Origin: Amazonocrinis nigriterrae CENA67
GTDB taxonomy: Bacteria > Cyanobacteriota > Cyanobacteriia > Cyanobacteriales > Nostocaceae
Length of the DNA stretch: 64,000 nt
Direction: 5' to 3'
Assembly (NCBI RefSeq): GCF_016056305.1
Contig: NZ_JAECZC010000002.1
Coordinates: 203,934 to 267,933, forward strand
Position numbers and translations under genes: made by a program. The first letter of the stretch is position 1, and each line of letters begins with the position of its first letter. Of this stretch, positions 1-64,000 are shown in pieces. The notes beneath the pieces are model-generated. The model saw only the letters and a list, made by a program, of their open reading frames with translations, made no database searches and was not told the origin of the DNA.

Positions 1-410
1 TGTTTAAGTGCTGTCTGTCGATTGGAGTTCTGAAGGTTCCAAACTTCAATCCCATGTGCTACAACCCAGTAAGGAATGCCCAATAGCCGTTTCAACAGAT
101 ACGCAGGAACGCTGAAGTTGAGATGCGTAGATAATATTAAGTTTGGACGCTGCCAAAAACCCAAACCAATCAGTTGAGCTGCGAAAGCTGGAGTGCGTAA
201 AGATGAGGGCCAGTTACCAGTGGGATGAAAGCACAAATTAGCTGATTTTGTTGGTACATCAGTATCGTGCTTAATCAAAATATCGTAGGCGAAATTCGGG
301 TAGAGAGTTTGCAATGCTTGGAAACAGAAAGACGAGTAACGCTGGATTCCTCCTGTCGCGTTAAATAGATCTGGACACCAAAGGTGGCAGTGATATCTAG
401 ATTTGTGCAT
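1..410 (-). CDS. Glycosyltransferase, GT4-like, N-terminal part (runs off the window)
   Basis: The minus strand is open from an ATG at 408-410 to the window edge, giving about 136 residues without a stop. The translation begins MHKSRYHCHLWCPDLF and contains ATGGIQRYSSF, the glycine-rich N-terminal loop seen in GT-B fold glycosyltransferases, and later WVVAHGIEVW, typical of the GT4 acceptor domain. The catalytic C-terminal half lies outside the window. An ATG 16 bases upstream is in another frame and stops after nine codons, so it is not the start. The gene is 51 bp downstream of the Wzy-like gene and probably belongs to the same glycan operon. Confidence 0.75.
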   Translation of the reverse strand, partial: MHKSRYHCHLWCPDLFNATGGIQRYSSFCFQALQTLYPNFAYDILIKHDTDVPTKSANLCFHPTGNWPSSLRTPAFAAQLIGLGFWQRPNLILSTHLNFSVPAYLLKRLLGIPYWVVAHGIEVWNLQNSNRQTALK

Positions 411-461
411 AGCTATAGATCGCCATATTTTTATTGTTCCTCTAATTAACGCTTAGGAGTC

Positions 462-1832
462 TTATCGATAAGAAGCAGTTCCTAAAGTCCTTAACGACCT
501 TGCTTTTTGCAGATAAAACTTCTTTAGCAGGTAAACCAGAACCACTGAGCCTGCTATTGCTCCTACAATTTCTACTAGAGAACCGCCAGGATTAATAAAA
601 GCTAGTCCAGGCAGAAACCAGCAAGTAAAGTCTTCCCAATTACCAGAGATTAATTTTTTTGCTGCTACTATATCTATGACTCGTAGCACCGTCCCCAGAA
701 CGGCAAATCCTAAAACTATTCCCTGTGTTCCAAAGTTGATATAGAACTCTAAAACATTTCCCACCCCTACACTGGTTCCTTCACCAAACTTGATACCTGT
801 ATATCGGCTCACAAGATCCCCACTACCTCCGCCTACTGGCTTATTTGGCCATAAAATTCGAGGAACTACTGCTATTGCTGCCTCTTCCAAAGTTTCACCA
901 TTAGCATAATCAATGGCGCCGCTGGAGATGTATTTAACACCTAGACCTACTTGGGGATTAAGATTGAGACGACCATCAATTAGTTCTAAATGTTCATGCT
1001 TTAACGGATTAAAAAATTCTAAGTTACTTAGTGTTTTCTGTAACTGCTCAATTCGTGCCTCAATTCCTTCTCCACCCCAAACTTTTGCACGAATTTCCTC
1101 GCGATCGCGAAAGTAGTTTATATAGAAGGATAAACCAAATGCCAGAAACAATAACAAAATGATGATGCTCTTCCAACGTGGGCGGTAAAAATTAAATACG
1201 AAGGTCAGCACAGGCACAACTGCCATCACACCAAAACCCGCAAATCCCGAACCTAATATACTAATGAAGGGGATACAACCGCTCAGCAGCAACCACCGTA
1301 ACAAGGCTTGTTTATCCCGCATACACCAAGCTTTCCAGCAAACCAAACATAACCCTGTGGACAACAGAGCAAAACCTGAATTGACCAAGACACTAATGCT
1401 AGGAATGTGACCAAAGATTGGCCCTAAAACAAAATAAAAGAACACCCCCAATAACATGTAATTTTTGGGAAATTTTAAGTTAGGCTGACTCGGTACATCC
1501 CACAATCTTGAAGGTTTGAAAATTTTCGCAACCAAGGGAGCGAGGATAATACTGCCAACTCCAAATCCTATGACACCATAGACAGTTTCTGTAAAACCTA
1601 TAGCTGTACTAGCTAGGGAAATTTTTTGGCTAATTAAATAGGCAGACTTGGGTCTGTACCACGGGAAGGCATAAATCATAGCTCCGAACCAATGCAATAT
1701 AGATAGCTGGAGCAAATAAATCATTGGCAGACCGACGCTAGGTAATTTCTTATTCCACTGATTGCGGATTACTAAACCTACAACTACAACCCAAATGAAT
1801 AGCCAAAAGGTTAACCACTGCCGCTCTTCCAT
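462..1832 (-). CDS. Wzy-like oligosaccharide repeat-unit polymerase (multi-pass membrane protein)
   Basis: A 456-residue protein with about ten hydrophobic segments and one long hydrophilic loop at roughly residues 235-345, the layout of O-antigen/EPS polymerases. The loop contains RDREEIRAKVW and ends with PRILWPNKPVGGGSGDLVSR, a proline/tryptophan/lysine motif I associate with Wzy-like oligosaccharide polymerases. Such enzymes join lipid-linked repeat units at the periplasmic face of the inner membrane. Wzy families share little sequence, so the call rests on topology, this motif and location among glycosyltransferases. An unrelated EPS membrane protein is the alternative. Confidence 0.6.
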   Translation of the reverse strand: MEERQWLTFWLFIWVVVVGLVIRNQWNKKLPSVGLPMIYLLQLSILHWFGAMIYAFPWYRPKSAYLISQKISLASTAIGFTETVYGVIGFGVGSIILAPLVAKIFKPSRLWDVPSQPNLKFPKNYMLLGVFFYFVLGPIFGHIPSISVLVNSGFALLSTGLCLVCWKAWCMRDKQALLRWLLLSGCIPFISILGSGFAGFGVMAVVPVLTFVFNFYRPRWKSIIILLLFLAFGLSFYINYFRDREEIRAKVWGGEGIEARIEQLQKTLSNLEFFNPLKHEHLELIDGRLNLNPQVGLGVKYISSGAIDYANGETLEEAAIAVVPRILWPNKPVGGGSGDLVSRYTGIKFGEGTSVGVGNVLEFYINFGTQGIVLGFAVLGTVLRVIDIVAAKKLISGNWEDFTCWFLPGLAFINPGGSLVEIVGAIAGSVVLVYLLKKFYLQKARSLRTLGTASYR

Positions 1833-1901
1833 AAGATTATAGTTATCCGAGCTTTTAATTCAGTAAAATAGAATTTTAACAAAGCTGGCTACTATTTTTG
1901 T

Positions 1902-2822
1902 CTAATAAAGAATTTTAGTTTGTTTTTGACATTCTCTCAAGCTTAGCAACAAGATAAACACAACCTGAAAAGCTTGGATAAACCTCGTAGTATTTAGTGT
2001 AATTAAAGATTTGAATGCACGCCTTCCAAGAGCATAAATCCTTTGGACATACAGATGACGTAGTTCACGAGATTCTAATAAATTAATATACTCAGGTATA
2101 ATTTCTAAAAATTCTGTAATATCTAAATGCTTCTGAAATGATTTAGAAGACACACTACCTGTAGATAATCTATACAAAATTAATGTTCTGGGAATGTACT
2201 CTACAGACCATCCACTATGAAGATAGCGCAATAACCACTCCCAATCAGCTTGATATGAAAATTTTTGATTAAAGCCTCCGCAATTTTCAAAAGCTTTAAC
2301 TCGAATAGCACAGCCTGATATATGCCACCAACAACCTTTCAACAAGGTACCTCTGACAGATTTATCATTACCTTCAATTATTTCAATTTCTCTACTAGGA
2401 TTATCTTCTCCCTGTTTTAAAGACCCATCAGGCATTAAACTATCCCAGCTTGAGCAAATACTACCTACCTTTTCTGAACAAGCTTCTATCCTGCCAATCA
2501 TCATCTCTAGCCAATTTTTTTTGGCGATATCATCGGAGTGCAAAATGAGAACCCAATCTACAGTTTTTTTAATGAAATCTATGGCTCGGTTAACATTATT
2601 CCACTGACCAACATTGTGGTCTCCTTGCTCAATGTATAAAGGAATTGAGATTTTCCATAATGATTTAATTAATGCAACAGTGTCATCACTTGAGCAATCA
2701 TCGGCAATATAGACAGCAGAAATTTTAGTGAGCCACTCATTTTGAGATTGGATAGATTCAAGCGTCTCGCCAATGGTAGCTGCGCTATTAAAGGTTGGAA
2801 TCAAAATTGCTATTTTATTCAT
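1902..2822 (-). CDS. Glycosyltransferase family 2
   Basis: A 306-residue GT-A fold enzyme. It starts with the classic GT2 N-terminus IAILIPTFNSAATIGETLES, followed by the nucleotide-binding YIADDCSSDDT and the metal-binding acidic motif LHSDD near residue 97. WHISGCAIRVKAF and QADWEWLLRYLHSGW match the acceptor-side part of the family. It transfers a sugar from an NDP donor to the growing lipid-linked glycan at the cytoplasmic membrane. The donor cannot be read from sequence. The start ATG at 2822 follows an AT-rich leader. It lies between the Wzy-like gene and a GT-B gene on the same strand. Confidence 0.85.
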   Translation of the reverse strand: MNKIAILIPTFNSAATIGETLESIQSQNEWLTKISAVYIADDCSSDDTVALIKSLWKISIPLYIEQGDHNVGQWNNVNRAIDFIKKTVDWVLILHSDDIAKKNWLEMMIGRIEACSEKVGSICSSWDSLMPDGSLKQGEDNPSREIEIIEGNDKSVRGTLLKGCWWHISGCAIRVKAFENCGGFNQKFSYQADWEWLLRYLHSGWSVEYIPRTLILYRLSTGSVSSKSFQKHLDITEFLEIIPEYINLLESRELRHLYVQRIYALGRRAFKSLITLNTTRFIQAFQVVFILLLSLRECQKQTKILY

Positions 2823-2872
2823 TTTTTCTGATGAAATAATCTATAATTAACCTTAACCAACTGTTTGTTTAT

Positions 2873-4060
2873 CTAATGCTTTGCTAGCTGACTACAATTT
2901 ACTAATTCGTCAATTTTCACGAGCAAAGGAGAAAAAGCAGACTCGTAATTATACTTTTGTGCAAAAGCTTGTCTAGCCGCTAAGCACATTGCTTGATATT
3001 TCGTAAAATCGCTCAAAATATCTTGAACAGCAGATGCAATAGAATGGGAGTCATCAGGATCAGCAAAACGAACCCAACTCTCACTTGCAAGATGTTCTCG
3101 ATAGTTTGGCTGGTCGCTGACAATCACAGGTAATCCGCAAGCAGCATACTCATAGATTTTATTTGATGCTGTCCCCATTGTTTGATGATTAATATCTGTT
3201 TTTTTATATAAACATACACCCACCGTAGCCAGCCAAGTATGTGAGGCAAGTTCATTATAGGGCACCGGCATAAAATACTGAGTCCGGTCAGCAACCTGCT
3301 GATCAAGTGCAAAATCTTTCATTAAAGATTTTTCTGTTTCCTGAATAGGCCCAATCAGCTTAAGTTTTATTGAATTATCTAAAAAAGTTAATGATTCAAT
3401 TAATTCCAGTAAAGAACTTTTTATAGAAATAGAGCCTTGTAAGAGAATTTGAATATTTTCAAACCGTTTTAATATAATATTTGCAAAATCTTGATGTTCA
3501 GGAAAATATGATTTTCTGGGATAATTGGGTACTATTATTAGTTCTCCCCGAAAATTCGTGACTTTTTTGAATAAAAAACCTCGCTCTTGAGATGGAAAGA
3601 CAACAAAATTAGCTTGATGTACCCACTGACGTTCACCTCTTTGAACCCATCCTGACAAAGTAGACAAAGGAAACAATTGATTGTCAAGGTCATGATTATG
3701 GTAGATCAAGGGAATTGACCTAGCTTTCATTAACTGGGAAAGATAGGCCGCTGCATAACCAAAAGTATCATAAGCATAAATAAGAGATACATCTTTGAAA
3801 AGACGACTGGCTTGTGCTACAAAATTAATATATTCCCGAACTTTGATTACAGCCGATTGTTGTTCTCGTTCTTTTACTGATGTATATTTGCCTAAACGAT
3901 GCACCTTGACATTAGCTGGGTATTGCCAAAAAGGAGGATCTTGATTACGACCAATCAAAACTACATCAAAATGTTCAGATAACAAATGAACAGCGTTAAT
4001 TGTCGGTGGATAGTGGTCAGGATTGGCGTAAATCAGTATTCCGATAGTTTTTTTTTCCAT
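2873..4060 (-). CDS. Glycosyltransferase, GT-B fold (GT4-like)
   Basis: A 395-residue protein. The N-terminal Rossmann half starts TIGILIYANPDHYPPTINAV and includes DVVLIGRNQDPPFW. The C-terminal half has TASNKIYEYAACGLPVIVSD, the donor-binding region of GT4 enzymes in which a glutamate (here in YEYA) contacts the nucleotide sugar. The usual EPFGL-type motif is weak, so this is a divergent family member. Neighbours on both sides are glycosyltransferases on the same strand with gaps of 28-50 bp, so it is probably one step in the same repeat-unit assembly. Confidence 0.75.
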   Translation of the reverse strand: MEKKTIGILIYANPDHYPPTINAVHLLSEHFDVVLIGRNQDPPFWQYPANVKVHRLGKYTSVKEREQQSAVIKVREYINFVAQASRLFKDVSLIYAYDTFGYAAAYLSQLMKARSIPLIYHNHDLDNQLFPLSTLSGWVQRGERQWVHQANFVVFPSQERGFLFKKVTNFRGELIIVPNYPRKSYFPEHQDFANIILKRFENIQILLQGSISIKSSLLELIESLTFLDNSIKLKLIGPIQETEKSLMKDFALDQQVADRTQYFMPVPYNELASHTWLATVGVCLYKKTDINHQTMGTASNKIYEYAACGLPVIVSDQPNYREHLASESWVRFADPDDSHSIASAVQDILSDFTKYQAMCLAARQAFAQKYNYESAFSPLLVKIDELVNCSQLAKH

Positions 4061-4088
4061 TTATATATAATCGTAAAAATCAGCAACT

Positions 4089-5237
4089 TTATTGTAATAT
4101 TTTGGAATAAGCACTGATTATCTTCTGTCCATAGTCATCCCAAGAAAGAGAGTTGCGAGCCTGCTGCAAAGCGTAATTTGCCATTTCAAGTCGCCTATCG
4201 GGATTTTCATAGAAGAAAATAATCTTTTCCTTAAGAGCCTCTATATCTCGAATTGGAACAGAAAAACCATCAATACCATCTCGCACAATATCTTCACCAC
4301 CTGTGTTAGTTGTATGAATCACAGGTAGACCACAAGCCATTGCTTGAGGAATCACCATACCAAAACCATCTTCAATGGAAGCTAAACAAAATACTGAGCA
4401 TTGAGAGTAAAACCAACGCAGTTGATTCTGAGGATGTGTGCCTTTAAAAATAATGCGATCGCTGTGATATCTTTTTAAAAAAGGTTCTATTTCAGAACTC
4501 ATTGAACCGACAAGCCACAACTCAGCATCTGGTAAGTTTAATTCATGAAAAGCTTGCAATAAATACTGCACACCTTTACGCAGTGATAAAGCGCCGCAGT
4601 GAATGACTCGGAAAATTTTATCTTCCTTGGGAAGAGGATAGAACTCTGCTAAAGAAGTTCCATAAGGTACATGAATTAGTTTGCTTTCTGGGATTCCCTG
4701 TTCTAAAAAAGTACGCTTGACAAATAAGCTAGGAATCGCAATTCTATCAGCATCATCGTAAGCTTTGATTTCTCGCTCGTATATCCCAGGATGAGTTTCA
4801 GTAAATTCTAATCCCCACTTTTCATATTCTTCTTGGAGAATTTCTGTTTGGTAACGCATATGGCTACTACCACGCTCAATGACTGTTTTAGCACCTAATT
4901 CTTGAGCGCGTTGCAGAGACCAAAAGTTAGAGCCTGACCAACCGACAAATAAGTCAAAATCAGGTGATAAAAATTTTGTGACTGAGCGATCAAATAGTTC
5001 TAAAAACCATAGATTTAAGTTGTAATCACCTTTGATCCAACTTGGTAATTTATACCAACTTCGATATAAAACTTCCAAATACCAAATTGAATGAATCAAT
5101 CTTTGATCAATGCCAAATTTAGTAATGGCAAAAGTGGGATAAGTAGAAATTAATTTATGTAAACTCCCTTGATTTTGCAATTGTTTAGCTAAATTAAATG
5201 CATGGAATCGCCCACAAACTGAAACAGTAACTTTCAT
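4089..5237 (-). CDS. Glycosyltransferase family 4
   Basis: A 382-residue GT-B enzyme. Clear GT4 marks are FRVIHCGALSLRKGVQYLL (start of the C-terminal Rossmann domain), SIEDGFGMVIPQAMACGLPV (the E-x7-E donor site) and GGEDIVRDGIDGF. Its N-terminus, MKVTVSVCGRFHAFNLAKQL, is well formed, so the ATG at 5237 is a good start. The protein should act at the cytoplasmic face of the membrane on a lipid-linked acceptor. It is spaced 13 bp from the upstream CgeB-like gene, which suggests translational coupling. Confidence 0.85.
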   Translation of the reverse strand: MKVTVSVCGRFHAFNLAKQLQNQGSLHKLISTYPTFAITKFGIDQRLIHSIWYLEVLYRSWYKLPSWIKGDYNLNLWFLELFDRSVTKFLSPDFDLFVGWSGSNFWSLQRAQELGAKTVIERGSSHMRYQTEILQEEYEKWGLEFTETHPGIYEREIKAYDDADRIAIPSLFVKRTFLEQGIPESKLIHVPYGTSLAEFYPLPKEDKIFRVIHCGALSLRKGVQYLLQAFHELNLPDAELWLVGSMSSEIEPFLKRYHSDRIIFKGTHPQNQLRWFYSQCSVFCLASIEDGFGMVIPQAMACGLPVIHTTNTGGEDIVRDGIDGFSVPIRDIEALKEKIIFFYENPDRRLEMANYALQQARNSLSWDDYGQKIISAYSKILQ

Positions 5238-5250
5238 AGTTTAACTATGC

Positions 5251-6327
5251 CTACTGACTATGTATTAGCTGCAAGGAATTGTCTTGCTCAAATTTGATTT
5301 TTTCATAAAGAGCAGCAATTTCTGTAACTCGATCAGTAATTCTGTTTTTTAATGCTTTTTGATAACCTGCTTCAGTAATCACTTCCATGACATCAGGATT
5401 TTTTAAAAGATATTCAACTTTCTGTCTTAATTCATCAGGATTGGAAAAATAAACAGCTTCTTTGTCTTCTAAAAATAAGTTTAGTAATTCCTGACTTCTT
5501 TCACTGAGCATCAGTGTTCCTGTTGCTGGAATTTCATAGGTTCTAATATTATGTCCATCTTCATTTTGGGGACGGAGAATATTGAGACCCATTTTAGCAG
5601 AGCCTAAAATTTGAGGAATTTCTTGATAACTGCACATTCCTTGACACAGACCTTTCAAGGATACTTCTTGACAATGAGTATTCCAGTAATTGGAACCCCA
5701 AAGTCCTAATCGATAATCAGCGATCGCTTTTAAATACTGCTCTCTTTTGCGGCTACCATCCCAGTTACCAATAAACGCTACATCGTAGATTGGGTTAGTC
5801 TGCCGTTGGGGAAAATGATATTCAACATCGCTACAAAAGGGGTGAAAAAAAGCTTGTTTAACGCCATTTTTCATCAGACGTTTCACAAGTTCTTGGCTCC
5901 AAATAAAAGCCGCATTCCATAAGGGAAATCCCCGTTTTACCCAGGAATTAGTGTGTGTGTGATGAGCATCTACAGGATTATCTGTATAAAATACAAAGGC
6001 TAAACCCTTTTGCTGTAAAGCTAAAATAGTATCAGGGTGAACTAAACGAGGTGAAATTACTAAAGTTAAATCAGGCTGAAACTGATTTGCCTGTTCTACT
6101 AATTTATGATTTGCTGACTTTCCTAGTAATTGCCATGCCAATCGCCAAGCAACTTTATCCCACAAACCACCTGAAGATAAACTTGATGTTACTTCCCTCC
6201 AACTGAAATGTCGTACCTCACAGCCTAAGGCAGAAAATCCTCGCGCATAAACTTCCTCGGTACGCCCTATTTCTAAGTCTTCTCCTACAATTAATATTTT
6301 TTTCATTTGATCTACTTTTATTTGCAC
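5251..6327 (-). CDS. CgeB-like glycosyltransferase (Glycos_transf_1_2 family)
   Basis: A protein of up to 358 residues. A second in-frame ATG at 6304-6306 gives MKKILIVGEDLEIGRTEE, a more natural beginning of a GT-B Rossmann domain, so the true start may be 6306. The C-terminal half has NILRPQNEDGHNIRTYEIPA then TGTLMLSE and a segment ending YFSNPDELRQKVEYLL. This pattern is typical of the CgeB/DUF3880 glycosyltransferase group that modifies surface polysaccharides or spore coats. The acceptor and donor are unknown. It is in series with the flanking glycosyltransferases. Confidence 0.75.
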   Translation of the reverse strand: MQIKVDQMKKILIVGEDLEIGRTEEVYARGFSALGCEVRHFSWREVTSSLSSGGLWDKVAWRLAWQLLGKSANHKLVEQANQFQPDLTLVISPRLVHPDTILALQQKGLAFVFYTDNPVDAHHTHTNSWVKRGFPLWNAAFIWSQELVKRLMKNGVKQAFFHPFCSDVEYHFPQRQTNPIYDVAFIGNWDGSRKREQYLKAIADYRLGLWGSNYWNTHCQEVSLKGLCQGMCSYQEIPQILGSAKMGLNILRPQNEDGHNIRTYEIPATGTLMLSERSQELLNLFLEDKEAVYFSNPDELRQKVEYLLKNPDVMEVITEAGYQKALKNRITDRVTEIAALYEKIKFEQDNSLQLIHSQ

Positions 6328-6357
6328 TTAATAGCTAATCCGTTGACCTCAGGTTGC

Positions 6358-7548
6358 TCATTTATAACCTCGTATAACAAAGTTTAAAGCTTGTTTGAGT
6401 CCTTGTATATCTTCTTGATAGCTCCACTTCTCAATTAGTTCCAGGCTGTAATCTCCTGCAAAATCATGCTTAGCGATCGCCCAGCGAATTGACTCTGCTA
6501 AAGCGGTAATATCTCCTACAGGATAAATCCGTCCATTTTGTTTGTCTTTCACCAAGTTCAAAGCACAGCCTACTTGATCGCTGACAACCACTGCTTTACC
6601 TGCATTCATGACTTCATTAATTGCTAATCCCCAAGGCTCGAAACCAGATGGTAAGACAAATACGTCACACAAATCATACATAGCAGGCATTTGGGACTGA
6701 TTCTGAAAACCTAAAAAGTGAATTGACTTCCAACCTGTTTCTTGGGCTTGAGCTTCCAGACTTGGGCGTAATACTCCATCTCCCACAAACAACAGGTAAG
6801 GTTCTGGTTCTTGCACGCCATCAGATGAAAGCAATCGATAAGCAGCTAACAAATCATAGGGACGCTTGACATCAATCAGTTTGGCAGCATAAAGAATAAT
6901 CGGTCTATGTGGATCTAAATTGAGCGATCGCCGTAGTTCTTCACGCTTAGTGCCAGCTAGCACAGCACACTTCTGGAAATAGTCATTATCAACGGCATAA
7001 GGCATACAAAACAGGCGATCGTCCTCAATCCCATAGCTCTTGTAAAACTCATAGTTGGAAGTTCCTATATAGCAAAACGCTGCTATTTTCTCAAACAGCC
7101 ATTTCAGAAAAACTTGTTTGACCGTTTGTTTAATGGGATTGGTCGCTTTGCTTAAGTTGTTAGCTTCTCCTCTTAGCAAAACAGGAATTCCCAAGTTATT
7201 TGCTGCCAATACTGCTTGGATACCACAAAGCCAAGACCATCCATGCACCCAAACTGCATCGAATTGTCCTTGCTTTAACTGTTTAGCAATATCTTTGGCA
7301 AGTGACTGTTGTAAGCCGCTTTGCTGTTTCTGAATACGCCAGCAGTCTAAAAAGTGATAATTATAACCCTCTGTCAGAGGAACATCCCACTCAATTAATC
7401 GCCCAAAGCCTTCATCTTGATATGCTTTTAAAGAAAAATCACTGTAGAAAAAAACTTTCAGATCAATTTCGGGGTCGGCTGCTATCAGTCGCAACAGAGG
7501 AGCTTGATACTGAATTGGGTGAGAGACAAAGTAAGCTAAACGCAACAT
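6358..7548 (-). CDS. Glycosyltransferase family 4
   Basis: A 396-residue GT-B enzyme. The N-terminus LRLAYFVSHPIQYQAPLLRL is the acceptor-domain start seen in many EPS GT4 proteins. The C-terminal domain shows PIILYAAKLIDVKRPYDLL, LLFVGDGVLRPSLEAQA and PSGFEPWGLAINEVMNAGKA, the last being the family's EPWGL catalytic/donor motif. This is one of the best-conserved glycosyltransferases of the locus. It follows a 243-bp gap, so it may begin a transcription unit that continues through the CgeB-like and later genes. Confidence 0.88.
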   Translation of the reverse strand: MLRLAYFVSHPIQYQAPLLRLIAADPEIDLKVFFYSDFSLKAYQDEGFGRLIEWDVPLTEGYNYHFLDCWRIQKQQSGLQQSLAKDIAKQLKQGQFDAVWVHGWSWLCGIQAVLAANNLGIPVLLRGEANNLSKATNPIKQTVKQVFLKWLFEKIAAFCYIGTSNYEFYKSYGIEDDRLFCMPYAVDNDYFQKCAVLAGTKREELRRSLNLDPHRPIILYAAKLIDVKRPYDLLAAYRLLSSDGVQEPEPYLLFVGDGVLRPSLEAQAQETGWKSIHFLGFQNQSQMPAMYDLCDVFVLPSGFEPWGLAINEVMNAGKAVVVSDQVGCALNLVKDKQNGRIYPVGDITALAESIRWAIAKHDFAGDYSLELIEKWSYQEDIQGLKQALNFVIRGYK

Positions 7549-7791
7549 TAGTTAGCAAGGTTGTAATTTCAAATTATTCACAGCAATTGCTAGATCAAAC
7601 ACCATTAAATATGTCTATGCTATTCATTTAGCACTAACTTTACTCTGAATAAAGTTTCACTAATATTAATTTTTACACGAACCAAATTCCTATTGTTTTT
7701 ACAATTCAATACATTTCCTAAATAGCTTTATTCGTTTTACTTTTGGATTGAGCAATTACGCTGTTGAATCATGCTTAATATCTTAATACCA

Positions 7792-8769
7792 TCAGCTCAA
7801 AAAAGTTGCCGCAAGTCGAGGAAGTCCACGAATGTAGAACAAACTAGCCCAATACCCACCTCCACAGTAGTGGCCAGCCACAAGGTCAGGTTCATCTGTA
7901 CTAGGGCAAATTGCATAGGTATCTGGTAGGGGAACGGTATTTGATTTGGTTAACTCCATAGCCCATAGAGTTAGTTCAGCATAATAGTTACCTGTACCAT
8001 CTGCATTCCAAAAATCAGGATGTTGCAGATATCTCTCTATTCTTTCAAAGTCTAGGGTATCTTGACGAGAGCGAACCACACCTGGATTAAATTTTTCTAT
8101 ACAATCTTTACCTAAGAAATTTGCTAAATCTGTTGATTGCAAGCAATATCTATAACTATTATCAGTAGAATATAAATTAGTTAGTTCACAAGGATATGTA
8201 TTTGCTGTAATTTCCTCAATTAGTTTTTTGGGGTAAGAAAAAAATAATACGTCAGAATCTAGCAATATAAAGGAGTTATTTTTTGTAAAAAAGAAGGGAT
8301 CAAATAATTTCAGTGCAAATATCAGTTTTTGACGGAATTCGGCACATTTCACCAATCTTTTACTCTTAAAATAGCTGACCACTACTGAGTCAGCTGTCTC
8401 CCTGTCTATAATCTGACATTGGGGAAAAACTTTATTTAATTTCTCTAAATCTAAGTTAGTTAACGACCCATCATTGTGGACTACTATCCGACATGGTTGG
8501 TCACAAAAATAAGTAAAAGAATACAATGACCACAGACCTTCATAAATACGCTTGTGATGCAGAAGCATATGTACTTCTATGGCACCTTCTCCTGCTGGAA
8601 TAGGCTTAGCGTTTAAGATACTGGTTAGGTAGCGACGTTTAGCGATCTGCATCTTGATCGCTCCTGGAATAGTCAGCGCCCTCAGATGATGAATCTTCAG
8701 AAGTGCTTTACCAAGCTTTAGCCGGCGAGCGCTTGTTCGCAGCAATTTGATCAATTGATTTTCACTCAT
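7792..8769 (-). CDS. Probable glycosyltransferase with a DxD-type motif (family unassigned)
   Basis: A 325-residue protein I do not assign to a numbered family. It has VHMLLHHKRIYEGLWSLYSF, CRIVVHNDGSL and an acidic metal-site candidate SFILLDSDVLFF, followed by a histidine/glycine-rich end (LVAGHYCGGGYW). This order (strand, DGSL, long helix, DSDVLF) resembles GT-A glycosyltransferases of the GT8/nucleotide-diphospho-sugar group. It stands 12 bp downstream of a GT4 gene, so the context supports a sugar transferase. The hydrophobic DSDVLFF motif makes a role unrelated to sugars unlikely but not excluded. Confidence 0.6.
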   Translation of the reverse strand: MSENQLIKLLRTSARRLKLGKALLKIHHLRALTIPGAIKMQIAKRRYLTSILNAKPIPAGEGAIEVHMLLHHKRIYEGLWSLYSFTYFCDQPCRIVVHNDGSLTNLDLEKLNKVFPQCQIIDRETADSVVVSYFKSKRLVKCAEFRQKLIFALKLFDPFFFTKNNSFILLDSDVLFFSYPKKLIEEITANTYPCELTNLYSTDNSYRYCLQSTDLANFLGKDCIEKFNPGVVRSRQDTLDFERIERYLQHPDFWNADGTGNYYAELTLWAMELTKSNTVPLPDTYAICPSTDEPDLVAGHYCGGGYWASLFYIRGLPRLAATFLS

Positions 8770-8781
8770 AAAGGCAATAGT

Positions 8782-10104
8782 TTATTTTGTAGTCTTTAAA
8801 CTTAAGTAAATCTTTTCCATCTCTTGTGCAACGGTAGCCATAGTCTGAGGCTGACGAATACCAGCTTTTAGCTGCATCAATAGATCCCTGTTTTGGCATA
8901 GTCGCTGGAGGGCTTGACTCCAAGCTACAACGGAAGCAGGTTCTACTAAAATGCCGTTAACTTCAGACTCAACCAGTTCAGCAATGCCACCTAAATCAGA
9001 ACCTATGACTGGCACTTGAGTTGCAAACGCTTCCAATACAACCAAAGGCCCAGTCTCTAACCACTGAGATGGAACAGCCAATAGGTCATAGTTGGCTAAG
9101 GTTGCTGTCACTTGTGTCGTCGCAACTGGAGCTTTGAAGCTGATGCGGGGGTCTTTTAGTGCCAAATTATGTAATTCCTGTTGGTAGGGGTCATTTGCAC
9201 CGCGAGCAATGCCATAGATGTCTAAGCTAATTGGTAACTCAGGCACTGCTTGCAACGCTTGGATGAGAATATCAATTCCCTTTGTGGGATCGAGGCGACC
9301 TAAGAAAGCAATTTTTAAGATTGGTGTAGTACAGTTGTGGCTATGGTCGGCTTTTTTTGGTAAGTCTTGACAAAGCCCTTGGCGGATAACGGTAATTTTG
9401 TCAGATGGAACATGGTTGACTAGTAAAACATCCCTGACCCAGTTGCACACCGCTACAATGTGGTCAACCTCAGATAGTAGAGCCTGTAGAACAGTATGGC
9501 GCAAGCTAACTAACTCAGTCATTCGCAAGGCTGTCCATGCTCCCCCCTGTAAATTCAAGTTGCCTAGCCAACGCCCTATCTGAGGCGGCAAACTACCGAT
9601 CGCCTTAGCACTAGTTAGATTTAGTCCCAAACCCTGTAATGTACACTGAGCGCAAGTTTGTAAATCTACCTTTCCATCACATATCTCAGTGCCCCATCGC
9701 ATCATAGTTCCCCGTTGGCAGCTCACCGTGGGAGTATGGTAGGTAAAGACAACAGGTATTTGCCGCTTTTTAGCAGCTTGGACTAACCGCAGGGAAACGC
9801 CGCTTGTGAACGCATGGAGATGCACTAAATCAGGCTGTTCTGCTTCTAAAATGCGGCTGAACTCCAAGGCGGCTTGGCGATCGCCTTCTCCATAAATTTC
9901 CCGCAGATTTTCCACTTTTGGTGAGACTGCGAAGCGACGTACAGGTAGCTGGTTATACTGGTATGACTGATTGACCTCTCCAGGCGCAGCCACTAAAACC
10001 TCGACTCCCTGTTGCTGTAAGTTACGTGACAAAGCATCAACATATACTTCAGTACCACCAACAGGGTCGGGGTAGAAACAGAAGGGGACTTGAATAACTT
10101 TCAC
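8782..10104 (-). CDS. Glycosyltransferase family 4
   Basis: A 440-residue GT-B enzyme. N-terminal PDPVGGTEVYVDALSRNLQQ is the glycine-rich GT4 acceptor loop. LKIAFLGRLDPTKGIDILI opens the C-terminal domain, and ETGPLVVLEAFATQVPVIGS plus GGIAELVESEVNGILVEPAS form the donor site. A cysteine group, CDGKVDLQTCAQCTLQGLGL, near residues 140-160 is a small insertion that I have seen in cyanobacterial relatives but cannot assign. The upstream GT2 gene ends 1 bp before this start, so the two are almost certainly cotranslated. Confidence 0.87.
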   Translation of the reverse strand: MKVIQVPFCFYPDPVGGTEVYVDALSRNLQQQGVEVLVAAPGEVNQSYQYNQLPVRRFAVSPKVENLREIYGEGDRQAALEFSRILEAEQPDLVHLHAFTSGVSLRLVQAAKKRQIPVVFTYHTPTVSCQRGTMMRWGTEICDGKVDLQTCAQCTLQGLGLNLTSAKAIGSLPPQIGRWLGNLNLQGGAWTALRMTELVSLRHTVLQALLSEVDHIVAVCNWVRDVLLVNHVPSDKITVIRQGLCQDLPKKADHSHNCTTPILKIAFLGRLDPTKGIDILIQALQAVPELPISLDIYGIARGANDPYQQELHNLALKDPRISFKAPVATTQVTATLANYDLLAVPSQWLETGPLVVLEAFATQVPVIGSDLGGIAELVESEVNGILVEPASVVAWSQALQRLCQNRDLLMQLKAGIRQPQTMATVAQEMEKIYLSLKTTK

Positions 10105-10105
10105 A

Positions 10106-11095
10106 TTAGGTCGAAGTAAGGGGAATCTTCTTGGTTAAGCTGTGAACAAAGTGTTTCATGCGACGATAGTTGAGGGCGATCGCTTCAGCCTGTTCATATC
10201 CAAACCATTTTGATAGCTGGCGCAAAATTCTGGGGCCAGAAGGCAGATAGTTTGGATTCAGATTGTGAATTCTAGCGAGGATTTCGTAGAATTTGGAGCG
10301 ATCGTACTCAAAGAAAAATCGTGCTACTCCCCCGTAAACTTTCTCTAGTGTGACTTGACGCTCTGGAGTTATACCGCCATTAGCTTTCCAGAACTCCTCT
10401 ACTTGGCAAGCATTATTGAAACAATCTAAAACAAATTTAATCGGGTGACGGCGGGATAAACTATTAGCTTTGTGGACTCGATAATCAGCTTGTACGCCAG
10501 GAACATAAACAAATTTACCCCCCATCAAAGCTGCATCTAATAAAAAGCGAGCATCCTGAATGATCGGCAGAGATTCATTCCAAGCACCAATAGCTTCTAC
10601 AATTCGACGGTGGTACAAAAGGGCTGCGGGTGGTGACCAGAAATCTGTAAACAAGGCAATTTGGGGATCGACATGAACATCTTCAATCCGTCTGGCAATG
10701 ATATTACCTAGGAGAAATTCACCTGCTTCATTCTCCTCTAACCTTTGCCAATCTGAGTACGCCACATCTGCATCGTTGCTGATTAGAGCATGAACTCTTT
10801 TTTCTAAAGCATCAGGTCGTAAAAGATCATCTGCATCTAAATATTGAATAAACTTACCCCTAGCTAAGGCAGTGCCTAAATTGCGAGCTACACTTGCTCC
10901 TCGGTTTGAACCGAATTCTGCTCTAACTCTATAACCAAAAGATTTAATTACCTCTGCCGTGCCATCTGTTGAACCATCATCAACCAGAATAATTTCGTAA
11001 TCGGCAAAGGTTTGGGAGAAAACACTTTCAATAGTTTCTGTGAGAAAGCGTTCTGCATTATAGCAAGGAATGATAACGGAAACTAATGGTGTCAC
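10106..11095 (-). CDS. Glycosyltransferase family 2
   Basis: A 329-residue GT-A enzyme with a textbook GT2 core: PLVSVIIPCYNAERFLTETI, IILVDDGSTDGTAEVIKSF, RGASVARNLGTALARGKFIQ and the acidic QYLDADDLL motif. The usual ED near the acceptor site is represented by PIIQDARFLLDAA. The role is transfer of one sugar to the lipid-linked repeat unit at the cytoplasmic side. It is followed after 1 bp by a GT4 gene and preceded by the pyruvyl transferase gene with a 22-bp gap. Confidence 0.9.
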   Translation of the reverse strand: MTPLVSVIIPCYNAERFLTETIESVFSQTFADYEIILVDDGSTDGTAEVIKSFGYRVRAEFGSNRGASVARNLGTALARGKFIQYLDADDLLRPDALEKRVHALISNDADVAYSDWQRLEENEAGEFLLGNIIARRIEDVHVDPQIALFTDFWSPPAALLYHRRIVEAIGAWNESLPIIQDARFLLDAALMGGKFVYVPGVQADYRVHKANSLSRRHPIKFVLDCFNNACQVEEFWKANGGITPERQVTLEKVYGGVARFFFEYDRSKFYEILARIHNLNPNYLPSGPRILRQLSKWFGYEQAEAIALNYRRMKHFVHSLTKKIPLTST

Positions 11096-11117
11096 TACTC
11101 AACCTTCAATGTCAGTA

Positions 11118-12356
11118 CTAGTTAGTTATTGCATCATTAAAAGGTATTTGTTGATACCACATTCCTATTGCCTTTGCTGCCTTTTCACGAGCGATCGCTG
11201 TTTGCTTTATCGAATAATTAGAAAAATATTCACAAATCTGCTCAGCAAATTTTTCAGTATTTAAGTTATTTAAAACAACGAGAGGAACTCCTTGCCATCC
11301 TGTATACTTATCAAAGTCAACATATTTGTAATCGTAATAGTCTCCCGATGTTACTGGAACTGAAGGACAACCACCAAGCATGGAGAGAATACAACCATGG
11401 AAAGACATAGATATGGTTCCATATGCCTGACTTGCTATTTCGATTAATTCTTCTTCTTGAGTTATAAGTGGTAAAACCTCTAGCGAAATTTTTGGGAATT
11501 TTTCATGATTTTCCAAATAATCCAATATCCTCGTATCATCGCAGAAAGACGCGCCACTCATTTGAAATAGTTTAAATGGCAACTTTAAACGATTGTTAAC
11601 AGCAGCGAGGAGGTTTAAAAAATCTTCAAATTCTCTGTTTTCTCCATCTCTCAAGAAATTTGTTCCTCGCATATTAACTAAGATAAACTTCGACTCTCGC
11701 AAATGTTCTTTAATGATCGAGTAACGTATATCACAACTAAAAACTTCATCGTAGCAAAGTTTGGCTTCAGGTAAATTAAGCAATTCTAAACAGTTTTTAT
11801 TGCGTACCCTCACATCTTTGACAAGATACTTTAAAGTCAAAAGTAAAAAACGACGCTGCCATTTGTTCTCAGGCCCATACTGTTGGGGCCCAAAGTACAT
11901 GGGAACACCATACAATCGACATAAAACAGCTGCCAAAAATAAAGGTATAAAATTATACCAAAACCATTGTTCTGACAACTGAGTACCACCATAAAAATAA
12001 ACAATAGGAGATTCCTTGATCTCCTGATTAATGCGCCTGAACTCTTGGCGATTTGCTTGAGTTGCTATTAGATAAAATGGTAGGGTGATAATAGCAGTTA
12101 ATCTTTGTAAAACTTTAGGCAAGTGAAGATGACGGAGCTTATTATGCCATGTCCAATACAAAAGTGAAATTCCTTTTTTAAAATCAACTTCTGGAATTTC
12201 GTACTGACTTATTTCTAAATTGGTATCAATATGAGAGATAATTTTTGTGTCTTTTCCAAAAACATTACGAAGTTGTTGAGCAACACAGCGAACCAAACAT
12301 TTATCGCCAAATGAATCTTGACCGTTATAAGAACCAATAATTAGAATAGAAGTCAT
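11118..12356 (-). CDS. Polysaccharide pyruvyl transferase family protein
   Basis: A 412-residue protein of the WcaK/CsaB/polysaccharide pyruvyl transferase family, which transfers pyruvate from phosphoenolpyruvate to sugar hydroxyls to form ketals. Visible marks are the N-terminal ILIIGSYNGQDSFGDKCLVR, the central PIVYFYGGTQLSEQWFW, a GPQQYGPE segment and the C-terminal TISMSFHGCILSMLGGCPSV, where SFHG/H is the family signature. The pyruvate would make the polymer acidic. The alternative is one of the related glycosyltransferase-like members, because family substrates vary. It lies between AsnB and a GT2 gene in the same orientation. Confidence 0.8.
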   Translation of the reverse strand: MTSILIIGSYNGQDSFGDKCLVRCVAQQLRNVFGKDTKIISHIDTNLEISQYEIPEVDFKKGISLLYWTWHNKLRHLHLPKVLQRLTAIITLPFYLIATQANRQEFRRINQEIKESPIVYFYGGTQLSEQWFWYNFIPLFLAAVLCRLYGVPMYFGPQQYGPENKWQRRFLLLTLKYLVKDVRVRNKNCLELLNLPEAKLCYDEVFSCDIRYSIIKEHLRESKFILVNMRGTNFLRDGENREFEDFLNLLAAVNNRLKLPFKLFQMSGASFCDDTRILDYLENHEKFPKISLEVLPLITQEEELIEIASQAYGTISMSFHGCILSMLGGCPSVPVTSGDYYDYKYVDFDKYTGWQGVPLVVLNNLNTEKFAEQICEYFSNYSIKQTAIAREKAAKAIGMWYQQIPFNDAITN

Positions 12357-12381
12357 TTCACAACCTATATAGTTATTTACG

Positions 12382-14364
12382 TTAATTTTTGATGACGCTT
12401 AAATCAGCATTATTTTGCGTAGGAATATTACCATTAATAAATATATCTATCCATTTTGCTGCATTCAAATATGGCCATACTTTCTCGGCTAAGTGATAAT
12501 CCCAAGTTCCATCTAACAAATGTTGATTACAAAACTGACGAATTTGTTTACTATTCCACAACTCACAACTAACAAATTCATCGCTATTAATTATTTCCTT
12601 CACCCAACTCGTAAATTGTTGTTCTTGAAATAATTTTTGCATTGGTGACGCAAAACCAATTTTATGCTTTCTTAACCGCACTTCTTCTGGGATAATTCCT
12701 TTCATGGAAGTGCGTAAGATTCTCTTTGTAAAGCCATCACCCAGCTTGCTTGTCATTGGTAAAGCGAAGCAATATGTTACTAACCGCCAATCTAAAAAAG
12801 GCATTCTCACTTCAACTCCATGTGCCATAGAGGCTCGATCAAAAATGCGTAGTAGAGTTGGTAAGACAGTTACATGAAAATCTTGATAGAGAGCTAGAGA
12901 AAAATTATCCATTGATAGTGGATCTTTGAATCCTGGAGTCAATCTAGAATTAGTTTGCAACCATCTATTATCATTCGAGCGACTGATCAAGCTTTTCACT
13001 TTCTGAGGCAATCTTGTAATTCGATGGGCAAAATTGTACATTTCTGCCAAACCTGGAGTCGCATGGAATATAAGAGTCAATGGGCTGGACTTGGGCCATT
13101 GGCTAGTTTGTCCATAAACTCCTTGTAGTATATTCATTAAAGACAATGTTTGTCTGGGATGAAAAAGGCCTGAATTGGCACTAATCGCCGCTGTTATATG
13201 CTGAGGATAACCTGCTAGTAATTCGTCTGCTCCATGACCATCCATAGTCACGTATAAACCATGCTGACGCACAGTTTGATAAGTCAGCCAAATTGCAATT
13301 GGCAGATTGAAAAATATGTCTTCGCTATTCCACAACACCTGATTTATAGTATCTGCATTTAGAATAGGATCAAGGTAACAATAAGTTGGAATTACTTTGG
13401 ATTGATTAACTACCAAATCGGCAAAGGCACGCTCATCATTAGGTGAATCAGGAAAAGTTGCGATAAATGCTCGTTGAGCATGTTCTACTTCTTTTGATTC
13501 ATTCCAGGAATTACGTTTACTAGCAATAGTACTGACGATTGAGCTAGAGTCTAATCCACCACTAAGACAAGAAGTTACAGGTACATCACTACGTGTTCTA
13601 ATACGGCAAGCATCTTCAAATAAAGAGAGAAATTTTTCAGTTTGTTCATAATAAGTCGGTGGAATTTCTGGCAAATTTTCTAGGGTATCCCACCATCTCT
13701 GAATGTCAAATTTCTCTGGCGTGACGATAGCGTAATGTCCAGGAAGTAAACGTTTAACTCTGCTGAATAAGCATCTTTCCTGAGATTCTATATTCCAGCT
13801 ACTGGCAAGAGCAGCAGCCATAACATCATAATCTACTTTTGCCTGAAAGCCTTTTAAAGATAAAAATGCTTTCATTTCTGAAGCAAAGGAAAATTGTTGA
13901 TTAGTCTGATAAAAGTAGAACGGTTTAACACCAAAACGGTCTCTACTCAGGAATAAAACTTTTTCTAACCTATCCCAAATTGCAAATGCCCACATGCCGT
14001 TAAAGGCCAATTGGCATTCATGCCCCCATTCAACGTAAGCTGCTAAGATAACTTCCGTATCTGTTTGCGTATGAAAGTGATGTCCTAGTTCCTCAAGCTG
14101 ATTGCGAATTTCTAAAAAATTATAAATCTCGCCGTTATAGGTAATCCAATATCTCCCATCTCCATAAGACATGGGTTGCTTTCCCTTTTCACTGAGGTCT
14201 AGTATGGCTAGGCGACGATGCCCCAAGCCTATGGTTTCATCAGGATCAAGGAAAATACCATAGCCATCTGGGCCTCGATGCGTCAGAGAATTAGTAAATT
14301 GAAGCAGATCATTTTGATCAATTGGCTGGTTATTTAAATTCCAAATTCCCGCAATACCGCACAT
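12382..14364 (-). CDS. asnB: Asparagine synthase (glutamine-hydrolysing), AsnB type
   Basis: A 660-residue, two-domain amidotransferase. It starts MCGIAGIWN, so Cys2 is the N-terminal nucleophile of the glutaminase domain, with SLTHRGPDGYGIF following. The synthetase domain has the PP-loop SCLSGGLDSSSIVS near residue 268 and VTMDGHGADELLAGYP. Such genes are common in EPS/O-antigen clusters. There they may amidate uronic acids or other sugar carboxylates rather than make free asparagine, and the context favours that reading. The start is secure because processing needs Cys2. Confidence 0.92.
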   Translation of the reverse strand: MCGIAGIWNLNNQPIDQNDLLQFTNSLTHRGPDGYGIFLDPDETIGLGHRRLAILDLSEKGKQPMSYGDGRYWITYNGEIYNFLEIRNQLEELGHHFHTQTDTEVILAAYVEWGHECQLAFNGMWAFAIWDRLEKVLFLSRDRFGVKPFYFYQTNQQFSFASEMKAFLSLKGFQAKVDYDVMAAALASSWNIESQERCLFSRVKRLLPGHYAIVTPEKFDIQRWWDTLENLPEIPPTYYEQTEKFLSLFEDACRIRTRSDVPVTSCLSGGLDSSSIVSTIASKRNSWNESKEVEHAQRAFIATFPDSPNDERAFADLVVNQSKVIPTYCYLDPILNADTINQVLWNSEDIFFNLPIAIWLTYQTVRQHGLYVTMDGHGADELLAGYPQHITAAISANSGLFHPRQTLSLMNILQGVYGQTSQWPKSSPLTLIFHATPGLAEMYNFAHRITRLPQKVKSLISRSNDNRWLQTNSRLTPGFKDPLSMDNFSLALYQDFHVTVLPTLLRIFDRASMAHGVEVRMPFLDWRLVTYCFALPMTSKLGDGFTKRILRTSMKGIIPEEVRLRKHKIGFASPMQKLFQEQQFTSWVKEIINSDEFVSCELWNSKQIRQFCNQHLLDGTWDYHLAEKVWPYLNAAKWIDIFINGNIPTQNNADLSVIKN

Positions 14365-14383
14365 AAAAATTTTTCCTATGCTT

Positions 14384-15331
14384 TTAAGCTCTACCTATAA
14401 TCTTATTTAAGAGATAGAAACTTGTTAAACCTAATTTAGGGCCAAGGCTATCTACAAAACCTGAAACACCAAATTTCTTATACCAATGAAATTTTTGTAA
14501 ATTTTTATTGTTTAAAATATTGAAATACTCATTATTGATTTTTATATTTCTTCTTTTAGCAGCATACAGATAAGTAAGAATATGTTCATCAATGGCTTCT
14601 TCTCTGGAAAATGTCAACATTTCTCGCTGTTTCAATTCATTTTTGTAGTTTTTCAATATTTCTAACCAATCTGATGGATGCCAATGATCATATTTAACCG
14701 TTATTCTCTCTTTACTAAAATGTTGTCTTTTTTTTGTAATAACTTTGTTGACATAACCAATAGAATATCCTTCAGCAAATAAACTAAAAAAATAATCAAA
14801 TATTTCGTTGACAACTAATTTTTCATTCCAGGTTTGAGGATTTCTTTTTATTATTATTGCTGATTCTACCATTGGCTGTTTAATCAAACTAGCCAGAGGG
14901 TCATTGTGATAGAAGAATTTAGAACTAATGTATCTTTCTGGTGTAGAGTCTTCAAAAAAATTAATCCAATCTCCCACAACAGTATCAACTTTCTGTTCTT
15001 GGATACCCATAATTAAAGACTCAATCGCATCATTCATGAGTACATCATCAGTATCTAAAAAAAGAAAGTATTCACCTTGACTCTTTTTAACCCCAAGATT
15101 TCTTGCAGATGCACTTCCTCCATTCTGTTTAGTATAGTTTTTGATAACTTCAGGATAACAAGCAGCAAAATCTTCAATAATACTGGGAGAGTTATCTGTA
15201 GACCCGTCATTGACTACAATAACTTCAATATGTTTATAGGTTTGTTGTAGACAAGACTCTAGAGCTTCTCTAATATATTTTTCAGAATTGTAAGAAGGAA
15301 TAATTATAGAAACCAATGGTTGCTTATTCAT
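14384..15331 (-). CDS. Glycosyltransferase family 2
   Basis: A 315-residue GT-A enzyme. LVSIIIPSYNSEKYIREALE, HIEVIVVNDGSTDNSPSI, GSASARNLGVKKSQGEYFLF and the acidic LDTDDVLM are all in place. The C-terminal half is lysine- and asparagine-rich and poorly conserved, as usual for acceptor-binding parts. Its base composition is more AT-rich than that of the genes at 17-23 kb, which may reflect separate acquisition. It ends 19 bp before the asnB start, suggesting one transcript. Confidence 0.9.
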   Translation of the reverse strand: MNKQPLVSIIIPSYNSEKYIREALESCLQQTYKHIEVIVVNDGSTDNSPSIIEDFAACYPEVIKNYTKQNGGSASARNLGVKKSQGEYFLFLDTDDVLMNDAIESLIMGIQEQKVDTVVGDWINFFEDSTPERYISSKFFYHNDPLASLIKQPMVESAIIIKRNPQTWNEKLVVNEIFDYFFSLFAEGYSIGYVNKVITKKRQHFSKERITVKYDHWHPSDWLEILKNYKNELKQREMLTFSREEAIDEHILTYLYAAKRRNIKINNEYFNILNNKNLQKFHWYKKFGVSGFVDSLGPKLGLTSFYLLNKIIGRA

Positions 15332-15423
15332 AATTCAATTGCTATTGAAATCGGAAAGGCTAAATTGAGGCGCACCCAGTATGTTAGATAGCATTATCAT
15401 ACTGAGCAATATGGATTATTGTG

Positions 15424-17109
15424 CTAATGTTGTAAGCGCCTGTAAAGCCATAGGGGTAGCAAGAAGCTAATGTGACCCATCCGACCAAAATCACCTGTTT
15501 TCAACTGTTTCAACCATATAGAAAATCTCTTCTTTAATGGCATTAATCTTACACTGTCCAGAATCATTTGCTCTAGGTCGGGATTGTTTTGCCTAAATAT
15601 GACGGTAGGCAGTAAGAGATCCATTTCAGTCAGAGACATTTGATCTCTGGTAGTCAATACTGCATTTATCCTAGGTAAAGTAGCGGCAAGGGAATATAGA
15701 TTTTCTAAAGAGCGCTGCCAGTTTTTTCCTATGTGTGTTTCTACAATTTTGCTTCTAGTTGCTTCCCCAAGGGATAGCCGAAAGTTTTCATCTTCAACTA
15801 AGTGCGACAGAACTGCTGTGTATTCTTTGAGATTCTGCACACGAATGAGATTGCCAGTTAGACCAGGCATATCAGCACCAAAGATTTCACATGCACTAGA
15901 GGTGTAGGGATAGCGAGTCACCAATGGTACACCGTAACTTCCAGCTTCCAGCAAGGATGTATTCGAGATCCAGGGGAAGGAATCAACATAAATATCGGCA
16001 GCTTGGTAAAATACTGCGGTATTTTCGGTATGCCCGAATACTCTAATTCTGCCCTGTGTTTGCTCTATAGCGCCTGACCAATCCTCGCTATCACCTGGGC
16101 CAATTACCAGTAAAACTGCTTGCTCATGCTGTTTCAGCAATGTAACATGTGCATCAGCAAAACTAATGCCGTCGATTGTTTTATATTTATCTGCTCTAGC
16201 AATGGAGAGCAGTACTATGCTGTCTTCAAAAAGACCAAGTTGTCGCTTTGCTTCTGCGCGAGAGAGCTTTCTAGAGATGGGATTGAGAATAATTGGAAGT
16301 AGGGCGTTACGCTCTGGCTCAATACCTCTGCGTTCTAGTGATAGGCGCATACCAGACTCGCGCAGATTAGCAACTACATCACTGATCCCGACTCCCATCC
16401 AAATGCGCTCGTCTGCATGATTCACAAAGATAACTGGTGGAGATTGCTCCTTATTGGCAAATGCAATAACAGGAATGATGTCTTGGATGGTATGTAGTAC
16501 AACCATATCCATTGATGCAGCAATTTCACGTAGTCTTTTGGCCCAAGAGACGAAACTACCGACTGTTTCTTCCAAGACGTATACCTTACCGTGACTATTG
16601 AGTACGGCATCTCTGAAAAGTTTAGGGGTATCGGTAAGTGATTGCCGAGTCAATACAACAGAGTGTACTCGCTCGTTATCCTGCTGAATCCAACGCCAAA
16701 GCAGTCTGGAATGTCCACCTATGCCCCAGACTCCGGTTGTAACATGCAGTACATGTTTGATTTTTCCAGGTAAGGAAGTGCTTTTAGATGAATAATGCTT
16801 GCTTCGTATGGCCTTTTGTCCAATCATCAGCAAGACTTGCTCTAGCTCTGGGCTAGCAAAAATACCGCTATGGCGCGTAAATACATATGATGATGCTATT
16901 TGTGCGTACACTGCCGCCATATCATACTCGCCGCGTTGTACAAAATCTCTCGCCTGTGCAACAAGGCTGCTAAAAACCTCAAAGTTTTGTGGTACAAGAC
17001 GACTACCTTCTTCTCGCCAAAGGCTGAGTTGATCGTTAGCAATTTTATCCATATAGTTATTTTGCGAGGTTTTGCCAATTTTTAGCGATTTTCTACTCAA
17101 ACCTGACAA
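15424..17109 (-). CDS. Large GT-B glycosyltransferase with an N-terminal extension
   Basis: A protein of up to 561 residues. The GT-B part begins about residue 114 (KHVLHVTTGVWGIGGHSRLL) and contains VLLSIARADKYKTIDGISF, VLLVIGPGDSEDWSGAIEQT and SNTSLLEAGSYGVPLVTRYP, which fills the GT4 donor-site role. The first 100 residues look like a helical TPR-like extension (FVQRGEYDMAAVYAQIASSY). The longest frame begins at a TTG at 17109 and overlaps the aminotransferase end by 13 bp. An ATG at 17050-17052 is the more ordinary choice. It is the last gene of the tight 23.4-15.4 kb run. Confidence 0.75.
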   Translation of the reverse strand: MSGLSRKSLKIGKTSQNNYMDKIANDQLSLWREEGSRLVPQNFEVFSSLVAQARDFVQRGEYDMAAVYAQIASSYVFTRHSGIFASPELEQVLLMIGQKAIRSKHYSSKSTSLPGKIKHVLHVTTGVWGIGGHSRLLWRWIQQDNERVHSVVLTRQSLTDTPKLFRDAVLNSHGKVYVLEETVGSFVSWAKRLREIAASMDMVVLHTIQDIIPVIAFANKEQSPPVIFVNHADERIWMGVGISDVVANLRESGMRLSLERRGIEPERNALLPIILNPISRKLSRAEAKRQLGLFEDSIVLLSIARADKYKTIDGISFADAHVTLLKQHEQAVLLVIGPGDSEDWSGAIEQTQGRIRVFGHTENTAVFYQAADIYVDSFPWISNTSLLEAGSYGVPLVTRYPYTSSACEIFGADMPGLTGNLIRVQNLKEYTAVLSHLVEDENFRLSLGEATRSKIVETHIGKNWQRSLENLYSLAATLPRINAVLTTRDQMSLTEMDLLLPTVIFRQNNPDLEQMILDSVRLMPLKKRFSIWLKQLKTGDFGRMGHISFLLPLWLYRRLQH

Positions 17110-18299
17110 GCTGTTTTCAATACTTCGATCGCTCTATCTTGTTCTGCTTCGCTCATCTGATGGAACAATGGCAAAATAATGGCATGATCCTGTGCTTGTT
17201 CACTTTCAGTTAAGCGATCGCATTTTCCTACTTCACACTTACAAGTTTCCCGACCAGTACCACAAGACCAAGCTTCAATTTGATAAGCACTTTCGCGGTG
17301 AGCGCACATAATCCCGCGTCTTGTGGCAATACCAGCATCCAACATCACCTGCATGACTTGCACTTGGTCGCAGTTCTCTGGTAAGCGTACACAGTAACTC
17401 TGCCAGTTACTTTTTGCCCAAGCTGGCTCTGTTGGTAGTTTCAATCCTGGCACATCTGCTAGCTGTTCCTGGTAGCGCTGGGCTAAGTAACGCCGACGTT
17501 CCACAATCTCCGGTAGACGTTTGAGTTGTTCCCGTCCCACTGCTGCTTGGATGTCGGTCATGCGGTAGTTATAGCCCAACATCGGGTAAGACTCGAAAAT
17601 TACTTGTTTGGCTCCGTGGCGCACGGTATCGGGAACACTCATCCCGTGTTGTCGCCACAGACGAAACTGTTTATCCCATTCGGGGTTATTGGTGGTCAGC
17701 ATCCCACCATCACCAGTGCTGATGACTTTGCGGGGGTGAAAGGAAAAGCAGGCTATATCGCCATGTGGCTTGCCAATTTTCTGCCACTGTCCATCCCACA
17801 TAATCTCGCTGCCGATCGCACAAGCTGCATCTTCAATTACTGGTAGATTATATTGATGTGCAACTGACAAAATGGCTTTGAGGTCGCAAGGCATCCCCAT
17901 TTGATGAACGACGAGAATGGCGCGGGTGCGATCGCTAATTACATCTTCGATCAACACAGGATTAATATTATATGTTTGTGGTTCAATGTCCACAAACACA
18001 GGTGTGGCACCACAGTAGCGGATGCTGTTAGCAGTTGCGATGTAAGAGTGGCTGACGGTAATCACTTCGTCCCCAGGCTGCACACCAACAGCTAACAGTG
18101 CTAAATGCAATGCTGTGGTGCAGTTGGAGACAGCACAAGCATACTTTGACCCTACATAAGCTGCAAATTCCTGCTCAAAGGCGGCGACTTCTGGCCCCTG
18201 AGTCACCCAGCCGGATATAATAGCACGCTTGGCGGCTTCAGCTTCGGGTTCACCCATCCAGGGTTTGGCGATCGGGATATACTGCATTTTCTCAGACAT
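17097..18299 (-). CDS. DegT/DnrJ/EryC1/StrS aminotransferase (PLP-dependent)
   Basis: A 400-residue fold-type I aminotransferase that aminates a keto-sugar nucleotide. Marks are HSYIATANSIRYCGATPVFV, VIEDAACAIGSE, and the PLP-lysine region DIACFSFHPRKVISTGDGGM, with Lys191 the likely Schiff-base residue. The C-terminal part contains an unusual cysteine group (residues about 329-360: MCAHRES, SCGTGRETCKCEVGKC) not found in most family members. The start ATG overlaps the end of the upstream epimerase gene by 8 bp, so the two are translationally coupled. The product is probably a 3- or 4-amino sugar. Confidence 0.9.
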   Translation of the reverse strand: MSEKMQYIPIAKPWMGEPEAEAAKRAIISGWVTQGPEVAAFEQEFAAYVGSKYACAVSNCTTALHLALLAVGVQPGDEVITVSHSYIATANSIRYCGATPVFVDIEPQTYNINPVLIEDVISDRTRAILVVHQMGMPCDLKAILSVAHQYNLPVIEDAACAIGSEIMWDGQWQKIGKPHGDIACFSFHPRKVISTGDGGMLTTNNPEWDKQFRLWRQHGMSVPDTVRHGAKQVIFESYPMLGYNYRMTDIQAAVGREQLKRLPEIVERRRYLAQRYQEQLADVPGLKLPTEPAWAKSNWQSYCVRLPENCDQVQVMQVMLDAGIATRRGIMCAHRESAYQIEAWSCGTGRETCKCEVGKCDRLTESEQAQDHAIILPLFHQMSEAEQDRAIEVLKTACQV

Positions 18300-19266
18300 T
18301 GCTTGCTTCCTTTGTCAGCTTTTGTTCGCGCCACCAACTAACCAACCGCCGCAACCCTTCTTCCAAGGACACCTCTGCCTCAAAACCCAGCAATTTCTTG
18401 GCTTTACTCACATCGGCAAGTCGCCGTTGCACAGGGTTAATTTTGCGCTCTGGGCCGTATTCTGGTTGTAAATCTGACCCCATCACCTTAGCCAAACTGT
18501 AGGCAAGGTCATTCAAACTGGTTTCTACGCTACTAGCAATATTAAACACTTCGTCGGTGACATCGGCTTTGGCAGCCAAGATGTTGGCTCTAGCAATGTC
18601 TTCAATATACACAAAGTCCATTGTCTGCTTGCCATCACCGAAAATCAACGGTGGCTTTCCAGCAACGATACGTTCCATCCAGCGAATCAATACCTCAGTG
18701 TAAACACCGTAAATATCCATACGTGGCCCGTAGACGTTGAAGTAACGCAAACCTACGTAGTCCAGCCCATACATATCGTAGAAACTACGTAACAAGCCTT
18801 CATTAAAAGTCTTGGCTGCACCGTAGATGGTGCGGTTGTTGTATGGGTGGTGTGATTCAGTTGTGGGAAACTCCACCGCCATACCATATATTGAGGCTGA
18901 TGAAGCAGCGACTACCTTTTTCACACCAGCTTTCACTGCTGCTTCCAAAACATTAAAAGTGCCATCTGCCAAAACTTCTAATGCTAAACGCGGTTCTTCC
19001 GCACATTGAGTAATGCGGATTGCTGCCTGATGAAAGACGATATCCACACCTTGCATGACTTCAGCTAGAAGCTTTTGATCTCGAATATCGCCTTCTACAA
19101 TTACTAAAGGCCCATGCTCTTTTGCCCAAGCCAGGTTTTGCAGTTGTCCGCGTGTGAAGTTATCTAAAACAATAATTTCAGAAACTTCTTCTTTTACCAG
19201 CAAGTCGGCAATATGGGAACCAACTAAACCTGCACCACCTGTAATTAATACTCGACTATTTTGCAT
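18292..19266 (-). CDS. NAD-dependent epimerase/dehydratase (NDP-sugar)
   Basis: A 324-residue extended SDR enzyme. The N-terminus VLITGGAGLVGSHIADLLVK carries the GGxGxxG NAD site. VVAASSASIYG supplies the catalytic serine and NNRTIYGAAKTFNEGLLRS the YxxxK pair. LRYFNVYGPRMDIYGVYTEV and LIFGDGKQTMDFVYIEDIA complete the family pattern. It probably epimerises or otherwise converts an NDP-hexose used by the aminotransferase that follows. Both gene ends overlap neighbours (11 bp upstream, 8 bp downstream), so it is in the core of an operon. Confidence 0.9.
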   Translation of the reverse strand: MQNSRVLITGGAGLVGSHIADLLVKEEVSEIIVLDNFTRGQLQNLAWAKEHGPLVIVEGDIRDQKLLAEVMQGVDIVFHQAAIRITQCAEEPRLALEVLADGTFNVLEAAVKAGVKKVVAASSASIYGMAVEFPTTESHHPYNNRTIYGAAKTFNEGLLRSFYDMYGLDYVGLRYFNVYGPRMDIYGVYTEVLIRWMERIVAGKPPLIFGDGKQTMDFVYIEDIARANILAAKADVTDEVFNIASSVETSLNDLAYSLAKVMGSDLQPEYGPERKINPVQRRLADVSKAKKLLGFEAEVSLEEGLRRLVSWWREQKLTKEASNV

Positions 19267-20236
19267 TTTCTTGGAGTTTTATAATTTGTTCTTCTAGAAT
19301 TTGGATACGATTTAGTAAATCAGATTTACTTAAACCCAAGGTACTTTTTACAGATTTTATTATATTGGCTGGTGCTGTTTTTTGTTCCCCTGGGAATTGC
19401 ACTTCCCAAATTCGGAGTATGCCATCACCTGTCAGCACATCGACAAATCCTTCTGCTTTGGATCTGCCAATGACTCGACCGGGGATGCGCCCTACATATA
19501 AGGGGGGATTATCCACAGGCTTAGCTTGCCACACCAGCAACTTTTTCCCTTGAAAGTAAGTGTAAGCGCCAGGAAAAGGAGACACCAATGCCCGAATCAA
19601 GCAATCTATAGCTATAGTGCTAGCTGACCAATTAATTTCACCGTCTTCAGGAAGGCGAGTACAACAATAAGTAGCTTCAGTATGATTTTGTGGTATCCCT
19701 TCATAACCATTCAAGGTTTTGATAACTGTGTCTTGTAAGTTTTCCTCCTGAATTTGATTTAACTTGTTATAAATATCGGCTACATTATCATTCAAACCAA
19801 TGGGTATTAGCTGTTGAAATAAAATATTTCCCTCATCCAAACCAGGCGATATTTTATGAATAGTGATCGCTGCACAAGGTTCATCATTAATAATTGCCCA
19901 ATTGACATTGGCTCGACCGCGATAATAAGGTAAAGGCGAGTAATGAACATTGATAAATGTAGACAGTTCAATCAGTTCCGGTGGCAGTATTTGGTTATAG
20001 GAAGAAACCACCACACAATCTGGTTGAAATTGTAATATGAGGGATTTAATTTGTTTTTGAGAGGTATCTGAAAATATGGGGATACCCGCTTGTTCAGCTA
20101 GGCTGACAACGGGATCATCTGCATATGATTCAGCATCTATATTTCTGACTACCCCTTGCACGTTGCACTTTGCTAGCAAAGATTTGAGCGCGCTGAAGGT
20201 AGTCGTACCGATACCGATTAAAAGTACATTAACCAT
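19256..20236 (-). CDS. Formyltransferase, sugar N-formyltransferase-like (methionyl-tRNA formyltransferase fold)
   Basis: A 326-residue protein with the formyltransferase core: a Rossmann start (VNVLLIGIGTTTFSALKSLL), the catalytic FINVHYSPLPYYRGRANVNW (Asn-x-His) and ITIHKISPGLDEGNILFQQL with the catalytic Asp. A C-terminal FMT-like barrel follows (KKLLVWQAKP, GDGILRIWEVQFPG). A housekeeping methionyl-tRNA formyltransferase would not normally sit inside a sugar-nucleotide operon. I infer it formylates an amino sugar made by the neighbouring aminotransferases, using N10-formyl-tetrahydrofolate. The last 25 residues form a short amphipathic helix. It overlaps the epimerase start by 11 bp. Confidence 0.8.
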   Translation of the reverse strand: MVNVLLIGIGTTTFSALKSLLAKCNVQGVVRNIDAESYADDPVVSLAEQAGIPIFSDTSQKQIKSLILQFQPDCVVVSSYNQILPPELIELSTFINVHYSPLPYYRGRANVNWAIINDEPCAAITIHKISPGLDEGNILFQQLIPIGLNDNVADIYNKLNQIQEENLQDTVIKTLNGYEGIPQNHTEATYCCTRLPEDGEINWSASTIAIDCLIRALVSPFPGAYTYFQGKKLLVWQAKPVDNPPLYVGRIPGRVIGRSKAEGFVDVLTGDGILRIWEVQFPGEQKTAPANIIKSVKSTLGLSKSDLLNRIQILEEQIIKLQENAK

Positions 20237-20250
20237 TCACCACCTAACAT

Positions 20251-21258
20251 TCACAGCAGTTGCACAAATTCCATACCTGAATTATTGGACTGTAAAGATT
20301 GTCGCCAAATCACTTCTGCGGCTTTCAGCCCTCCTGTTTGCAGTCTGATAATTGGTTCAGGGCCTACTGCTGAGGGCAGAATACCCATATGTCCTGGTTT
20401 CGGCTCTACTTCTGGGCATAGTGGTATGTTATGGGATGCAAAGGCTGAGCGCTCTATGTCTCCCCAGTACTGAGCTACCAATGCGCCTGGCCAATACTTG
20501 GCGATCGCAGCGGCATCTGTAGCAGATAATACTGGTTCTGGGCGCGGTTGCAAAGCCACCAACAGGGCATCATAGGTTTTATCAATGGGCGCTGCGGCGA
20601 TACTGTCAACAGTATCTACATTAGCACCAGCATTGACTAAACCACGCTCAATAAATGCACTAAAAGGGTTATCACACAGCAATAAAATATTGCTTGTATA
20701 AACAGAAACGCCTGCATCTAGTAACAGCTTGGTCGCCATGATTCCCAAAAAGGAAAATACATCCACACCAGGATGGCGTTCATTGACACCTGCGACTTTG
20801 ATATCCCGTTGACGACAAGCTATGAGATCCACATCCTCTGGTCTAAACTCCCATGCTTCGTACATTAAGCCAATGACTGCTGTAGGTTTCATCTGAGCAA
20901 TCATTTCTGCATTAATGGGACGGACATGTCCACTATTAGTAACAATATCAGCTTGGGCGATAATATCTGGGGTTTTCTCAGTGATAAATTCCAGGCGATC
21001 GCTTACTCCTGCTATTTCGGCTAGTTCTAGTGTTTGGGCTTTGACTTCTTCTAAGGTGCCATAACGACTACTGCGAGCGATGGCAAACACCTTTTTTGCA
21101 CCAGCGATCGCTGCGATTACGGGCGTGACTGCATAGGCTCCTGTGGCTGCTTCTGTCAGTACAGTCAAGTTATCGAGTTGCAGTTCGCAGCGTTCAATGG
21201 CCTGCTGTATTAGCCTGACGAGGCGTTGGGAGTTTAAACCAGGACGGGCATCGTACAT
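20251..21258 (-). CDS. Unrecognised NAD(P)-binding-fold protein in the sugar operon
   Basis: A 335-residue protein I cannot name. The middle has an alanine-rich Rossmann-like motif (TEAATGAYAVTPVIAAIAGA, then KKVFAIARSSRYGTLEEVKA), followed by QADIVTNSGHVRPINAEMIA and AVIGLMYEAWEFRPEDVDLI. This order resembles the NAD-binding half of adenosylhomocysteinase- or alanine-dehydrogenase-like enzymes (find cofactor, test withheld substrate, report domain). A second half has LLLCDNPFSAFIERGLVNAG. The start ATG overlaps the stop of the upstream DegT gene by one base, so it is cotranslated with sugar-modifying enzymes. A dehydrogenase or ligase-like step is possible but not shown. Confidence 0.7.
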   Translation of the reverse strand: MYDARPGLNSQRLVRLIQQAIERCELQLDNLTVLTEAATGAYAVTPVIAAIAGAKKVFAIARSSRYGTLEEVKAQTLELAEIAGVSDRLEFITEKTPDIIAQADIVTNSGHVRPINAEMIAQMKPTAVIGLMYEAWEFRPEDVDLIACRQRDIKVAGVNERHPGVDVFSFLGIMATKLLLDAGVSVYTSNILLLCDNPFSAFIERGLVNAGANVDTVDSIAAAPIDKTYDALLVALQPRPEPVLSATDAAAIAKYWPGALVAQYWGDIERSAFASHNIPLCPEVEPKPGHMGILPSAVGPEPIIRLQTGGLKAAEVIWRQSLQSNNSGMEFVQLL

Positions 21259-22367
21259 TAAACAGTCACTCCCTGAACAAGGCTTTGCAGAGTTTCAGCA
21301 ACAGTCTTAATCTGTGCGGCTGAGAGTTCGGCATACATGGGTAGTGAAAGAACTTCACTGGCGGCTTTTTCTGCGTGGGGGAAGTCTCCAGCCTGATATC
21401 CCAAGTCTTGGTAAGCTTCTAGCAAGTGTACAGGAATCGGATAATGAATACCTGTTTGGATGCCGTGTTCATTGAGCTTTTGCTGCAATTGATCCCGTTG
21501 GGGCGATCGCACCACATATACATGGTAAACGTGGCGGCTATAAGGCATGAGTGTGGGAGTTACCAACCCAGAATTAGCCAGTAGCTGATCATACTGCTTG
21601 GCATTTGCTATGCGTCCCTCTGTCCATGCCTCTAAATAGCGCAGTTTCACTCGCAAGATTGCTCCCTGTATACCATCCATGCGATAGTTGTAGCCTTTTA
21701 AAACATGGTGATACTTGCGTTCTTGTCCCCAGTCGCGCAGCATCCGCATGGTACGGGTATATTCAGGATTGTTGGTAACTATCATCCCTCCTTCACCATA
21801 GGCCCCTAAGTTTTTACCTGGGTAAAAACTAAAACAGCCAATATCGCCGATACTACCTACACGCTGTCCTTTGTACTCAGCACCGTGAGCTTGTGCTGCA
21901 TCTTCGATTACAGTCAATCCATAACGACGAGCAATTTCTATAATTGGCTCCATATTCGCTGGTTGACCGTACAAATGCACAGGCAAAATCGCTTTTGTCT
22001 TTTCGGTTATGGCTTTTTCAATTTGGGTTACATCTATGGTGTATGAAACAGGGTCAATATCTACGAAGACGGGCGTAGCACCTGTATAACAGATGGCTGC
22101 TACAGTAGCGACAAAGGTGAAAGGTACTGTAATCACTTCATCACCAGCACCAATGCCAGCTGCTAGTAATGCTAAGTGCAGGGCGCTTGTCCCTGTATTC
22201 ACAGCAATGCCATAATCAGCATCACAGTATTGGGCAAACTCTTCCTCTAAGGCTGTAACCTCACTGCCCAAGATGAATTGGGTACTCTCCAGTACTTTCA
22301 GTACAGCAGTATCAATTTCGTCTTTAATATTCAGGTATTGAGTTTTTAGGTCTAAAAATGGAATCAT
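21258..22367 (-). CDS. DegT/DnrJ/EryC1/StrS aminotransferase (WbpE/QdtB-like)
   Basis: A 369-residue PLP enzyme. It opens MIPFLDLKTQYLNIKDEID, the usual start of sugar aminotransferases of the WbpE/QdtB/FdtB group. VNTGTSALHLALLAAGIG binds the phosphate, VIEDAAQAHGAEYKG supplies the Asp that pairs with the PLP ring nitrogen, and SFYPGKNLGAYGEGGMIVTN has the PLP lysine (Lys185). Its start overlaps the stop of the Gfo/Idh gene by 4 bp (ATGA). Together these two and the acyltransferase at 24.7 kb are the oxidation, transamination and acylation trio of 3-acylamino sugar pathways. Confidence 0.92.
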   Translation of the reverse strand: MIPFLDLKTQYLNIKDEIDTAVLKVLESTQFILGSEVTALEEEFAQYCDADYGIAVNTGTSALHLALLAAGIGAGDEVITVPFTFVATVAAICYTGATPVFVDIDPVSYTIDVTQIEKAITEKTKAILPVHLYGQPANMEPIIEIARRYGLTVIEDAAQAHGAEYKGQRVGSIGDIGCFSFYPGKNLGAYGEGGMIVTNNPEYTRTMRMLRDWGQERKYHHVLKGYNYRMDGIQGAILRVKLRYLEAWTEGRIANAKQYDQLLANSGLVTPTLMPYSRHVYHVYVVRSPQRDQLQQKLNEHGIQTGIHYPIPVHLLEAYQDLGYQAGDFPHAEKAASEVLSLPMYAELSAAQIKTVAETLQSLVQGVTV

Positions 22368-23401
22368 ACTGCTACCTCTGCTAAATTTAGTTCAACTAAT
22401 TGACCACGCTGCCTCATCGACTCGGTAGCAGCCTCAAGTATTCTTACTATCCGCAGTCCCGCTTCTCCGTCGGTAATTGGACGAGAGCCTTGTTCAATGC
22501 AATTAATGAAATGCAATCCTTCTGTCCGTAATGCTTCCGTCATATCCAATTGAGGAGACCACATATCGCCTGTGCGGTAGCCAATCAGCATCTGATACAC
22601 GCTTTCCGAATTACCATTGACGGTGATTCCTTTGTCGTAAATCTTGACTTTTTCGCTAGGTTCCAAGTCATCGTAAACAATCATCTTTTGACTACCGCCA
22701 ATCAATGTGCGGCGTACTTTCACTGGTGCTAACCAGTTGACATGGATGTGAGCAATCAAGTTGCTTTCAAAAAATAACGTTAAGTAGGCAATGTTTTCTG
22801 GTTCTCCCGGAACGTGGCTGATACCTGTAGCTGAGACAGCATAAGGTTGGGATGGCAATAGGTAGTTCATGATTGAGAGGTCATGAACTGCTAAGTCCCA
22901 GATGACATTGACATCATGCTGAAATAACCCCAAGTTGACACGTACAGAATCGTAGTAGTAAATATCTCCTAGCCTCTTGCTGGTGATCAACTCGTGCATT
23001 TTGCGTACAGCGCCTGTGTAGACAAAGGTGTGATCCACCATTAGCACTAGATTGCGTTTTTCTGCCTCTTCAATCAGGCGCTTTGCCTGTTCAGAGGAGG
23101 TTGTCATTGGTTTTTCTACTAGTACATGCTTACCAGCCTGCAATGCTGCCAAAGCCAAGTCGAAGTGAGTTGAAACTGGTGTGGCAATCACCACAGCATC
23201 AATTTTGGGGTCTTTAAATATGTCTCGACTGTCTGTGGTCACTTGAATGGTGGGATAACGAGCCTGTGCTTTTGCCAAAAGTTCTGGTTTAAAATCACTG
23301 ACTTTTGTCACTTGGGCAGTTGGAATTTCTGCAAAATTCCGTACCAAGTTAGGGCCCCAGTAACCATAGCCAATTACACCGATATTAATCATGTTTCCCA
23401 T
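22364..23401 (-). CDS. Gfo/Idh/MocA oxidoreductase (WlbA/WbpB-like sugar-nucleotide 3-dehydrogenase)
   Basis: A 345-residue NAD-dependent oxidoreductase. The N-terminal INIGVIGYGYWGPNLVRNF is the Rossmann motif, DAVVIATPVSTHFDLALAAL follows, and HVLVEKPMTTSSEQAK carries the EKP active-site motif (Glu96-Lys97-Pro98). VHDLSIMNYLLPSQPYAVSA gives the conserved H-D-x-x-x pair. Family members next to DegT genes oxidise the C3 hydroxyl of an NDP-sugar before transamination. A second ATG three codons in (23392) is a possible start. This is the first gene of a tight run of seven overlapping or nearly abutting genes reaching to 15.4 kb. Confidence 0.9.
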   Translation of the reverse strand: MGNMINIGVIGYGYWGPNLVRNFAEIPTAQVTKVSDFKPELLAKAQARYPTIQVTTDSRDIFKDPKIDAVVIATPVSTHFDLALAALQAGKHVLVEKPMTTSSEQAKRLIEEAEKRNLVLMVDHTFVYTGAVRKMHELITSKRLGDIYYYDSVRVNLGLFQHDVNVIWDLAVHDLSIMNYLLPSQPYAVSATGISHVPGEPENIAYLTLFFESNLIAHIHVNWLAPVKVRRTLIGGSQKMIVYDDLEPSEKVKIYDKGITVNGNSESVYQMLIGYRTGDMWSPQLDMTEALRTEGLHFINCIEQGSRPITDGEAGLRIVRILEAATESMRQRGQLVELNLAEVAV

Positions 23402-23823
23402 TGCTTGTAATTAATCTGAATTTATTTTCAACGAACTACTAAACACTACATTGATTGATTGCAATTGGCTGTGATTTAGTAGAAAAAAGTTGCTATTCTA
23501 AGAGCAATTATCTTGACTTTCGCAACTATATAATGATACCCCTACCAACATTCCCGCATTAGTATTAGGGAACTGTTGGAAGGAGTATCAAGCGCTAGAT
23601 ATTTAAAGGAATAGTCAGATGGTGCTTTGTTTAACCTGTGTAGAGAAAATTAAATTTTTCCTACATATGGAAGACAAAGATGGCAAAATGTAGAATCTAA
23701 AATTTCAAAAGTGCTTGTATGAGGACTATACAAAAGTTTGTCAACAGTTTTATTTACGAACTAAACTTTTGTACTTTTAGTGCATTTTATTAATACAATA
23801 AACACACTTACTGAAATTATATC
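23402..23823. promoter_or_regulatory. Intergenic leader of the amino-sugar operon
   Basis: This 422-bp AT-rich gap must hold the promoter of the minus-strand operon that begins at 23401. An imperfect hairpin lies at 23545-23579: CCAACATTCCC pairs with GGGAACTGTTGG around a short spacer. It has no T-run, so it is more likely an operator or processed leader than a terminator. I see no open frame of note here. Confidence 0.35.
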
Positions 23824-24447
23824 CTACTTATATTTTAATGCTCTTGTTTGAAAATGCTTTATTCCTAATAGGAATGCCACTACTATTATTCCTGTTGAAC
23901 TTGGTTCAGGAACTTTGGATTTACTTGTAAAAACAGCATAATTAGCTTTTTCATAATTTAATAACTCAATGTCTTTACTCTCTCCTCTAAAATCAGACCA
24001 ATATGTAATATGGTTACCTATTTTATTCCTGATGTAGGTTGAGGAATTGCTAGCAACTACACCCTGATATGGAATTAAAATGTATGAAATACTATTTAAT
24101 TGTGTGGTAGTTTTTTGTTGATTGTCAAATAGGGCTATGATGCTATCTACAGCTTTTTTCGCTTTCTGGGGATTGTTCCAAAATGTTGGTGAATTAAAAT
24201 TGGGGCTGTTAACATAACCAAACAAGTTAACAAAAGTATCATACTTGAAGGTAATGTCATAAGTTATGTCATCTATAACTAAGCCATCAATAGCACTAAC
24301 ATTACCTTGACTACTGTATTTAATTTGAGCTGCTTCCGATGGAGTAACATTAACTAAAATGCTAGCGAAGCTAACAACAGAAGCTAGACAATATGCTAGT
24401 TTTGAACTAAAAAAATTCTGGTAGGATAAGCCTGATTTGGTAATCAT
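23824..24447 (-). CDS. PEP-CTERM sorting-signal protein (secreted, function unknown)
   Basis: A 207-residue secreted protein. The N-terminus has a signal peptide (KLAYCLASVVSFASILV, then a TPSEAAQ cleavage region). The C-terminus has KVPEPSS, a hydrophobic helix (TGIIVVAFLLGI) and a basic tail (HFQTRALKYK), the three-part PEP-CTERM signal recognised by exosortase (EpsH family). The middle, about residues 40-160, is a beta-rich region with no family I recognise. PEP-CTERM proteins and exosortase are known to co-occur with EPS genes, which fits this location, though no exosortase gene is in the window. It has its own short gaps on both sides and may be a single-gene unit. Confidence 0.8.
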   Translation of the reverse strand: MITKSGLSYQNFFSSKLAYCLASVVSFASILVNVTPSEAAQIKYSSQGNVSAIDGLVIDDITYDITFKYDTFVNLFGYVNSPNFNSPTFWNNPQKAKKAVDSIIALFDNQQKTTTQLNSISYILIPYQGVVASNSSTYIRNKIGNHITYWSDFRGESKDIELLNYEKANYAVFTSKSKVPEPSSTGIIVVAFLLGIKHFQTRALKYK

Positions 24448-24694
24448 TGTAAAAAGTAGTTCTATGATTTCACTTCTTACAAAATACCAAAAACTTACAG
24501 TTTATACCTGCCTATAGAGTGTTACTTACGTAATCATTTGAATAAGAAATCTCAGCAATATATATGCTGAGATTCATAATCAATAGGGGTAAATCTTTAT
24601 ATAGATTAAAATACTGTAAATTGCAGTCTTAAATAACCTTACTTTCTGGATTTATACTAGTACTGATTTATCTCAAGTTTACACATAATTGATA

Positions 24695-25207
24695 TTAGCT
24701 CAAAATACTGGCTGTCATTTCTGAGTTTTGGCAGCGATCGCGCACATCACCAATCACCCGAGCTGGTACTCCGGCTACAATTGCATAGTCAGGAACATCA
24801 CGAGTCACTACTGCCCCAGCCCCAATTATGGCTTTTTCTCCTATAGTTACCCCTGGACAGATAGTAGCGTTGCTACCAATAGATGCACAGCGCTTGACTA
24901 GAGTCTTGACTACATACCAATCGTCTTCCGTTTTCAAACTACCATCTTCATTAGTTGCACGCGGATAAAGGTCATTGGTAAACATAACTCCATGACCAAT
25001 AAATACTTCATCTTCAAGGATGACGCCTTCACAAAGGAAGCTGTGTGATGAAATTTTACATCGACTACCTACAATGACATTTTTCTGAAGCTCGACAAAA
25101 GTACCAATTTTTGTGTCATCACCAATTACACAACCATAGAGGTTCACTAAATGAGGATGAAAAATTTTTACGTTGTTACCCAACTTAACGTCATCATTTA
25201 CTGCCAT
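24695..25207 (-). CDS. Hexapeptide-repeat acyltransferase (WbpD/WlbB/FdtC-like)
   Basis: A 170-residue left-handed beta-helix enzyme. Hexapeptide rungs are visible in [40 protein letters not shown] and [20 protein letters not shown]. The segment [14 protein letters not shown] is characteristic of the sugar N-acyltransferase group that acylates 3-amino sugar nucleotides with acetyl-CoA. It would act after the Gfo/Idh dehydrogenase and DegT aminotransferase at 21.3-23.4 kb, although the PEP-CTERM gene lies between them. It sits 30 bp downstream of the Wzt gene on the same strand. Confidence 0.87.
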
Positions 25208-25237
25208 TACTGATCTGCCTATTTAACTAAAGCTAAA

Positions 25238-26524
25238 TTAATATTTTTCAACATTTTTCCAAACAGCATCTTCTAAGTAAGTACACTCATCAGCTTGCCA
25301 TTCATACTCTTGACGCTCGAAATTGTGCATTGTGACCTCGAACGGGCAAATTCCCGTGAGGTTTTCTAGCAGAGTACTGCTACGGCGCTCAGAAAACCAT
25401 GTTGTTAAGGTGTACGAACCCATGTAAAGCCTAAATTTTGGAATTTCACATCGCAGAATAAAAGTTCCTGGTTCTTGGCGAAACGGTGCTTCCGGCTCGT
25501 AAAACCAGAAAATACACATAGCTTGTCGAAGCTCGTTCACTACCTGAAAAGAGAACCACAGACTTTCATGGGGTTTAGTTACATGTAGGGCAAACTCGAA
25601 AGTAATGGGTTGTCCCCAAGAGTGAATCCCTTCTCCTTCAGAGGAATGTACTTTTGCCCAAGCTACATAGTTACCAGTTTTATTCAAAGGAGCTTGATAG
25701 TAAGCGGGTTGCTCATTAGCAGCTTTTTGCCCAGTAATATATAGTTGCACAGCTTTTGCTGTATCACCATCAAACTCAATGTTACCCTTGGAAAGCAGTA
25801 TGCAACGCTTGGTCAGTTGTGCAATAGCTTGCATACTGTGACTGACGAACAAGACTGTCCGTCCTTCTTTGGCGGATACATCCCCCATTTTTCCCAAGCA
25901 TTTCTTTTGAAATGCTGAATCGCCCACTGCTAAAACTTCATCCACAATTAAAATTTCTGGCTCTAAATGAGCTGCCACAGCAAAAGCAAGGCGCACATAC
26001 ATCCCAGAAGAGTAACGCTTGACCGGAGTATCTAAAAATTTCTCGACTTCGGCAAAGGCAACAATTTCATCAAACTTTTTCTTAATTTCTACTCTACTCA
26101 TACCCAGAACAGAACCGTTAAGATATATATTCTCTCGTCCGGTTAGTTCTGGATGAAATCCTGTGCCTACTTCTAGTAAGCTTGCCACCCGACCTTTAAT
26201 AACAACTTGTCCTTTTGTCGGTTCAGTAATTCGACTTAAAATTTTTAATAGTGTCGATTTTCCGGCGCCATTACGTCCAATAATACCAATGGCTTCGCCT
26301 TGATTAATCTCAAAAGAAACATCATTTAATGCCCAAAATTCTTCACGGGATAGATTGGGCATTTTTTGCTCAGAAGGCTGAAGGAATTTCTTACCTATAG
26401 ACTTGACTCCATGAGCAATCACATCTCGCAGAGCTTTATAGCGATAACTAGTGGAACTACCCTGCTGGTGAGAAATGATATATTTTTTAGCGAGATTCTC
26501 TACTCGAATTACATTATTAGACAT
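25238..26524 (-). CDS. wzt: Polysaccharide ABC exporter, ATP-binding subunit with C-terminal glycan-binding domain
   Basis: A 428-residue ATPase. Walker A is GIIGRNGAGKSTLLKILSR, the signature is YSSGMYVRLAFAVAAHLEP, and Walker B is ILIVDEVLAVGD, the typical VLAVGD of teichoic-acid/O-antigen exporters. After about residue 270 there is an added beta-rich domain (WAKVHSSEGEGIHSWGQP, SLWFSFQVVNELRQAMCIFW), matching the Wzt C-terminal domain that recognises the capped end of the glycan chain. With the permease just upstream (14-bp gap) it moves lipid-linked polysaccharide across the cytoplasmic membrane. Confidence 0.93.
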   Translation of the reverse strand: MSNNVIRVENLAKKYIISHQQGSSTSYRYKALRDVIAHGVKSIGKKFLQPSEQKMPNLSREEFWALNDVSFEINQGEAIGIIGRNGAGKSTLLKILSRITEPTKGQVVIKGRVASLLEVGTGFHPELTGRENIYLNGSVLGMSRVEIKKKFDEIVAFAEVEKFLDTPVKRYSSGMYVRLAFAVAAHLEPEILIVDEVLAVGDSAFQKKCLGKMGDVSAKEGRTVLFVSHSMQAIAQLTKRCILLSKGNIEFDGDTAKAVQLYITGQKAANEQPAYYQAPLNKTGNYVAWAKVHSSEGEGIHSWGQPITFEFALHVTKPHESLWFSFQVVNELRQAMCIFWFYEPEAPFRQEPGTFILRCEIPKFRLYMGSYTLTTWFSERRSSTLLENLTGICPFEVTMHNFERQEYEWQADECTYLEDAVWKNVEKY

Positions 26525-26538
26525 CTATCTAGTCCAGT

Positions 26539-27378
26539 CTAAATTATGTCAGCAAAAGTCCGTTCCGTTTTACGGAAATACCAGATACCACTTACCAGTA
26601 GAAGTATCACCAAGACCAAAGATATTGCGAATCCCGGCCAGTAAATTGTTGCATCGCCACCTAGAATAGCCCAGCGAAAGCCATCAATTACACCTACCAT
26701 TGGGTTCACAGAATAAAGCAAACGCCACTGCTCTGGCACAACACTGCTACTAAAGCCTACTGGTGATATGTACAATCCAAACTGGACAATAAATGGTACA
26801 ATATAACGAAAGTCTCGGTATTCCACATTTAACGCTGCCAACCACAGTCCAACTCCCATTGAAGCAGCAAAAGCAATGCCAATAAACAACGGTAGTGTCA
26901 GTATTCGCCAATCGGGAACAAAGTTGTACCAAGCCATCAATCCCAGCAAAATTATGCCAGAAACCATGAAATCTACAAAACTGACAATTACTGCACTGAT
27001 CGGTACAATTAGACGCGGGAAGTAGACTTTAGAGATCAAATTGGCATTACTAATTAGACTATTACTGCACTCACTGAGGGCACCAGAAAAAAACTGCCAG
27101 GGGAGCATAGCAGCAAATACGAGAATTGGATAAGGCACTGGTGAAGGTAATTTTGCTAATTTTCCAAACACTACGGTGAAAACTACCATCGTCAAAAATG
27201 GTCGGATCAGTGCCCAAGCTATGCCAATCGCTGTTTGCTTGTAACGCACCAGAATGTCACGCCAAGCAAGAAAATAGAACAGCTCCCGATAGCGCCACAG
27301 GTCTTGCCAATACTGGCGCTCACTACGTCCAGCTTCAATTACTAACGTCTGCTCAGATGGCATACCTTGACTACTCAT
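26539..27378 (-). CDS. wzm: Polysaccharide ABC exporter, permease subunit
   Basis: A 279-residue ABC-2 type permease. It begins with a cytosolic segment (LVIEAGRSERQYWQDLWRYR), then ELFYFLAWRDILVRYKQTAI, the conserved entry helix region of Wzm/TagG proteins. About six hydrophobic segments follow. IRPFLTMVVFTVVFGKLAKL and LYSVNPMVGVIDGFRWAILG are also typical, the last preceding the final helices. It pairs with the ATPase downstream. The ABC export route implies that the glycan chain is finished in the cytoplasm, which contrasts with the Wzy-like gene at the other end of the locus. Confidence 0.93.
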   Translation of the reverse strand: MSSQGMPSEQTLVIEAGRSERQYWQDLWRYRELFYFLAWRDILVRYKQTAIGIAWALIRPFLTMVVFTVVFGKLAKLPSPVPYPILVFAAMLPWQFFSGALSECSNSLISNANLISKVYFPRLIVPISAVIVSFVDFMVSGIILLGLMAWYNFVPDWRILTLPLFIGIAFAASMGVGLWLAALNVEYRDFRYIVPFIVQFGLYISPVGFSSSVVPEQWRLLYSVNPMVGVIDGFRWAILGGDATIYWPGFAISLVLVILLLVSGIWYFRKTERTFADII

Positions 27379-27412
27379 ACTACAACTAGTTGAAGACTAT
27401 TATGCTTAACGC

Positions 27413-27841
27413 TTAAACTACAAACTGGAAATCTTTCATGCCCTGAAAGCCAACGAGCTTTGCATGTCTGCGAGTAAACTCACCCACAGAAGGGTTGCCT
27501 TGAGGATCGATCACCCCTGTTACCTGTTGCCAAAGCTGTTGTGGTGCTAACGACAGTTCATAGGTGCGTCCATCAGACTTACGGACGTGATACCAATTCT
27601 TTTGCTGACAGTGTTCACACCAAAAAGCTTCTAACCACTCACCATCGATAGGAACTGCGGTTTTGTTTGCTACTAGAATTAATGCATTCCGCCGACTCAT
27701 ACCCCGTTGTTGCAACTGACCTGGTTGATCGGCAAATATCTGATATTTTTGACTAACGCTATTTAAATAGCAGCCATGAACTGGGCAGTAAATAGCCCGT
27801 CGTTTTGAACGTTTCCGATTGCGGTCACACCTTCTCTGCAA
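27413..27841 (-). CDS. Conserved cyanobacterial hypothetical protein with paired Cys motifs
   Basis: The frame is open from 27925, but a TTG at 27839-27841 is preceded by GGGAGG with five spacer bases. I take this as the start, giving 142 residues (LQRRCDRNRKRSKRRAIYC at the beginning). Two cysteine pairs, CPVHGC near residue 19 and CEHCQQKNWYHV near 92, could bind zinc. Later comes LWQQVTGVIDPQGNPSVGEF, a stretch I recall as conserved in cyanobacteria. No function is known to me. The basic N-terminus and Cys pairs suggest a nucleic-acid-related or regulatory role, but this is weak inference. The gene stands alone upstream of the exporter genes. Confidence 0.65.
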   Translation of the reverse strand: MQRRCDRNRKRSKRRAIYCPVHGCYLNSVSQKYQIFADQPGQLQQRGMSRRNALILVANKTAVPIDGEWLEAFWCEHCQQKNWYHVRKSDGRTYELSLAPQQLWQQVTGVIDPQGNPSVGEFTRRHAKLVGFQGMKDFQFVV

Positions 27842-28738
27842 TTCGACCTCCCATATAAATAAACAGCAAAAAACAAGGAAGGTTACGTTGGAGGGACTGA
27901 GATCAATTTGACCATCAAAGCCCAACTCCCAAAATTTAGAGATGATTATTAAATTAGATTAATAAAATTCCTAACTCTGTTTACCTAGTTTTTCTCTTAA
28001 TAGAAACTAGTAAAAACAGAGGCAACTTTTTTGGTGCTTCCACACAAGTTTTTTGGTTAAAGAATCAGGTATGTATCACAAAATTATTTGGTTATATCAT
28101 ATTATTTGAATCCTCAACTAAGTGGCGATATCTAAAATCTTACGGATAAGTAAATCATAACATAGTTTGACATTGTATTGTTTTTTCAAGTAAATTTCAC
28201 ATAATATTTAAACTCAAACGTTTAAGTACAAGTTGGATAAGCCTTCATCTAGACTTATCAAACACATTTATAAAAAAACAAATATCTTGATGATAATTAC
28301 TGCAATTACATAGGACTTATGCTAAGTAAATTTATTTTAATTAAATACTGCTATAAAGTTTTATTTAATTTGCTTTAGCATTTGTACCCAAGCAAAGCAA
28401 AAACTTTATTTTCAAATACAAAAAAATTTTACTTAAAAAGGTGGTAACTAAATTGTAAAGAATTCCAGTATAGAGAAAGTATTACCAAACTCAAAAATAG
28501 CAATTTTAAATTCTATTAATACTGGTAAATACTTTCTCTGGATTTGACATGAATACCTCCTGAATGATTTGGAAAAATTGTCAGCAAATTGATTGTAAAT
28601 TGTTGTCTTTGCGAAATCAGCCAATAGGTGCAGTTCTCACGGTGTTGAGTTGATTTCCATTAGAACTTAGCTTGCAAGACTGGTTATGCTGTTGGCATTT
28701 GCTAAGGTTTTATGACTTCAAAGCTAAATTCACAAAAA
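27842..28738. other. Gene-poor AT-rich intergenic region with an inverted repeat
   Basis: About 0.9 kb without a credible gene. It contains an inverted repeat whose arms lie at 28472-28487 (AGAGAAAGTATTACCA) and 28523-28539 (TGGTAAATACTTTCTCT), identical apart from one extra base, with 35 bp between. Around 28311-28380 a weaker repeat pairs a TGCTAAG-type end with TTTAGCA. These could be operators or small mobile-element remnants. The minus-strand promoter of the gene at 27841 must lie at the left part. Confidence 0.4.
28472..28539. repeat. Inverted repeat, 16-17 bp arms
   Basis: Arms AGAGAAAGTATTACCA and TGGTAAATACTTTCTCT are complementary with one bulged base. The 35-bp spacer is AT-rich. 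It lies about 200 bp downstream of the end of the WcaI-like gene (minus strand) and has no T-run directly after it. Confidence 0.6.
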
Positions 28739-30088
28739 TTATTTTGTCTGGCTTTGAGACATAGTTATTACCTCATCAGGCAATATTGCCTGCTGTAAGA
28801 CATCAAGGTATTGTTGAGAAATAACCTTAGGTGTGAAATGCGATCGCAAGTACTGACGGCCTGCTTTACCCATTCGTTCCCCAAGCTGGGGATCACGACT
28901 GAGTAAACGAATAAATTGAGCTAGACTATGACTGTCTCCATTATCAAATGTGCCACCACAGTCAGCTTCGGCAATTAGTTGTCTTAAGTATGAATACGGT
29001 GAACAAATCACTGCCACTGGTCGCCCAGATGCCAAAGCTGAGTAAAGCTTACTAGGAACAACCAAACCTTCGGTAGATTCATCGACACTCACTAGTGATA
29101 AATCGCAAGCTGTCAGGGAATAGGGTAGTACCTGCTTATCTTGATATGGTAAAAATGTGAAATTATTCAGCCCTAATCGATTTACTTCCTTAATTAACTC
29201 ATCGCGTTTGGCTCCACCGCCAATACATACAAAGTGAATTGGCTCGTCTTGCAGTTCTTTGGCAGCTTCTAGCATGGTGTCAATGTCATGACAGCGGCCC
29301 ATATTGCCAGAATAGAGAACAGTGAATGTGTTAACTAGGTTATGCTTCCAAGCAAACCAGTTCTCTTGCTTGGTAATTGGCACAATCAAATCAGGGTTAG
29401 CCCAACTGTGAATTACAGAAATCTTATCGGCTATTTGTGGACAATTGGCGAGTACTCGCTGTTTCATCGCTGGACTGAGAACTATAATTCCCTTGGCGTT
29501 GAGCCAAACTTGTCTATTGATAGCACGCCACAATCGCACCAACCAGCTATCCTTTGAAACTACTCCCAGCGCGATCGCAATATCGGGATAGAGGTCATAC
29601 AGTATGCAAACATAAGGTAACCGGAACAAGGTATAAGCCAAGTATCCGATAATTGGTAAAAACGGGGGAGCAGTAGTCAGCAATAATACATTTCGGCGAC
29701 GCCAAGCTCTAAATAGATAGAGTACAGCACGCAAAGTGTATAGAACACCATTGATAGCTTTACCGCGAATCCTTCCTGGCCAAAGTTGGGCAGTACGCGA
29801 TCGCTGAATTCGGATTCTCTCCGTACGTTCAACAGCTGGAGCCGTATGAGATTGAAATGCATATCCAGGCTGACTGGTAAACACCTCAACATCCACCCCT
29901 TGCTGTCCTAACTGTTTCACAAGTTCCTCAATCAACTGTCCTGTAGCTGCATAGTCTGGAGGAAAAAACTGAGTGACTACTGACAATTTAATTGACTGTT
30001 GAGTTTTTACAGAATGCTCATTCTTAATTTCTGACCGAGTAGAAATGGATTGCAACAATTTGTGATTAATCCATTGATTAAGTCTCAT
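28739..30088 (-). CDS. Glycosyltransferase family 4, WcaI/WbuB-like
   Basis: A 449-residue GT-B enzyme. After a 34-residue leader comes LSVVTQFFPPDYAATGQLIE, the N-terminal pattern of the WcaI/WbuB group, and VEVFTSQPGYAF. The C-terminal domain shows VLYSGNMGRCHDIDTMLEAA, HFVCIGGGAKRDELIKEV and VVPSKLYSALASGRPVAVIC (the SKLYSALASGRP donor-site motif of this group). A hydrophobic stretch around VLLLTTAPPFLPIIGYLAYT suggests membrane contact. It is the most upstream minus-strand gene of the locus and faces away from the wzc gene, so the 1.6 kb between them may hold divergent promoters. Confidence 0.9.
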   Translation of the reverse strand: MRLNQWINHKLLQSISTRSEIKNEHSVKTQQSIKLSVVTQFFPPDYAATGQLIEELVKQLGQQGVDVEVFTSQPGYAFQSHTAPAVERTERIRIQRSRTAQLWPGRIRGKAINGVLYTLRAVLYLFRAWRRRNVLLLTTAPPFLPIIGYLAYTLFRLPYVCILYDLYPDIAIALGVVSKDSWLVRLWRAINRQVWLNAKGIIVLSPAMKQRVLANCPQIADKISVIHSWANPDLIVPITKQENWFAWKHNLVNTFTVLYSGNMGRCHDIDTMLEAAKELQDEPIHFVCIGGGAKRDELIKEVNRLGLNNFTFLPYQDKQVLPYSLTACDLSLVSVDESTEGLVVPSKLYSALASGRPVAVICSPYSYLRQLIAEADCGGTFDNGDSHSLAQFIRLLSRDPQLGERMGKAGRQYLRSHFTPKVISQQYLDVLQQAILPDEVITMSQSQTK

Positions 30089-31695
30089 CGCCTCTATCCT
30101 GCTTTCAACTTATAAATTTTATTGAAAATACTACTGAACTGCTTAAACCATTAATTTCCATGACAAACTTACCTGGTATTGAAAACAATTTTCAGTTTGC
30201 TCCAGGTATAATTTATTATTCACCTGCTATACAACTATCTTGACAGAGATTGTATATACGTACACTAGCCTTGCTGGCAACTAGCTGACTAATACTAGCT
30301 ATCCACTTATTCGCTTTATATAGATGCACTTCCTTTGGACAGGGGAACACAACGAGGAGGAAAAGAAGTTTGAGTAGCGACGAACAGCTTTTTACTAGGG
30401 ATAAAATTTTCCCTACAGCTAGCTGCTCTACAGACTTATAGGAAAACTTTTTTGATGTCCAAGGAGTTACTTCTATAGAGATTACCACTATTTCGCATTA
30501 ATACTGAATTTTATTTGAGAAATTCGGAATTTACTATTCTTATGAGCCTATTTGCTGTTTTTTCACCTTGTTTTTGCTTGTTCATTTGTATTGCATGTAA
30601 TTTTTAGCTAGAGTATTATTCCTAAAGTATATTATTACATGTAATTTTGAATACTAGAATACCATGTTTCAAAGTTAACAATTCTACTTTATCAAAAATT
30701 CATTTTAGTAGTATATCTTTAAACTTTATCTTCACAAAATAGATATTATAACCAGTATATTTTCCTATCTTTAATTATTATTAATAAATTAGCTACTCGT
30801 TAATATTTTTAATGAGTCTATTACAACTTTTTATTAACAAGAGAAAGAGTTCAAACTCTAGAGATAGACTCCTACATGCAAGATAACCTGCATTGAACTG
30901 CTAGGTTTGTATATCCATGAGATTGTTTATTTCAGTAGTTATTAAATATTTACTACCTGTACGCAAAGTAAATTGATATTAAATTGGCTGCTAAGAGGTA
31001 GTCGAGCAATATTTTGCATTCATGGCAACGTTTAATACCAATTTGTAATTCGTGAGCAACTTGCCGTCTTGGACGCCACATCCTCCACTTGAGGAGCCAG
31101 CGCAGTGAGGCAACGTTGTCTTGGGGGTTCTCCCCCAATTTCCAGTTCCGAGTTCCCCATAAGCGCCTGCCAAAAGGCTTTGCTGACAGCCGCACAACTG
31201 CCGATCTCAAGAGTATTAGCGAGCTTGCAAGCATCACCTGAAGGGTAATTCGTAATTAAGATTCGTCAGTTATGTACTGGGTTTTGGAGTTTGAATGGTT
31301 GCCGAATTTTAGAGAATTGGTATAACTTGTAGGTTTTCATAAGGAGTACAGCAAGTGGTCACTGTACTACCCCAATCTGCTAGAAGCTGGCCAGCAAGGA
31401 TCTACGATTTCTGCTGTGCAGTACGATAACCAGCTTTGAGCAAGGCAGTTGTCTGGGTCAGGATAGCCCATAATAGTACAAAATTACTATTTTGTGTATA
31501 CGCCTGATATCAAGTATCTCAATGTCATCTAAAACGGCTATTAACACCTCAATTCTGAACCTTCTATAATTATTGAGAAACAGTCTCTTGTATTTTCAGC
31601 TACATGACCTAAGCTTTTAAAAGCTGTTAAGCTAATTTGGATGAATGCAAATTGCATGTACAAGTTTTGCCTTTTGTATTACAAAATATTAATAA
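30089..31695. other. 1.6-kb intergenic region between divergent EPS genes
   Basis: Long AT-rich region separating the WcaI-like gene (minus) from wzc (plus), so it should carry both promoters. A GC-richer island at about 31060-31200 differs sharply in composition and contains a hairpin (TTGGGGGTTCTCCCCCAA at 31122-31139), which looks like part of a dispersed cyanobacterial repeat. A GTG-started frame of 24 codons (31355-31429) with AAGGAG in front is the only ribosome-site-like start I see. Confidence 0.4.
31122..31139. repeat. GC-rich hairpin within a probable dispersed repeat
   Basis: TTGGGGG and CCCCCAA flank a four-base loop. It sits in a short GC-rich island (about 31060-31200) surrounded by AT-rich sequence, and the island is followed by GTAATTCGTAATTA, a recurring tag of intergenic repeats in this window (compare 37284-37309). 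Confidence 0.45.
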
Positions 31696-33954
31696 GTGAT
31701 GGAAAAATATTCTTTTCAACCCTCAAATTCTGATCGCAATAATAACTCTGTACCTCCATTTCCTCAGGATCAACCTGTTTCATGGAATGAATCACAACGA
31801 GATGGCTGGAGTTTCAAAGAATTTCTTAGTGTTGTGCGAAGACGAGCAATTGTGATTGGAGGCGTCAGTATAACTATGATGTCCACAGTTGTGATCACCT
31901 TAATGTTGAACCCAAAGCAACCAGACTACGAAAGCAATTTTCAGTTGTTAGTAGAACCTGTTAATGATGACACCAAAATGGTGGATATTGTTAAAGACCC
32001 TAACTTAAGCCAGTCTAGCCTAGATTACGAAAGTCAAATTCAGGTTCTCAAGAGTCCTGAACTAATGGCAGGTATTGTTAAACAGTTGCAAGCTTTCTAT
32101 CCAGATATTAACTATGATTTTCTAATCAACTCACTGAGTATTACTCGTCTAGGTGAAACAAAGATTATACAAGTTAGCTATCGAAATCATGATCCAAATC
32201 AAATTAAAGTTGTACTAGACAAAATTGCTCAAGAATATTTAGACTATAGCCGAGAAAAAAGGCAAACTAAGTTGCGTCAGGGAATTAAGTTTATTGAAAA
32301 AGAGTTGCCATCTGCACAAAGTCGAGTTGATCGGTTACAAAAAGAACTGCAAAAGTTTAGGCAAAACAACAACTTTGCCGATCCAGATAGCCAACTTGAA
32401 TTAGTTAGCAAACAAGTTAGTTACTTAACTGAACAACGGCAAGCGATTGATAAGAAATTAGCAGAAACTCGTGCTAATTTTGCTATTTTAAATCAAAAAG
32501 ATAGAAGATTAGCAATATTAAATGATGCTCCTTTGTATCAGCAGTTACTTAATCAAGCTCAAGAATTAGATGTTCAGATCGCTAAGGAATCAACTCGTTT
32601 ACAAAACGATAACCCAACTCTCAAAACATTGAAAGAAAAAAGGCAAAGCTTGTCAACTTTATTGGCTCAAGAGTCAAAGTACGTTTTGGATACAAAAATT
32701 GCAGAAGTAGCCAATCAAATTCAAATTCTAGAGGTGCAGAGTCGAGAGTTGGCTAAAGCAGAACAGGCACTTCAATTCAAACGTGAGCAATGGCCAATCT
32801 TGGCACGAAAATACACGGAACTACAGCGGTCATTACAGATTGCCACTGAGAGTCTGAATCGTTTTTTATCTACTCGCGAAACCCTGCAAATTCAAATTTC
32901 TCAGACAGAACTGGGTTGGCAGTTACTTAAAGCACCAACTAAACCAGAATATCCCGTTGTTTCTTCCGATTTCCGGCGCAACTTAATACTGGGATTAGGT
33001 GCAAGTATTCTCTTTGGAATTAGCGTTGCCTTACTGATAGAAAAGCTTGACAATACCTACCATAATGTTGATGCCCTAAAGGAGAAGGTCAAATTCCCAT
33101 TATTAGGAAATATTCCATTTGAAAAGCAAGTTCAAAACAATCAAGAAAGCACTAGCGTCAACACCTTGAAAGAAAAGGTCAAAATGCCCTTATTAGTCAA
33201 TAATCAATTGGAAAAGCAAGTTCAAAAAAATCAAGACTGCACCCTTGCTCAAGAAATTTCCCTGGTAACAGTACCAAATCACTTTTCTGATAGTATTGCC
33301 GGCTCAAGCATCATACCTGAGTTAGATTACAGCAACTATTCCGCAAAGTTTTTAGAAGCTTTGCGAGTACTTTATGCAAATATTCAACTACTGAATAATG
33401 ATCGCGAGATTAATTCCATTATCATTAGTTCAGCTACGCCTGGTGACGGGAAGTCTACAATTGCTTTGCATCTAGCCCAAATAGCTACAGCAATGGGGCA
33501 ACGAGTACTACTTGTAGATGCCAATCTTCGCCAACCAGTGATTCATACTCTATTAGGTTTAAATAACGTGTGGGGATTGAGTAATTTAATTTCTACAAAC
33601 TTGCCAGTAGGAGAAGTACTTAAGCAACTACCTTCTATAAGCAAATTATCTGTAATCACTGCTGGGCCAATACCACCAGATCCCACAAAGTTGCTTTCGT
33701 CTGAAAAGATGCAGCGTCTGATGGCAGATTTCCAGAACACCTTTGACTTAGTAATTTATGATGCCCCCCACCTAGCTGGGCTGGCTGATGCTACCCTACT
33801 AGCACCCCACACCAATGGCATTTTGATGGTGGTGAAGATGGATAAAACAGATGCTTCAGTACTAAATAGAACTTTAGATAATCTGAACAATTCCCGGCTG
33901 AATGTCTTAGGTATGGTTGGTAACGGTCAGAAGGGGAACTTTAACAGCTACTAA
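31696..33954 (+). CDS. Wzc-like polysaccharide co-polymerase / bacterial tyrosine autokinase
   Basis: A protein of 751-752 residues. GTG at 31696 is followed directly by ATG at 31699, and either may start. Residues about 40-440 form the Wzz-type part, with two membrane helices (VIGGVSITMMSTVVITLML and RNLILGLGASILFGISVALL) around a long coiled coil. The C-terminal kinase has Walker A SATPGDGKSTIA (Lys586), Walker A' RVLLVDANLRQP and Walker B DLVIYDAPHLAGLAD. The usual C-terminal tyrosine cluster is reduced to the final GNFNSY. A 30-residue tandem duplication (33076-33255) follows the second helix. It controls chain length and export, in line with the EPS genes opposite. Confidence 0.92.
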   Translation: MMEKYSFQPSNSDRNNNSVPPFPQDQPVSWNESQRDGWSFKEFLSVVRRRAIVIGGVSITMMSTVVITLMLNPKQPDYESNFQLLVEPVNDDTKMVDIVKDPNLSQSSLDYESQIQVLKSPELMAGIVKQLQAFYPDINYDFLINSLSITRLGETKIIQVSYRNHDPNQIKVVLDKIAQEYLDYSREKRQTKLRQGIKFIEKELPSAQSRVDRLQKELQKFRQNNNFADPDSQLELVSKQVSYLTEQRQAIDKKLAETRANFAILNQKDRRLAILNDAPLYQQLLNQAQELDVQIAKESTRLQNDNPTLKTLKEKRQSLSTLLAQESKYVLDTKIAEVANQIQILEVQSRELAKAEQALQFKREQWPILARKYTELQRSLQIATESLNRFLSTRETLQIQISQTELGWQLLKAPTKPEYPVVSSDFRRNLILGLGASILFGISVALLIEKLDNTYHNVDALKEKVKFPLLGNIPFEKQVQNNQESTSVNTLKEKVKMPLLVNNQLEKQVQKNQDCTLAQEISLVTVPNHFSDSIAGSSIIPELDYSNYSAKFLEALRVLYANIQLLNNDREINSIIISSATPGDGKSTIALHLAQIATAMGQRVLLVDANLRQPVIHTLLGLNNVWGLSNLISTNLPVGEVLKQLPSISKLSVITAGPIPPDPTKLLSSEKMQRLMADFQNTFDLVIYDAPHLAGLADATLLAPHTNGILMVVKMDKTDASVLNRTLDNLNNSRLNVLGMVGNGQKGNFNSY
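33076..33255 (+). repeat. In-frame 90-bp tandem duplication inside the Wzc-like gene
   Basis: Two 90-bp units (33076-33165 and 33166-33255) encode LKEKVKFPLLGNIPFEKQVQ and LKEKVKMPLLVNNQLEKQVQ, each followed by a ten-residue polar tail. The first unit keeps the LLGNIP motif normally found just after the second membrane helix. The second has lost it. Confidence 0.8.
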
Positions 33955-34338
33955 AAATAAGCTAAAACACATTTAAATAGCATAATTATTCATGTTCGCG
34001 TAGCGTCTGGGTTAGGAGAAGGTCGTTGACCGATGAACGCGCTTGAAAGCTCAAGTCGAGAAACCCTGACTGTGCAACTGGCTCCTGATGACTGTCATCA
34101 GTTATCGGTCATCGGTCAACACAATTAGATCTGCAACTTCAATGCGGAACAGCTTAATACAATTTGAGATTTTTGAGCCACTGCCTTGCACAGGGAAGTC
34201 CCAAGGGTGAGGCAGTGCTGAACTCATAATGCTGCCTCCTTGTTGAGTGCAAGTTGCGTGATTATAAAACAATTACCACTAGTCGCTTTTAACGCTTCAA
34301 GGATAATAAACGATCGCCAACGCTAATTTTAAGCATAA
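33955..34338. other. Intergenic region after wzc, with a small ORF and repeat fragments
   Basis: Contains GTTCGCGTAGCGTCT-type repeat sequence (about 33992), a CAGTTATCGGTCATCGGTCA tag common in cyanobacterial spacers, and the minus-strand small frame described separately (34102-34227). No terminator with a clear T-run is visible after wzc. Confidence 0.35.
34102..34227 (-). CDS. Candidate small protein, 41 residues
   Basis: A minus-strand frame with an excellent ribosome site: AGGAGG, seven bases, then ATG at 34225-34227. It starts MSSALPHPWDFPVQGSGSKI and continues for 41 residues to a TAA at 34102-34104. There is no membrane segment or signal peptide, and I do not recognise it. The last codons run into a ubiquitous intergenic tag (GACCGATGACCGATAA on the minus strand), so the true C-terminus may have been replaced. 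It could be a real small protein or a fragment. The strong SD is the main argument. Confidence 0.4.
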   Translation of the reverse strand: MSSALPHPWDFPVQGSGSKISNCIKLFRIEVADLIVLTDDR

Positions 34339-34560
34339 TTACTCATTTATAAAAATCAGGTTATCTTGATATCTCACAGATGCATCATCTGTGGAGCTGC
34401 GAAAATCTTGAGTGTATATCGATTGATAGCTTTTAATTGATTCAACCAGATTGTTTATAAAGTCTATATCGGGACTTGTGGCTTCAGTTGTGAAGCCATA
34501 AATTAATGTATAATTTTGTACTGAATAGTTTAATTCAGAAGAAGAATTAGTTCGTCGCAC
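34339..34560 (-). CDS. Uncertain small ORF, 73 residues
   Basis: A GTG-started frame without a well-placed ribosome site (GAGGA is about 17 bases upstream). The product, with YTLIYGFTTEATSPDIDFIN and a polar C-terminus ending NLIFINE, has no family I recognise. It is followed by normal stops and lies upstream of nothing on its strand except the 41-residue candidate. It could be a decayed gene end. Confidence 0.25.
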   Translation of the reverse strand: MRRTNSSSELNYSVQNYTLIYGFTTEATSPDIDFINNLVESIKSYQSIYTQDFRSSTDDASVRYQDNLIFINE

Positions 34561-34617
34561 TGACTATTCTTTGCTTCCTCTGAGTTTTTTCTACTAGCTT
34601 GAGTTTGTTTTTACTCA

Positions 34618-34821
34618 TTATTCCTGCAAGAGTCTGTTAGAGCCAACGATGAGCAAAACTAACAGTACAAGCTGGATCTGCCAAGGGGCTAAAATCAGAC
34701 TCAAAATCAGGCTGATAATTGTAAACAAACCTGTAAAATAAGCAATTTCGTCTGTACATTTTTTCGAGAAATAGCCAGTTACTAAACCAGCAAAGAGTGG
34801 AACTAAAAAAAACAAAGGCAT
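34618..34821 (-). CDS. Small two-helix membrane protein
   Basis: A 67-residue protein with two or three hydrophobic segments (LFFLVPLFAGLVTGYF, FTGLFTIISLILSLILAPW, IQLVLLVLLIVGSNRLL). The ATG at 34819-34821 has GAGG about nine bases upstream, which supports translation. No function is known to me. It precedes the divergent tex gene by 239 bp. Confidence 0.5.
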   Translation of the reverse strand: MPLFFLVPLFAGLVTGYFSKKCTDEIAYFTGLFTIISLILSLILAPWQIQLVLLVLLIVGSNRLLQE

Positions 34822-35060
34822 TTTTACTAACCTCTGAACTAAAGTAGAAGTGTTGGTACAGGAAGATTCACAATGTTTTTCTTATTGTGGTCAATTTTAC
34901 ATCTTAGGTGGTTTTTACTACAACAGCCTATAGAAATAAACGGCTCATAAAGTCAAGAATATGCAATTATTCCGTAAATAAGCTTAACACTTGGTGCTAG
35001 AACTGTGAGAACGATCTAGCATATTACCTCTAGGAGTAAATTTTTCAACTTAAACACCCG

Positions 35061-37220
35061 ATGCTGAACATTCCTCAACTACTGGCAACTGAACTAGACC
35101 TCAAACCTTATCAGGTGCAAAACGCGCTGGAACTTTTGGCGGAGGGTGCGACTATCCCTTTTATTGCCCGTTATCGTAAAGAACGTACGGGTGAGATGAA
35201 TGAAGTTCAACTGCGCGATTTATCTGATAGGTATACATACTTAACAGAATTGGAAGAAAGGAAATCAGTAATCTTAAATGCGATCGCTGAACAAGGTAAA
35301 CTCACCGATGAACTGAAAACCAAAATCACATCTTGTTTACAAAAAACTGAACTTGAGGATTTATACCTACCCTATCGACCAAAGCGACGTACCCGGGCCA
35401 CAGTCGCTAGAGAAAAAGGACTGGAACCGCTAACAGAATTTATCAAGTCGTTGAATGTGAAAAATGCTGTCTCTGCGTCATTAGAATCAGAAGCGGCAAA
35501 GTATATTTCTGAGGAAAAAGGAATAAAAACAGCACAGGAAGCATTAAAAGGTGCTGCGGACATCTTAGCGGAAGAAGTGGCAGAAAAAGCTGATTTACGG
35601 GCATATATTCGAGAATATCTTTTAGAAGAAGGGTTATTTGTCTCCCGCATCAAAGATGATTATCCAGAAGGTACAACTAAATTCGAGATGTACCGCAACT
35701 ACCAAGCTAAGGTGAAAAATATCGCACCTCACAACATGCTGGCGTTGTGTCGAGGTGAATCTGAGGGCGTATTAAACTTTGAAATAGCCTTTGATGAAGA
35801 TGTAGTACTTTCTTATCTGGAATCCCAGGGAATTCGCACAAAAACTCGCGAAATCAGGGATTTTTATCAAGCGATGTTGAAGGATGCATTCAACCGTTTG
35901 ATGAAAACATCACTTGTGGGGGAAGTGATTTCTGAAAAGAAAACTTACGCAGATATTGAGTCAATCAAGACATTTGAAGCTAATCTGCGAGAGTTGCTGC
36001 TGTCTGCACCAGCGGGAATGAAACCAACACTGGCAATTGATCCCGGCTTTAGAACTGGTTGCAAAGTTGCAGTCCTTGACCAAACGGGAAAATTCTTAGA
36101 ATATCAGGCAGTGTTTCCCCATCAAGCTGCGGAACAACGTACTAAAGCTGCACTAACTATCAAGAATCTAATTGAAAAATACAAAATTGAGTTAATTGCC
36201 ATTGGTAATGGTACAGCTTCCCGCGAAACAGACGAGTTTGTATTGCAAGTATTACAAGCAATAGACCGTAAACCAATTAAAGTGATGGTCAATGAGTCCG
36301 GTGCATCTATATATTCTGCTAGCAAAGTGGCATTAGAAGAGTTTCCCGATTTAGATGTGACGGTGCGTGGTGCCATTAGTATCGGTCGCCGTTTGCAAGA
36401 TCCCTTGGCAGAACTTGTGAAAATCGATCCTAAATCCATTGGTGTGGGACAATATCAGCATGATGTTGATCAAAAATTGCTGAAAAAGAAGCTTGATGAA
36501 ACTGTAGAAAGCTGCGTCAACTACGTAGGCGTAGACTTGAACACCGCCTCCAAGGAACTTTTAACTTTTGTTTCTGGCATTACAGCAGCGGTTGCTAACA
36601 ACATTGTTGCCTATCGCAATCAGTATGGAGCCTTTAAAAATCGCCGACAACTGTTGAAAGTGCCGAAGTTGGGGCCAAAAGCCTTTGAACAGGCTGCGGG
36701 TTTTTTAAGGATTCGTGGTGGTGATAACCCCTTGGATAATACAGCTGTGCATCCAGAAAGTTACTCTGTTGTGGAAGCGATCGCATCCGATCTCAATGTG
36801 CCATTAAATCAGGTTACACAAATTGCCGAAAAACTCAAAAAGACAAATTTGAAGAAATACGTTACCGATACCGTTGGTGAACCCACACTACGTGACATTC
36901 TCGGCGAACTGGAAAAACCAGGTAGAGATCCCCGTGCGGAATTTAAGTATGCCACCTTTAAAGAAGGAATCAAGGAAATTACCGACTTGCAAGTGGGGAT
37001 GGAACTTGAGGGAATCGTTACTAATGTCGCCAACTTCGGCGCGTTTGTAGATATTGGCGTACATCAAGATGGTTTAGTGCATATATCTCAACTAGCCGAC
37101 AGATTCGTAGACGATCCCAAAAAAATTGTGAAAGTTGGACAAGTCGTGAAAGTACGAGTGCTGGAAGTTAACGAGAAATTGAAGCGGATTAGTTTGTCGA
37201 TGAAAGCATTCAAGCAATAA
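35061..37220 (+). CDS. tex: Tex-family RNA-binding transcription accessory protein
   Basis: A 719-residue protein, full length for Tex. The N-terminal helical part contains IPFIARYRKERTGEMNEVQL, the family hallmark. A YqgF-like RNase H fold follows (PTLAIDPGFRTGCKVAVLDQ), then the helix-hairpin-helix segment (ASKELLTFVSGITAAVANNI, RQLLKVPKLGPKAFEQAAGF). A C-terminal S1 domain covers about 640-715 (LEGIVTNVANFGAFVDIGVH). Tex binds nucleic acid and elongating RNA polymerase. The ATG follows CTCTAGGAGTAAATT with a plausible SD. It stands alone. Confidence 0.97.
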   Translation: MLNIPQLLATELDLKPYQVQNALELLAEGATIPFIARYRKERTGEMNEVQLRDLSDRYTYLTELEERKSVILNAIAEQGKLTDELKTKITSCLQKTELEDLYLPYRPKRRTRATVAREKGLEPLTEFIKSLNVKNAVSASLESEAAKYISEEKGIKTAQEALKGAADILAEEVAEKADLRAYIREYLLEEGLFVSRIKDDYPEGTTKFEMYRNYQAKVKNIAPHNMLALCRGESEGVLNFEIAFDEDVVLSYLESQGIRTKTREIRDFYQAMLKDAFNRLMKTSLVGEVISEKKTYADIESIKTFEANLRELLLSAPAGMKPTLAIDPGFRTGCKVAVLDQTGKFLEYQAVFPHQAAEQRTKAALTIKNLIEKYKIELIAIGNGTASRETDEFVLQVLQAIDRKPIKVMVNESGASIYSASKVALEEFPDLDVTVRGAISIGRRLQDPLAELVKIDPKSIGVGQYQHDVDQKLLKKKLDETVESCVNYVGVDLNTASKELLTFVSGITAAVANNIVAYRNQYGAFKNRRQLLKVPKLGPKAFEQAAGFLRIRGGDNPLDNTAVHPESYSVVEAIASDLNVPLNQVTQIAEKLKKTNLKKYVTDTVGEPTLRDILGELEKPGRDPRAEFKYATFKEGIKEITDLQVGMELEGIVTNVANFGAFVDIGVHQDGLVHISQLADRFVDDPKKIVKVGQVVKVRVLEVNEKLKRISLSMKAFKQ

Positions 37221-37222
37221 GA

Positions 37223-37254
37223 GGGAATGGGGAGTGGGGAGTGGGGAGTCGGGG
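37223..37254. repeat. STRR-type heptamer array (GGGGAGT)
   Basis: Three to four tandem copies of a GGGGAGT-like heptamer begin two bases after the tex stop codon. Such arrays are common in heterocystous cyanobacteria. Confidence 0.75.
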
Positions 37255-37283
37255 AAAATTACCTTTACTTTAAAGTGTTATTT

Positions 37284-37309
37284 AATTACGAATTACGAAT
37301 TACGAATTA
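37284..37309. repeat. STRR-type heptamer array (TACGAAT) abutting the ferredoxin start
   Basis: Three tandem TACGAAT heptamers run to within four bases of the ferredoxin ATG at 37313. They occupy the place where a ribosome-binding site would be, and no Shine-Dalgarno sequence is visible. Confidence 0.75.
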
Positions 37310-37312
37310 TTT

Positions 37313-37657
37313 ATGGCAGTTTATCAAGTTCGACTCATCAATCCTGGAATGGGATTAGACCGTACCATCGAAGTACCTGATGATCAATATATTTTGGATA
37401 TCGCTGAAGAAGTTGGTATTCGCTTACCATCTGGATGCAAGCAAGGCGAATGTTCTGCTTGTGTTGCCAAACTTGTTAGCGGTGAAGTTGATCAAAGTGA
37501 GCAAAAATTTCTCCAGCCACATGAAATAAAAGCTGGCTATGTAGTGACTTGTGTAACTTACCCTTTATCTGATTGCACTTTAGAAACTCATCAAGAACAA
37601 GTGTTGTATAAATCATCTCTTTATTATAAGCAAGATTATACAGCTAAATCTGAGTAA
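37313..37657 (+). CDS. Plant-type 2Fe-2S ferredoxin
   Basis: A 114-residue ferredoxin. Cluster ligands are Cys42, Cys47 and Cys50 in SGCKQGECSACVAKL and Cys80 in YVVTCVTYP, the C-x4-C-x2-C...C spacing of the plant type. The domain ends near TLETHQEQVLY, the usual C-terminus, and a 15-residue tail follows. The loop between Cys50 and Cys80 is normal in length but the sequence differs from the main photosynthetic PetF, so it is probably a secondary ferredoxin. It is preceded immediately by a heptamer repeat array without a visible SD. Confidence 0.92.
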   Translation: MAVYQVRLINPGMGLDRTIEVPDDQYILDIAEEVGIRLPSGCKQGECSACVAKLVSGEVDQSEQKFLQPHEIKAGYVVTCVTYPLSDCTLETHQEQVLYKSSLYYKQDYTAKSE

Positions 37658-37969
37658 TTTGCATCCATTTCTCTTAAATAAATCTTAAATTTGAGACGAG
37701 TTAAATAATTATAAAGGCTGGTGTTTGCAGCAGGCGATCGCGCTTTAGTTGACAGTCAATAACCGATGCTGCAGGGTAATATATTTTTTAGAGTTACCTA
37801 ATTGAGTAGCGCTTAACTCATCTAAGTTGAGATAGTGCAGTTTATCAATAATTCAGCCAAGCGATAGAAGCTCAATCTATCCTGCAAGAGATGTAAAAGC
37901 TGAGCGCATTGTTAATGATGGAATAAGGATTTTCAAAACCATCTATCTCTAACTTTATAGGAGAAAACA
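37658..37969. other. Intergenic region upstream of the holin-like gene
   Basis: About 310 bp. It holds one HIP1-type site near 37733 and a TATAGGAG ribosome site just before the GTG at 37970. I see no further gene or hairpin of note. Confidence 0.4.
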
Positions 37970-38368
37970 GTGTTGACACCACTTTTAACCGCAGTAGCTA
38001 CAGCATTAAGCTTGTTAATTGTTGATTTAGTTGTTCCAGGGGTTGATATCGCTAATTTCCCCGCAGCTGTGATTGCTGCTTTAGTAATTGGTTTGATTAA
38101 CGGTTCAGTGAAGCCAGTTCTGTCTACACTTTCTTTACCACTTAATTTTCTAACATTTGGTGCTTTTTCGCTGGTCATTAACGGTTTGTGTTTCTGGTTA
38201 GCAGCAGTACTGGTTCCTGGTTTCTCCGTTCATGGAATTATCGGTTTTCTTCTTGGGCCAGTGATTCTATCTTTTGCTAATACATTCATTAACAAATACT
38301 TTGCAGAGAAAAATCTGGCTTTAACCAGTGGTGATGTCAAAACCCAAGGTGAATTACCCTCTAGATAA
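37970..38368 (+). CDS. Phage holin family IV-type membrane protein
   Basis: A 132-residue protein starting at GTG (37970) with AGGAG seven bases upstream. Four hydrophobic segments are clear: LTAVATALSLLIVDLVV, FPAAVIAALVIGLINGSV, LTFGAFSLVINGLCFWLAAV and IIGFLLGPVILSFANTFI. The pattern LINGSVKPVLSTLSLPLNFL matches the small membrane family annotated as phage holin family 4 or YvlD-like, found widely outside phages. Its role in cyanobacteria is not known. There is no phage context here. Confidence 0.8.
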   Translation: MLTPLLTAVATALSLLIVDLVVPGVDIANFPAAVIAALVIGLINGSVKPVLSTLSLPLNFLTFGAFSLVINGLCFWLAAVLVPGFSVHGIIGFLLGPVILSFANTFINKYFAEKNLALTSGDVKTQGELPSR

Positions 38369-38517
38369 GTCTCAGTAAGGGTAGAAATAGTAGTCGTATC
38401 GATTTTCTACCCTGCATCAATTCTCTTAATTAAGAAGATGATTTATTAGGCGTAATTCCTAATCATACATCTTTCACAGAATGTAATTAAACAAAGTCAC
38501 AAAATTGTAGCAAAATT

Positions 38518-38709
38518 ATGAAATTAGTTCGTTTTCTTTTAGGTATAGCACTGCCTCCTTTAGGCGTTTTCCTCACAGTTGGTGTTGGCCCCACTTTAGT
38601 GATTAACATTTTACTTACACTTCTTGGTTGGCTTCCTGGTAGTATTCATGCAGTTTGGGTTATTGCCAAGCATGAAGAACAATTAAATAGAGAAGGTAAC
38701 GTTTACTAA
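38518..38709 (+). CDS. YqaE/Pmp3 family small membrane protein
   Basis: A 63-residue two-helix protein. LLGIALPPLGVFLTVGVGPT and VINILLTLLGWLPGSIHAVW are the two halves of the UPF0057/Pmp3 pattern (PP-G near the first turn, WLPG-IHA in the second helix). Family members are stress-related plasma-membrane proteins that affect membrane potential. It lies 149 bp downstream of the holin-like gene, and a terminator-like hairpin follows. Confidence 0.9.
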   Translation: MKLVRFLLGIALPPLGVFLTVGVGPTLVINILLTLLGWLPGSIHAVWVIAKHEEQLNREGNVY

Positions 38710-38782
38710 ATAGAATTTGATTTCACTAATATCTATTAAGTAAATGGGGTGGGTAATACTCACTCTCTTCTCCCAAAAAAAG

Positions 38783-38816
38783 ATTCCCGGCTTTTTAGAG
38801 AAGTCGGGAATTTTGT
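38783..38816 (+). terminator. Rho-independent terminator after the YqaE gene
   Basis: An 11-bp stem (ATTCCCGGCTT with AAGTCGGGAAT, one G-U pair in RNA) closes a seven-base loop and is followed by TTTTG. Confidence 0.7.
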
Positions 38817-38862
38817 TGTATACCAATGGTAAAGAAACATGATTTATTCAGATTTACAGCAA

Positions 38863-38890
38863 GTAGGGGCGTACAGCTGTACGCCCCTAC
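38863..38890. repeat. 28-bp perfect palindrome (GTAGGGGC family)
   Basis: GTAGGGGCGTACAG is followed immediately by its exact reverse complement. The outer GTAGGGGC/GCCCCTAC is shared with other intergenic repeats in the window (47246-47310, and 57440-57467 with one change). Confidence 0.85.
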
Positions 38891-38993
38891 AAGTGATTCA
38901 TGTGTAGCAAATATTTTTGGAAATGGTATAAAAATGTTAAAGCCCCTCTTCGCGTTGGAGAGGGGTTTAGGGAAAGCTTCTACGTTAAAGAAG

Positions 38994-39794
38994 TTATTTC
39001 TTAACAATTTCTTTTTCTTTATCAGCAGATTCTTTGTCTTTGAACAAATCAGCGGTTGCTAGCAGTAACTCTCTGAGAGTTTGTTTAATTTGACGTTCCT
39101 TTCTAGCTATGGATGTACCAGCTTCACCTAGTTTATCTTCTATCTGCGATCGCTTCTGTTCTACCTGGGTGGCTAGAGCTTCTGCTTGCGGACGGGCTTG
39201 ATTGTACCAGTTTTTCGCGTCGTCTAGATAACCTTTTACCTCTTCGGAACGTCCACCATAACGCGCTGCTAAGTTAGCTCGTACAATAGCGAGTTGTGCT
39301 TGCAGTTGAGCGTAACGTTTCTTTAACAAAGAAACTTCTTCGCTATTTTTGATAGTATTAACAGCAGAATCAATAGCATTTTTAGTGCTAGCTGTTTTTT
39401 CTTGACCTGTTTCTTCAATCTCTGCCAAAATTACATCTACCTCTTGTTGAATTTTTTCTTCTTCACTATCAAGCTGAGCTTGTAATCTTTTCAATTCTGA
39501 TTGAGTTCTAGCAATTGCTTCGTGTCTTTTAGTATTAATCCCTTCTAGCGCTCCTTCTATGGATGCTGTGACTTCTTCTTTAATTTCTGTGCCTTTACCT
39601 TGCAAACTGTCAACCACAGCAGAAACAGCATCTTTCACAAGATTACGAATTTCGCTAGAGCCTTCTTTTAACTCAGAAGCTACCTGACTAACTGCTGATT
39701 TCACAATTTCACGGACTCTTTCAGTTCTTAACTGTCCAGTTTCTTTAACCTGTCTAAGATCATTTTGAATTTGGTCTTTGATGTTGTTAGTCAT
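38994..39794 (-). CDS. Coiled-coil protein of unknown function
   Basis: The frame is open to 39884, but the ATG at 39792-39794 (MTNNIKDQIQNDLRQVKETG) gives a cleaner N-terminus, so I use it: 266 residues. The protein is almost wholly charged alpha-helix with heptad-like repeats (EIRNLVKDAVSAVVDSLQ, AIARTQSELKRLQAQLDSEE, VEQKRSQIEDKLGEAG), similar to apolipoprotein- or LEA-like proteins. There is no signal peptide or membrane helix. Similar cyanobacterial proteins are sometimes mis-labelled histidine kinases, but no kinase motif is present. It is alone on the minus strand. Confidence 0.75.
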   Translation of the reverse strand: MTNNIKDQIQNDLRQVKETGQLRTERVREIVKSAVSQVASELKEGSSEIRNLVKDAVSAVVDSLQGKGTEIKEEVTASIEGALEGINTKRHEAIARTQSELKRLQAQLDSEEEKIQQEVDVILAEIEETGQEKTASTKNAIDSAVNTIKNSEEVSLLKKRYAQLQAQLAIVRANLAARYGGRSEEVKGYLDDAKNWYNQARPQAEALATQVEQKRSQIEDKLGEAGTSIARKERQIKQTLRELLLATADLFKDKESADKEKEIVKK

Positions 39795-39915
39795 TTTACA
39801 CTCTGGAGAATTAACTAATTTGGATAAAAGTTTATAGACATGGTTTACATTCACATTATGGCGTAATCCTTTGGGAGCAGGCACTTCCTTTAGATAGAAA
39901 AGGAATACAATTTTT

Positions 39916-40000
39916 GATTTGGGATTTTAGATTGTGAATCACCTTGTGCATATGGCTTTGGCGAATCAATCTGTCGGCATCATTTATCAATTTGGTATAA
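39916..40000 (+). repeat. Dispersed ~90-bp repeat, copy A
   Basis: Begins GATTTGGGATTTTAGATTG and ends ATTTATCAATTTGGTATAA, with AATCAATCTGTCGGCATCA near the end. Copies B (49569-49659) and C (58115-58195) share the same order of blocks and orientation. Confidence 0.7.
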
Positions 40001-40080
40001 GTACTCTAGGGATTTTCAGTAAAAAATATTCCACTGCTCACAGTCAACAGTTATCAGTCATCAGTCATCAGAGAAATGTG

Positions 40081-40106
40081 GTGCGTTAAGCGTTGCTATA
40101 ACGCAC
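40081..40106. repeat. GTGCGTTA/TAACGCAC palindrome, copy 1
   Basis: Eight-base arms around a ten-base loop, followed by CCTAC. The same arms occur at 46489-46519 with a different loop, so the arms rather than the loop are conserved. Confidence 0.7.
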
Positions 40107-40186
40107 CCTACAATTGCAGGTTATGTGTAATCTGTTGTCAATTTGTGAGATGATAAGTAGCAGTTAGTCGTAAATGAGAATTATGT

Positions 40187-40411
40187 ATGTGGCGGGTAAA
40201 TATCACTTGCTCAAATGATGCATGGAAGCAGTATGGTAGTGATTTCAAAGCAATGGTAGAGAAGTATGCAGCCGAATGTATTGCTTCTAAAAAATTGCCA
40301 GATGGTATGCGGATTATGGCATATAAAATTGAGGATGTCAGCGATGCTGAAGCTTTTCAGGAAGATTGTGCAAAATTTGCTGGATTTACAGCTGATTTTG
40401 AATCATTGTAA
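40187..40411 (+). CDS. Small conserved hypothetical protein, 74 residues
   Basis: A compact soluble protein (MWRVNITCSNDAWKQYG start; GMRIMAYKIEDVSDAEAFQE in the middle; ends FAGFTADFESL). It has two cysteines but no recognised motif. The ATG follows GTAAATGAGAATT without a strong SD. It is 36 bp upstream of the cytochrome gene and on the same strand, so a shared transcript is likely, which might connect it with electron transport. That link is only contextual. Confidence 0.6.
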   Translation: MWRVNITCSNDAWKQYGSDFKAMVEKYAAECIASKKLPDGMRIMAYKIEDVSDAEAFQEDCAKFAGFTADFESL

Positions 40412-40447
40412 AATTAGTTTTGTTAAATTCCTCTCAGGAGAAACTGA

Positions 40448-40783
40448 GTGCAAAAACTACTAAGATTAATATTATTGGTACTTTTAATATTGACAACTGC
40501 TTTTACTTTGCCTGTAAGTGCAGTAGATACAGCTAACGGTACAGCAGTTTTTAGCGTTCATTGTGCAGGTTGTCATATTAATGGTGGTAATATTGTCAGG
40601 CGGGGTAAGAACTTGAAAAAGAAAGCGCTGAAAAAATATAGTATGGATTCGATAGAAGCTATTACATCTATTGTCACTAATGGTAAAAGTAATATGTCAG
40701 CTTATAAAGACCGTCTTACTGAACAGCAAATCCAAGATGTTGCTGCTTACGTGCTAGAACAAGCTGAGAAAGACTGGCGATAA
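40448..40783 (+). CDS. petJ: Cytochrome c6 (c-type, lumenal/periplasmic)
   Basis: A 111-residue c-type cytochrome starting at GTG (40448), with AGGAG ten bases upstream. A signal peptide (LLRLILLVLLILTTAFTL) ends at VSAVD, leaving a mature protein of about 86 residues. The heme site is CAGCH (Cys39, Cys42, His43), and the distal Met lies in GKSNMSAYKDRLTEQQIQ, which matches the M-P/S-A-F/Y region of cytochrome c6. The C-terminal helix VAAYVLEQAEKDW is also typical. Cyanobacteria carry several c6 variants, so this may be a paralogue rather than the main plastocyanin substitute. Confidence 0.88.
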   Translation: MQKLLRLILLVLLILTTAFTLPVSAVDTANGTAVFSVHCAGCHINGGNIVRRGKNLKKKALKKYSMDSIEAITSIVTNGKSNMSAYKDRLTEQQIQDVAAYVLEQAEKDWR

Positions 40784-40784
40784 A

Positions 40785-40820
40785 AGTTAGGAGTTAGGAG
40801 TTAGGAGTTAGGAGTTAGGG
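40785..40820. repeat. STRR-type heptamer array (GTTAGGA)
   Basis: About five tandem GTTAGGA heptamers start two bases after the cytochrome stop codon. Confidence 0.8.
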
Positions 40821-40949
40821 ATTGCTTGATAAAATTATGCATTTTTCTTTGTGCCTTTGTGTCTTACTGGTGAACAATTTAATCTTTAATCACAAAGACA
40901 CGAAGGGAAAGATCTAAAAAATTGACCTAAATAAATCATTAATTTCCAT

Positions 40950-41969
40950 ATGAGTTTACCTGTAGAAAGTCGTCTTCAATTTACTGCTGATTTAAATATT
41001 TGTCGGTTATTAAATGGGATGTGGCAAGTGTCTGGCGCACACGGACGCATCAATTCTAAAGCGGCTATCCAATCTATGTTTCAATATTTGGATGCTGGCT
41101 TTACTACTTGGGATTTAGCAGACCATTATGGCCCAGCAGAAGATTTTATTGGAGAATTTCGCCGTCAAGTTATTGCTAACCGTGGTCAAGAAGCTTTAGC
41201 TAATTTGCAAGCTTTTACAAAATGGGTTCCTCGTCCTGGGAAAATGACGAAAAAGTTAGTCGAGGAAAATATTGATATTTCTCTGAGAAGAATGGATGTG
41301 GAATCTTTAGATTTGATGCAGTTCCACTGGTGGGAATATCAAGATAAAAATTATTTGGATGCCCTCAAGTATATGGCAGAACTGCAAACTGAGGGCAAGA
41401 TTAAGCATTTAGCTTTGACTAATTTTGATACGGAACATTTACAAATTATTACCGAAGCAGGCATAAAAATTGTTTCTAATCAAGTGCAATTTTCGCTAGT
41501 TGACCGCCGTCCTGAAGTGAATATGATTCAGTTTTGTCAACAGCATGATATAAAACTTTTTACTTATGGTAGTGTTTGCGGCGGTTTGTTATCAGAAAAG
41601 TATTTGGGAAAATCGGAACCGCGAGGTTTTGATTTGGGTACAGCTAGCTTGCGAAAGTACAAAAATATGATTGATGGTTGGGGTGGTTGGCAATTATTTC
41701 AAGAGTTACTTTCTACTTTGAAAGAAATTGCTGATAAGCATCAAGTCAGCATTGCCAATGTGGCGGTGCGTTATATATTAGATAAGCCTGCGGTGGGTGG
41801 GGTGATAGTTGGTGCAAGGCTTGGTGTCTCGGAACATATTGCAGATAATGCTAAGGTTTTCGGTTTGAAATTAGATGCTGAGGATTGCGATCGCATTGAC
41901 ATCATATCTCGTAAGTCACGGGATTTGTATCAACTCATCGGCGATTGTGGGGATGAGTATCGGCGATAA
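40950..41969 (+). CDS. Aldo/keto reductase
   Basis: A 339-residue NADPH-dependent oxidoreductase with the (beta/alpha)8 barrel pattern. Catalytic residues can be placed in AGFTTWDLADHYGPAEDFIG (Asp, Tyr), AFTKWVPRPG (Lys) and DLMQFHWWEYQD (His). KHLALTNFDTEHLQ and IVSNQVQFSLVDRRPE are typical of the family's AKR11-13-like members, and GGVIVGARLGVSEHIADN is the cofactor-binding end. The substrate is not evident. It is followed by a short inverted repeat (41987-42038). Confidence 0.92.
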   Translation: MSLPVESRLQFTADLNICRLLNGMWQVSGAHGRINSKAAIQSMFQYLDAGFTTWDLADHYGPAEDFIGEFRRQVIANRGQEALANLQAFTKWVPRPGKMTKKLVEENIDISLRRMDVESLDLMQFHWWEYQDKNYLDALKYMAELQTEGKIKHLALTNFDTEHLQIITEAGIKIVSNQVQFSLVDRRPEVNMIQFCQQHDIKLFTYGSVCGGLLSEKYLGKSEPRGFDLGTASLRKYKNMIDGWGGWQLFQELLSTLKEIADKHQVSIANVAVRYILDKPAVGGVIVGARLGVSEHIADNAKVFGLKLDAEDCDRIDIISRKSRDLYQLIGDCGDEYRR

Positions 41970-41986
41970 CAATTATTTCTCTGTGT

Positions 41987-42038
41987 CCTCTGCGTCTCTG
42001 CGGTTCGTAAAAGAATTGATCACGCAGAGGCGCAGAGG
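41987..42038. repeat. Inverted repeat, CTCTGCGTCTCTGCGG family
   Basis: CCTCTGCGTCTCTGCGG at 41987-42003 faces CGCAGAGGCGCAGAGG at 42023-42038. The same CTCTGCGTCTCTGCGG sequence recurs after the Uma2 gene near 49123, so it is a dispersed repeat that may also serve as a terminator. Confidence 0.6.
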
Positions 42039-42111
42039 CGCGGAGAGGTAAGTTTTCGGGAATTGGGTGATAATACGGTGAAGGTTATTGTGGAAATTAT
42101 AGCTGTAAGCC

Positions 42112-45100
42112 ATGCCTTTGACTTTCACCTTCGCCCTGAGTCAACAGCAAAGTTTTGAACTGCGCTGTCACTATGGTTCACGCCGCTTGGATAAAGTGGA
42201 GTTGGCGGCACTGATTGATTTGTGTGAGCAAAATTATTATTCTAAAGAACGAGATAGCTTACATGATCTCACTGAGTTGGGACGGCGAATTTATCAATGG
42301 CTGGATGGGAAAGAAGGATGGCTGAGAAAGTCGTTGAATGAGGCGGATGAGCAAACGATTTATCTCGATTTGATTCAAACCAGTGAAGCGCAGGGGTTGA
42401 ACCCAGAAACAGAACGGGTAGCTTTGGGTTTGGCGCATTTACCTTGGGAATTGCTACATGATGGTGCAGGGTTTTTAAGCGAACGTTTGGATATTTCTGT
42501 TTTACCAGTGCGTTCTGTGCAGCAGCGTCAAACTCAAGTAATGGGGGTGCAAAATCGGCCGTTGCGGTTGCTGTTTATGGCGACTTCACCGGAAGATCCT
42601 AGAGTTCCACCTTTAGATTTTGAGCGGGAAGAAGCGAATATTTTACAAGCAACTAAGGATCAGCCTTTAGCGTTAATTGTTGAGGAAAGTGGCTCGGTTG
42701 CGGAGTTAGCTAATTTGGTGAAATCCTATCCCGAAGACTATTTTGATGTCTTTCACCTCACGGGACACGGGATAATTTACACGCAAGATTACCGCTTTTT
42801 GCTGCCAAGAGGTACAACAATACCAGATAATACGCCTTGCTTTATCACTGAGGATGAAGTCGGGAATATCCAACTTACAACTGTTGATGATTTAGCTAAA
42901 GCTTTTCGCGGACGCTGGCCTCGTGTGACTTTTCTCTCTGGTTGTCATACAGGACAGGTTGCTAATAAGGGGACAGTACCCTCGATGGCGCAGGCTTTGG
43001 TGAAGGCGGGGGCGGGTATTGTTTTAGGTTGGGCGCGTCCGGTGTATGACCGCACGGGTATTATAGCAGCACAAGCACTTTATCAAGCTTTGGCGACGGG
43101 GGCAACTGTGGAAGCGGCGGTGAAAGCGGCGCAGCAGGAGATGATTGACAAAAAATGCACCGACTGGCATCTGTTACGGATGTATCGGGATACGCGTCCC
43201 ATTCAGCAACTCGTAACACCGTTGCGAACAAAGAATCGTGAAAAGCTGAAGTTTACAACGCCAGAACAAGAATTTCTCGATGAGAATAATCTAGTTAAAG
43301 TTGCTGGACAATTTGAGTTTGTCGGACGCAGGCGACCTTTACAACGGTGTATCAAGGCTTTGCAGGAAACCAGCGACTACATCGGTGTGTTGATTGCGGG
43401 GATGGGTGGACTGGGTAAAAGTAGCTTGGCGGCGCGGTTATGTAGGCGGGTAGAGGCGCAGCGTCCCAATTTTGCGCGAGTCGTGTTGATTGGGCCTTTG
43501 GATGAGAAAGGTTTGCTGAATAAGCTTTCTAATAAGTATGAGCGATTTGCAGATGTGCCTGCACTGTTGAATGAACCAAAGGTGTCTGTTAAAGGACGGT
43601 TGCAAAACTTTTTTGAGGTAATTGAAAACGAACACAATCAACCTTTGCTGCTGGTGCTGGATGACTTTGAGCAAAACATCCCTGAAGCTAACGTTGAAGA
43701 TGGTTCACTGCGGATGACGGCGGAAGCTTACGAAATTTTAGCAGCGATTTGTGCAGCATTGGAGGAAAACGGGGCAGAAAGTCGGCTGATTGTCACTTGT
43801 CGCTATTTAAAGAAAGATACTTTGCCAGATCATCGCCTGCATTTGGAATCTTTAGCGGCGATGAGTAGCAGTGATATTGATAAAATTTGCTTTCCTTTAG
43901 ATCAAGAAGTTAGGCAACAGTTAAGAACTCAGCGGATTATTAAGATAGCTGATGGTAATCCCCGCTTGTTGAAGTGGCTGTTAGAAGTGATTCAGCAGCC
44001 AGGACTAGCGGCGGATGAATTACTCACTCGGCTGGAGAAGACTGAGCAAAAGTTTCGTGAAAATATTTTGGCACAAACTCTGCTGGATGCTTTGGAATTG
44101 GAAGAACAAAAGTTTTTGGCACGGTTGAGTGTGTTTCATCTGCCGGTGAGGGAGGATGTTGTTAGGGCTATCTCTCCCGCCTGGGACTCGAAGTCCCAGG
44201 CTAATAGCGAAAGTCCTCTGAAGAGGACTGAGGATTTAGGGGAGGGAATTTCTAGTCGCCTTGGGAGTTCGGCTATGAATCAGGAAATTGATTTCGTGGC
44301 GGTTATGGATAAGCTTGTCAGTCTTAGTTTAGTGGAGTCCGCCACCACTCACCCGACACAGCCAGCTAATTACCGAGTGACGACAATTTTAGAACCGCTG
44401 TTAGAACCAGTGTTGAGTGAGGAAGAATGGCAAGCAACCCGACAGCAAGCCGTGAGGAAAATTCATCAAGTTTGGTGGGAGCAGTCTAAGCAAAAAACAA
44501 AAGCAGAAGGATTGGAAATTGTGCGTTTAGGGCTACTTGCGAAAGAACAAGAAATTGTTGTCAGCGTTGGGGGTAGAATTGCAAGCTCTTGGGTGAACAA
44601 TTCCCGGTTTGTGGAAGCTTTAGATTTATGTGAGCAAATCTTGGCAGTTTTTCAAGACTACCGCATTTTGGGAACCATCGCCCCTGCGGAACAGGTTTTA
44701 GGTTTTGTGCAAGAAGCTGTTACTCATTATCAGCAAGCCTTAGACCTTTGCCCTGAAGAGAAATTACAAGAAAAATCCACTACCCTCAACAACATGGCAG
44801 GGGTATTCGCCGACCAAGGGGACATAGCAAAAGCGATCGCACTCTGTGAGCAATCCTTGGAAATATCTGAGCAAATTGGCGATGTCAAAGGTAAAACTGC
44901 TATCCTCAACAACATAGCAGGGATATTCGCCCACCAAGGAGACATCCCAAAAGCGATCGCACTGTGGCAGCAAGACTTGGAAATATGTGAACAAATTGGC
45001 GATGTTAAAGGTAAAGCCGTTACCCTCAACAACATGGCACTACAATTCGCCCACCAAGGAGATATACCAAAAGCGATCGCACTCTACGAGCAAGATTTAG

Positions 45101-46278
45101 AAATATGTGAGCAAATTGGCGATGTCAAAGGTAAAGCTGCTACCCTCAACAACATAGCAGGGATATTCGCCCACCAAGGGGACGTACCAAAAGCGATCGC
45201 ACTCTACGAGCAATCCTTAGAAATATGTGAGCAAATTGGCTATGTCAAAGGTAAAGCCACTAACCTCCGCAACATCGCAGGGGTATTCGCTGACCAAGGG
45301 GATATACCAAAAGCGATCGCACTCTACGAGCAATCCTTGGAAATATCTGAGCAAATTGGCGATGTCCAAAGTAAAGCTGCTACCCTCAACAACATGGCAG
45401 GGATATTCGCCAACCAAGGGAACATACCAAAAGCGATCGCACTCTACGAGCAATCCTTGAAAATACGTGAGCAAATTGATGATGTCAAAGGTAAAGCCGC
45501 TACCCTCAACAACATGACAGGGGTATTCGCTGACCAAGGGAACATACCAAAAGCGATCGCACTCTACGAGCAATCCTTGAAAATACGTGAGCAAATTGGT
45601 GATGTCAAAGGTAAAGCCGCTACCCTCAACAACATGGCACTGGTATTCGCCAACCAAGGAGACATGCCAAAAGCGATCGCACTCTACGAGCAATCCTTGG
45701 AAATAAAGGAGCAGATTGGCGATGTCAAAGGTAAAGCCGCTACCCTTAACAACATGGCACAGGTATTCGCTCACCAAGCGGATATACCAAAAGCGATCGC
45801 ACTTTTAGAGAAAGTTGCTTCCACACTTGCACAAATACGTGCATACAGTGATTTAGTAACAATTCTGAGAAATTTAGGCTTAACAGACGAAAGCAACGGT
45901 TTGGTTTACCTAGCTCAAGCAGTCTGGCTGACGCTGAGGATTCAAGCTCCCTTGGCAAGTAACATTGAGGCTTTATATAACAAAGTGGCTCAAGGTGATG
46001 AACTAAAAGCTTTGCTAGGTGCAACGGCTATTTTGTTTTGCAAGCACCGAGGTAAAGGTCATCCGCAGTTTGAGGAACTTCTAGAACTTAGTGTAAAGAT
46101 GATATCAGGGGCGGCGAATGCCCAAAAAATTGAGACACAGGAAACTTTTGATAATTGGGTTGTCCAACAACGGCTAGATGATCCAGAATATTTTCTCCCT
46201 CGACTCAATCAACGCCTAGAGGAGATTGTCGGCGATGGGTGGTTGTTTGACCGCAGTCAGTTTGAGGTGGGGAGATGA
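42112..46278 (+). CDS. CHAT protease - STAND NTPase - TPR protein (1388 residues)
   Basis: Domains in order: an N-terminal CHAT caspase-like protease to about residue 345, with catalytic His219 (FHLTGHG) and Cys278 (FLSGCHTGQ). Then an NB-ARC/NACHT-type ATPase from about 410, with Walker A GMGGLGKSS (Lys436) and Walker B LLLVLDDFEQ (Asp517-Asp518). Then a winged-helix-like linker, a 40-residue TPR array (about 887-1243) and a mixed C-terminus. Such proteins are signal-transducing NTPases of the STAND class in which TPRs sense a ligand and the protease acts when the protein assembles. The role may be defence or regulated proteolysis. A palindromic repeat lies in frame at about 44165-44280. The stop lies in a tandem repeat. 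Confidence 0.9.
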   Translation: MPLTFTFALSQQQSFELRCHYGSRRLDKVELAALIDLCEQNYYSKERDSLHDLTELGRRIYQWLDGKEGWLRKSLNEADEQTIYLDLIQTSEAQGLNPETERVALGLAHLPWELLHDGAGFLSERLDISVLPVRSVQQRQTQVMGVQNRPLRLLFMATSPEDPRVPPLDFEREEANILQATKDQPLALIVEESGSVAELANLVKSYPEDYFDVFHLTGHGIIYTQDYRFLLPRGTTIPDNTPCFITEDEVGNIQLTTVDDLAKAFRGRWPRVTFLSGCHTGQVANKGTVPSMAQALVKAGAGIVLGWARPVYDRTGIIAAQALYQALATGATVEAAVKAAQQEMIDKKCTDWHLLRMYRDTRPIQQLVTPLRTKNREKLKFTTPEQEFLDENNLVKVAGQFEFVGRRRPLQRCIKALQETSDYIGVLIAGMGGLGKSSLAARLCRRVEAQRPNFARVVLIGPLDEKGLLNKLSNKYERFADVPALLNEPKVSVKGRLQNFFEVIENEHNQPLLLVLDDFEQNIPEANVEDGSLRMTAEAYEILAAICAALEENGAESRLIVTCRYLKKDTLPDHRLHLESLAAMSSSDIDKICFPLDQEVRQQLRTQRIIKIADGNPRLLKWLLEVIQQPGLAADELLTRLEKTEQKFRENILAQTLLDALELEEQKFLARLSVFHLPVREDVVRAISPAWDSKSQANSESPLKRTEDLGEGISSRLGSSAMNQEIDFVAVMDKLVSLSLVESATTHPTQPANYRVTTILEPLLEPVLSEEEWQATRQQAVRKIHQVWWEQSKQKTKAEGLEIVRLGLLAKEQEIVVSVGGRIASSWVNNSRFVEALDLCEQILAVFQDYRILGTIAPAEQVLGFVQEAVTHYQQALDLCPEEKLQEKSTTLNNMAGVFADQGDIAKAIALCEQSLEISEQIGDVKGKTAILNNIAGIFAHQGDIPKAIALWQQDLEICEQIGDVKGKAVTLNNMALQFAHQGDIPKAIALYEQDLEICEQIGDVKGKAATLNNIAGIFAHQGDVPKAIALYEQSLEICEQIGYVKGKATNLRNIAGVFADQGDIPKAIALYEQSLEISEQIGDVQSKAATLNNMAGIFANQGNIPKAIALYEQSLKIREQIDDVKGKAATLNNMTGVFADQGNIPKAIALYEQSLKIREQIGDVKGKAATLNNMALVFANQGDMPKAIALYEQSLEIKEQIGDVKGKAATLNNMAQVFAHQADIPKAIALLEKVASTLAQIRAYSDLVTILRNLGLTDESNGLVYLAQAVWLTLRIQAPLASNIEALYNKVAQGDELKALLGATAILFCKHRGKGHPQFEELLELSVKMISGAANAQKIETQETFDNWVVQQRLDDPEYFLPRLNQRLEEIVGDGWLFDRSQFEVGR
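44165..44280 (+). repeat. Probable palindromic repeat element inserted in frame in the CHAT-STAND gene
   Basis: Two perfect palindromes are adjacent: GCCTGGGACT-CGA-AGTCCCAGGC (44179-44201) and AGTCCTCT-GA-AGAGGACT (44212-44229), joined by TAATAGCGA. This combination resembles intergenic palindromic repeats of Nostoc-type genomes. The region encodes a low-complexity linker (PAWDSKSQANSESPLKRTED) between the ATPase-linker helices and VAVMDKLVSLSLVESAT. The flanks read as one domain, so it looks like an in-frame insertion. Confidence 0.65.
44771..45840 (+). repeat. Nine 120-bp tandem TPR-coding units, each with one HIP1 site
   Basis: Units start at 44771, 44891, 45011, 45131, 45251, 45371, 45491, 45611 and 45731 (last one partial). 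Each encodes a 40-residue TPR with AKAIALYEQSLEI and EQIGDVKGKAATLNNMA. GCGATCGC occurs at 44833 and every 120 bp up to 45793, always at the same position of the unit. Differences between units are scattered single bases. Confidence 0.95.
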
Positions 46279-46321
46279 GGGGGATGAGGGAGATGAGGGA
46301 GATGAGGGAGATGAGGGGGGA
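46275..46321. repeat. GATGAGGGA-type nonamer tandem array overlapping the CHAT gene end
   Basis: About five copies of a GATGAGGGA-like unit start at the CHAT-STAND stop codon. The TGA (46276-46278) is part of the first unit. Confidence 0.8.
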
Positions 46322-46488
46322 TGCGATCGCGTTACTCTTAATTTAATCGCTCTCCATGCTGTGAGTTTCTCTAATTTCCTAACTTGCACCTAGCCTTGGC
46401 GATTAGAAATCGCGGCTACACAAACAAAACCCGCCTACACGGGTTTCAAATCTTTGACTTTGTTTGTAAGACACCGAAAATCTCTGGC

Positions 46489-46519
46489 GGTGCGTTATGG
46501 ACGATAGTCCTAACGCACC
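46489..46519. repeat. GTGCGTTA/TAACGCAC palindrome, copy 2
   Basis: Arms GGTGCGTTA and TAACGCACC with a 13-base loop, followed by CTAC. It shares arms with the copy at 40081-40106. Confidence 0.75.
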
Positions 46520-46546
46520 CTACAAAACTAATGGCAACAGCTATAC

Positions 46547-46706
46547 TCCAAAATCCCAGATCTAAAATTCAAAGTCCCAGATCTAAAATCCGAAGTCCCG
46601 GATCTAAAATCCGAAATCCCAGATCTAAAATCCGAAATCCCAGATCTAAAATCCAAAATCCCAGATCCAAAATCCAAAATCTAAAATCCAAAATCTAAAA
46701 TCCAAC
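46547..46706. repeat. Tandem array of CCCAGATCTAAAATCC-type units
   Basis: About eight diverged copies of a 14- to 21-base unit built from AGATCTAAAATCC and CAAAATC blocks. On the opposite strand it reads GATTTTGGATTTTAGATTTT, the same sequence type that starts the ~90-bp dispersed repeat. Confidence 0.8.
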
Positions 46707-46712
46707 AACAAA

Positions 46713-46745
46713 AAACCCCCGTTTTCTTTGAGGAAACGGGGGTTT
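46713..46745 (-). terminator. Rho-independent terminator of the 98-residue gene
   Basis: A 13-base stem (AAACCCCCGTTTT against GAAACGGGGGTTT) lies just after the minus-strand stop codon at 46751. On the minus strand it is followed by TTTTTTGTTG. Confidence 0.85.
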
Positions 46746-46750
46746 CAAAG

Positions 46751-47047
46751 TTATGAAACTACAATCTGACGGATTAGAATACTCATCACTTCATCAGGGT
46801 TGCCGGTTGGTAATAGTTGACTCCAGTCTCCCACGTTTGCATAGCCAATCACTTGCAAATAGTGGATTGTCCCAGTAACGGCTTTGGGAGAACCTATCAG
46901 TAAATGCTTTATCGGTTCTCTGGTAGGCAATAGTTTTGCAAAAGATTGCTTAGGAGTGGGTACATCTGAATCTTCGCTTGGCAAAAAACCCTCAAACTCT
47001 CCTTTGGCAAAGTTTTGATCATCTCCAAACTGTTTTTCTTGTGTCAT
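46751..47047 (-). CDS. Conserved hypothetical protein, 98 residues
   Basis: A small soluble protein. The N-terminal third is acidic and disordered-looking (QFGDDQNFAKGEFEGFLPSE). The rest is folded-looking: KHLLIGSPKAVTGTIHYLQV, IGYANVGDWSQLLPTG and NPDEVMSILIRQIV. I recall the latter half as a conserved cyanobacterial pattern but know no function. A good terminator follows. Upstream, 31 bp before the ATG, is a HIP1-based inverted repeat (47078-47125) that would lie in the 5' untranslated part. Confidence 0.7.
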   Translation of the reverse strand: MTQEKQFGDDQNFAKGEFEGFLPSEDSDVPTPKQSFAKLLPTREPIKHLLIGSPKAVTGTIHYLQVIGYANVGDWSQLLPTGNPDEVMSILIRQIVVS

Positions 47048-47077
47048 GATAATGTTGGCTCCTATATTAGGGGTTCT

Positions 47078-47125
47078 AAGAAGGGCGATCGCAGTGCCTT
47101 GCTACGGAGAGCGATCGCCTTTCTT
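47078..47125. repeat. Inverted repeat with HIP1 in both arms
   Basis: AAGAAGGGCGATCGC (47078-47092) faces GCGATCGCCTTTCTT (47111-47125) with one mismatch and an 18-base loop. It is directly upstream of the minus-strand start at 47047. Confidence 0.7.
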
Positions 47126-47245
47126 GTACATTTGACTGTACATTTATAATATAAAGTATAAATTTATACTTTGCAAGCCCTAATTGCAAAATTTTTTTAA
47201 TTTTTTGTCATTGTTCATTAGTTATTTATATTTACAACTGACAAC

Positions 47246-47310
47246 TGTAGGGGCGGGTTTACCGATTAACTTGCTACCAATTGAGTAACATTGCAAAACC
47301 CGCCCCTACA
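47246..47310. repeat. MITE-like inverted repeat, TGTAGGGGCGGGTTT arms
   Basis: TGTAGGGGCGGGTTT (47246-47260) and AAACCCGCCCCTACA (47296-47310) are exact reverse complements around a 35-bp AT-rich middle. The outer GTAGGGGC is shared with the 28-bp palindrome at 38863. Confidence 0.8.
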
Positions 47311-47315
47311 ACTGA

Positions 47316-47795
47316 CTAATGACTATTTATTTCATACATCTGTTTATGCTTGGCTAAAAGCTTTTGATATTTCTCATTCGTCTTTGCTTCTATCCACTTG
47401 GTTTTAAATATTGCCGCTGATTCTGCTTTTACTGGATCTACTTCGTAGGGTAAAATCTCTTTTTTCGAGCTTGATGTCTCTGAATTTTGTTTATATTTTC
47501 TACCGCTTTTATGATTAGCATAACGGCGAGAGCGAGTATAACCCATTTGCAGAAACTTCCGTGCCATATCCGCCCCTACAAAATCATCTTGCTCTAAATA
47601 ATCAAGAAAAAGTTTGTAGATTTTCTCGCTGGATTCCTTGGCAATATCAGGAGTTTTAAACCGCCAGTAAGGCAGAATTTCTGACTTGTATGGTTCTACC
47701 AAAAGCACACCCTGCTCACCTTTTCCAACGCGATAGAGTTCAGGATGTTGGCGAAAATCGATATTGGGAAAGTCTAAAGAATAATCAAAAGCCAT
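47316..47795 (-). CDS. DUF4385 family protein
   Basis: A 159-residue protein whose N-terminus FDYSLDFPNIDFRQHPELYR, followed by YRVGKGEQGVLLVEPYKSEI and FVGADMARKFLQMGYTRSRR, matches DUF4385 as I know it. The C-terminus (about 95 on) is lysine-rich. No function has been established to my knowledge. Length is normal for the family. The gene is alone, with a MITE-like repeat at its 3' end (47246-47310). Confidence 0.8.
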   Translation of the reverse strand: MAFDYSLDFPNIDFRQHPELYRVGKGEQGVLLVEPYKSEILPYWRFKTPDIAKESSEKIYKLFLDYLEQDDFVGADMARKFLQMGYTRSRRYANHKSGRKYKQNSETSSSKKEILPYEVDPVKAESAAIFKTKWIEAKTNEKYQKLLAKHKQMYEINSH

Positions 47796-47935
47796 GCTAA
47801 GTTTTTAAGATAAATAATAAACTTGAAAAAAACAGCTTAGCTTCTATCTCAGTAGGGAAATTTTATTTATAGCAATAGCCAAGGTGGTTAGGACATCAAC
47901 AGATGATAAAACCTAGACACAAAAAGGCTTTTCAC

Positions 47936-47974
47936 CCAGTCCCTAGTCCCTAGTCCCCAGTCCCCAGTCCCCAG
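47936..47974. repeat. STRR-type heptamer array (CCCTAGT/CCCCAGT)
   Basis: Five heptamers in tandem, nine bases upstream of the ATG of the VOC gene, so again no clear ribosome site is present. Confidence 0.8.
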
Positions 47975-47982
47975 CTATAACT

Positions 47983-48450
47983 ATGCTATCTAGCCCCAAA
48001 TCTGTAAATAGTGTGCTTGCACGAGGCGTTTTGCGTAAAGTGCATCATATCGCCCTCAACGTCAAAGACATGCAAGCTTCCCGATACTTTTACGGGAATA
48101 TCCTGGGTTTGCACGAACTCACAGGTGATGAAGTCCCTGCAACTTTGGTGGAACTTGTTGCAGCTGGGAAAGTCGCCAACTTCATCACCCCCGATGGTAC
48201 AATTCTGGATTTATTTGGCACACCCGATTTAACACCACCAGATCCAGATCCAGAACGCAGTTTTACCAGAGCATACCATCTAGCCTTTGACATAGATCCA
48301 CAGTTATTTGAGCAAGCAGTGGCAGTGCTAAGAGAAAATGAAATTGCGATCGCTCATGGCCCAGTCACCCGTCCTACTGGTAGAGGTGTATATTTTTACG
48401 ACCCCGATGGCTTTATGATTGAGATTCGTTGTGATCCAGATGTGCATTAA
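47983..48450 (+). CDS. VOC family protein (glyoxalase/dioxygenase fold)
   Basis: A 155-residue VOC protein. The first beta-alpha-beta-beta-beta module contains KVHHIALNVKDMQASRYFYG and ILGLHELTGDEVPATLVELV. The second has RAYHLAFDIDPQLFEQAVAV and GVYFYDPDGFMIEIRCDPD. Metal ligands can be assigned to the first His of VHHIAL, the His of AYHLAF and the Glu of MIEIR. It may be a glyoxalase-like or ring-cleaving enzyme, and the substrate is unknown. The gene starts immediately after a heptamer array. Confidence 0.88.
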   Translation: MLSSPKSVNSVLARGVLRKVHHIALNVKDMQASRYFYGNILGLHELTGDEVPATLVELVAAGKVANFITPDGTILDLFGTPDLTPPDPDPERSFTRAYHLAFDIDPQLFEQAVAVLRENEIAIAHGPVTRPTGRGVYFYDPDGFMIEIRCDPDVH

Positions 48451-48490
48451 ATAATTCTTTGTCAGCGTTCAAAAAACGGAAAATACTTCT

Positions 48491-49069
48491 ATGACAGCAA
48501 TGACATTAAATCTTAATTCTATTATCAAACTGACAAAAGAACAGTTTTATCAGTTGTGTCAAGAAAACCCCGATTTAAAATTAGAACGCAATGCCCAAGG
48601 AGAGTTAGTCATCATGCCACCAACGGGAGGAGAAACTGGTAGAAGTAATGTTAATTTAATTCTACAATTAGCAACTTGGAATGAACAAAAGCAACTAGGC
48701 GAAGTGTTTGATTCTTCAACTGGTTTTACTTTACCAAATGGTGCTGATCGTTCTCCTGATGTTTCTTGGCTAGAAAAATCTCGTTGGGATAGTTTGACTC
48801 CAGAACAAAAAGAAAAGTTTATACCTTTATGTCCTGACTTTATCATAGAAATCATGTCACCATCTGACAATTTGAAAAAAGTTCAAGAAAAAATGCAAGA
48901 GTATATGTCAAATGGATGTCGATTAGGTTGGCTGATAAATCGAAAAAAGCAGGAAGTTGAAATTTATCGTCCCGGACAAAATGTAGAAATTTTAAACTCA
49001 CCTCAAACACTTTCTGACGAAAATGTTTTACCTGGTTTTGTACTCAGCCTCAAAAAAATTTGGGGATGA
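48491..49069 (+). CDS. Uma2 family protein (PD-(D/E)XK nuclease fold)
   Basis: A 192-residue Uma2 (DUF820) protein, a family abundant in cyanobacteria. Landmarks are LVIMPPTGGETGRSNVNLIL, GADRSPDVSWL (the catalytic Asp), CPDFIIEIMSPSDNLKKVQE (Glu) and GCRLGWLINRKKQEVEIYRP. The ATG at 48491 (MTAMTLNLNSII) may be preceded by a true start at the second Met. The biological role of the family is not settled. A second family member is 0.7 kb downstream on the opposite strand. Confidence 0.92.
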   Translation: MTAMTLNLNSIIKLTKEQFYQLCQENPDLKLERNAQGELVIMPPTGGETGRSNVNLILQLATWNEQKQLGEVFDSSTGFTLPNGADRSPDVSWLEKSRWDSLTPEQKEKFIPLCPDFIIEIMSPSDNLKKVQEKMQEYMSNGCRLGWLINRKKQEVEIYRPGQNVEILNSPQTLSDENVLPGFVLSLKKIWG

Positions 49070-49260
49070 ACTAAAATTATTCCAATACATTTCAGTTAAG
49101 CCATTTCTTCCTTCTCTGTGTGTTCTCTGCGTCTCTGCGGTACCCTTCGGGAAGCCGCTTCGCGTCTACGTTAAAAAAAATTACTTTAATCAAGAATACA
49201 AGCCTTAACTGAACCGTATTGTCCTATATTATTGAAAAAAGACTAGTGAATTCATCGACT

Positions 49261-49551
49261 ATGAGCGCCAAACTAATGCAAATATTTCAAGTAATAGAAC
49301 AGACAATTATAAAACCACCAATTCCCCACGAACCACATAAACAATCATTGAAAGCTTGGGCGATGTATTGTCTGCGAGACAGAGGTTTTAAAGTAGTTTA
49401 TGCCCAAAACGCCGACTTTGCTATTGAAACCAAAGGCGAAGATAAGTTATATTTCAAAGTCTCTAATAATGCTGTTGATTTAGATAATTCTTTTAACTGG
49501 ATAGTTTGGGATAGTGCAACCAAAAGCGCTAGTTTTATTCCCCAAAAATAG
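49261..49551 (+). CDS. Hypothetical protein, 96 residues
   Basis: The open frame reaches back to a TTG at 49219, but the ATG at 49261 (MSAKLMQIFQVIEQTIIKPP) is the better start. QSLKAWAMYCLRDRGFKVVY, ADFAIETKGEDKLYFKVSNN and NWIVWDSATKSA suggest a compact restriction-endonuclease-like alpha/beta fold (RGFKVVY, then E-x-KG), but the catalytic pattern is incomplete. No function is claimed. It sits between two Uma2 genes. Confidence 0.55.
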   Translation: MSAKLMQIFQVIEQTIIKPPIPHEPHKQSLKAWAMYCLRDRGFKVVYAQNADFAIETKGEDKLYFKVSNNAVDLDNSFNWIVWDSATKSASFIPQK

Positions 49552-49568
49552 ACTAATAATACATTTTG

Positions 49569-49659
49569 GATTTTGGATTTTAGATTTGGGATTGGGAATC
49601 GCTTTGTATGTCTGGGTTATGTGAATCTATCTGTCAGATTATTTTTTAAATTGGTATAA
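49569..49659 (+). repeat. Dispersed ~90-bp repeat, copy B
   Basis: Begins GATTTTGGATTTTAGATTTG and ends TTTTTTAAATTGGTATAA, with GAATCTATCTGTCAGATTAT near the end. It has the same orientation as copies A and C. Confidence 0.7.
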
Positions 49660-49736
49660 CAAGTTGCTTTTTTGATATCTTACACCAATTGCCACAAATG
49701 ACAACTAACAATTGACAACTGACAAATAATTTAAGC

Positions 49737-50444
49737 TTATCTTCCTTCGCCAGACAACTGCTGCACGAATATTTGATGTTCTGGCGAATTTAATCCTAAC
49801 TGTAACACAGCCAATACTTGTTGCATATTGCCAGCGAGTAAATGTGGCATCGACAACCACAAACCAGGAAATACTTGACTTTTGATAATTCCACCTGCAT
49901 CTACTTCTAAGGATAAATATTCTCCTTGTTGCAGACTAAACCAATCTAATTTGTTCTCAAATATTTGCCAGATAATATATTCTTTTACCCCATTACGACC
50001 ATAGACTTTTTTCTTATCATGTAAGTCAATAGCAACACTGCTAGCGGCTATTTCTACTACAAGTTCTGGCGCACCTTCTATATAATCATCTTCACTCAAA
50101 CGAGATTGTCCCTTAGCTGTTGGTGTAATTAATAGCACTCCATCTGGTTGCGGTTCATTGTCTCGATCTAAGCGCACTGTAGGCTCAATTCCTAATCTCA
50201 CACCAGGGGTAGCAACTTGGTAAGTCCACAACCAACCTATTACCTGACCATGTGGTTCAGCATGACTTTCAAAGCGTAATGGGGATGCCAAGTATACAAC
50301 TCCTTCAATTAATTCTGCTTTGACATGATGGGGCATTGCTTGATAGCGTCGCTCAAATTCGTAGCGAGTGAGGCGATCGCCATTCTCTAAAGGAGGAATT
50401 CGCTGCTTGAGTGATACATTGACCATGATTTTCTGCTTTGACAA
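49737..50444 (-). CDS. Uma2 family protein (PD-(D/E)XK nuclease fold)
   Basis: A 229-235-residue Uma2 protein. An ATG at 50424-50426 (MVNVSLKQRIPPLENGDRLT) is the conservative start. The frame extends to a TTG at 50444 with AAGG a few bases upstream, so either is possible. DRDNEPQPDGVLLI, APELVVEIAASSVAIDLHDK and NGVKEYIIWQIFENKLDWF match the family core. The last 25 residues form an extra helix. It has a partial partner of the same family at 48491. Confidence 0.9.
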   Translation of the reverse strand: MSKQKIMVNVSLKQRIPPLENGDRLTRYEFERRYQAMPHHVKAELIEGVVYLASPLRFESHAEPHGQVIGWLWTYQVATPGVRLGIEPTVRLDRDNEPQPDGVLLITPTAKGQSRLSEDDYIEGAPELVVEIAASSVAIDLHDKKKVYGRNGVKEYIIWQIFENKLDWFSLQQGEYLSLEVDAGGIIKSQVFPGLWLSMPHLLAGNMQQVLAVLQLGLNSPEHQIFVQQLSGEGR

Positions 50445-50638
50445 GGAGCCTTACTTTATTATGGCTTGATTACTTTGGCGGAAACTAGAAATTCTTAGTT
50501 TGCGTCACCTCAAGTGTTTTTTGCACTCTTGTGGGAAAAGTGACTCATGTTAAAGGGGAAAGGAACATACCAAACCTTTCCCCTTTTCCCTTTCCCCTTT
50601 TCCCGACTTCTGCAAGAAGTCTAATGACTAATGACAAT

Positions 50639-51196
50639 CTAAGTAGATGAATTAGCAGTCTGTGACACTTTTGTAGTTGATGGGGTGCCACCCATGCGAA
50701 TCTCAGAGGTAAAGTCAGCCATACTAAAGCCATCTAAACGCTTGAATACACGCGCACGCATCCGCAAGTTGGGGCTAGCAAACCATAAGCGTTCTTCAGA
50801 ATACATGGTTTCTGACTTTACAGTTAGAGTCAGCGCCCCATCACTGCCGATTTTATAACGGCCAATTACAGGAGCTTCCTTACCTGTTTCCCGCAGTATT
50901 TTGCCTTCATCAGGATTATCCACATCGGGTACTGAAACTATCACAGTAGATCCGCTGTGTTTTTGTTTATTCCGTTCTATTGTTTGGTTCCAGGTAACTC
51001 TGGCACTACAAGCAACTGAACTAGGAGCAATTTCGTATAGTTGACATAGTTTGATTACCTCTGGATGGTCTGTTGCCAGTGGCTCAATAATAATATCTGA
51101 TTTGCCATCTTCAGATTGATTAAAAGCCAAATGGTGAGTACTACGATGGGAAAACCATTTACCAGCACTCAGCTGAAAAAACTCTTCAATATTCAT
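50639..51196 (-). CDS. Phycobiliprotein bilin lyase, CpcS/CpeS family
   Basis: I take the ATG at 51194-51196 ([20 protein letters not shown]) as start. The longer frame to 51235 adds 13 unlikely residues. The 185-residue product matches the CpcS/CpeS/CpcU bilin lyases, lipocalin-fold proteins that attach phycocyanobilin to phycobiliproteins: [57 protein letters not shown]. The S-type lyases act in the cytoplasm. Whether this is the CpcS or CpcU type cannot be told. It is 78 bp downstream of the NblB-like gene on the same strand. Confidence 0.9.
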
Positions 51197-51273
51197 GAAT
51201 GAAATTACCCTGCATTCAAATGCTAAAAATCCCACTAAATTATTGATTAAAAAAATAGTAGGAAATACTAATA

Positions 51274-51954
51274 CTAAACTTGATTTTCTTTTTCCTCTAG
51301 CCTTTTGAGGGAAATTCTCGCTGCTTGTTGCACATTAGCATGGACATCTTTTTCCAAGTATTTTAAAGCTGATACACTCTTGGGAGTCGGAAGATTACCT
51401 AAAGCTTCTGCAAGACGTTGCCGAACTAACCAATCATCTGATTGGGCAAAGCGTAGGATACTATCCACAGACTCAATGTCTTCAATTTCCCCTAGTGCAG
51501 AAATTGCAGCTTGTTGCAATACTACTTCCTCGCTATCCAAAGCCTGGATGAGGATTTGATGAGCGCGTGGATCTTTAAGATTACCTAAAGAAACAGCCGC
51601 ACTAAAACGTACTAGCCAATCAGTATCTTCATAAAATGCCCGCGCCAGCACCTCAAAGGCTCTAGCATCACCTAAATATCCTAAAGCACCAGCAGCATCA
51701 GCGCGAATGCCATAGTCTGGGTCATTTTCCAGAATTTTTACCAAAATTGGATAATTTTCTGCCGTTGGCTTGATTCCCAAGGCAAATATTGCCATTGAGC
51801 GCAGTTGCAGAGATTCATCATGCAATACTTTTTTAATTAAAGGTACTGCGTCTTCGGGGGATACATCGCGCAGACTGGCAAGAGCTACCATGCGATCGCG
51901 TAAATTTGGACTTTCTAACTGAGTAGATATTTCTTCTAAGCGTAGAGCAGCCAT
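51274..51954 (-). CDS. nblB: NblB-like HEAT-repeat protein (phycobilisome degradation)
   Basis: A 226-residue protein of HEAT-like repeats of the phycobilisome-lyase type (PBS lyase HEAT). Repeats of about 31 residues are visible: [100 protein letters not shown]. NblB takes part in phycobilisome breakdown during nutrient starvation. I use the ATG at 51952-51954 ([14 protein letters not shown]). The upstream TTG-started extension adds only five residues. Other HEAT proteins such as CpcE/F-like lyases remain an alternative. Confidence 0.82.
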
Positions 51955-52229
51955 TTTGGTTCTAAGCACCTTCTTTACTTATCTTTACTTTACCTGATGA
52001 GCGAATCAGGCTGTCATCGTGAAGGCGTAAGAGTTTGGTGGCATTACCGAACAGCACTATTTTGTGTAAAAAATCACTAAGCATTAATTGGACACTAAGT
52101 TTTGTATTTGATTTAGCAGTCAGAATTAACAGTTAGCTGTGTCTTTTGTATGAAGAGAAGACTTGGATGACGGACTTACGTTAAAGGGGTGACTTTTGAG
52201 TAAAGGGTCAAACCTTTAGGAGAATAACA

Positions 52230-52793
52230 ATGGTTCAACTAAGCGAACGTCCAGGTACAAAAAAAATCACTAACTTGCACGATAAGTTCCTCTACAAAAT
52301 TGGGGCTATCTACGATGCTGAAATTCGCTTTTTGGAAGGACAGCAGTTAAGCTGGCAGTATTCTCAACATCAACAGTTGAAGTCCTTGATTGAAACCCAT
52401 ATTCGGGAAACTGAGCAACAAATTAAGAATCTAGAGCAGGTTTTTAGCACTTTGGGGCAGCAACCACAACGGGTCAATTGTGATGTGGCAGCTGGTCTAA
52501 TTAGTGATGGTCAAAAATTAGTATTACTGGCTAGCGATAATCCAACAATTGTAGATTTGGCACTAGCAGGGGAACAGGCGAAAGTCGAACAGTTAGAGAT
52601 TGTCACCTATCGTGACTTGATTAAGAATGCTGAGGTTTTGGGGCAGAACCAGGTTGTGCAACTGCTACAGCAAAACTTGCAACAGGAAGAGCAGACCGCT
52701 CAAAAACTTGAGCAACTTAAGCCACAGCTAATTCAAGAGGCACAGTCCGCTCAAGGTTCATCTACAGCTTCATCTCATAAGAAGTCTCGCTAA
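52230..52793 (+). CDS. YciE/YciF (DUF892) ferritin-like protein
   Basis: A 187-residue four-helix protein. HDKFLYKIGAIYDAEIRFLE, IETHIRETEQQIKNLEQVFS, DLALAGEQAKVEQLEIVTYR and LGQNQVVQLLQQNLQQEEQT contain the Glu/His positions of the DUF892 ferritin-like family. The C-terminal 20 residues are a Ser/Ala/Lys-rich tail. The ATG has AGGAGAA eight bases upstream. Members are often stress-induced. Their enzymatic role is not established. A terminator-like hairpin follows 50 bp after the stop. Confidence 0.87.
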   Translation: MVQLSERPGTKKITNLHDKFLYKIGAIYDAEIRFLEGQQLSWQYSQHQQLKSLIETHIRETEQQIKNLEQVFSTLGQQPQRVNCDVAAGLISDGQKLVLLASDNPTIVDLALAGEQAKVEQLEIVTYRDLIKNAEVLGQNQVVQLLQQNLQQEEQTAQKLEQLKPQLIQEAQSAQGSSTASSHKKSR

Positions 52794-52842
52794 TCCGTCT
52801 GGAAGCAGAATGTTAGTTCAAATTAATTAGTCAGCCACAGAT

Positions 52843-52870
52843 GTTAAGCTGTGGCTTTTCTTGTGAAAGT
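52843..52870 (+). terminator. Rho-independent terminator after the DUF892 gene
   Basis: AGCCACAG (52843-52850) pairs with CTGTGGCT (52859-52866) over an eight-base loop, followed by TTTC. Confidence 0.75.
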
Positions 52871-53125
52871 TTTCATAATAGGCTTCCTGGCATGAGTCGG
52901 GAAATTGCGATCGCAAACACACAGACGTTTCTAGAGTAAGGCTCTAAGGCTTTATTTCTACCATTGTCCACACAACCGAAATCTTAACTCTATAGATAGA
53001 CAGATATATACGTAGTCAGAGAGAAAGAATACTTTCAACGAACAAGGTAAGATTTGCCTGAATCCTAATAATTGCTGTGCTTTTCGGATTTAATACAGTC
53101 TCAAAATAGCAATATTGTCGCAAAA

Positions 53126-53155
53126 AAACCCCGATTGTTCAGCGGGGTTTTTTTT
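53126..53155 (+). terminator. Strong orphan terminator
   Basis: AAACCCCG (53126-53133) pairs with CGGGGTTT (53143-53150) over a nine-base loop and is followed by a run of T's. A run of A's precedes it, so it could work on either strand. No gene ends close by. Confidence 0.75.
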
Positions 53156-53656
53156 GGAGGTTCGCACCTGCTGCGATCGCTATTTACTCTTGCTAAAATT
53201 TATTTAGATGCAACAAAAGTTATAAATTTACAAACAAACTACATCTACCATATTAAAAAAGCCACAGGCAACGACACGAGTAGCTTTCAAAAAGTGTTTT
53301 TTGCCTGTAAGCAAAATTTTATGTTAGCTATTTACTGAATTTTTTATCTACTAGTAAAGTGATTATTTTAACTTATAAAATGATCAAATTATTTATTTAA
53401 GTATACTAAATAGAAAATTTATAAGTATATTTACGCAAGAAATAGCTGATTAGACTTTTTAAGCTTACTAAATAAATAACATCTCACGGATACTTTAGAT
53501 GAATAACTCACTTACTTAAATCTCTAAAGTAAGTAATGACGAACCTATAGCAAGTAGCTAGACTGTAGTTCCAAAGAGATTCCCGATAGGTAAAGAGCTG
53601 AAGTTGTAAGACGCCAATTTTTTATAAAAGGCCAGAGTTCAGTATTTCACTCAAAT

Positions 53657-53686
53657 AAACCGTAGCAGTCCAACTACGGTTTTTTT
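53657..53686 (+). terminator. Strong orphan terminator
   Basis: AAACCGTAG (53657-53665) pairs with CTACGGTTT (53674-53682) with eight bases between and a T-run after. The next coding start is 146 bp downstream. Confidence 0.75.
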
Positions 53687-53831
53687 GTGGGGAAAAAATC
53701 CAAAGCTCTTACTACTCACTGCTTGACAATACCACTTGGAGTTACCCGTGGTGCGATTTCAGAATCACTTTGTAAAGCAAGCATCTTATGAGTTACAGTG
53801 AGCTAAGGAAATTTTCGCGTGCTAAAAAACA

Positions 53832-54632
53832 ATGGCAATAGATGTTTGTTTAGCTGGTGCGACAGGGTGGGTAGGACGTTCCTTAGTCAAAGCGATTGAC
53901 GCTGAACAAGACTTGAATCTTGTAGGTGCAATTTCCAGAACTCATGCTGGCAAGAAATTGGCTGATGTAATCATCGAGACATCATCAGATGTAATCATTA
54001 GTAGTTCTGTTAAAGAAGCTTTAATTAAAAAGTGTGATGTTTTAGTTGATTACACTAAACCAAATGTAGTTAAAAGCAACGTCCTAGAAGCTATTGAGAA
54101 TGGTATTCATGTAGTCATTGGTACTTCTGGACTTACAGATGAAGACTTCGTGGAAATCAATGAACAGGCAATTAAGCATCAAGTAGGAGTTTTAGCAGCT
54201 GGTAACTTTGCAATTACAGCAGTGCTTCTGCAACGTTTTGCCGAGTTAGCAGCCAAGTACACCAGCATTTGGGAAATTATAGATTACGCTTCTGAAAAGA
54301 AAGTAGATGCTCCCAGTGGGACAGCTAGGGAACTTGCTTCCCGACTAGGGCGAGTTAAACAGCCAATTCCATACAATCCCATAGAAAAAACTCAAGGTGC
54401 AAAAGAAAGTAGAGGCGCAACACTCAATGGGACACAAGTGCATTCGTTGCGTTTACCTGGTTACACTTTAGCGGTGGAAGCAATTTTTGGTCTGGGAGAA
54501 GAAAAGCTAATAATTCGACATGAAGCAGGAAGTAGTGCAGAACCTTATGTCAAAGGAACTTTATTAGCTATTGGCCAAGTGAGTTCTTTCGTAGGATTGA
54601 AACGGGGTCTGGATAGTGTTATGGAATTGTAG
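53832..54632 (+). CDS. DapB-like reductase lacking the catalytic histidine pair
   Basis: A 266-residue dihydrodipicolinate-reductase fold protein. The N-terminus IDVCLAGATGWVGRSLVKAI binds NAD(P)H, VVIGTSGLTDED and LAAGNFAITAVLL match the hinge and the APNFS region, and KKVDAPSGTARELA is the substrate loop (Pro161-Ser162-Gly163-Thr164). In E. coli DapB the residues before this are HHRHK. Here the aligned stretch is ASEKK (Ala153, Ser154), so the general acid His is absent although the Lys is kept. It may have a different substrate or be a paralogue of a true DapB elsewhere. It converges on the FAD-enzyme remnant. Confidence 0.8.
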   Translation: MAIDVCLAGATGWVGRSLVKAIDAEQDLNLVGAISRTHAGKKLADVIIETSSDVIISSSVKEALIKKCDVLVDYTKPNVVKSNVLEAIENGIHVVIGTSGLTDEDFVEINEQAIKHQVGVLAAGNFAITAVLLQRFAELAAKYTSIWEIIDYASEKKVDAPSGTARELASRLGRVKQPIPYNPIEKTQGAKESRGATLNGTQVHSLRLPGYTLAVEAIFGLGEEKLIIRHEAGSSAEPYVKGTLLAIGQVSSFVGLKRGLDSVMEL

Positions 54633-54641
54633 GTGGGTTGT

Positions 54642-54700
54642 TAGTTGTCAGTTGTCAGTTGTCAGTTGTCAGTTGTCCCAATTCCCAATTCCCAATTCCC
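54642..54700. repeat. STRR-type heptamer arrays (GTTGTCA then CCAATTC)
   Basis: About five GTTGTCA heptamers followed by three CCAATTC heptamers lie just after the DapB-like stop codon. The minus-strand FAD-enzyme fragment reads into them. Confidence 0.85.
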
Positions 54701-55471
54701 TTTTATATCTGCGGTTGAGATTATGTTGCGTTCTAAACACCAGCGAATTAAGTAGAGGGCTTCTGACTCACCTATTTGCTGCTGATGTAATTGCTCGATT
54801 AAGCTGGTAGTCGCCAGTGGTTTAGTGCAATAGTCTCGCATGGTCAACAGGTCAAAGTTTCCTAGCCAGCGTACTATGTCACCATCAGGCAAAGCGATCG
54901 CTTCTGTGCATTTTATCAACCCATTGATATAAAGTCCTGTCATCTTGGTTTGTCCAGTGTAATAAACTCTAGATGGCAGGGCAGTATTATTAAAAGATGG
55001 TTTTGCTGGGTTCGTAGCTAGAGGCTGATTGCTAGATAAAGAATTGATATTTGATAAATGTCGTAACTTTTCCGCGTTTACCAGTTCCAGGTAATACTGA
55101 GTCGCATAATTTGCATCTGCTGGTGAATCTCGCCAGGTGCGAACCACAGCAGCAGCAGCTAAAGCACTTGATAGAGCAAAACGGATTCCCTGTCCGGCAA
55201 TGGGGCTGTATGCTAGTGCTGCATCTCCCACAGCCAGCCTGCGACCTTGAATAGGTGCTTGTGCCCACTGTGGAGAAACTGGTCTTCGTTCTACTAAGTG
55301 GAACTGCGTAGCTTTAAGACACAAATTTTCTTGAATTAGCTCTTGAACCTGCTCAAAATTAGTTTGGTACGGACTAACAACCCCAACTGTCATGGTATCA
55401 GGCAAACCAAGACGATAAGCCCAACCGCCTGAAAATTGAGCTATGCGCCCACGCAGTTGCTCAACCAGCCG
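54662..55471 (-). pseudogene. FAD-dependent monooxygenase/halogenase-like, 5'-truncated remnant
   Basis: The minus-strand frame is open from 55471 to 54662 with no ATG near its beginning. A TAA (55472-55474) lies directly before the first homologous codons (RLVEQLRGRIAQFSGGWAYR). The product is only the C-terminal half of a flavin monooxygenase of the LodB/QhpG/tryptophan-halogenase type: GRRLAVGDAALAYSPIAGQG is the second FAD-binding motif, followed by IRFALSSALAAAAVVRTW. The N-terminal GxGxxG half is missing, so it cannot bind FAD properly. Its last residues (GNWELGIGTTDN) are encoded by heptamer repeats, so the 3' end is replaced too. Confidence 0.75.
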
Positions 55472-55512
55472 TTAGTCCTTGGCACGCCGACCAAGAACCA
55501 TCTGCCATCTCT

Positions 55513-56004
55513 TTGAATTTAGCCCAATCTTGTAACTTGACATGTAGCTATTGTTATGCTGATGAAGGGCGATTTGGTGGACGGCAACGTTTGATGTCGG
55601 TGGAAGTAGCGTTAACAACAATCAAGCGACTGATTGAGCAGGCACAGAAACGACGAGTCACCATTGGTTTTATTGGCGGTGAGCCATTTCTGAATCGAGC
55701 CACACTCTACCGCAGTGTGGAATATGCCAATGAACTGGCGGCTCGTCGCGGCATCTCGGTAGGTTTTTCTGTCACCACCAATGGAACTCTACTTACTGAG
55801 TCTGATATACAACTGCTGCGGGACAATGCTTTTGCTGTGTCCGTGAGCATTGATGGCGGTGCGAATGTGCATGATTTACACCGTACAGACAACCGTGGTC
55901 AAGGCAGCTTTGCTACAGTTGTGCAGGATCTTTCCCCCTTACTGGCAGATCCGGGACAAGCGAGGATCGCAGCACGTTGTACAGTGACTCGCACCGACTT
56001 GTGA
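55513..56004 (+). pseudogene. Radical SAM enzyme, N-terminal core only, 5'-truncated, ended by an in-frame TGA
   Basis: Encodes the catalytic core of a radical SAM protein: LAQSCNLTCSYCYADEGRFG has the CxxxCxxC iron-sulfur motif, GFIGGEPFLNRATL the GGEP SAM-binding motif, and TNGTLLTESDIQLLRDNAFA plus SVSIDGGANVHDLHRTD the following strands. The frame is open upstream to 55363 but has no ATG. Only TTG (55513) is available, and that lies within conserved sequence, so the original start is lost. The frame ends at TGA 56002-56004 and continues in the same frame after it. Such enzymes of the SPASM/peptide-maturase kind modify peptides or cofactors. Confidence 0.75.
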
Positions 56005-56529
56005 GTTTTGGAAAGAGTTGCAGCCCTGAGTGCCATCGGGTTTCAAGAAATTGGCGTTAGTCCTTTGGATGGTCTAATAGTCTGGCGTTTGGTGCGTTCT
56101 TTAGAGCCTGGTTTAGTGAAAATCAAACTTTGGCAACGCCAAGCAGGCGGTGAAGGCAATCCGCCATCCAGCGCTGAACTTGAACTGAATGGGTGGCGTC
56201 GGGTTTTTATTGATTCTCAAAGCGGCGTTATCAAACAAGTCTATCGACCTGGAGAGTTAACTCAGAGTCTTTGTTCTCCTTGGCAGCACGATTTCCGTGA
56301 CTGTGCTTGTTTTTATTGGGCTTCCAATCACCCGGATATCGTTTTAGGCGAAGATACTCTGGGTGAACCGACACTACCATCTGGTGCTTCAGCCGACCCC
56401 GAACGGGCGAATACACCCATTGATTGGCTGCGATCGGATCGTTCCCTAGGCGGTCGTGCTGGTGCTTTGGGGACTCCCCAACAAAACCGCCCCTTCCAAA
56501 TGGATCACTACGAGATTAGCCAACGCTGA
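56005..56529 (+). pseudogene. Same-frame continuation: radical SAM end fused to a LodA-like segment, ended by a second TGA
   Basis: Starts one codon after the first TGA with VLERVAALSAIGFQEIGVSP, typical radical SAM C-terminal sequence. After about 20 residues it changes to VWRLVRSLEPGLVKIKLWQR, then a segment with YRPGELTQSLCSPWQHDF, then CACFYWASNHPDIV. This last part recalls the conserved PWQ-D-x-C-YW-RPD region of LodA-type (CTQ) oxidases and their ferritin-fused relatives. I infer an internal deletion joining two genes near 56070. The frame ends at TGA 56527-56529, followed in frame by the ferritin-like part. Confidence 0.65.
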
Positions 56530-56544
56530 CAAGAGTTAGCTGTT

Positions 56545-57414
56545 GTGCTTGGGGGTAAAGAAATCTCGCAGATATATCGACCACCAGCACCTGATAATGC
56601 TAATCCATACAAAAATCCAGAGGTGCTAGCAGCTAAGTTGTATGATTTGGCTGGTTTAGAACATGTTCTGTGCTTGGAGTACCTTTACGCCCTTTACTCT
56701 TTAGTTGCTCCTGAAGAGGCAGATGTGAACATCTGGCCAACACTCCGCAATGACTTAACTTTCGTCAGTCACGAGTTGTTGTTGGTAGCTGTGAGTGAAA
56801 TGCGTCACCTGCGTTGGGTGAATCAGTTGCTTTGGGAACTCGACCACGCAGGACTGACGACAAAAGCCTATGGCCCGGCTTTAGAAGTTGCTGATCGTAT
56901 TCCTGTGGGTAACGGTCGTACTCGTCCCCGACAACTACGTCCTCTCAATAGAAAAGCCTTGGCTGACTTTATCGCCGTGGAAGCCCCCAGTGGTGGTATT
57001 GATGGTCAGTATTCACGGGTATTGGCGACACTGGGTCAGCCCCAATATCCAGACACTCTCTATCAACTGGCTGGGCGAATCATTGCCGATGGTATGGAGC
57101 ATTTTAGCAAGTTCCGCGAAATCGAAACGGTACTCCGTATTTATCAAGATGGGTCGTCGGCTAATGGCGCTAGACCAGCATACCTGAGAAATATTACGCC
57201 TGCGCCTAGTGATCATCCAGATGCTAAAGAAGCCTTGGATGGCTACCACAGACTTCTCGGCTACTTAAAAGCAGCTTATGCAAAAGGAGATATGGAAGAT
57301 GCCAACAATATTGTCTCTGCACGTCAAGAAATGATCAACTTACAAGCGATCGCCAAAAAGCTGGCGACTCAAGGATTTGGCATTCCATTTTTCGAGCCTC
57401 ACCCCAGTGAGTGA
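56545..57414 (+). CDS. Ferritin-like domain protein (VioB/iminophenyl-pyruvate dimer synthase family), probably part of a broken gene
   Basis: 289 residues from GTG 56545, in the same frame as the two preceding fragments. A ferritin-like diiron bundle is visible: LEHVLCLEYLYALYSLV (Glu39, His40, Glu45), SHELLLVAVSEMRHLRWVNQ (Glu77, Glu85, His88), and DGMEHFSKFREIETVLR. The pattern fits the PF12902 ferritin-like family found in VioB and related tailoring proteins. No good ribosome site precedes the GTG, so this domain may be untranslated or expressed only by readthrough. The domain itself looks intact. The DNA ends cleanly with TGA at 57412-57414. Confidence 0.65.
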   Translation: MLGGKEISQIYRPPAPDNANPYKNPEVLAAKLYDLAGLEHVLCLEYLYALYSLVAPEEADVNIWPTLRNDLTFVSHELLLVAVSEMRHLRWVNQLLWELDHAGLTTKAYGPALEVADRIPVGNGRTRPRQLRPLNRKALADFIAVEAPSGGIDGQYSRVLATLGQPQYPDTLYQLAGRIIADGMEHFSKFREIETVLRIYQDGSSANGARPAYLRNITPAPSDHPDAKEALDGYHRLLGYLKAAYAKGDMEDANNIVSARQEMINLQAIAKKLATQGFGIPFFEPHPSE

Positions 57415-57439
57415 AGTAGATCGCTAATACCAAATTCAC

Positions 57440-57467
57440 GTAGGAGCAATTCATGAATTGCTCCTAC
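57440..57467. repeat. 28-bp perfect palindrome (GTAGGAGC family)
   Basis: GTAGGAGCAATTCA is followed by its exact reverse complement TGAATTGCTCCTAC. It has the same length and the same outer pattern (GTAGG-GC) as the palindrome at 38863. Confidence 0.85.
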
Positions 57468-57528
57468 AGCGTGTAATTTCACGTAATATCAAGTTCGGCT
57501 AATTACTTACGATATAGTCGGTTTGCCT

Positions 57529-57594
57529 GGTAATAGGTAATAGGTAATGGGTGATGACTAATAGTAAAATCCAATTCCCAATTCCCAATTCCCG
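57529..57594. repeat. STRR-type heptamer arrays (GGTAATA and CCAATTC)
   Basis: Three GGTAATA-like heptamers, a short spacer and three CCAATTC heptamers. The CCAATTC unit is the same as at 54676-54700. Confidence 0.8.
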
Positions 57595-57640
57595 ACCTCC
57601 ACAGGTATCATAAGTGTTTAAACGGACATGATATAAATCC

Positions 57641-57785
57641 AGGACTTACGCAACTGACACATATATTTTCTGCGATGGCAGTCAATAGTCAAGAGTACTG
57701 GGTCAAAAAACCTTGATTTTTGGACTATTGACTTTTGACCATTGACAACCCACACGAAAAAAATATGACAATGCGCGTAAGTCCT
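57641..57785. mobile_element. MITE-like element, ~145 bp, 11-bp terminal inverted repeats
   Basis: AGGACTTACGC at 57641-57651 and its exact reverse complement GCGTAAGTCCT at 57775-57785 frame a 123-bp non-coding middle. I recall AGGACTTACGCA as a recurrent end sequence of small mobile elements in Nostoc-type genomes. GGACTTACG also appears near 52168. No target-site duplication is clear. Confidence 0.65.
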
Positions 57786-58114
57786 AAAATCCTAACTGTG
57801 AATTTCAATCATATTTATTTTTCTCATCTTTGCTTGAGTGCAAAAATAATTTACTTCATAGAAAAATTAATATTAATAGTATTAATTAAGTAGTTATACC
57901 ATACTAATTATTACTTATCAGATAAATTAAAAAACAAAATATTTCTATGTATTGTCCTCGATGTAGTCATTGATTTAAAGTCGCTAATATTTAATATAGA
58001 GCCTGAACTATGGCTCACTCCGGTGGAGATAAATATCCATGCATCTCCAGAAAACATTAGTGATTAACCAACTAAAAGTAGGTAAATTAGTGTATAAATT
58101 ATACCATTTTATAT

Positions 58115-58195
58115 TTTAGATTTTGGATTGAAAAAGGATTAGTAGCTAAGCTTTTGGATAATCCATCTGTCGTAATCATTGTTCAAATTGGTATC
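58115..58195 (+). repeat. Dispersed ~90-bp repeat, copy C
   Basis: Begins TTTAGATTTTGGATTG and ends CATTGTTCAAATTGGTAT, with GGATAATCCATCTGTCGTAA near the end. It has the same block order and orientation as copies A and B. Confidence 0.7.
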
Positions 58196-58313
58196 ATTTT
58201 ATTTCACTGGTCTAATGCAGGAGCAGTTAGTTTCTGTATTGCGATTTGATTATACCAGCTTTAACCGATTGAAAAAATGAACACACTAAACCTTCATTAA
58301 TATAGAATTAACA

Positions 58314-58356
58314 AAATATTATCGAATTTCTATTTAATAGAAATTCGATAATATTT
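58314..58356. promoter_or_regulatory. Perfect 21-bp inverted repeat upstream of the kinase gene
   Basis: Two exact 21-base arms meet around a single T at 58335 (inner sequence GAATTTCTATT-T-AATAGAAATTC). It ends 84 bp before the start codon of the response regulator-kinase. The single-base centre suits a dimeric DNA-binding protein or a cruciform better than a terminator. Confidence 0.5.
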
Positions 58357-58440
58357 AAGTTTGATAAGCAACTTAATTTCTTATATTTTGAAGTATAAAT
58401 ATACTTTTTAAACTGGGTTATAAGCTGATAAAAAAAAGAT

Positions 58441-59706
58441 ATGATTTCACCTACAGACAACCCTATTTTGATAGTTGATGACAGCCCAACCAACTCAACA
58501 GTTCTATTGGGTATGTTACAACAGTCTGGTTTCAAGGTTATTGTTGTTAATAGTGGCGAAGCTGCTTTAGAAAAGGTGGAAATGATTTTGCCTAGTCTAA
58601 TTTTATTAGACATCATGTTACCAAATATGGATGGCTTTGAAATATGTCGTCATTTGAAGTCAGTAGAAGTAACAAGAGATATTCCTGTGATTTTTATGAC
58701 GGCTTTATCTCAAACAGAAGATAAAGTCAAAGGATTTAATTTAGGTGCTGTCGATTACATTACAAAACCTTTGCAAAAAGAAGAAATATTAGCAAGAGTT
58801 AATGTTCATCTCAATCTGAGAAACTTAAACAAGCAATTAGCAGAAAAAACTACAGAATTAACTATTGCATTAGACCAATTGCAAAAATCTCAAATTCAGT
58901 TAATACAAAATGAAAAAATGTCCACACTAGGACAGTTAGTTGCAGGTATTGCACACGAAATTAATAATCCCATTGGTGCTATTAGTGCTAATTCTATATA
59001 TGCATCGACCTATGTTAACGAACTAGTTGACCATTTACGACTTTATCAGCAAAAAGCAACTGAGGACGAGATTAGCAACCATGCACAAGAAATAGAGTTA
59101 GACTTTTTAATTGAAGATTTATCAAATATCTTAACCACTATGCGAGAAGGTGCTATGCGAGTTAAAGATATTAGTGAATCATTTAGAATTTTTTCACGAC
59201 ATGATAATGAAGACAAAGTTCTTTTTGATATTCATGAAGGGTTAGAAAGTACATTATTAATTATTCAACATAGACTGAAAGCCTACGATAAGCAACCTAA
59301 GATTGAAGTTCTCAAAGACTACGGTAAATTACCATTAATTACCTGCTTTCCTGGGCCATTGAATCAAGTATTTATGAATTTATTAGTAAATGCTGTTGAT
59401 GCTTTAAGGGATTATCACCATAAATATCTAAATAGCCCAAAAAAACCTCAAATTAAAATTAAAACTGCCTTGAATGAGGAAGGTACACATGCTGTCATTC
59501 ACATTCAGGATAATGCAATGGGAATTCCTGATGAAATTCAAGAAAAGATTTTTGGATATGCTTTTACTACAAAGCCTGTGGGGAAAGGAACAGGCTTAGG
59601 GTTAGCTATTGCACGACAAATAATTTTTGAAAAGCACGGTGGCTCTTTAGAGGTCAATTCTACAGCTGGCGAAGGAGCAGAGTTTATAATTCATCTCCCA
59701 TTATAA
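58441..59706 (+). CDS. Hybrid response regulator - histidine kinase
   Basis: A 421-residue protein. The receiver domain (about 8-125) has ILIVDDSPTN, phospho-acceptor Asp57 in LILLDIMLPNMDGF, FMTALS and DYITKPLQ. A coiled coil leads to the dimerisation helix with LVAGIAHEINNPIGAISA, phospho-His172. The HATPase domain shows NLLVNAVDALRDY, IQDNAMGIPDEIQEKIFGYA (N and G1 boxes; the usual DNG is DNA here), TTKPVGKGTGLGLAIARQI and GGSLEVNSTAGEGAEFIIHL. There is no membrane segment. It is followed on the same strand by cheW and the chemoreceptor, so it probably belongs to that signalling set. Confidence 0.95.
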   Translation: MISPTDNPILIVDDSPTNSTVLLGMLQQSGFKVIVVNSGEAALEKVEMILPSLILLDIMLPNMDGFEICRHLKSVEVTRDIPVIFMTALSQTEDKVKGFNLGAVDYITKPLQKEEILARVNVHLNLRNLNKQLAEKTTELTIALDQLQKSQIQLIQNEKMSTLGQLVAGIAHEINNPIGAISANSIYASTYVNELVDHLRLYQQKATEDEISNHAQEIELDFLIEDLSNILTTMREGAMRVKDISESFRIFSRHDNEDKVLFDIHEGLESTLLIIQHRLKAYDKQPKIEVLKDYGKLPLITCFPGPLNQVFMNLLVNAVDALRDYHHKYLNSPKKPQIKIKTALNEEGTHAVIHIQDNAMGIPDEIQEKIFGYAFTTKPVGKGTGLGLAIARQIIFEKHGGSLEVNSTAGEGAEFIIHLPL

Positions 59707-59812
59707 GCTGATGAATAGGATGTTAAATTTTCCTGACTTTTAAATTTTCCTATTATTGGTTATACAAAAAATCACTAGACAAATAAAACAAGTTTAACTG
59801 AGATTTAAATTC

Positions 59813-60334
59813 ATGCTTGTATCTCTTGATTCTGTTTTCAAAACAGCTAACCTCTCTCAATCGCTATTTGATAACCCAATAGAAGATAATCGCCAACGTT
59901 TTTTAAGTTTCCCTATTAGTACATTTGGAAATAGTTTGATTCCGCTCGAACAAATCACAGAAATTATGCGGATCAGCCTGGATGAAGTTTTAAGTGTTCC
60001 AGAAACTCCTAGTACTGTCTTGGGTGCTTATAATTGGCGAGGTGAAATGTTGTGGTTAATGGATTTGGAACATATGACTGGTGGTACACCTCTTTTTGAG
60101 CAAATACCACTACGCACTCAACCAATTGCTATTGTTCTGCAAGTTGATAACTATTGCTTTGGATTGATTGTGAGATCAGTTAATGAAATTGAACTACACG
60201 ACATGAAAAAAATCTTATCTGCAAAACCTGGTTCATTCTCTGCAAGGTTACTTCCCTTTATTACAGGATATTTACCGAAAGGTTCAACAGTTTTTAATCC
60301 CAAAGCTGTTGTGCAATTTTTTCTAAAAATATAA
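59813..60334 (+). CDS. CheW-like chemotaxis coupling protein (PixI-like)
   Basis: A 173-residue CheW-fold protein. RFLSFPISTFGNSLIPLEQI and TEIMRISLDEVLSVPETPST match the CheW start, VLGAYNWRGEMLWLMDLEHM is the central GxxxLRGxxLPVxDL-like motif, and PIAIVLQVDNYCFGLIVRSV precedes the receptor-binding half. CheW links receptors to a CheA kinase. None is in the window, so CheA may follow the chemoreceptor. The order cheW then receptor matches pixI-pixJ of phototaxis loci. The gap to the receptor gene is 70 bp. Confidence 0.88.
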   Translation: MLVSLDSVFKTANLSQSLFDNPIEDNRQRFLSFPISTFGNSLIPLEQITEIMRISLDEVLSVPETPSTVLGAYNWRGEMLWLMDLEHMTGGTPLFEQIPLRTQPIAIVLQVDNYCFGLIVRSVNEIELHDMKKILSAKPGSFSARLLPFITGYLPKGSTVFNPKAVVQFFLKI

Positions 60335-60404
60335 ACTTTGATTAATCTCTAAATATTGCTATTTATTACTATTTACATCAACCAATTACAATTAGGTCTT
60401 AATT

Positions 60405-63400
60405 ATGACTGCTGAACTAGATTTGACGAAAAACGGTAGTACAAAAACCCCAAATAAAACCCAAACCACAAAGCCTTCAACTTCTACCAGGTTATCCAGA
60501 AAGCAACCAGAGTCTACGAATGTTGAAAAATCGCTTGAAGTTACTCCTGCCAAAAAATCGCAAATTCAAGGATTAATTTCAGAGGATTTGCTTGCTGTAT
60601 TGAATAAACAAGTTACAGCAATTGCTCCAAAAATGCAACAAACTTTCTCGGTGACAGAGCTTTATAAAATTGCGGTTACGTCTATCCGCGAGACTTTAGT
60701 AACTGAGCGCGTATTAATTTATGAATTTGGTGAAAAAACTTCTGGCGCTGTTGTTGCTGAGTCCGTTGCGCGTGGTTTTACACCAGCAATGCGCGATGAA
60801 ATGCCTCTGGTAGTGTTTGGTTTTGAGCAATTCACAGATTACGAAAAAGAGTCTGTAATTCGTTATGATGATATCGAAACTGCGCCGTTAACCCCAGACC
60901 AATGCAAACTCTGGGAACAATTTCAAATTCAATCTAGCTTAAATATATCTTTGCATCTGGATGGCAAAATTTGGGGAATATTATCTGTTCAGCAATGCTC
61001 TGGCCCCCGCATTTGGCAAGAGCAAGAAATTACTTTCCTCAATCAAATTGTGCGCGATTTGTTGCTGTGTATGCAACCATTACGATTTCAAGCATTGCTT
61101 CAAGAACGTTCAGAACAAGAACAATTAATTACCCGAATTACACAAAAAATCGGTCAGTCACCAAATTTTGAGAATTTGTTTGGCTTTACCACAGTGGAAA
61201 TTCGTCGCCTCTTGAAATGCGATCGCGTAGGTATTTATCATTTTCATGAGGATTGGTCTGGAGAGTTTATTGCTGAATCTGTGGGTGGCGGTTGGATAGC
61301 AGTCTTAAGCGCCCAGGAGCGCGATAGTAGTTTACGCGGTAACTTAGCAGAATACGATCGCTGCACTGTCAAAAGCTTGTCCATGACTTCAACCCAGGAA
61401 GTAGACACCTACCTCAGAGATACTAAAGGAGGTGAATATGCTCGCGGACGAAGGTATAAGCAAATCAATGATATCTACGGTATGGGCTATACGCCATGTT
61501 ATCTGGAAACCTTAGAAAAGTACCAGTGTCGCGCTTATATAGTTGTACCTTTGTTTGTTCATGGCAGACTTTGGGGATTGTTAGCAGCATATCAGAATTC
61601 TGGGCCTCGTGTTTGGCTAGAGTCAGAAGTTAACTTTTTGCTGCAAATCAGTTCACCTTTAGCTGTAGCCATACAGCAGATGGAAGCACAGTTAAAAATT
61701 GAGGAATCCTCCAAACAAATGGAGCGTTCCGCCGCCCGCGAACAAGCACTAGCTCGGATTACTACCCGACTTTCCCGCACAATGGATCTGGAAGCGGTTT
61801 TCCGCTCCTCAGCACAAGCACGAGGGAATTTAGCTAGCGATCGCATCGATACAATTTTTAAAATTGCTACCCAAGAAACCCGGCAAATGCTTGGCTGTCA
61901 GCGGGTAGCTTTGTATCAATTTAATCCCAACTGGAGCGGGCATTTTGTTGCAGAATCCGCTGCTAGTGGCTGGAATCGTTTATTAGATATTATTCCCAGC
62001 ATTGAGGATACTTATTTACAAGAATCCCAAGGTGGTCGCTATAAAGACAACGGCTCTATTGTTGTCAATGATATTTACACCATCGGACACGCTGCTTGCC
62101 ACATCGAACTTCTAGAACAAATGGAAGCAAGGGCATATATGATTGTGCCAGTGTTCACTGGAGATAAATTGTGGGGGTTGTTGGGAGCGTATCAAAACGA
62201 TAAACCTAGAACTTGGGAAAATGGGGAATTAAGTTCACTTATCCAAGTTGGTATTCAAGTAGGGATTGCCCTCAAACAAGTAAAATACCTCGAAGAAGTA
62301 CGGCAACAATCTGAACAGCTTTCCAAGTTGGCAGAGCGAGAAACTAATTTTGTGCAATTTATCTTCAAAATTGGACAGCGCATTGTCGAACGCCTGCAAC
62401 AAAAAAACTTTAATCCCGACTCTCTGTTTCGTTCCATCACCCAAGAACTGCGCCAACTACTGAATGTAGACCGCGTTGCCATTTACCGCTTTAATCCAGA
62501 TTGGAGCGGCGAATTTATTATTGAAGATGTTGGTAGCGGCTATCTCAAACTTGCTGGTAGCGACATGGCGGTAATTGCAGACCCCGTTTTACAAGAAAGT
62601 TCAGGTGGTCGCTTTCGCAAAAACGAGCCAAGTGCAATTCATAATATCCAAGTCTCAGCTGACCTCACCTTCAGCCGCGAAGTTTTAGAACAATGGGGAG
62701 CCAAAGCTTACATTGCTGCACCTTTATTTAAAGGCGAACAGCAACTTTGGGGTTTGTTATTGACTTACCAAAATACAGCACCCCGCCAATGGGAAGAAGG
62801 TGAAGTCAATTTGTTGATTCAAGTAGCGACGCAGTTGGGTATTGTCTTGCAACAGTCTGAGTATTTGGAACAACTAGAAATTCAATCCCAACAACTCAGT
62901 GAAGCCGCCCAACGCGAAAAGCAAGCAAACGAAGCATTACAACAAGAAGTTGCCCAACTCCTATCTGCAGTACAACCGGCACTCCAAGGAGATTTAACAG
63001 TCCGCGCCCCCGTCACAGGCGATGAAGTTGGTAAAATTGCTGACACTTACAATAACACTCTGGAAAACTTGCGGCAGTTAGTTACACAGGTACAGCAAGC
63101 CTCCCAAGCAGTCGCTAGTACCTCCCAAGACAGCGAATCCTCAATTGTTGAACTGGCTAACCAAGCACAGCAACAGTTTCAAGCCCTTTCCCAAGCTGTC
63201 GAGCAAATTCAGAAAATGGTAGCTTCTACTGAAGCTGTTGCTACCAGTGCCAGATTGGTTGAAGAAGCTGTGCAGAAAACCAACCAGACTGTCAAAGAAG
63301 GTGAAACCGCCATGAACAAAACCGTGGACGGGATTACTGGGATTCGGGAAACAGTGGCAGAAACCAGCAAACGCATCAAACGTTTGAGCGAATCTGGTCA

Positions 63401-63950
63401 AAAAGTTTCTCGTGTGGTGAGTCTCATCAGTAATTTTACTACCCAGACCCAAATTTTAGCACTCAATGCCGCAATTGAAGCCACCAAAGCCGGAGAACAC
63501 GGACGGGGATTTGCAGTAGTTGCCGATGAAGTGCGATCGCTTGCGGGACAATCTGCCGAAGCCACCGCCGAAATTGAAGAACTAGTACAAGAAATTCAAG
63601 CGGGAACCACGGAGGTAGCAGCAGCAATGGATACAGGCATCCAGCAAGTTGTTGAGGGTACAAAGTTAGTTACAGAAGTTCGCCAGCAATTAAATGCGAT
63701 CGTTGAAGCTACAACTCAAATTAGCGAATTGGTAGAAAGAATTACCGAAACTACCCAAGTGCAAAACCAACAGTCCCAATCCATTACCCAAACCATGACT
63801 GATGTAGCAGGAATTGCCAATAAAACTTCTGCTGATTCGATTAAATTATCAGCTTCCTTTAAAGAACTATTGGTAATGGCACAAGATTTGCAACTCAGCG
63901 CGAGTCAGTTCAAGGTAACTCGCAGTTCTCAGGTAGAAGGTAACGATTAA
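60405..63950 (+). CDS. Soluble methyl-accepting chemoreceptor with four GAF domains (PixJ/PtxD-like photoreceptor candidate)
   Basis: A 1181-residue protein without a membrane segment. GAF1 about 80-225, GAF2 about 240-430, GAF3 about 480-640, GAF4 about 660-830, then a HAMP-like helix pair ([20 protein letters not shown], near 865) and a methyl-accepting domain whose hairpin is [23 protein letters not shown]3 has the cyanobacteriochrome pattern [20 protein letters not shown] with Cys565-His566, suited to bind a bilin. GAF2 has Cys365-Tyr366 at the same place. GAF4 has no Cys there (TFSREVLEQ). GAF1 is not of this type. It probably steers phototaxis through CheW and a CheA beyond the window. 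Confidence 0.93.
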
Positions 63951-63952
63951 GA

Positions 63953-63986
63953 GCAGGGGAGCGGGGGAGCGGGGGAGCAGGGGAGA
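63953..63986. repeat. Heptamer tandem array after the chemoreceptor gene
   Basis: Four to five copies of a GGGGAGC-type heptamer start three bases after the stop codon at the window edge. Confidence 0.75.
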
Positions 63987-64000
63987 AGTTTTAAGGTTGA

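Follow-up and report, generated by a model that had tools for sequence, protein, structure and literature searches.

A pseudogene remnant of a split LodA-type gene set in Amazonocrinis nigriterrae and its intact relatives

The window, i.e., the whole stretch of 64,000 nucleotides analysed here, carries a decayed copy of a four-gene system that is otherwise widespread, and represents a local loss of that system. Four genes make up the intact set: one for a QhpG-like flavoprotein, one for a QhpD-like radical SAM/SPASM enzyme, and two for LodA-related proteins, NSUB (N-terminal fold) and CSUB (LodA C-terminal domain, usually with a ferritin-like domain). It appears, with a probability of roughly 70%, that the set encodes a split LodA-type CTQ (cysteine tryptophylquinone) oxidase with an attached diiron domain, matured doubly: a radical SAM enzyme would form thioethers and a flavoprotein would hydroxylate a Trp, so that the cofactor is built from the protein's own residues. 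CTQ is known from two enzyme groups: LodA/GoxA, which have a flavoprotein partner (LodB/GoxB), and quinohemoprotein amine dehydrogenase (QHNDH), in which radical SAM thioethers are formed first and Trp dihydroxylation follows. A widespread LodA-fold family with both kinds of maturase would join these two groups and would make it possible to test directly what thioether cages are for. It would also point to new candidate amine oxidases, spread over eight phyla, which plasmid records label as hypothetical or ferritin-like proteins. No description of the four-gene combination was found in the open literature, and no member of the split system is known to us to have been characterised biochemically.

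The intact gene set

A preliminary description of the window had supposed that an intact form of the decayed locus exists. Such a form does exist: all four genes stand together in 61 of the 71 loci found in the genome collection, spread over eight phyla. Among the ten incomplete loci, L038, L042, L051, L056, L057, L063, and L092 are entire contigs of 3.4-6.0 kb, L026 and L044 appear to be broken, the latter also being situated at a contig end, and in L083 a flavoprotein was not found within 18.8 kb. NSUB and CSUB are separate genes with one exception, L025, where they are fused in a single reading frame of 1,110 aa.

The expectation that the parts co-occur as neighbours is borne out on plasmids. 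The CSUB search and the radical SAM search match the same 19 of 72,556 records, the radical SAM count resting on the best 19 matches of that search. In each of these 19 records with a PWQHDF segment, the CSUB and radical SAM genes lie less than 600 bases apart on the same strand. Clusters of neighbouring genes, reported only for frames with a Pfam match, include frames resembling antisense shadows of the core genes.

Relationship of NSUB and CSUB to LodA and GoxA

The division of the LodA-like protein in two, with its N-terminal half in a separate gene that is deleted in the window, was not part of the preliminary description. When the structure model of NSUB (from L046) is compared with known structures, the best 14 matches are all LodA or GoxA (Z 11.7-12.7, 316-327 residues aligned, rmsd 3.9-5.2), and the next match has Z 8.8. 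NSUB is thus predicted by the model to have the fold of LodA/GoxA residues 2-420.

The PWQHDF segment, earlier proposed to be LodA-like, does align with LodA at the cofactor Cys516. CSUB aligns with LodA 497-529 and places C226 on Cys516; the match is weak alone (E 0.34), and the two cofactor segments compared profile against profile (HHalign) give P 1.5e-12. The position equivalent to the catalytic Asp of LodA (Asp512) is also kept, in 73 of 73 CSUB proteins. W231 takes the position that the second W of WWPxxRP has in conventional proteins, and it is by motif reasoning that it is equated with LodA W581. Another Trp, W301, is kept in 72 of 73 CSUB proteins and was dropped as a candidate for the cofactor Trp: the matching LodA stretch has its Trp at 626, not 581, and W301 seems to fall on W626 in a weak match whose stretch scores below 0.

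Every match to the NCBIfam models of LodA, GoxA, QhpD, and QhpG, window remnants included, stays below the curated equivalog cut-off. NCBIfam LodA reaches 12.8 bits for the window piece and 16.7 bits for the L020 CSUB, short of its equivalog cut-off of 600, and GoxA reaches 16.4 bits for the L017 NSUB, short of its cut-off of 750. In the CSUB model the cofactor loop has pLDDT below 50 at residues 215-221 and 227-234, and no LodA entry is among the structure matches listed; because the loop is modelled with low confidence without NSUB, this is uninformative either way. An alignment (A4) in which the natural fusion L025 was combined with fragments of NSUB and CSUB looked misaligned, and therefore it was left unfolded and the two chains were modelled separately.

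In summary of the likeness, the split system has in common with LodA/GoxA the N-domain fold, the Cys516 and Asp512 positions, the PW-x-x-D-x3-C motif, and a flavoprotein neighbour. In contrast to the single chain of LodA/GoxA, it has two chains (L025 excepted) and a radical SAM gene alongside, and it adds two Cys in the cofactor loop, a short Cys-Trp spacing, and a ferritin-like domain that is usually fused.

The cofactor motif and the partner enzymes

C216, D222, C226, C228, W231, and D237 (P0001 numbering) are each present in 73 of 73 CSUB proteins. The conservation of C216 is partly selected, since this residue was part of one of the two CSUB search patterns, although it also occurs in 12 open frames outside that pattern; C228, W231, and D237 were in neither. 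Two of the invariant Cys are extra relative to conventional proteins and accompany the radical SAM gene, an observation that goes beyond the preliminary description. The motif PWxxDxxxC was found in 108 open frames, 84 with both extra Cys (two loci, L012/L020 and L094/L110, being counted twice) and 24 with neither (15 loci selected out of 36 plasmid records, 4 beside split systems, and 5 from the genome search). Of the 84 frames with the extra Cys, 80 have a same-strand radical SAM gene no more than 4 kb away, versus 0 of the 24 without. The extra Cys pair is linked to the presence of the radical SAM gene. A Cys one place after C216 occurs in LodA itself and in 2 of the 24 conventional proteins (L112, L119).

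Among NCBIfam families, intact radical SAM proteins of the set are closest to QhpD (E 9e-78 and 5e-79; 261.9 and 266 bits, not reaching the equivalog cut-off of 453), with PapB a close second. Ten Cys are kept in 68 of 68 of these proteins. Intact flavoproteins are closest to QhpG in three of three cases (E 5e-38, 7e-28, and 3e-15; 131.1, 97.7, and 56.1 bits, not reaching the equivalog cut-off of 240). In a flavoprotein tree with 2 QhpG and 13 LodB/GoxB rows, QhpG is placed within the flavoproteins of the split system (support 94, not starred). A clade test of 38 split-system flavoproteins, comprising 34 chosen from 64 full-length and four of the five short-type proteins, gives a p-AU of 0.075.

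Proposed working and comparison with QHNDH

The radical SAM enzyme and the flavoprotein probably modify the LodA-like CSUB chemically. CSUB contributes the LodA C-terminal domain, in which the cofactor site lies, and in most cases a diiron ferritin-like domain is fused to it. For the split system we infer the crosslinks and the Trp partner, the cofactor itself, its reaction, and the role of the diiron domain as follows. In CSUB, the Cys-Asp thioethers C216-D222 and C228-D237 would be formed by the QhpD-like radical SAM/SPASM enzyme, and the QhpG-like flavoprotein would hydroxylate W231. C226 would then bond to W231, giving CTQ. NSUB and CSUB would jointly oxidise an amine or amino acid with release of hydrogen peroxide, and the diiron domain of CSUB may consume or remove the product.

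A parallel is QHNDH, where QhpD makes Cys-Asp thioethers in QhpC. According to PMC8172795, the QhpC thioether crosslinks are Cys27-Asp33 and Cys41-Asp49, and CTQ is formed by Cys37-Trp43. The spacing of Cys, Asp, and Trp in the CSUB motif is similar, although the second pair is 8 apart in QhpC (C41-D49) and 9 apart in CSUB. No counterpart of QhpC Cys7-Glu16 is seen in CSUB, which is several times longer than QhpC. The radical SAM/SPASM and flavin monooxygenase partners of the split system are nearest to QhpD and QhpG. A direct comparison of CSUB with QhpC is not significant (HHalign 13.1, matched by 36 of 150 column shuffles); the link between them runs via LodA (score 33.8, matched by 0 of 150 shuffles). 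The remaining QHNDH components were looked for too. In L017-L020 and L101-L104, where the gene table is incomplete, no genes for dihaem alpha, beta, or small gamma are annotated, and the radical SAM gene has neighbours of the NSUB, CSUB, and FAD types. None of the 5 genomes searched for the gamma family PF08992 has a match over its cut-off, and one match lies below it.

A broader reading, to which we give slightly less than even odds, is that the split system constitutes a third class of CTQ enzyme bridging the two known ones: a two-chain LodA-fold oxidase in which, as in QHNDH, Cys-Asp thioethers made by the radical SAM enzyme cage the cofactor loop, and a fused diiron domain processes the product of the quinone enzyme. 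This would make QhpC a minimal relative of the LodA C-terminal domain and give the cofactor sites of LodA/GoxA and QHNDH a common origin.

It is also conceivable, if unlikely, that CTQ is made in the manner of LodA by the flavoprotein only, and that the radical SAM enzyme makes some other modification of CSUB (e.g., a Cys link elsewhere, as at C34) or acts on its ferritin-like part. Consistent with this, C34 is conserved in 70 of 73 CSUB proteins, and the radical SAM fragment of the window matches PapB (E 5e-42) better than QhpD (E 3e-38) in NCBIfam. Moreover, PMC4417212 and PMC7876137 report that LodB is needed for LodA and, in a survey of LodA-like genes, flavoprotein partners. It is the extra Cys pair, located in the cofactor loop itself and tracking the radical SAM gene, that argues for the double maturation instead; an additional link at C34 would be compatible with it. 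Nor is the ferritin-like part a constant target, since five plasmid loci with a short CSUB, in one of which (L101) PF12902 was searched and not found, retain the radical SAM gene.

The ferritin-like domain

CSUB shares a ferritin-like domain with proteins of family PF12902, as known from VioB, and with 3hl1 (Caulobacter CC_0557); it differs from these by its LodA C-terminal domain. Intact L017 scores 45.7 bits against PF12902 (cut-off 22.3), and residues 329-591 of the CSUB model match 3hl1 with Z 20.3 (rmsd 2.5, 220 aligned). The likely diiron ligands E345, E391, H394, E452, and H492 are kept in 73 of 73 CSUB proteins, with D or E at 488. This constancy, together with the resemblance of PF12902 to part of VioB (TIGR04492 E 1.6e-19, L020:5689-7323), would suit a different arrangement, in which the diiron domain is the enzyme (VioB-like imine coupling), the LodA-like part a non-catalytic scaffold, and the modifications structural. 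We regard this arrangement as improbable, for the cofactor Cys and the catalytic Asp are invariant and the five short-CSUB loci retain the cofactor motif. PF12902 was not found in L101, the one short-CSUB locus searched, and the annotation of L104 shows no ferritin-like gene over 12 kb (the PLSDB gene table being incomplete).

Decay of the set in the window

The window locus is a pseudogene remnant that has suffered two deletions and contains two in-frame TGA codons. The preliminary description had recognized a decayed set, with the C-terminal part of a FAD monooxygenase on the minus strand and radical SAM, PWQHDF, and ferritin-like segments in a single frame on the plus strand, and NCBIfam and Pfam matches confirm it. 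The flavoprotein remnant (54662..55457, minus strand) lacks about 180 N-terminal codons. Its stretch 54662-55405 encodes the C-terminal part, which in NCBIfam matches QhpG best (E 2.9e-18, profile positions 227-416 of 423), followed by LodB (E 6.8e-8). The radical SAM remnant (55458..56060, plus strand; PF04055 E 1.1e-17) covers approximately residues 66-266 of 440 and has lost the SPASM part; a TGA interrupts it at 56002..56004. The CSUB remnant (56061..57414, plus strand) retains the LodA C-terminal domain (PF18417) and the ferritin-like domain. The LodA_C tail, which includes PWQHDF...CACFYW, has E 5e-5 and 23.5 bits, just below the cut-off of 25. The cofactor motif C-x5-D-x3-C-x-C-x2-W-x5-D lies at 56272..56337 on the plus strand, and the second plus-strand TGA, at 56527..56529, falls at the site of the near-invariant Trp W301. 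PF12902 (E 2.9e-12, 47.4 bits, cut-off 22.3) matches best at 56653..56994 of the plus strand.

The extent of the loss is seen by comparison with a same-genus genome (G033), whose locus L094 holds an intact set alongside the same flanking gene, which we take to be dapB-like (53832..54632, plus strand; near-identical product at L094:12833-13633). In blastn of the window against L094, the subject coordinate leaps from 6060 to 8585 at the first junction (55457..55458), where about 2.5 kb are gone: the N-terminus of the flavoprotein, the N-terminus of the radical SAM enzyme, and the whole of NSUB, the fourth gene of the set. At the second junction (56061..56064) two alignments overlap by 4 bases, and about 0.96 kb, comprising the radical SAM C-terminus and about 145 N-terminal CSUB codons, are gone. 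For comparison, the intact flavoprotein gene of G033 encodes 439 aa (L094:11397-12716), and intact CSUB is 597-598 aa long. The one-frame arrangement of both plus-strand remnants and the 31 synonymous against 12 other codon changes that separate the ungapped radical SAM block from G033 might suggest a working radical SAM-CSUB fusion with recoded TGA, but this is rejected: the deletions have taken NSUB, the cysteines of the SPASM part, and a portion of the flavoprotein, two TGA codons are present, the genome has no other LodA_C match, and the selection signal can predate decay. What is left remains close to intact copies, the radical SAM remnant being 92% identical to that of G033 with no gaps, and the LodA-like part of the CSUB remnant showing 95% and 82% protein identity.

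Remnant in the window and its decay

The decayed gene set noticed in the preliminary description is real and consists of pseudogenes, and it is the intact family, rather than this set, that carries the interest. The minus strand retains the C-terminal portion of a flavin monooxygenase gene (54662-55405), whose closest match is QhpG (E 2.9e-18; LodB, 6.8e-8). On the plus strand, one frame holds domain matches to a radical SAM core, a segment like the end of LodA_C (23.5 bits against a cut-off of 25), and a PF12902 ferritin-like domain; it is interrupted by TGA at 56002 and 56527. A search of the 8.26-Mb genome returned no other LodA_C match; among named sequences, the locus is matched best by a Nostoc plasmid.

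A same-genus genome (G033) carries an intact locus adjoining the same flanking gene as in the window. Its products are NSUB (557 aa), which has a LodA/GoxA N-terminal fold, CSUB (597 aa), which joins LodA_C to the ferritin-like domain, a radical SAM protein (RSAM, 440 aa), and a divergently encoded flavoprotein (FAD, 439 aa). Comparison of the window with this locus by blastn maps two losses. The first, of ~2.5 kb at 55457/55458, removed the N-terminal part of the flavoprotein, the whole of NSUB, and the radical SAM start; the second, of ~0.96 kb at 56061-56064, removed the SPASM part and the CSUB start. The surviving blocks are 90–93% identical to G033, a level similar to that of the flanking gene. 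The same 23-base CCAATTC-type repeat lies on both sides of the locus (54678-54700 and 57571-57593), and pieces of its first copy have matches at dozens of other genomic sites.

The split system is rare in the family of the window. The LodA-like fragment is matched in 8/145 genomes, own genome counted, three of them at 24–26 bits only, by conventional (single-chain) LodA-like proteins. Full CSUB is matched in 4/149 relatives, again counting the own genome. Intact copies occur in G033 and on a Nostoc sp. UHCC 0926 plasmid (L017).

Distribution and organization of the intact system

Scanning genome contigs with a CSUB N-terminal profile gave 71 loci in eight phyla, as read from record titles: Pseudomonadota (42), Actinomycetota (18), Cyanobacteriota (4), Acidobacteriota (2), Myxococcota (2), and Planctomycetota, Chloroflexota, and Nitrospirota (one each). 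The four-gene set is complete in 61 of the 71. Among 66 four-gene loci (these 61 and five from plasmids), the order is NSUB-RSAM-CSUB-FAD in 39 and NSUB-CSUB-RSAM-FAD in 22; a divergent FAD stands in front in four. In one, from a Polyangia MAG (L025:7369-10698), NSUB and CSUB are naturally fused in a single 1,110-aa frame from the first ATG.

Plasmids provided an independent check. The CSUB fragment matches 19 of 72,556 records, and the 19 best records for the radical SAM protein are the same 19, with both matches on one strand and no more than 600 bases apart; past these, coverage-weighted identity falls and QhpD genes start. A short CSUB is encoded in five plasmid loci (L101-L104, L106), with a length of 290–300 aa in L101-L104, where annotated. 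PF12902 had no match in the short CSUB of L101, the one scanned. A separate upstream gene is annotated as ferritin-like in L101-L103 (PF12902 confirmed for L101), and the annotation of L104 has no such gene.

In Nostoc sp. UHCC 0302 (L020:4341-7323), the gene in the place of NSUB starts with PF12902 and matches NSUB solely in its C-terminal half; the preceding 420-aa gene has no match in Pfam or NCBIfam. In a Bryobacterales MAG (L026:8006-10915), CSUB is split over three frames, and neither NSUB nor the flavoprotein was found; this may be another decayed copy or an error of sequencing.

Extra cysteines and the radical SAM gene

C216, D222, C226, C228, W231, and D237 (CSUB residues in P0001 numbering) are present in all 73 CSUB proteins, a count that excludes four partial sequences. 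The motif PWxxDxxxC, sought in the retrieved loci, gave 84 split-type frames (two loci counted twice) and 24 conventional ones. Both extra cysteines, at the C216 and C228 places, occur in the 84 frames, whereas neither place has one in any of the 24; in L112, L119, and LodA itself, a Cys lies one place later. Conservation of C216 is partly selected, as it was part of one search pattern used to collect loci; it also occurs in 12 frames not fitting that pattern (L013, L022, L026, L027, L028, L030, L031, L101-L104, L106). C228, W231, and D237 belonged to neither pattern.

Of the 84 extra-Cys frames, 80 have a radical SAM gene on their strand less than 4 kb away; of the 24 conventional frames, none has. 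Five of the conventional loci (L014-L016, L108, L109) span just 3.1–3.4 kb. In five other conventional loci the nearest such gene is 5–9 kb away, beside a neighbouring split system. The four misses among the 84 are whole short contigs (L042, L051, L063) and a contig end with disturbed frames (L044). The flavoprotein was found in 76 of the 84 loci and NSUB in 78. The earlier proposal, that the intact form could be a system in which such enzymes modify a LodA-like/ferritin-like protein, is upheld by neighbours and alignments.

Relationship to LodA and GoxA

The NSUB model (Bradyrhizobium macuxiense, L046; mean pLDDT 81.5) was compared with the PDB chains ranked highest by Foldseek. LodA and GoxA entries take all of the first 14 ranks (Z 11.7–12.7; LodA rows span 2–420), and the next entry has Z 8.8. 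QHNDH alpha (1jju, 1jmx) is matched in its Ig-like part at Z 7.4 and 18% identity, amid unrelated Ig-like rows.

The cofactor segments of 81 split and 24 conventional proteins align by HHalign with P 1.5e-12. Alignment of CSUB to LodA 497–529 (E 0.34) puts C226 on Cys516 and D222 on Asp512; via the conventional protein L014, the D222 position lands on GoxA Asp678, which a published account equates with QhpC Asp33 (PMC7876137). W231, at the second W of WWPxxRP in conventional proteins, is the candidate cofactor Trp. W301 was dropped from this role and seems to land on LodA W626 (a weak match). The equation of C34 with LodA C448 was also dropped, the motifs being one place out of register.

In CSUB (model mean pLDDT 82.6), residues 329–591 match a Caulobacter ferritin-like protein (3hl1; Z 20.3, rmsd 2.5, 220 aligned). 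E345, E391, H394, E452, and H492 are present in 73/73 proteins, all of which have D or E at position 488; these residues fit a predicted diiron site.

A conventional LodA-like gene lies within ~10 kb of the split system in L021, L061:1449-3548, L074:1-837, L088:2077-4023, L091:13987-15951, L118, and L125, and the two may work together.

Relationship to QHNDH

Published work on QhpC describes thioethers Cys7-Glu16, Cys27-Asp33, and Cys41-Asp49 and a CTQ at Cys37-Trp43 (PMC8172795); QhpD, a radical SAM enzyme, forms the three thioethers (PMC8172795; PMC7876137). The CSUB motif is C-x5-D-x3-C-x-C-x2-W-x5-D, and that of QhpC (Pseudomonas nitroreducens, Paracoccus sanguinis, two PDB sequences) is C-x5-D-x3-C-x3-C-x-W-x5-D. 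HHalign gives a score of 33.8 for conventional LodA aligned with two QhpC sequences (P 1e-5; 0/150 column shuffles as high) and of just 13.1 for CSUB aligned directly with QhpC (36/150). The former alignment suggests a common origin of the CTQ sites of QhpC (L126:6128-6454) and conventional LodA.

In NCBIfam, two full-length radical SAM proteins are closest to QhpD, with PapB a close second, and three flavoproteins to QhpG, all below equivalog cut-offs. Ten Cys are conserved in 68/68 radical SAM proteins, a pattern consistent with a SPASM enzyme having auxiliary clusters. A tree of 53 flavoproteins groups LodB/GoxB together (support 97, starred) and places its two QhpG rows within the split-system set (94, not starred).

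Neither a split LodA nor a radical SAM partner was found described in the open literature, subscription journals being mostly outside the coverage; one may exist elsewhere.

Proposed mechanism and neighbouring genes

In the proposed mechanism, the radical SAM enzyme would crosslink C216 to D222 and C228 to D237, the flavoprotein would hydroxylate W231, and C226 would close the CTQ. NSUB-CSUB would use oxygen to oxidise an amine or amino acid, releasing peroxide, and the diiron domain would deal with the product. We give a probability of about 80% to the radical SAM enzyme acting on CSUB; a CTQ at C226-W231 is quite likely, and we lean slightly towards thioethers at exactly C216-D222 and C228-D237.

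Haem peroxidases recur near the loci (DyP-type, 6/81; animal-type, 7/81; one protein per cluster identified by Pfam) and weakly suit a peroxide producer. Two further clusters, of which one protein each was identified by Pfam, occur in 15/81 loci each: a berberine-bridge-type FAD oxidase (e.g. L065:994-2574) and a SAM-domain adenylate/guanylate cyclase with an AAA domain (e.g. L033:13368-16706). Most of the loci listed for each have the order NSUB-CSUB-RSAM-FAD.
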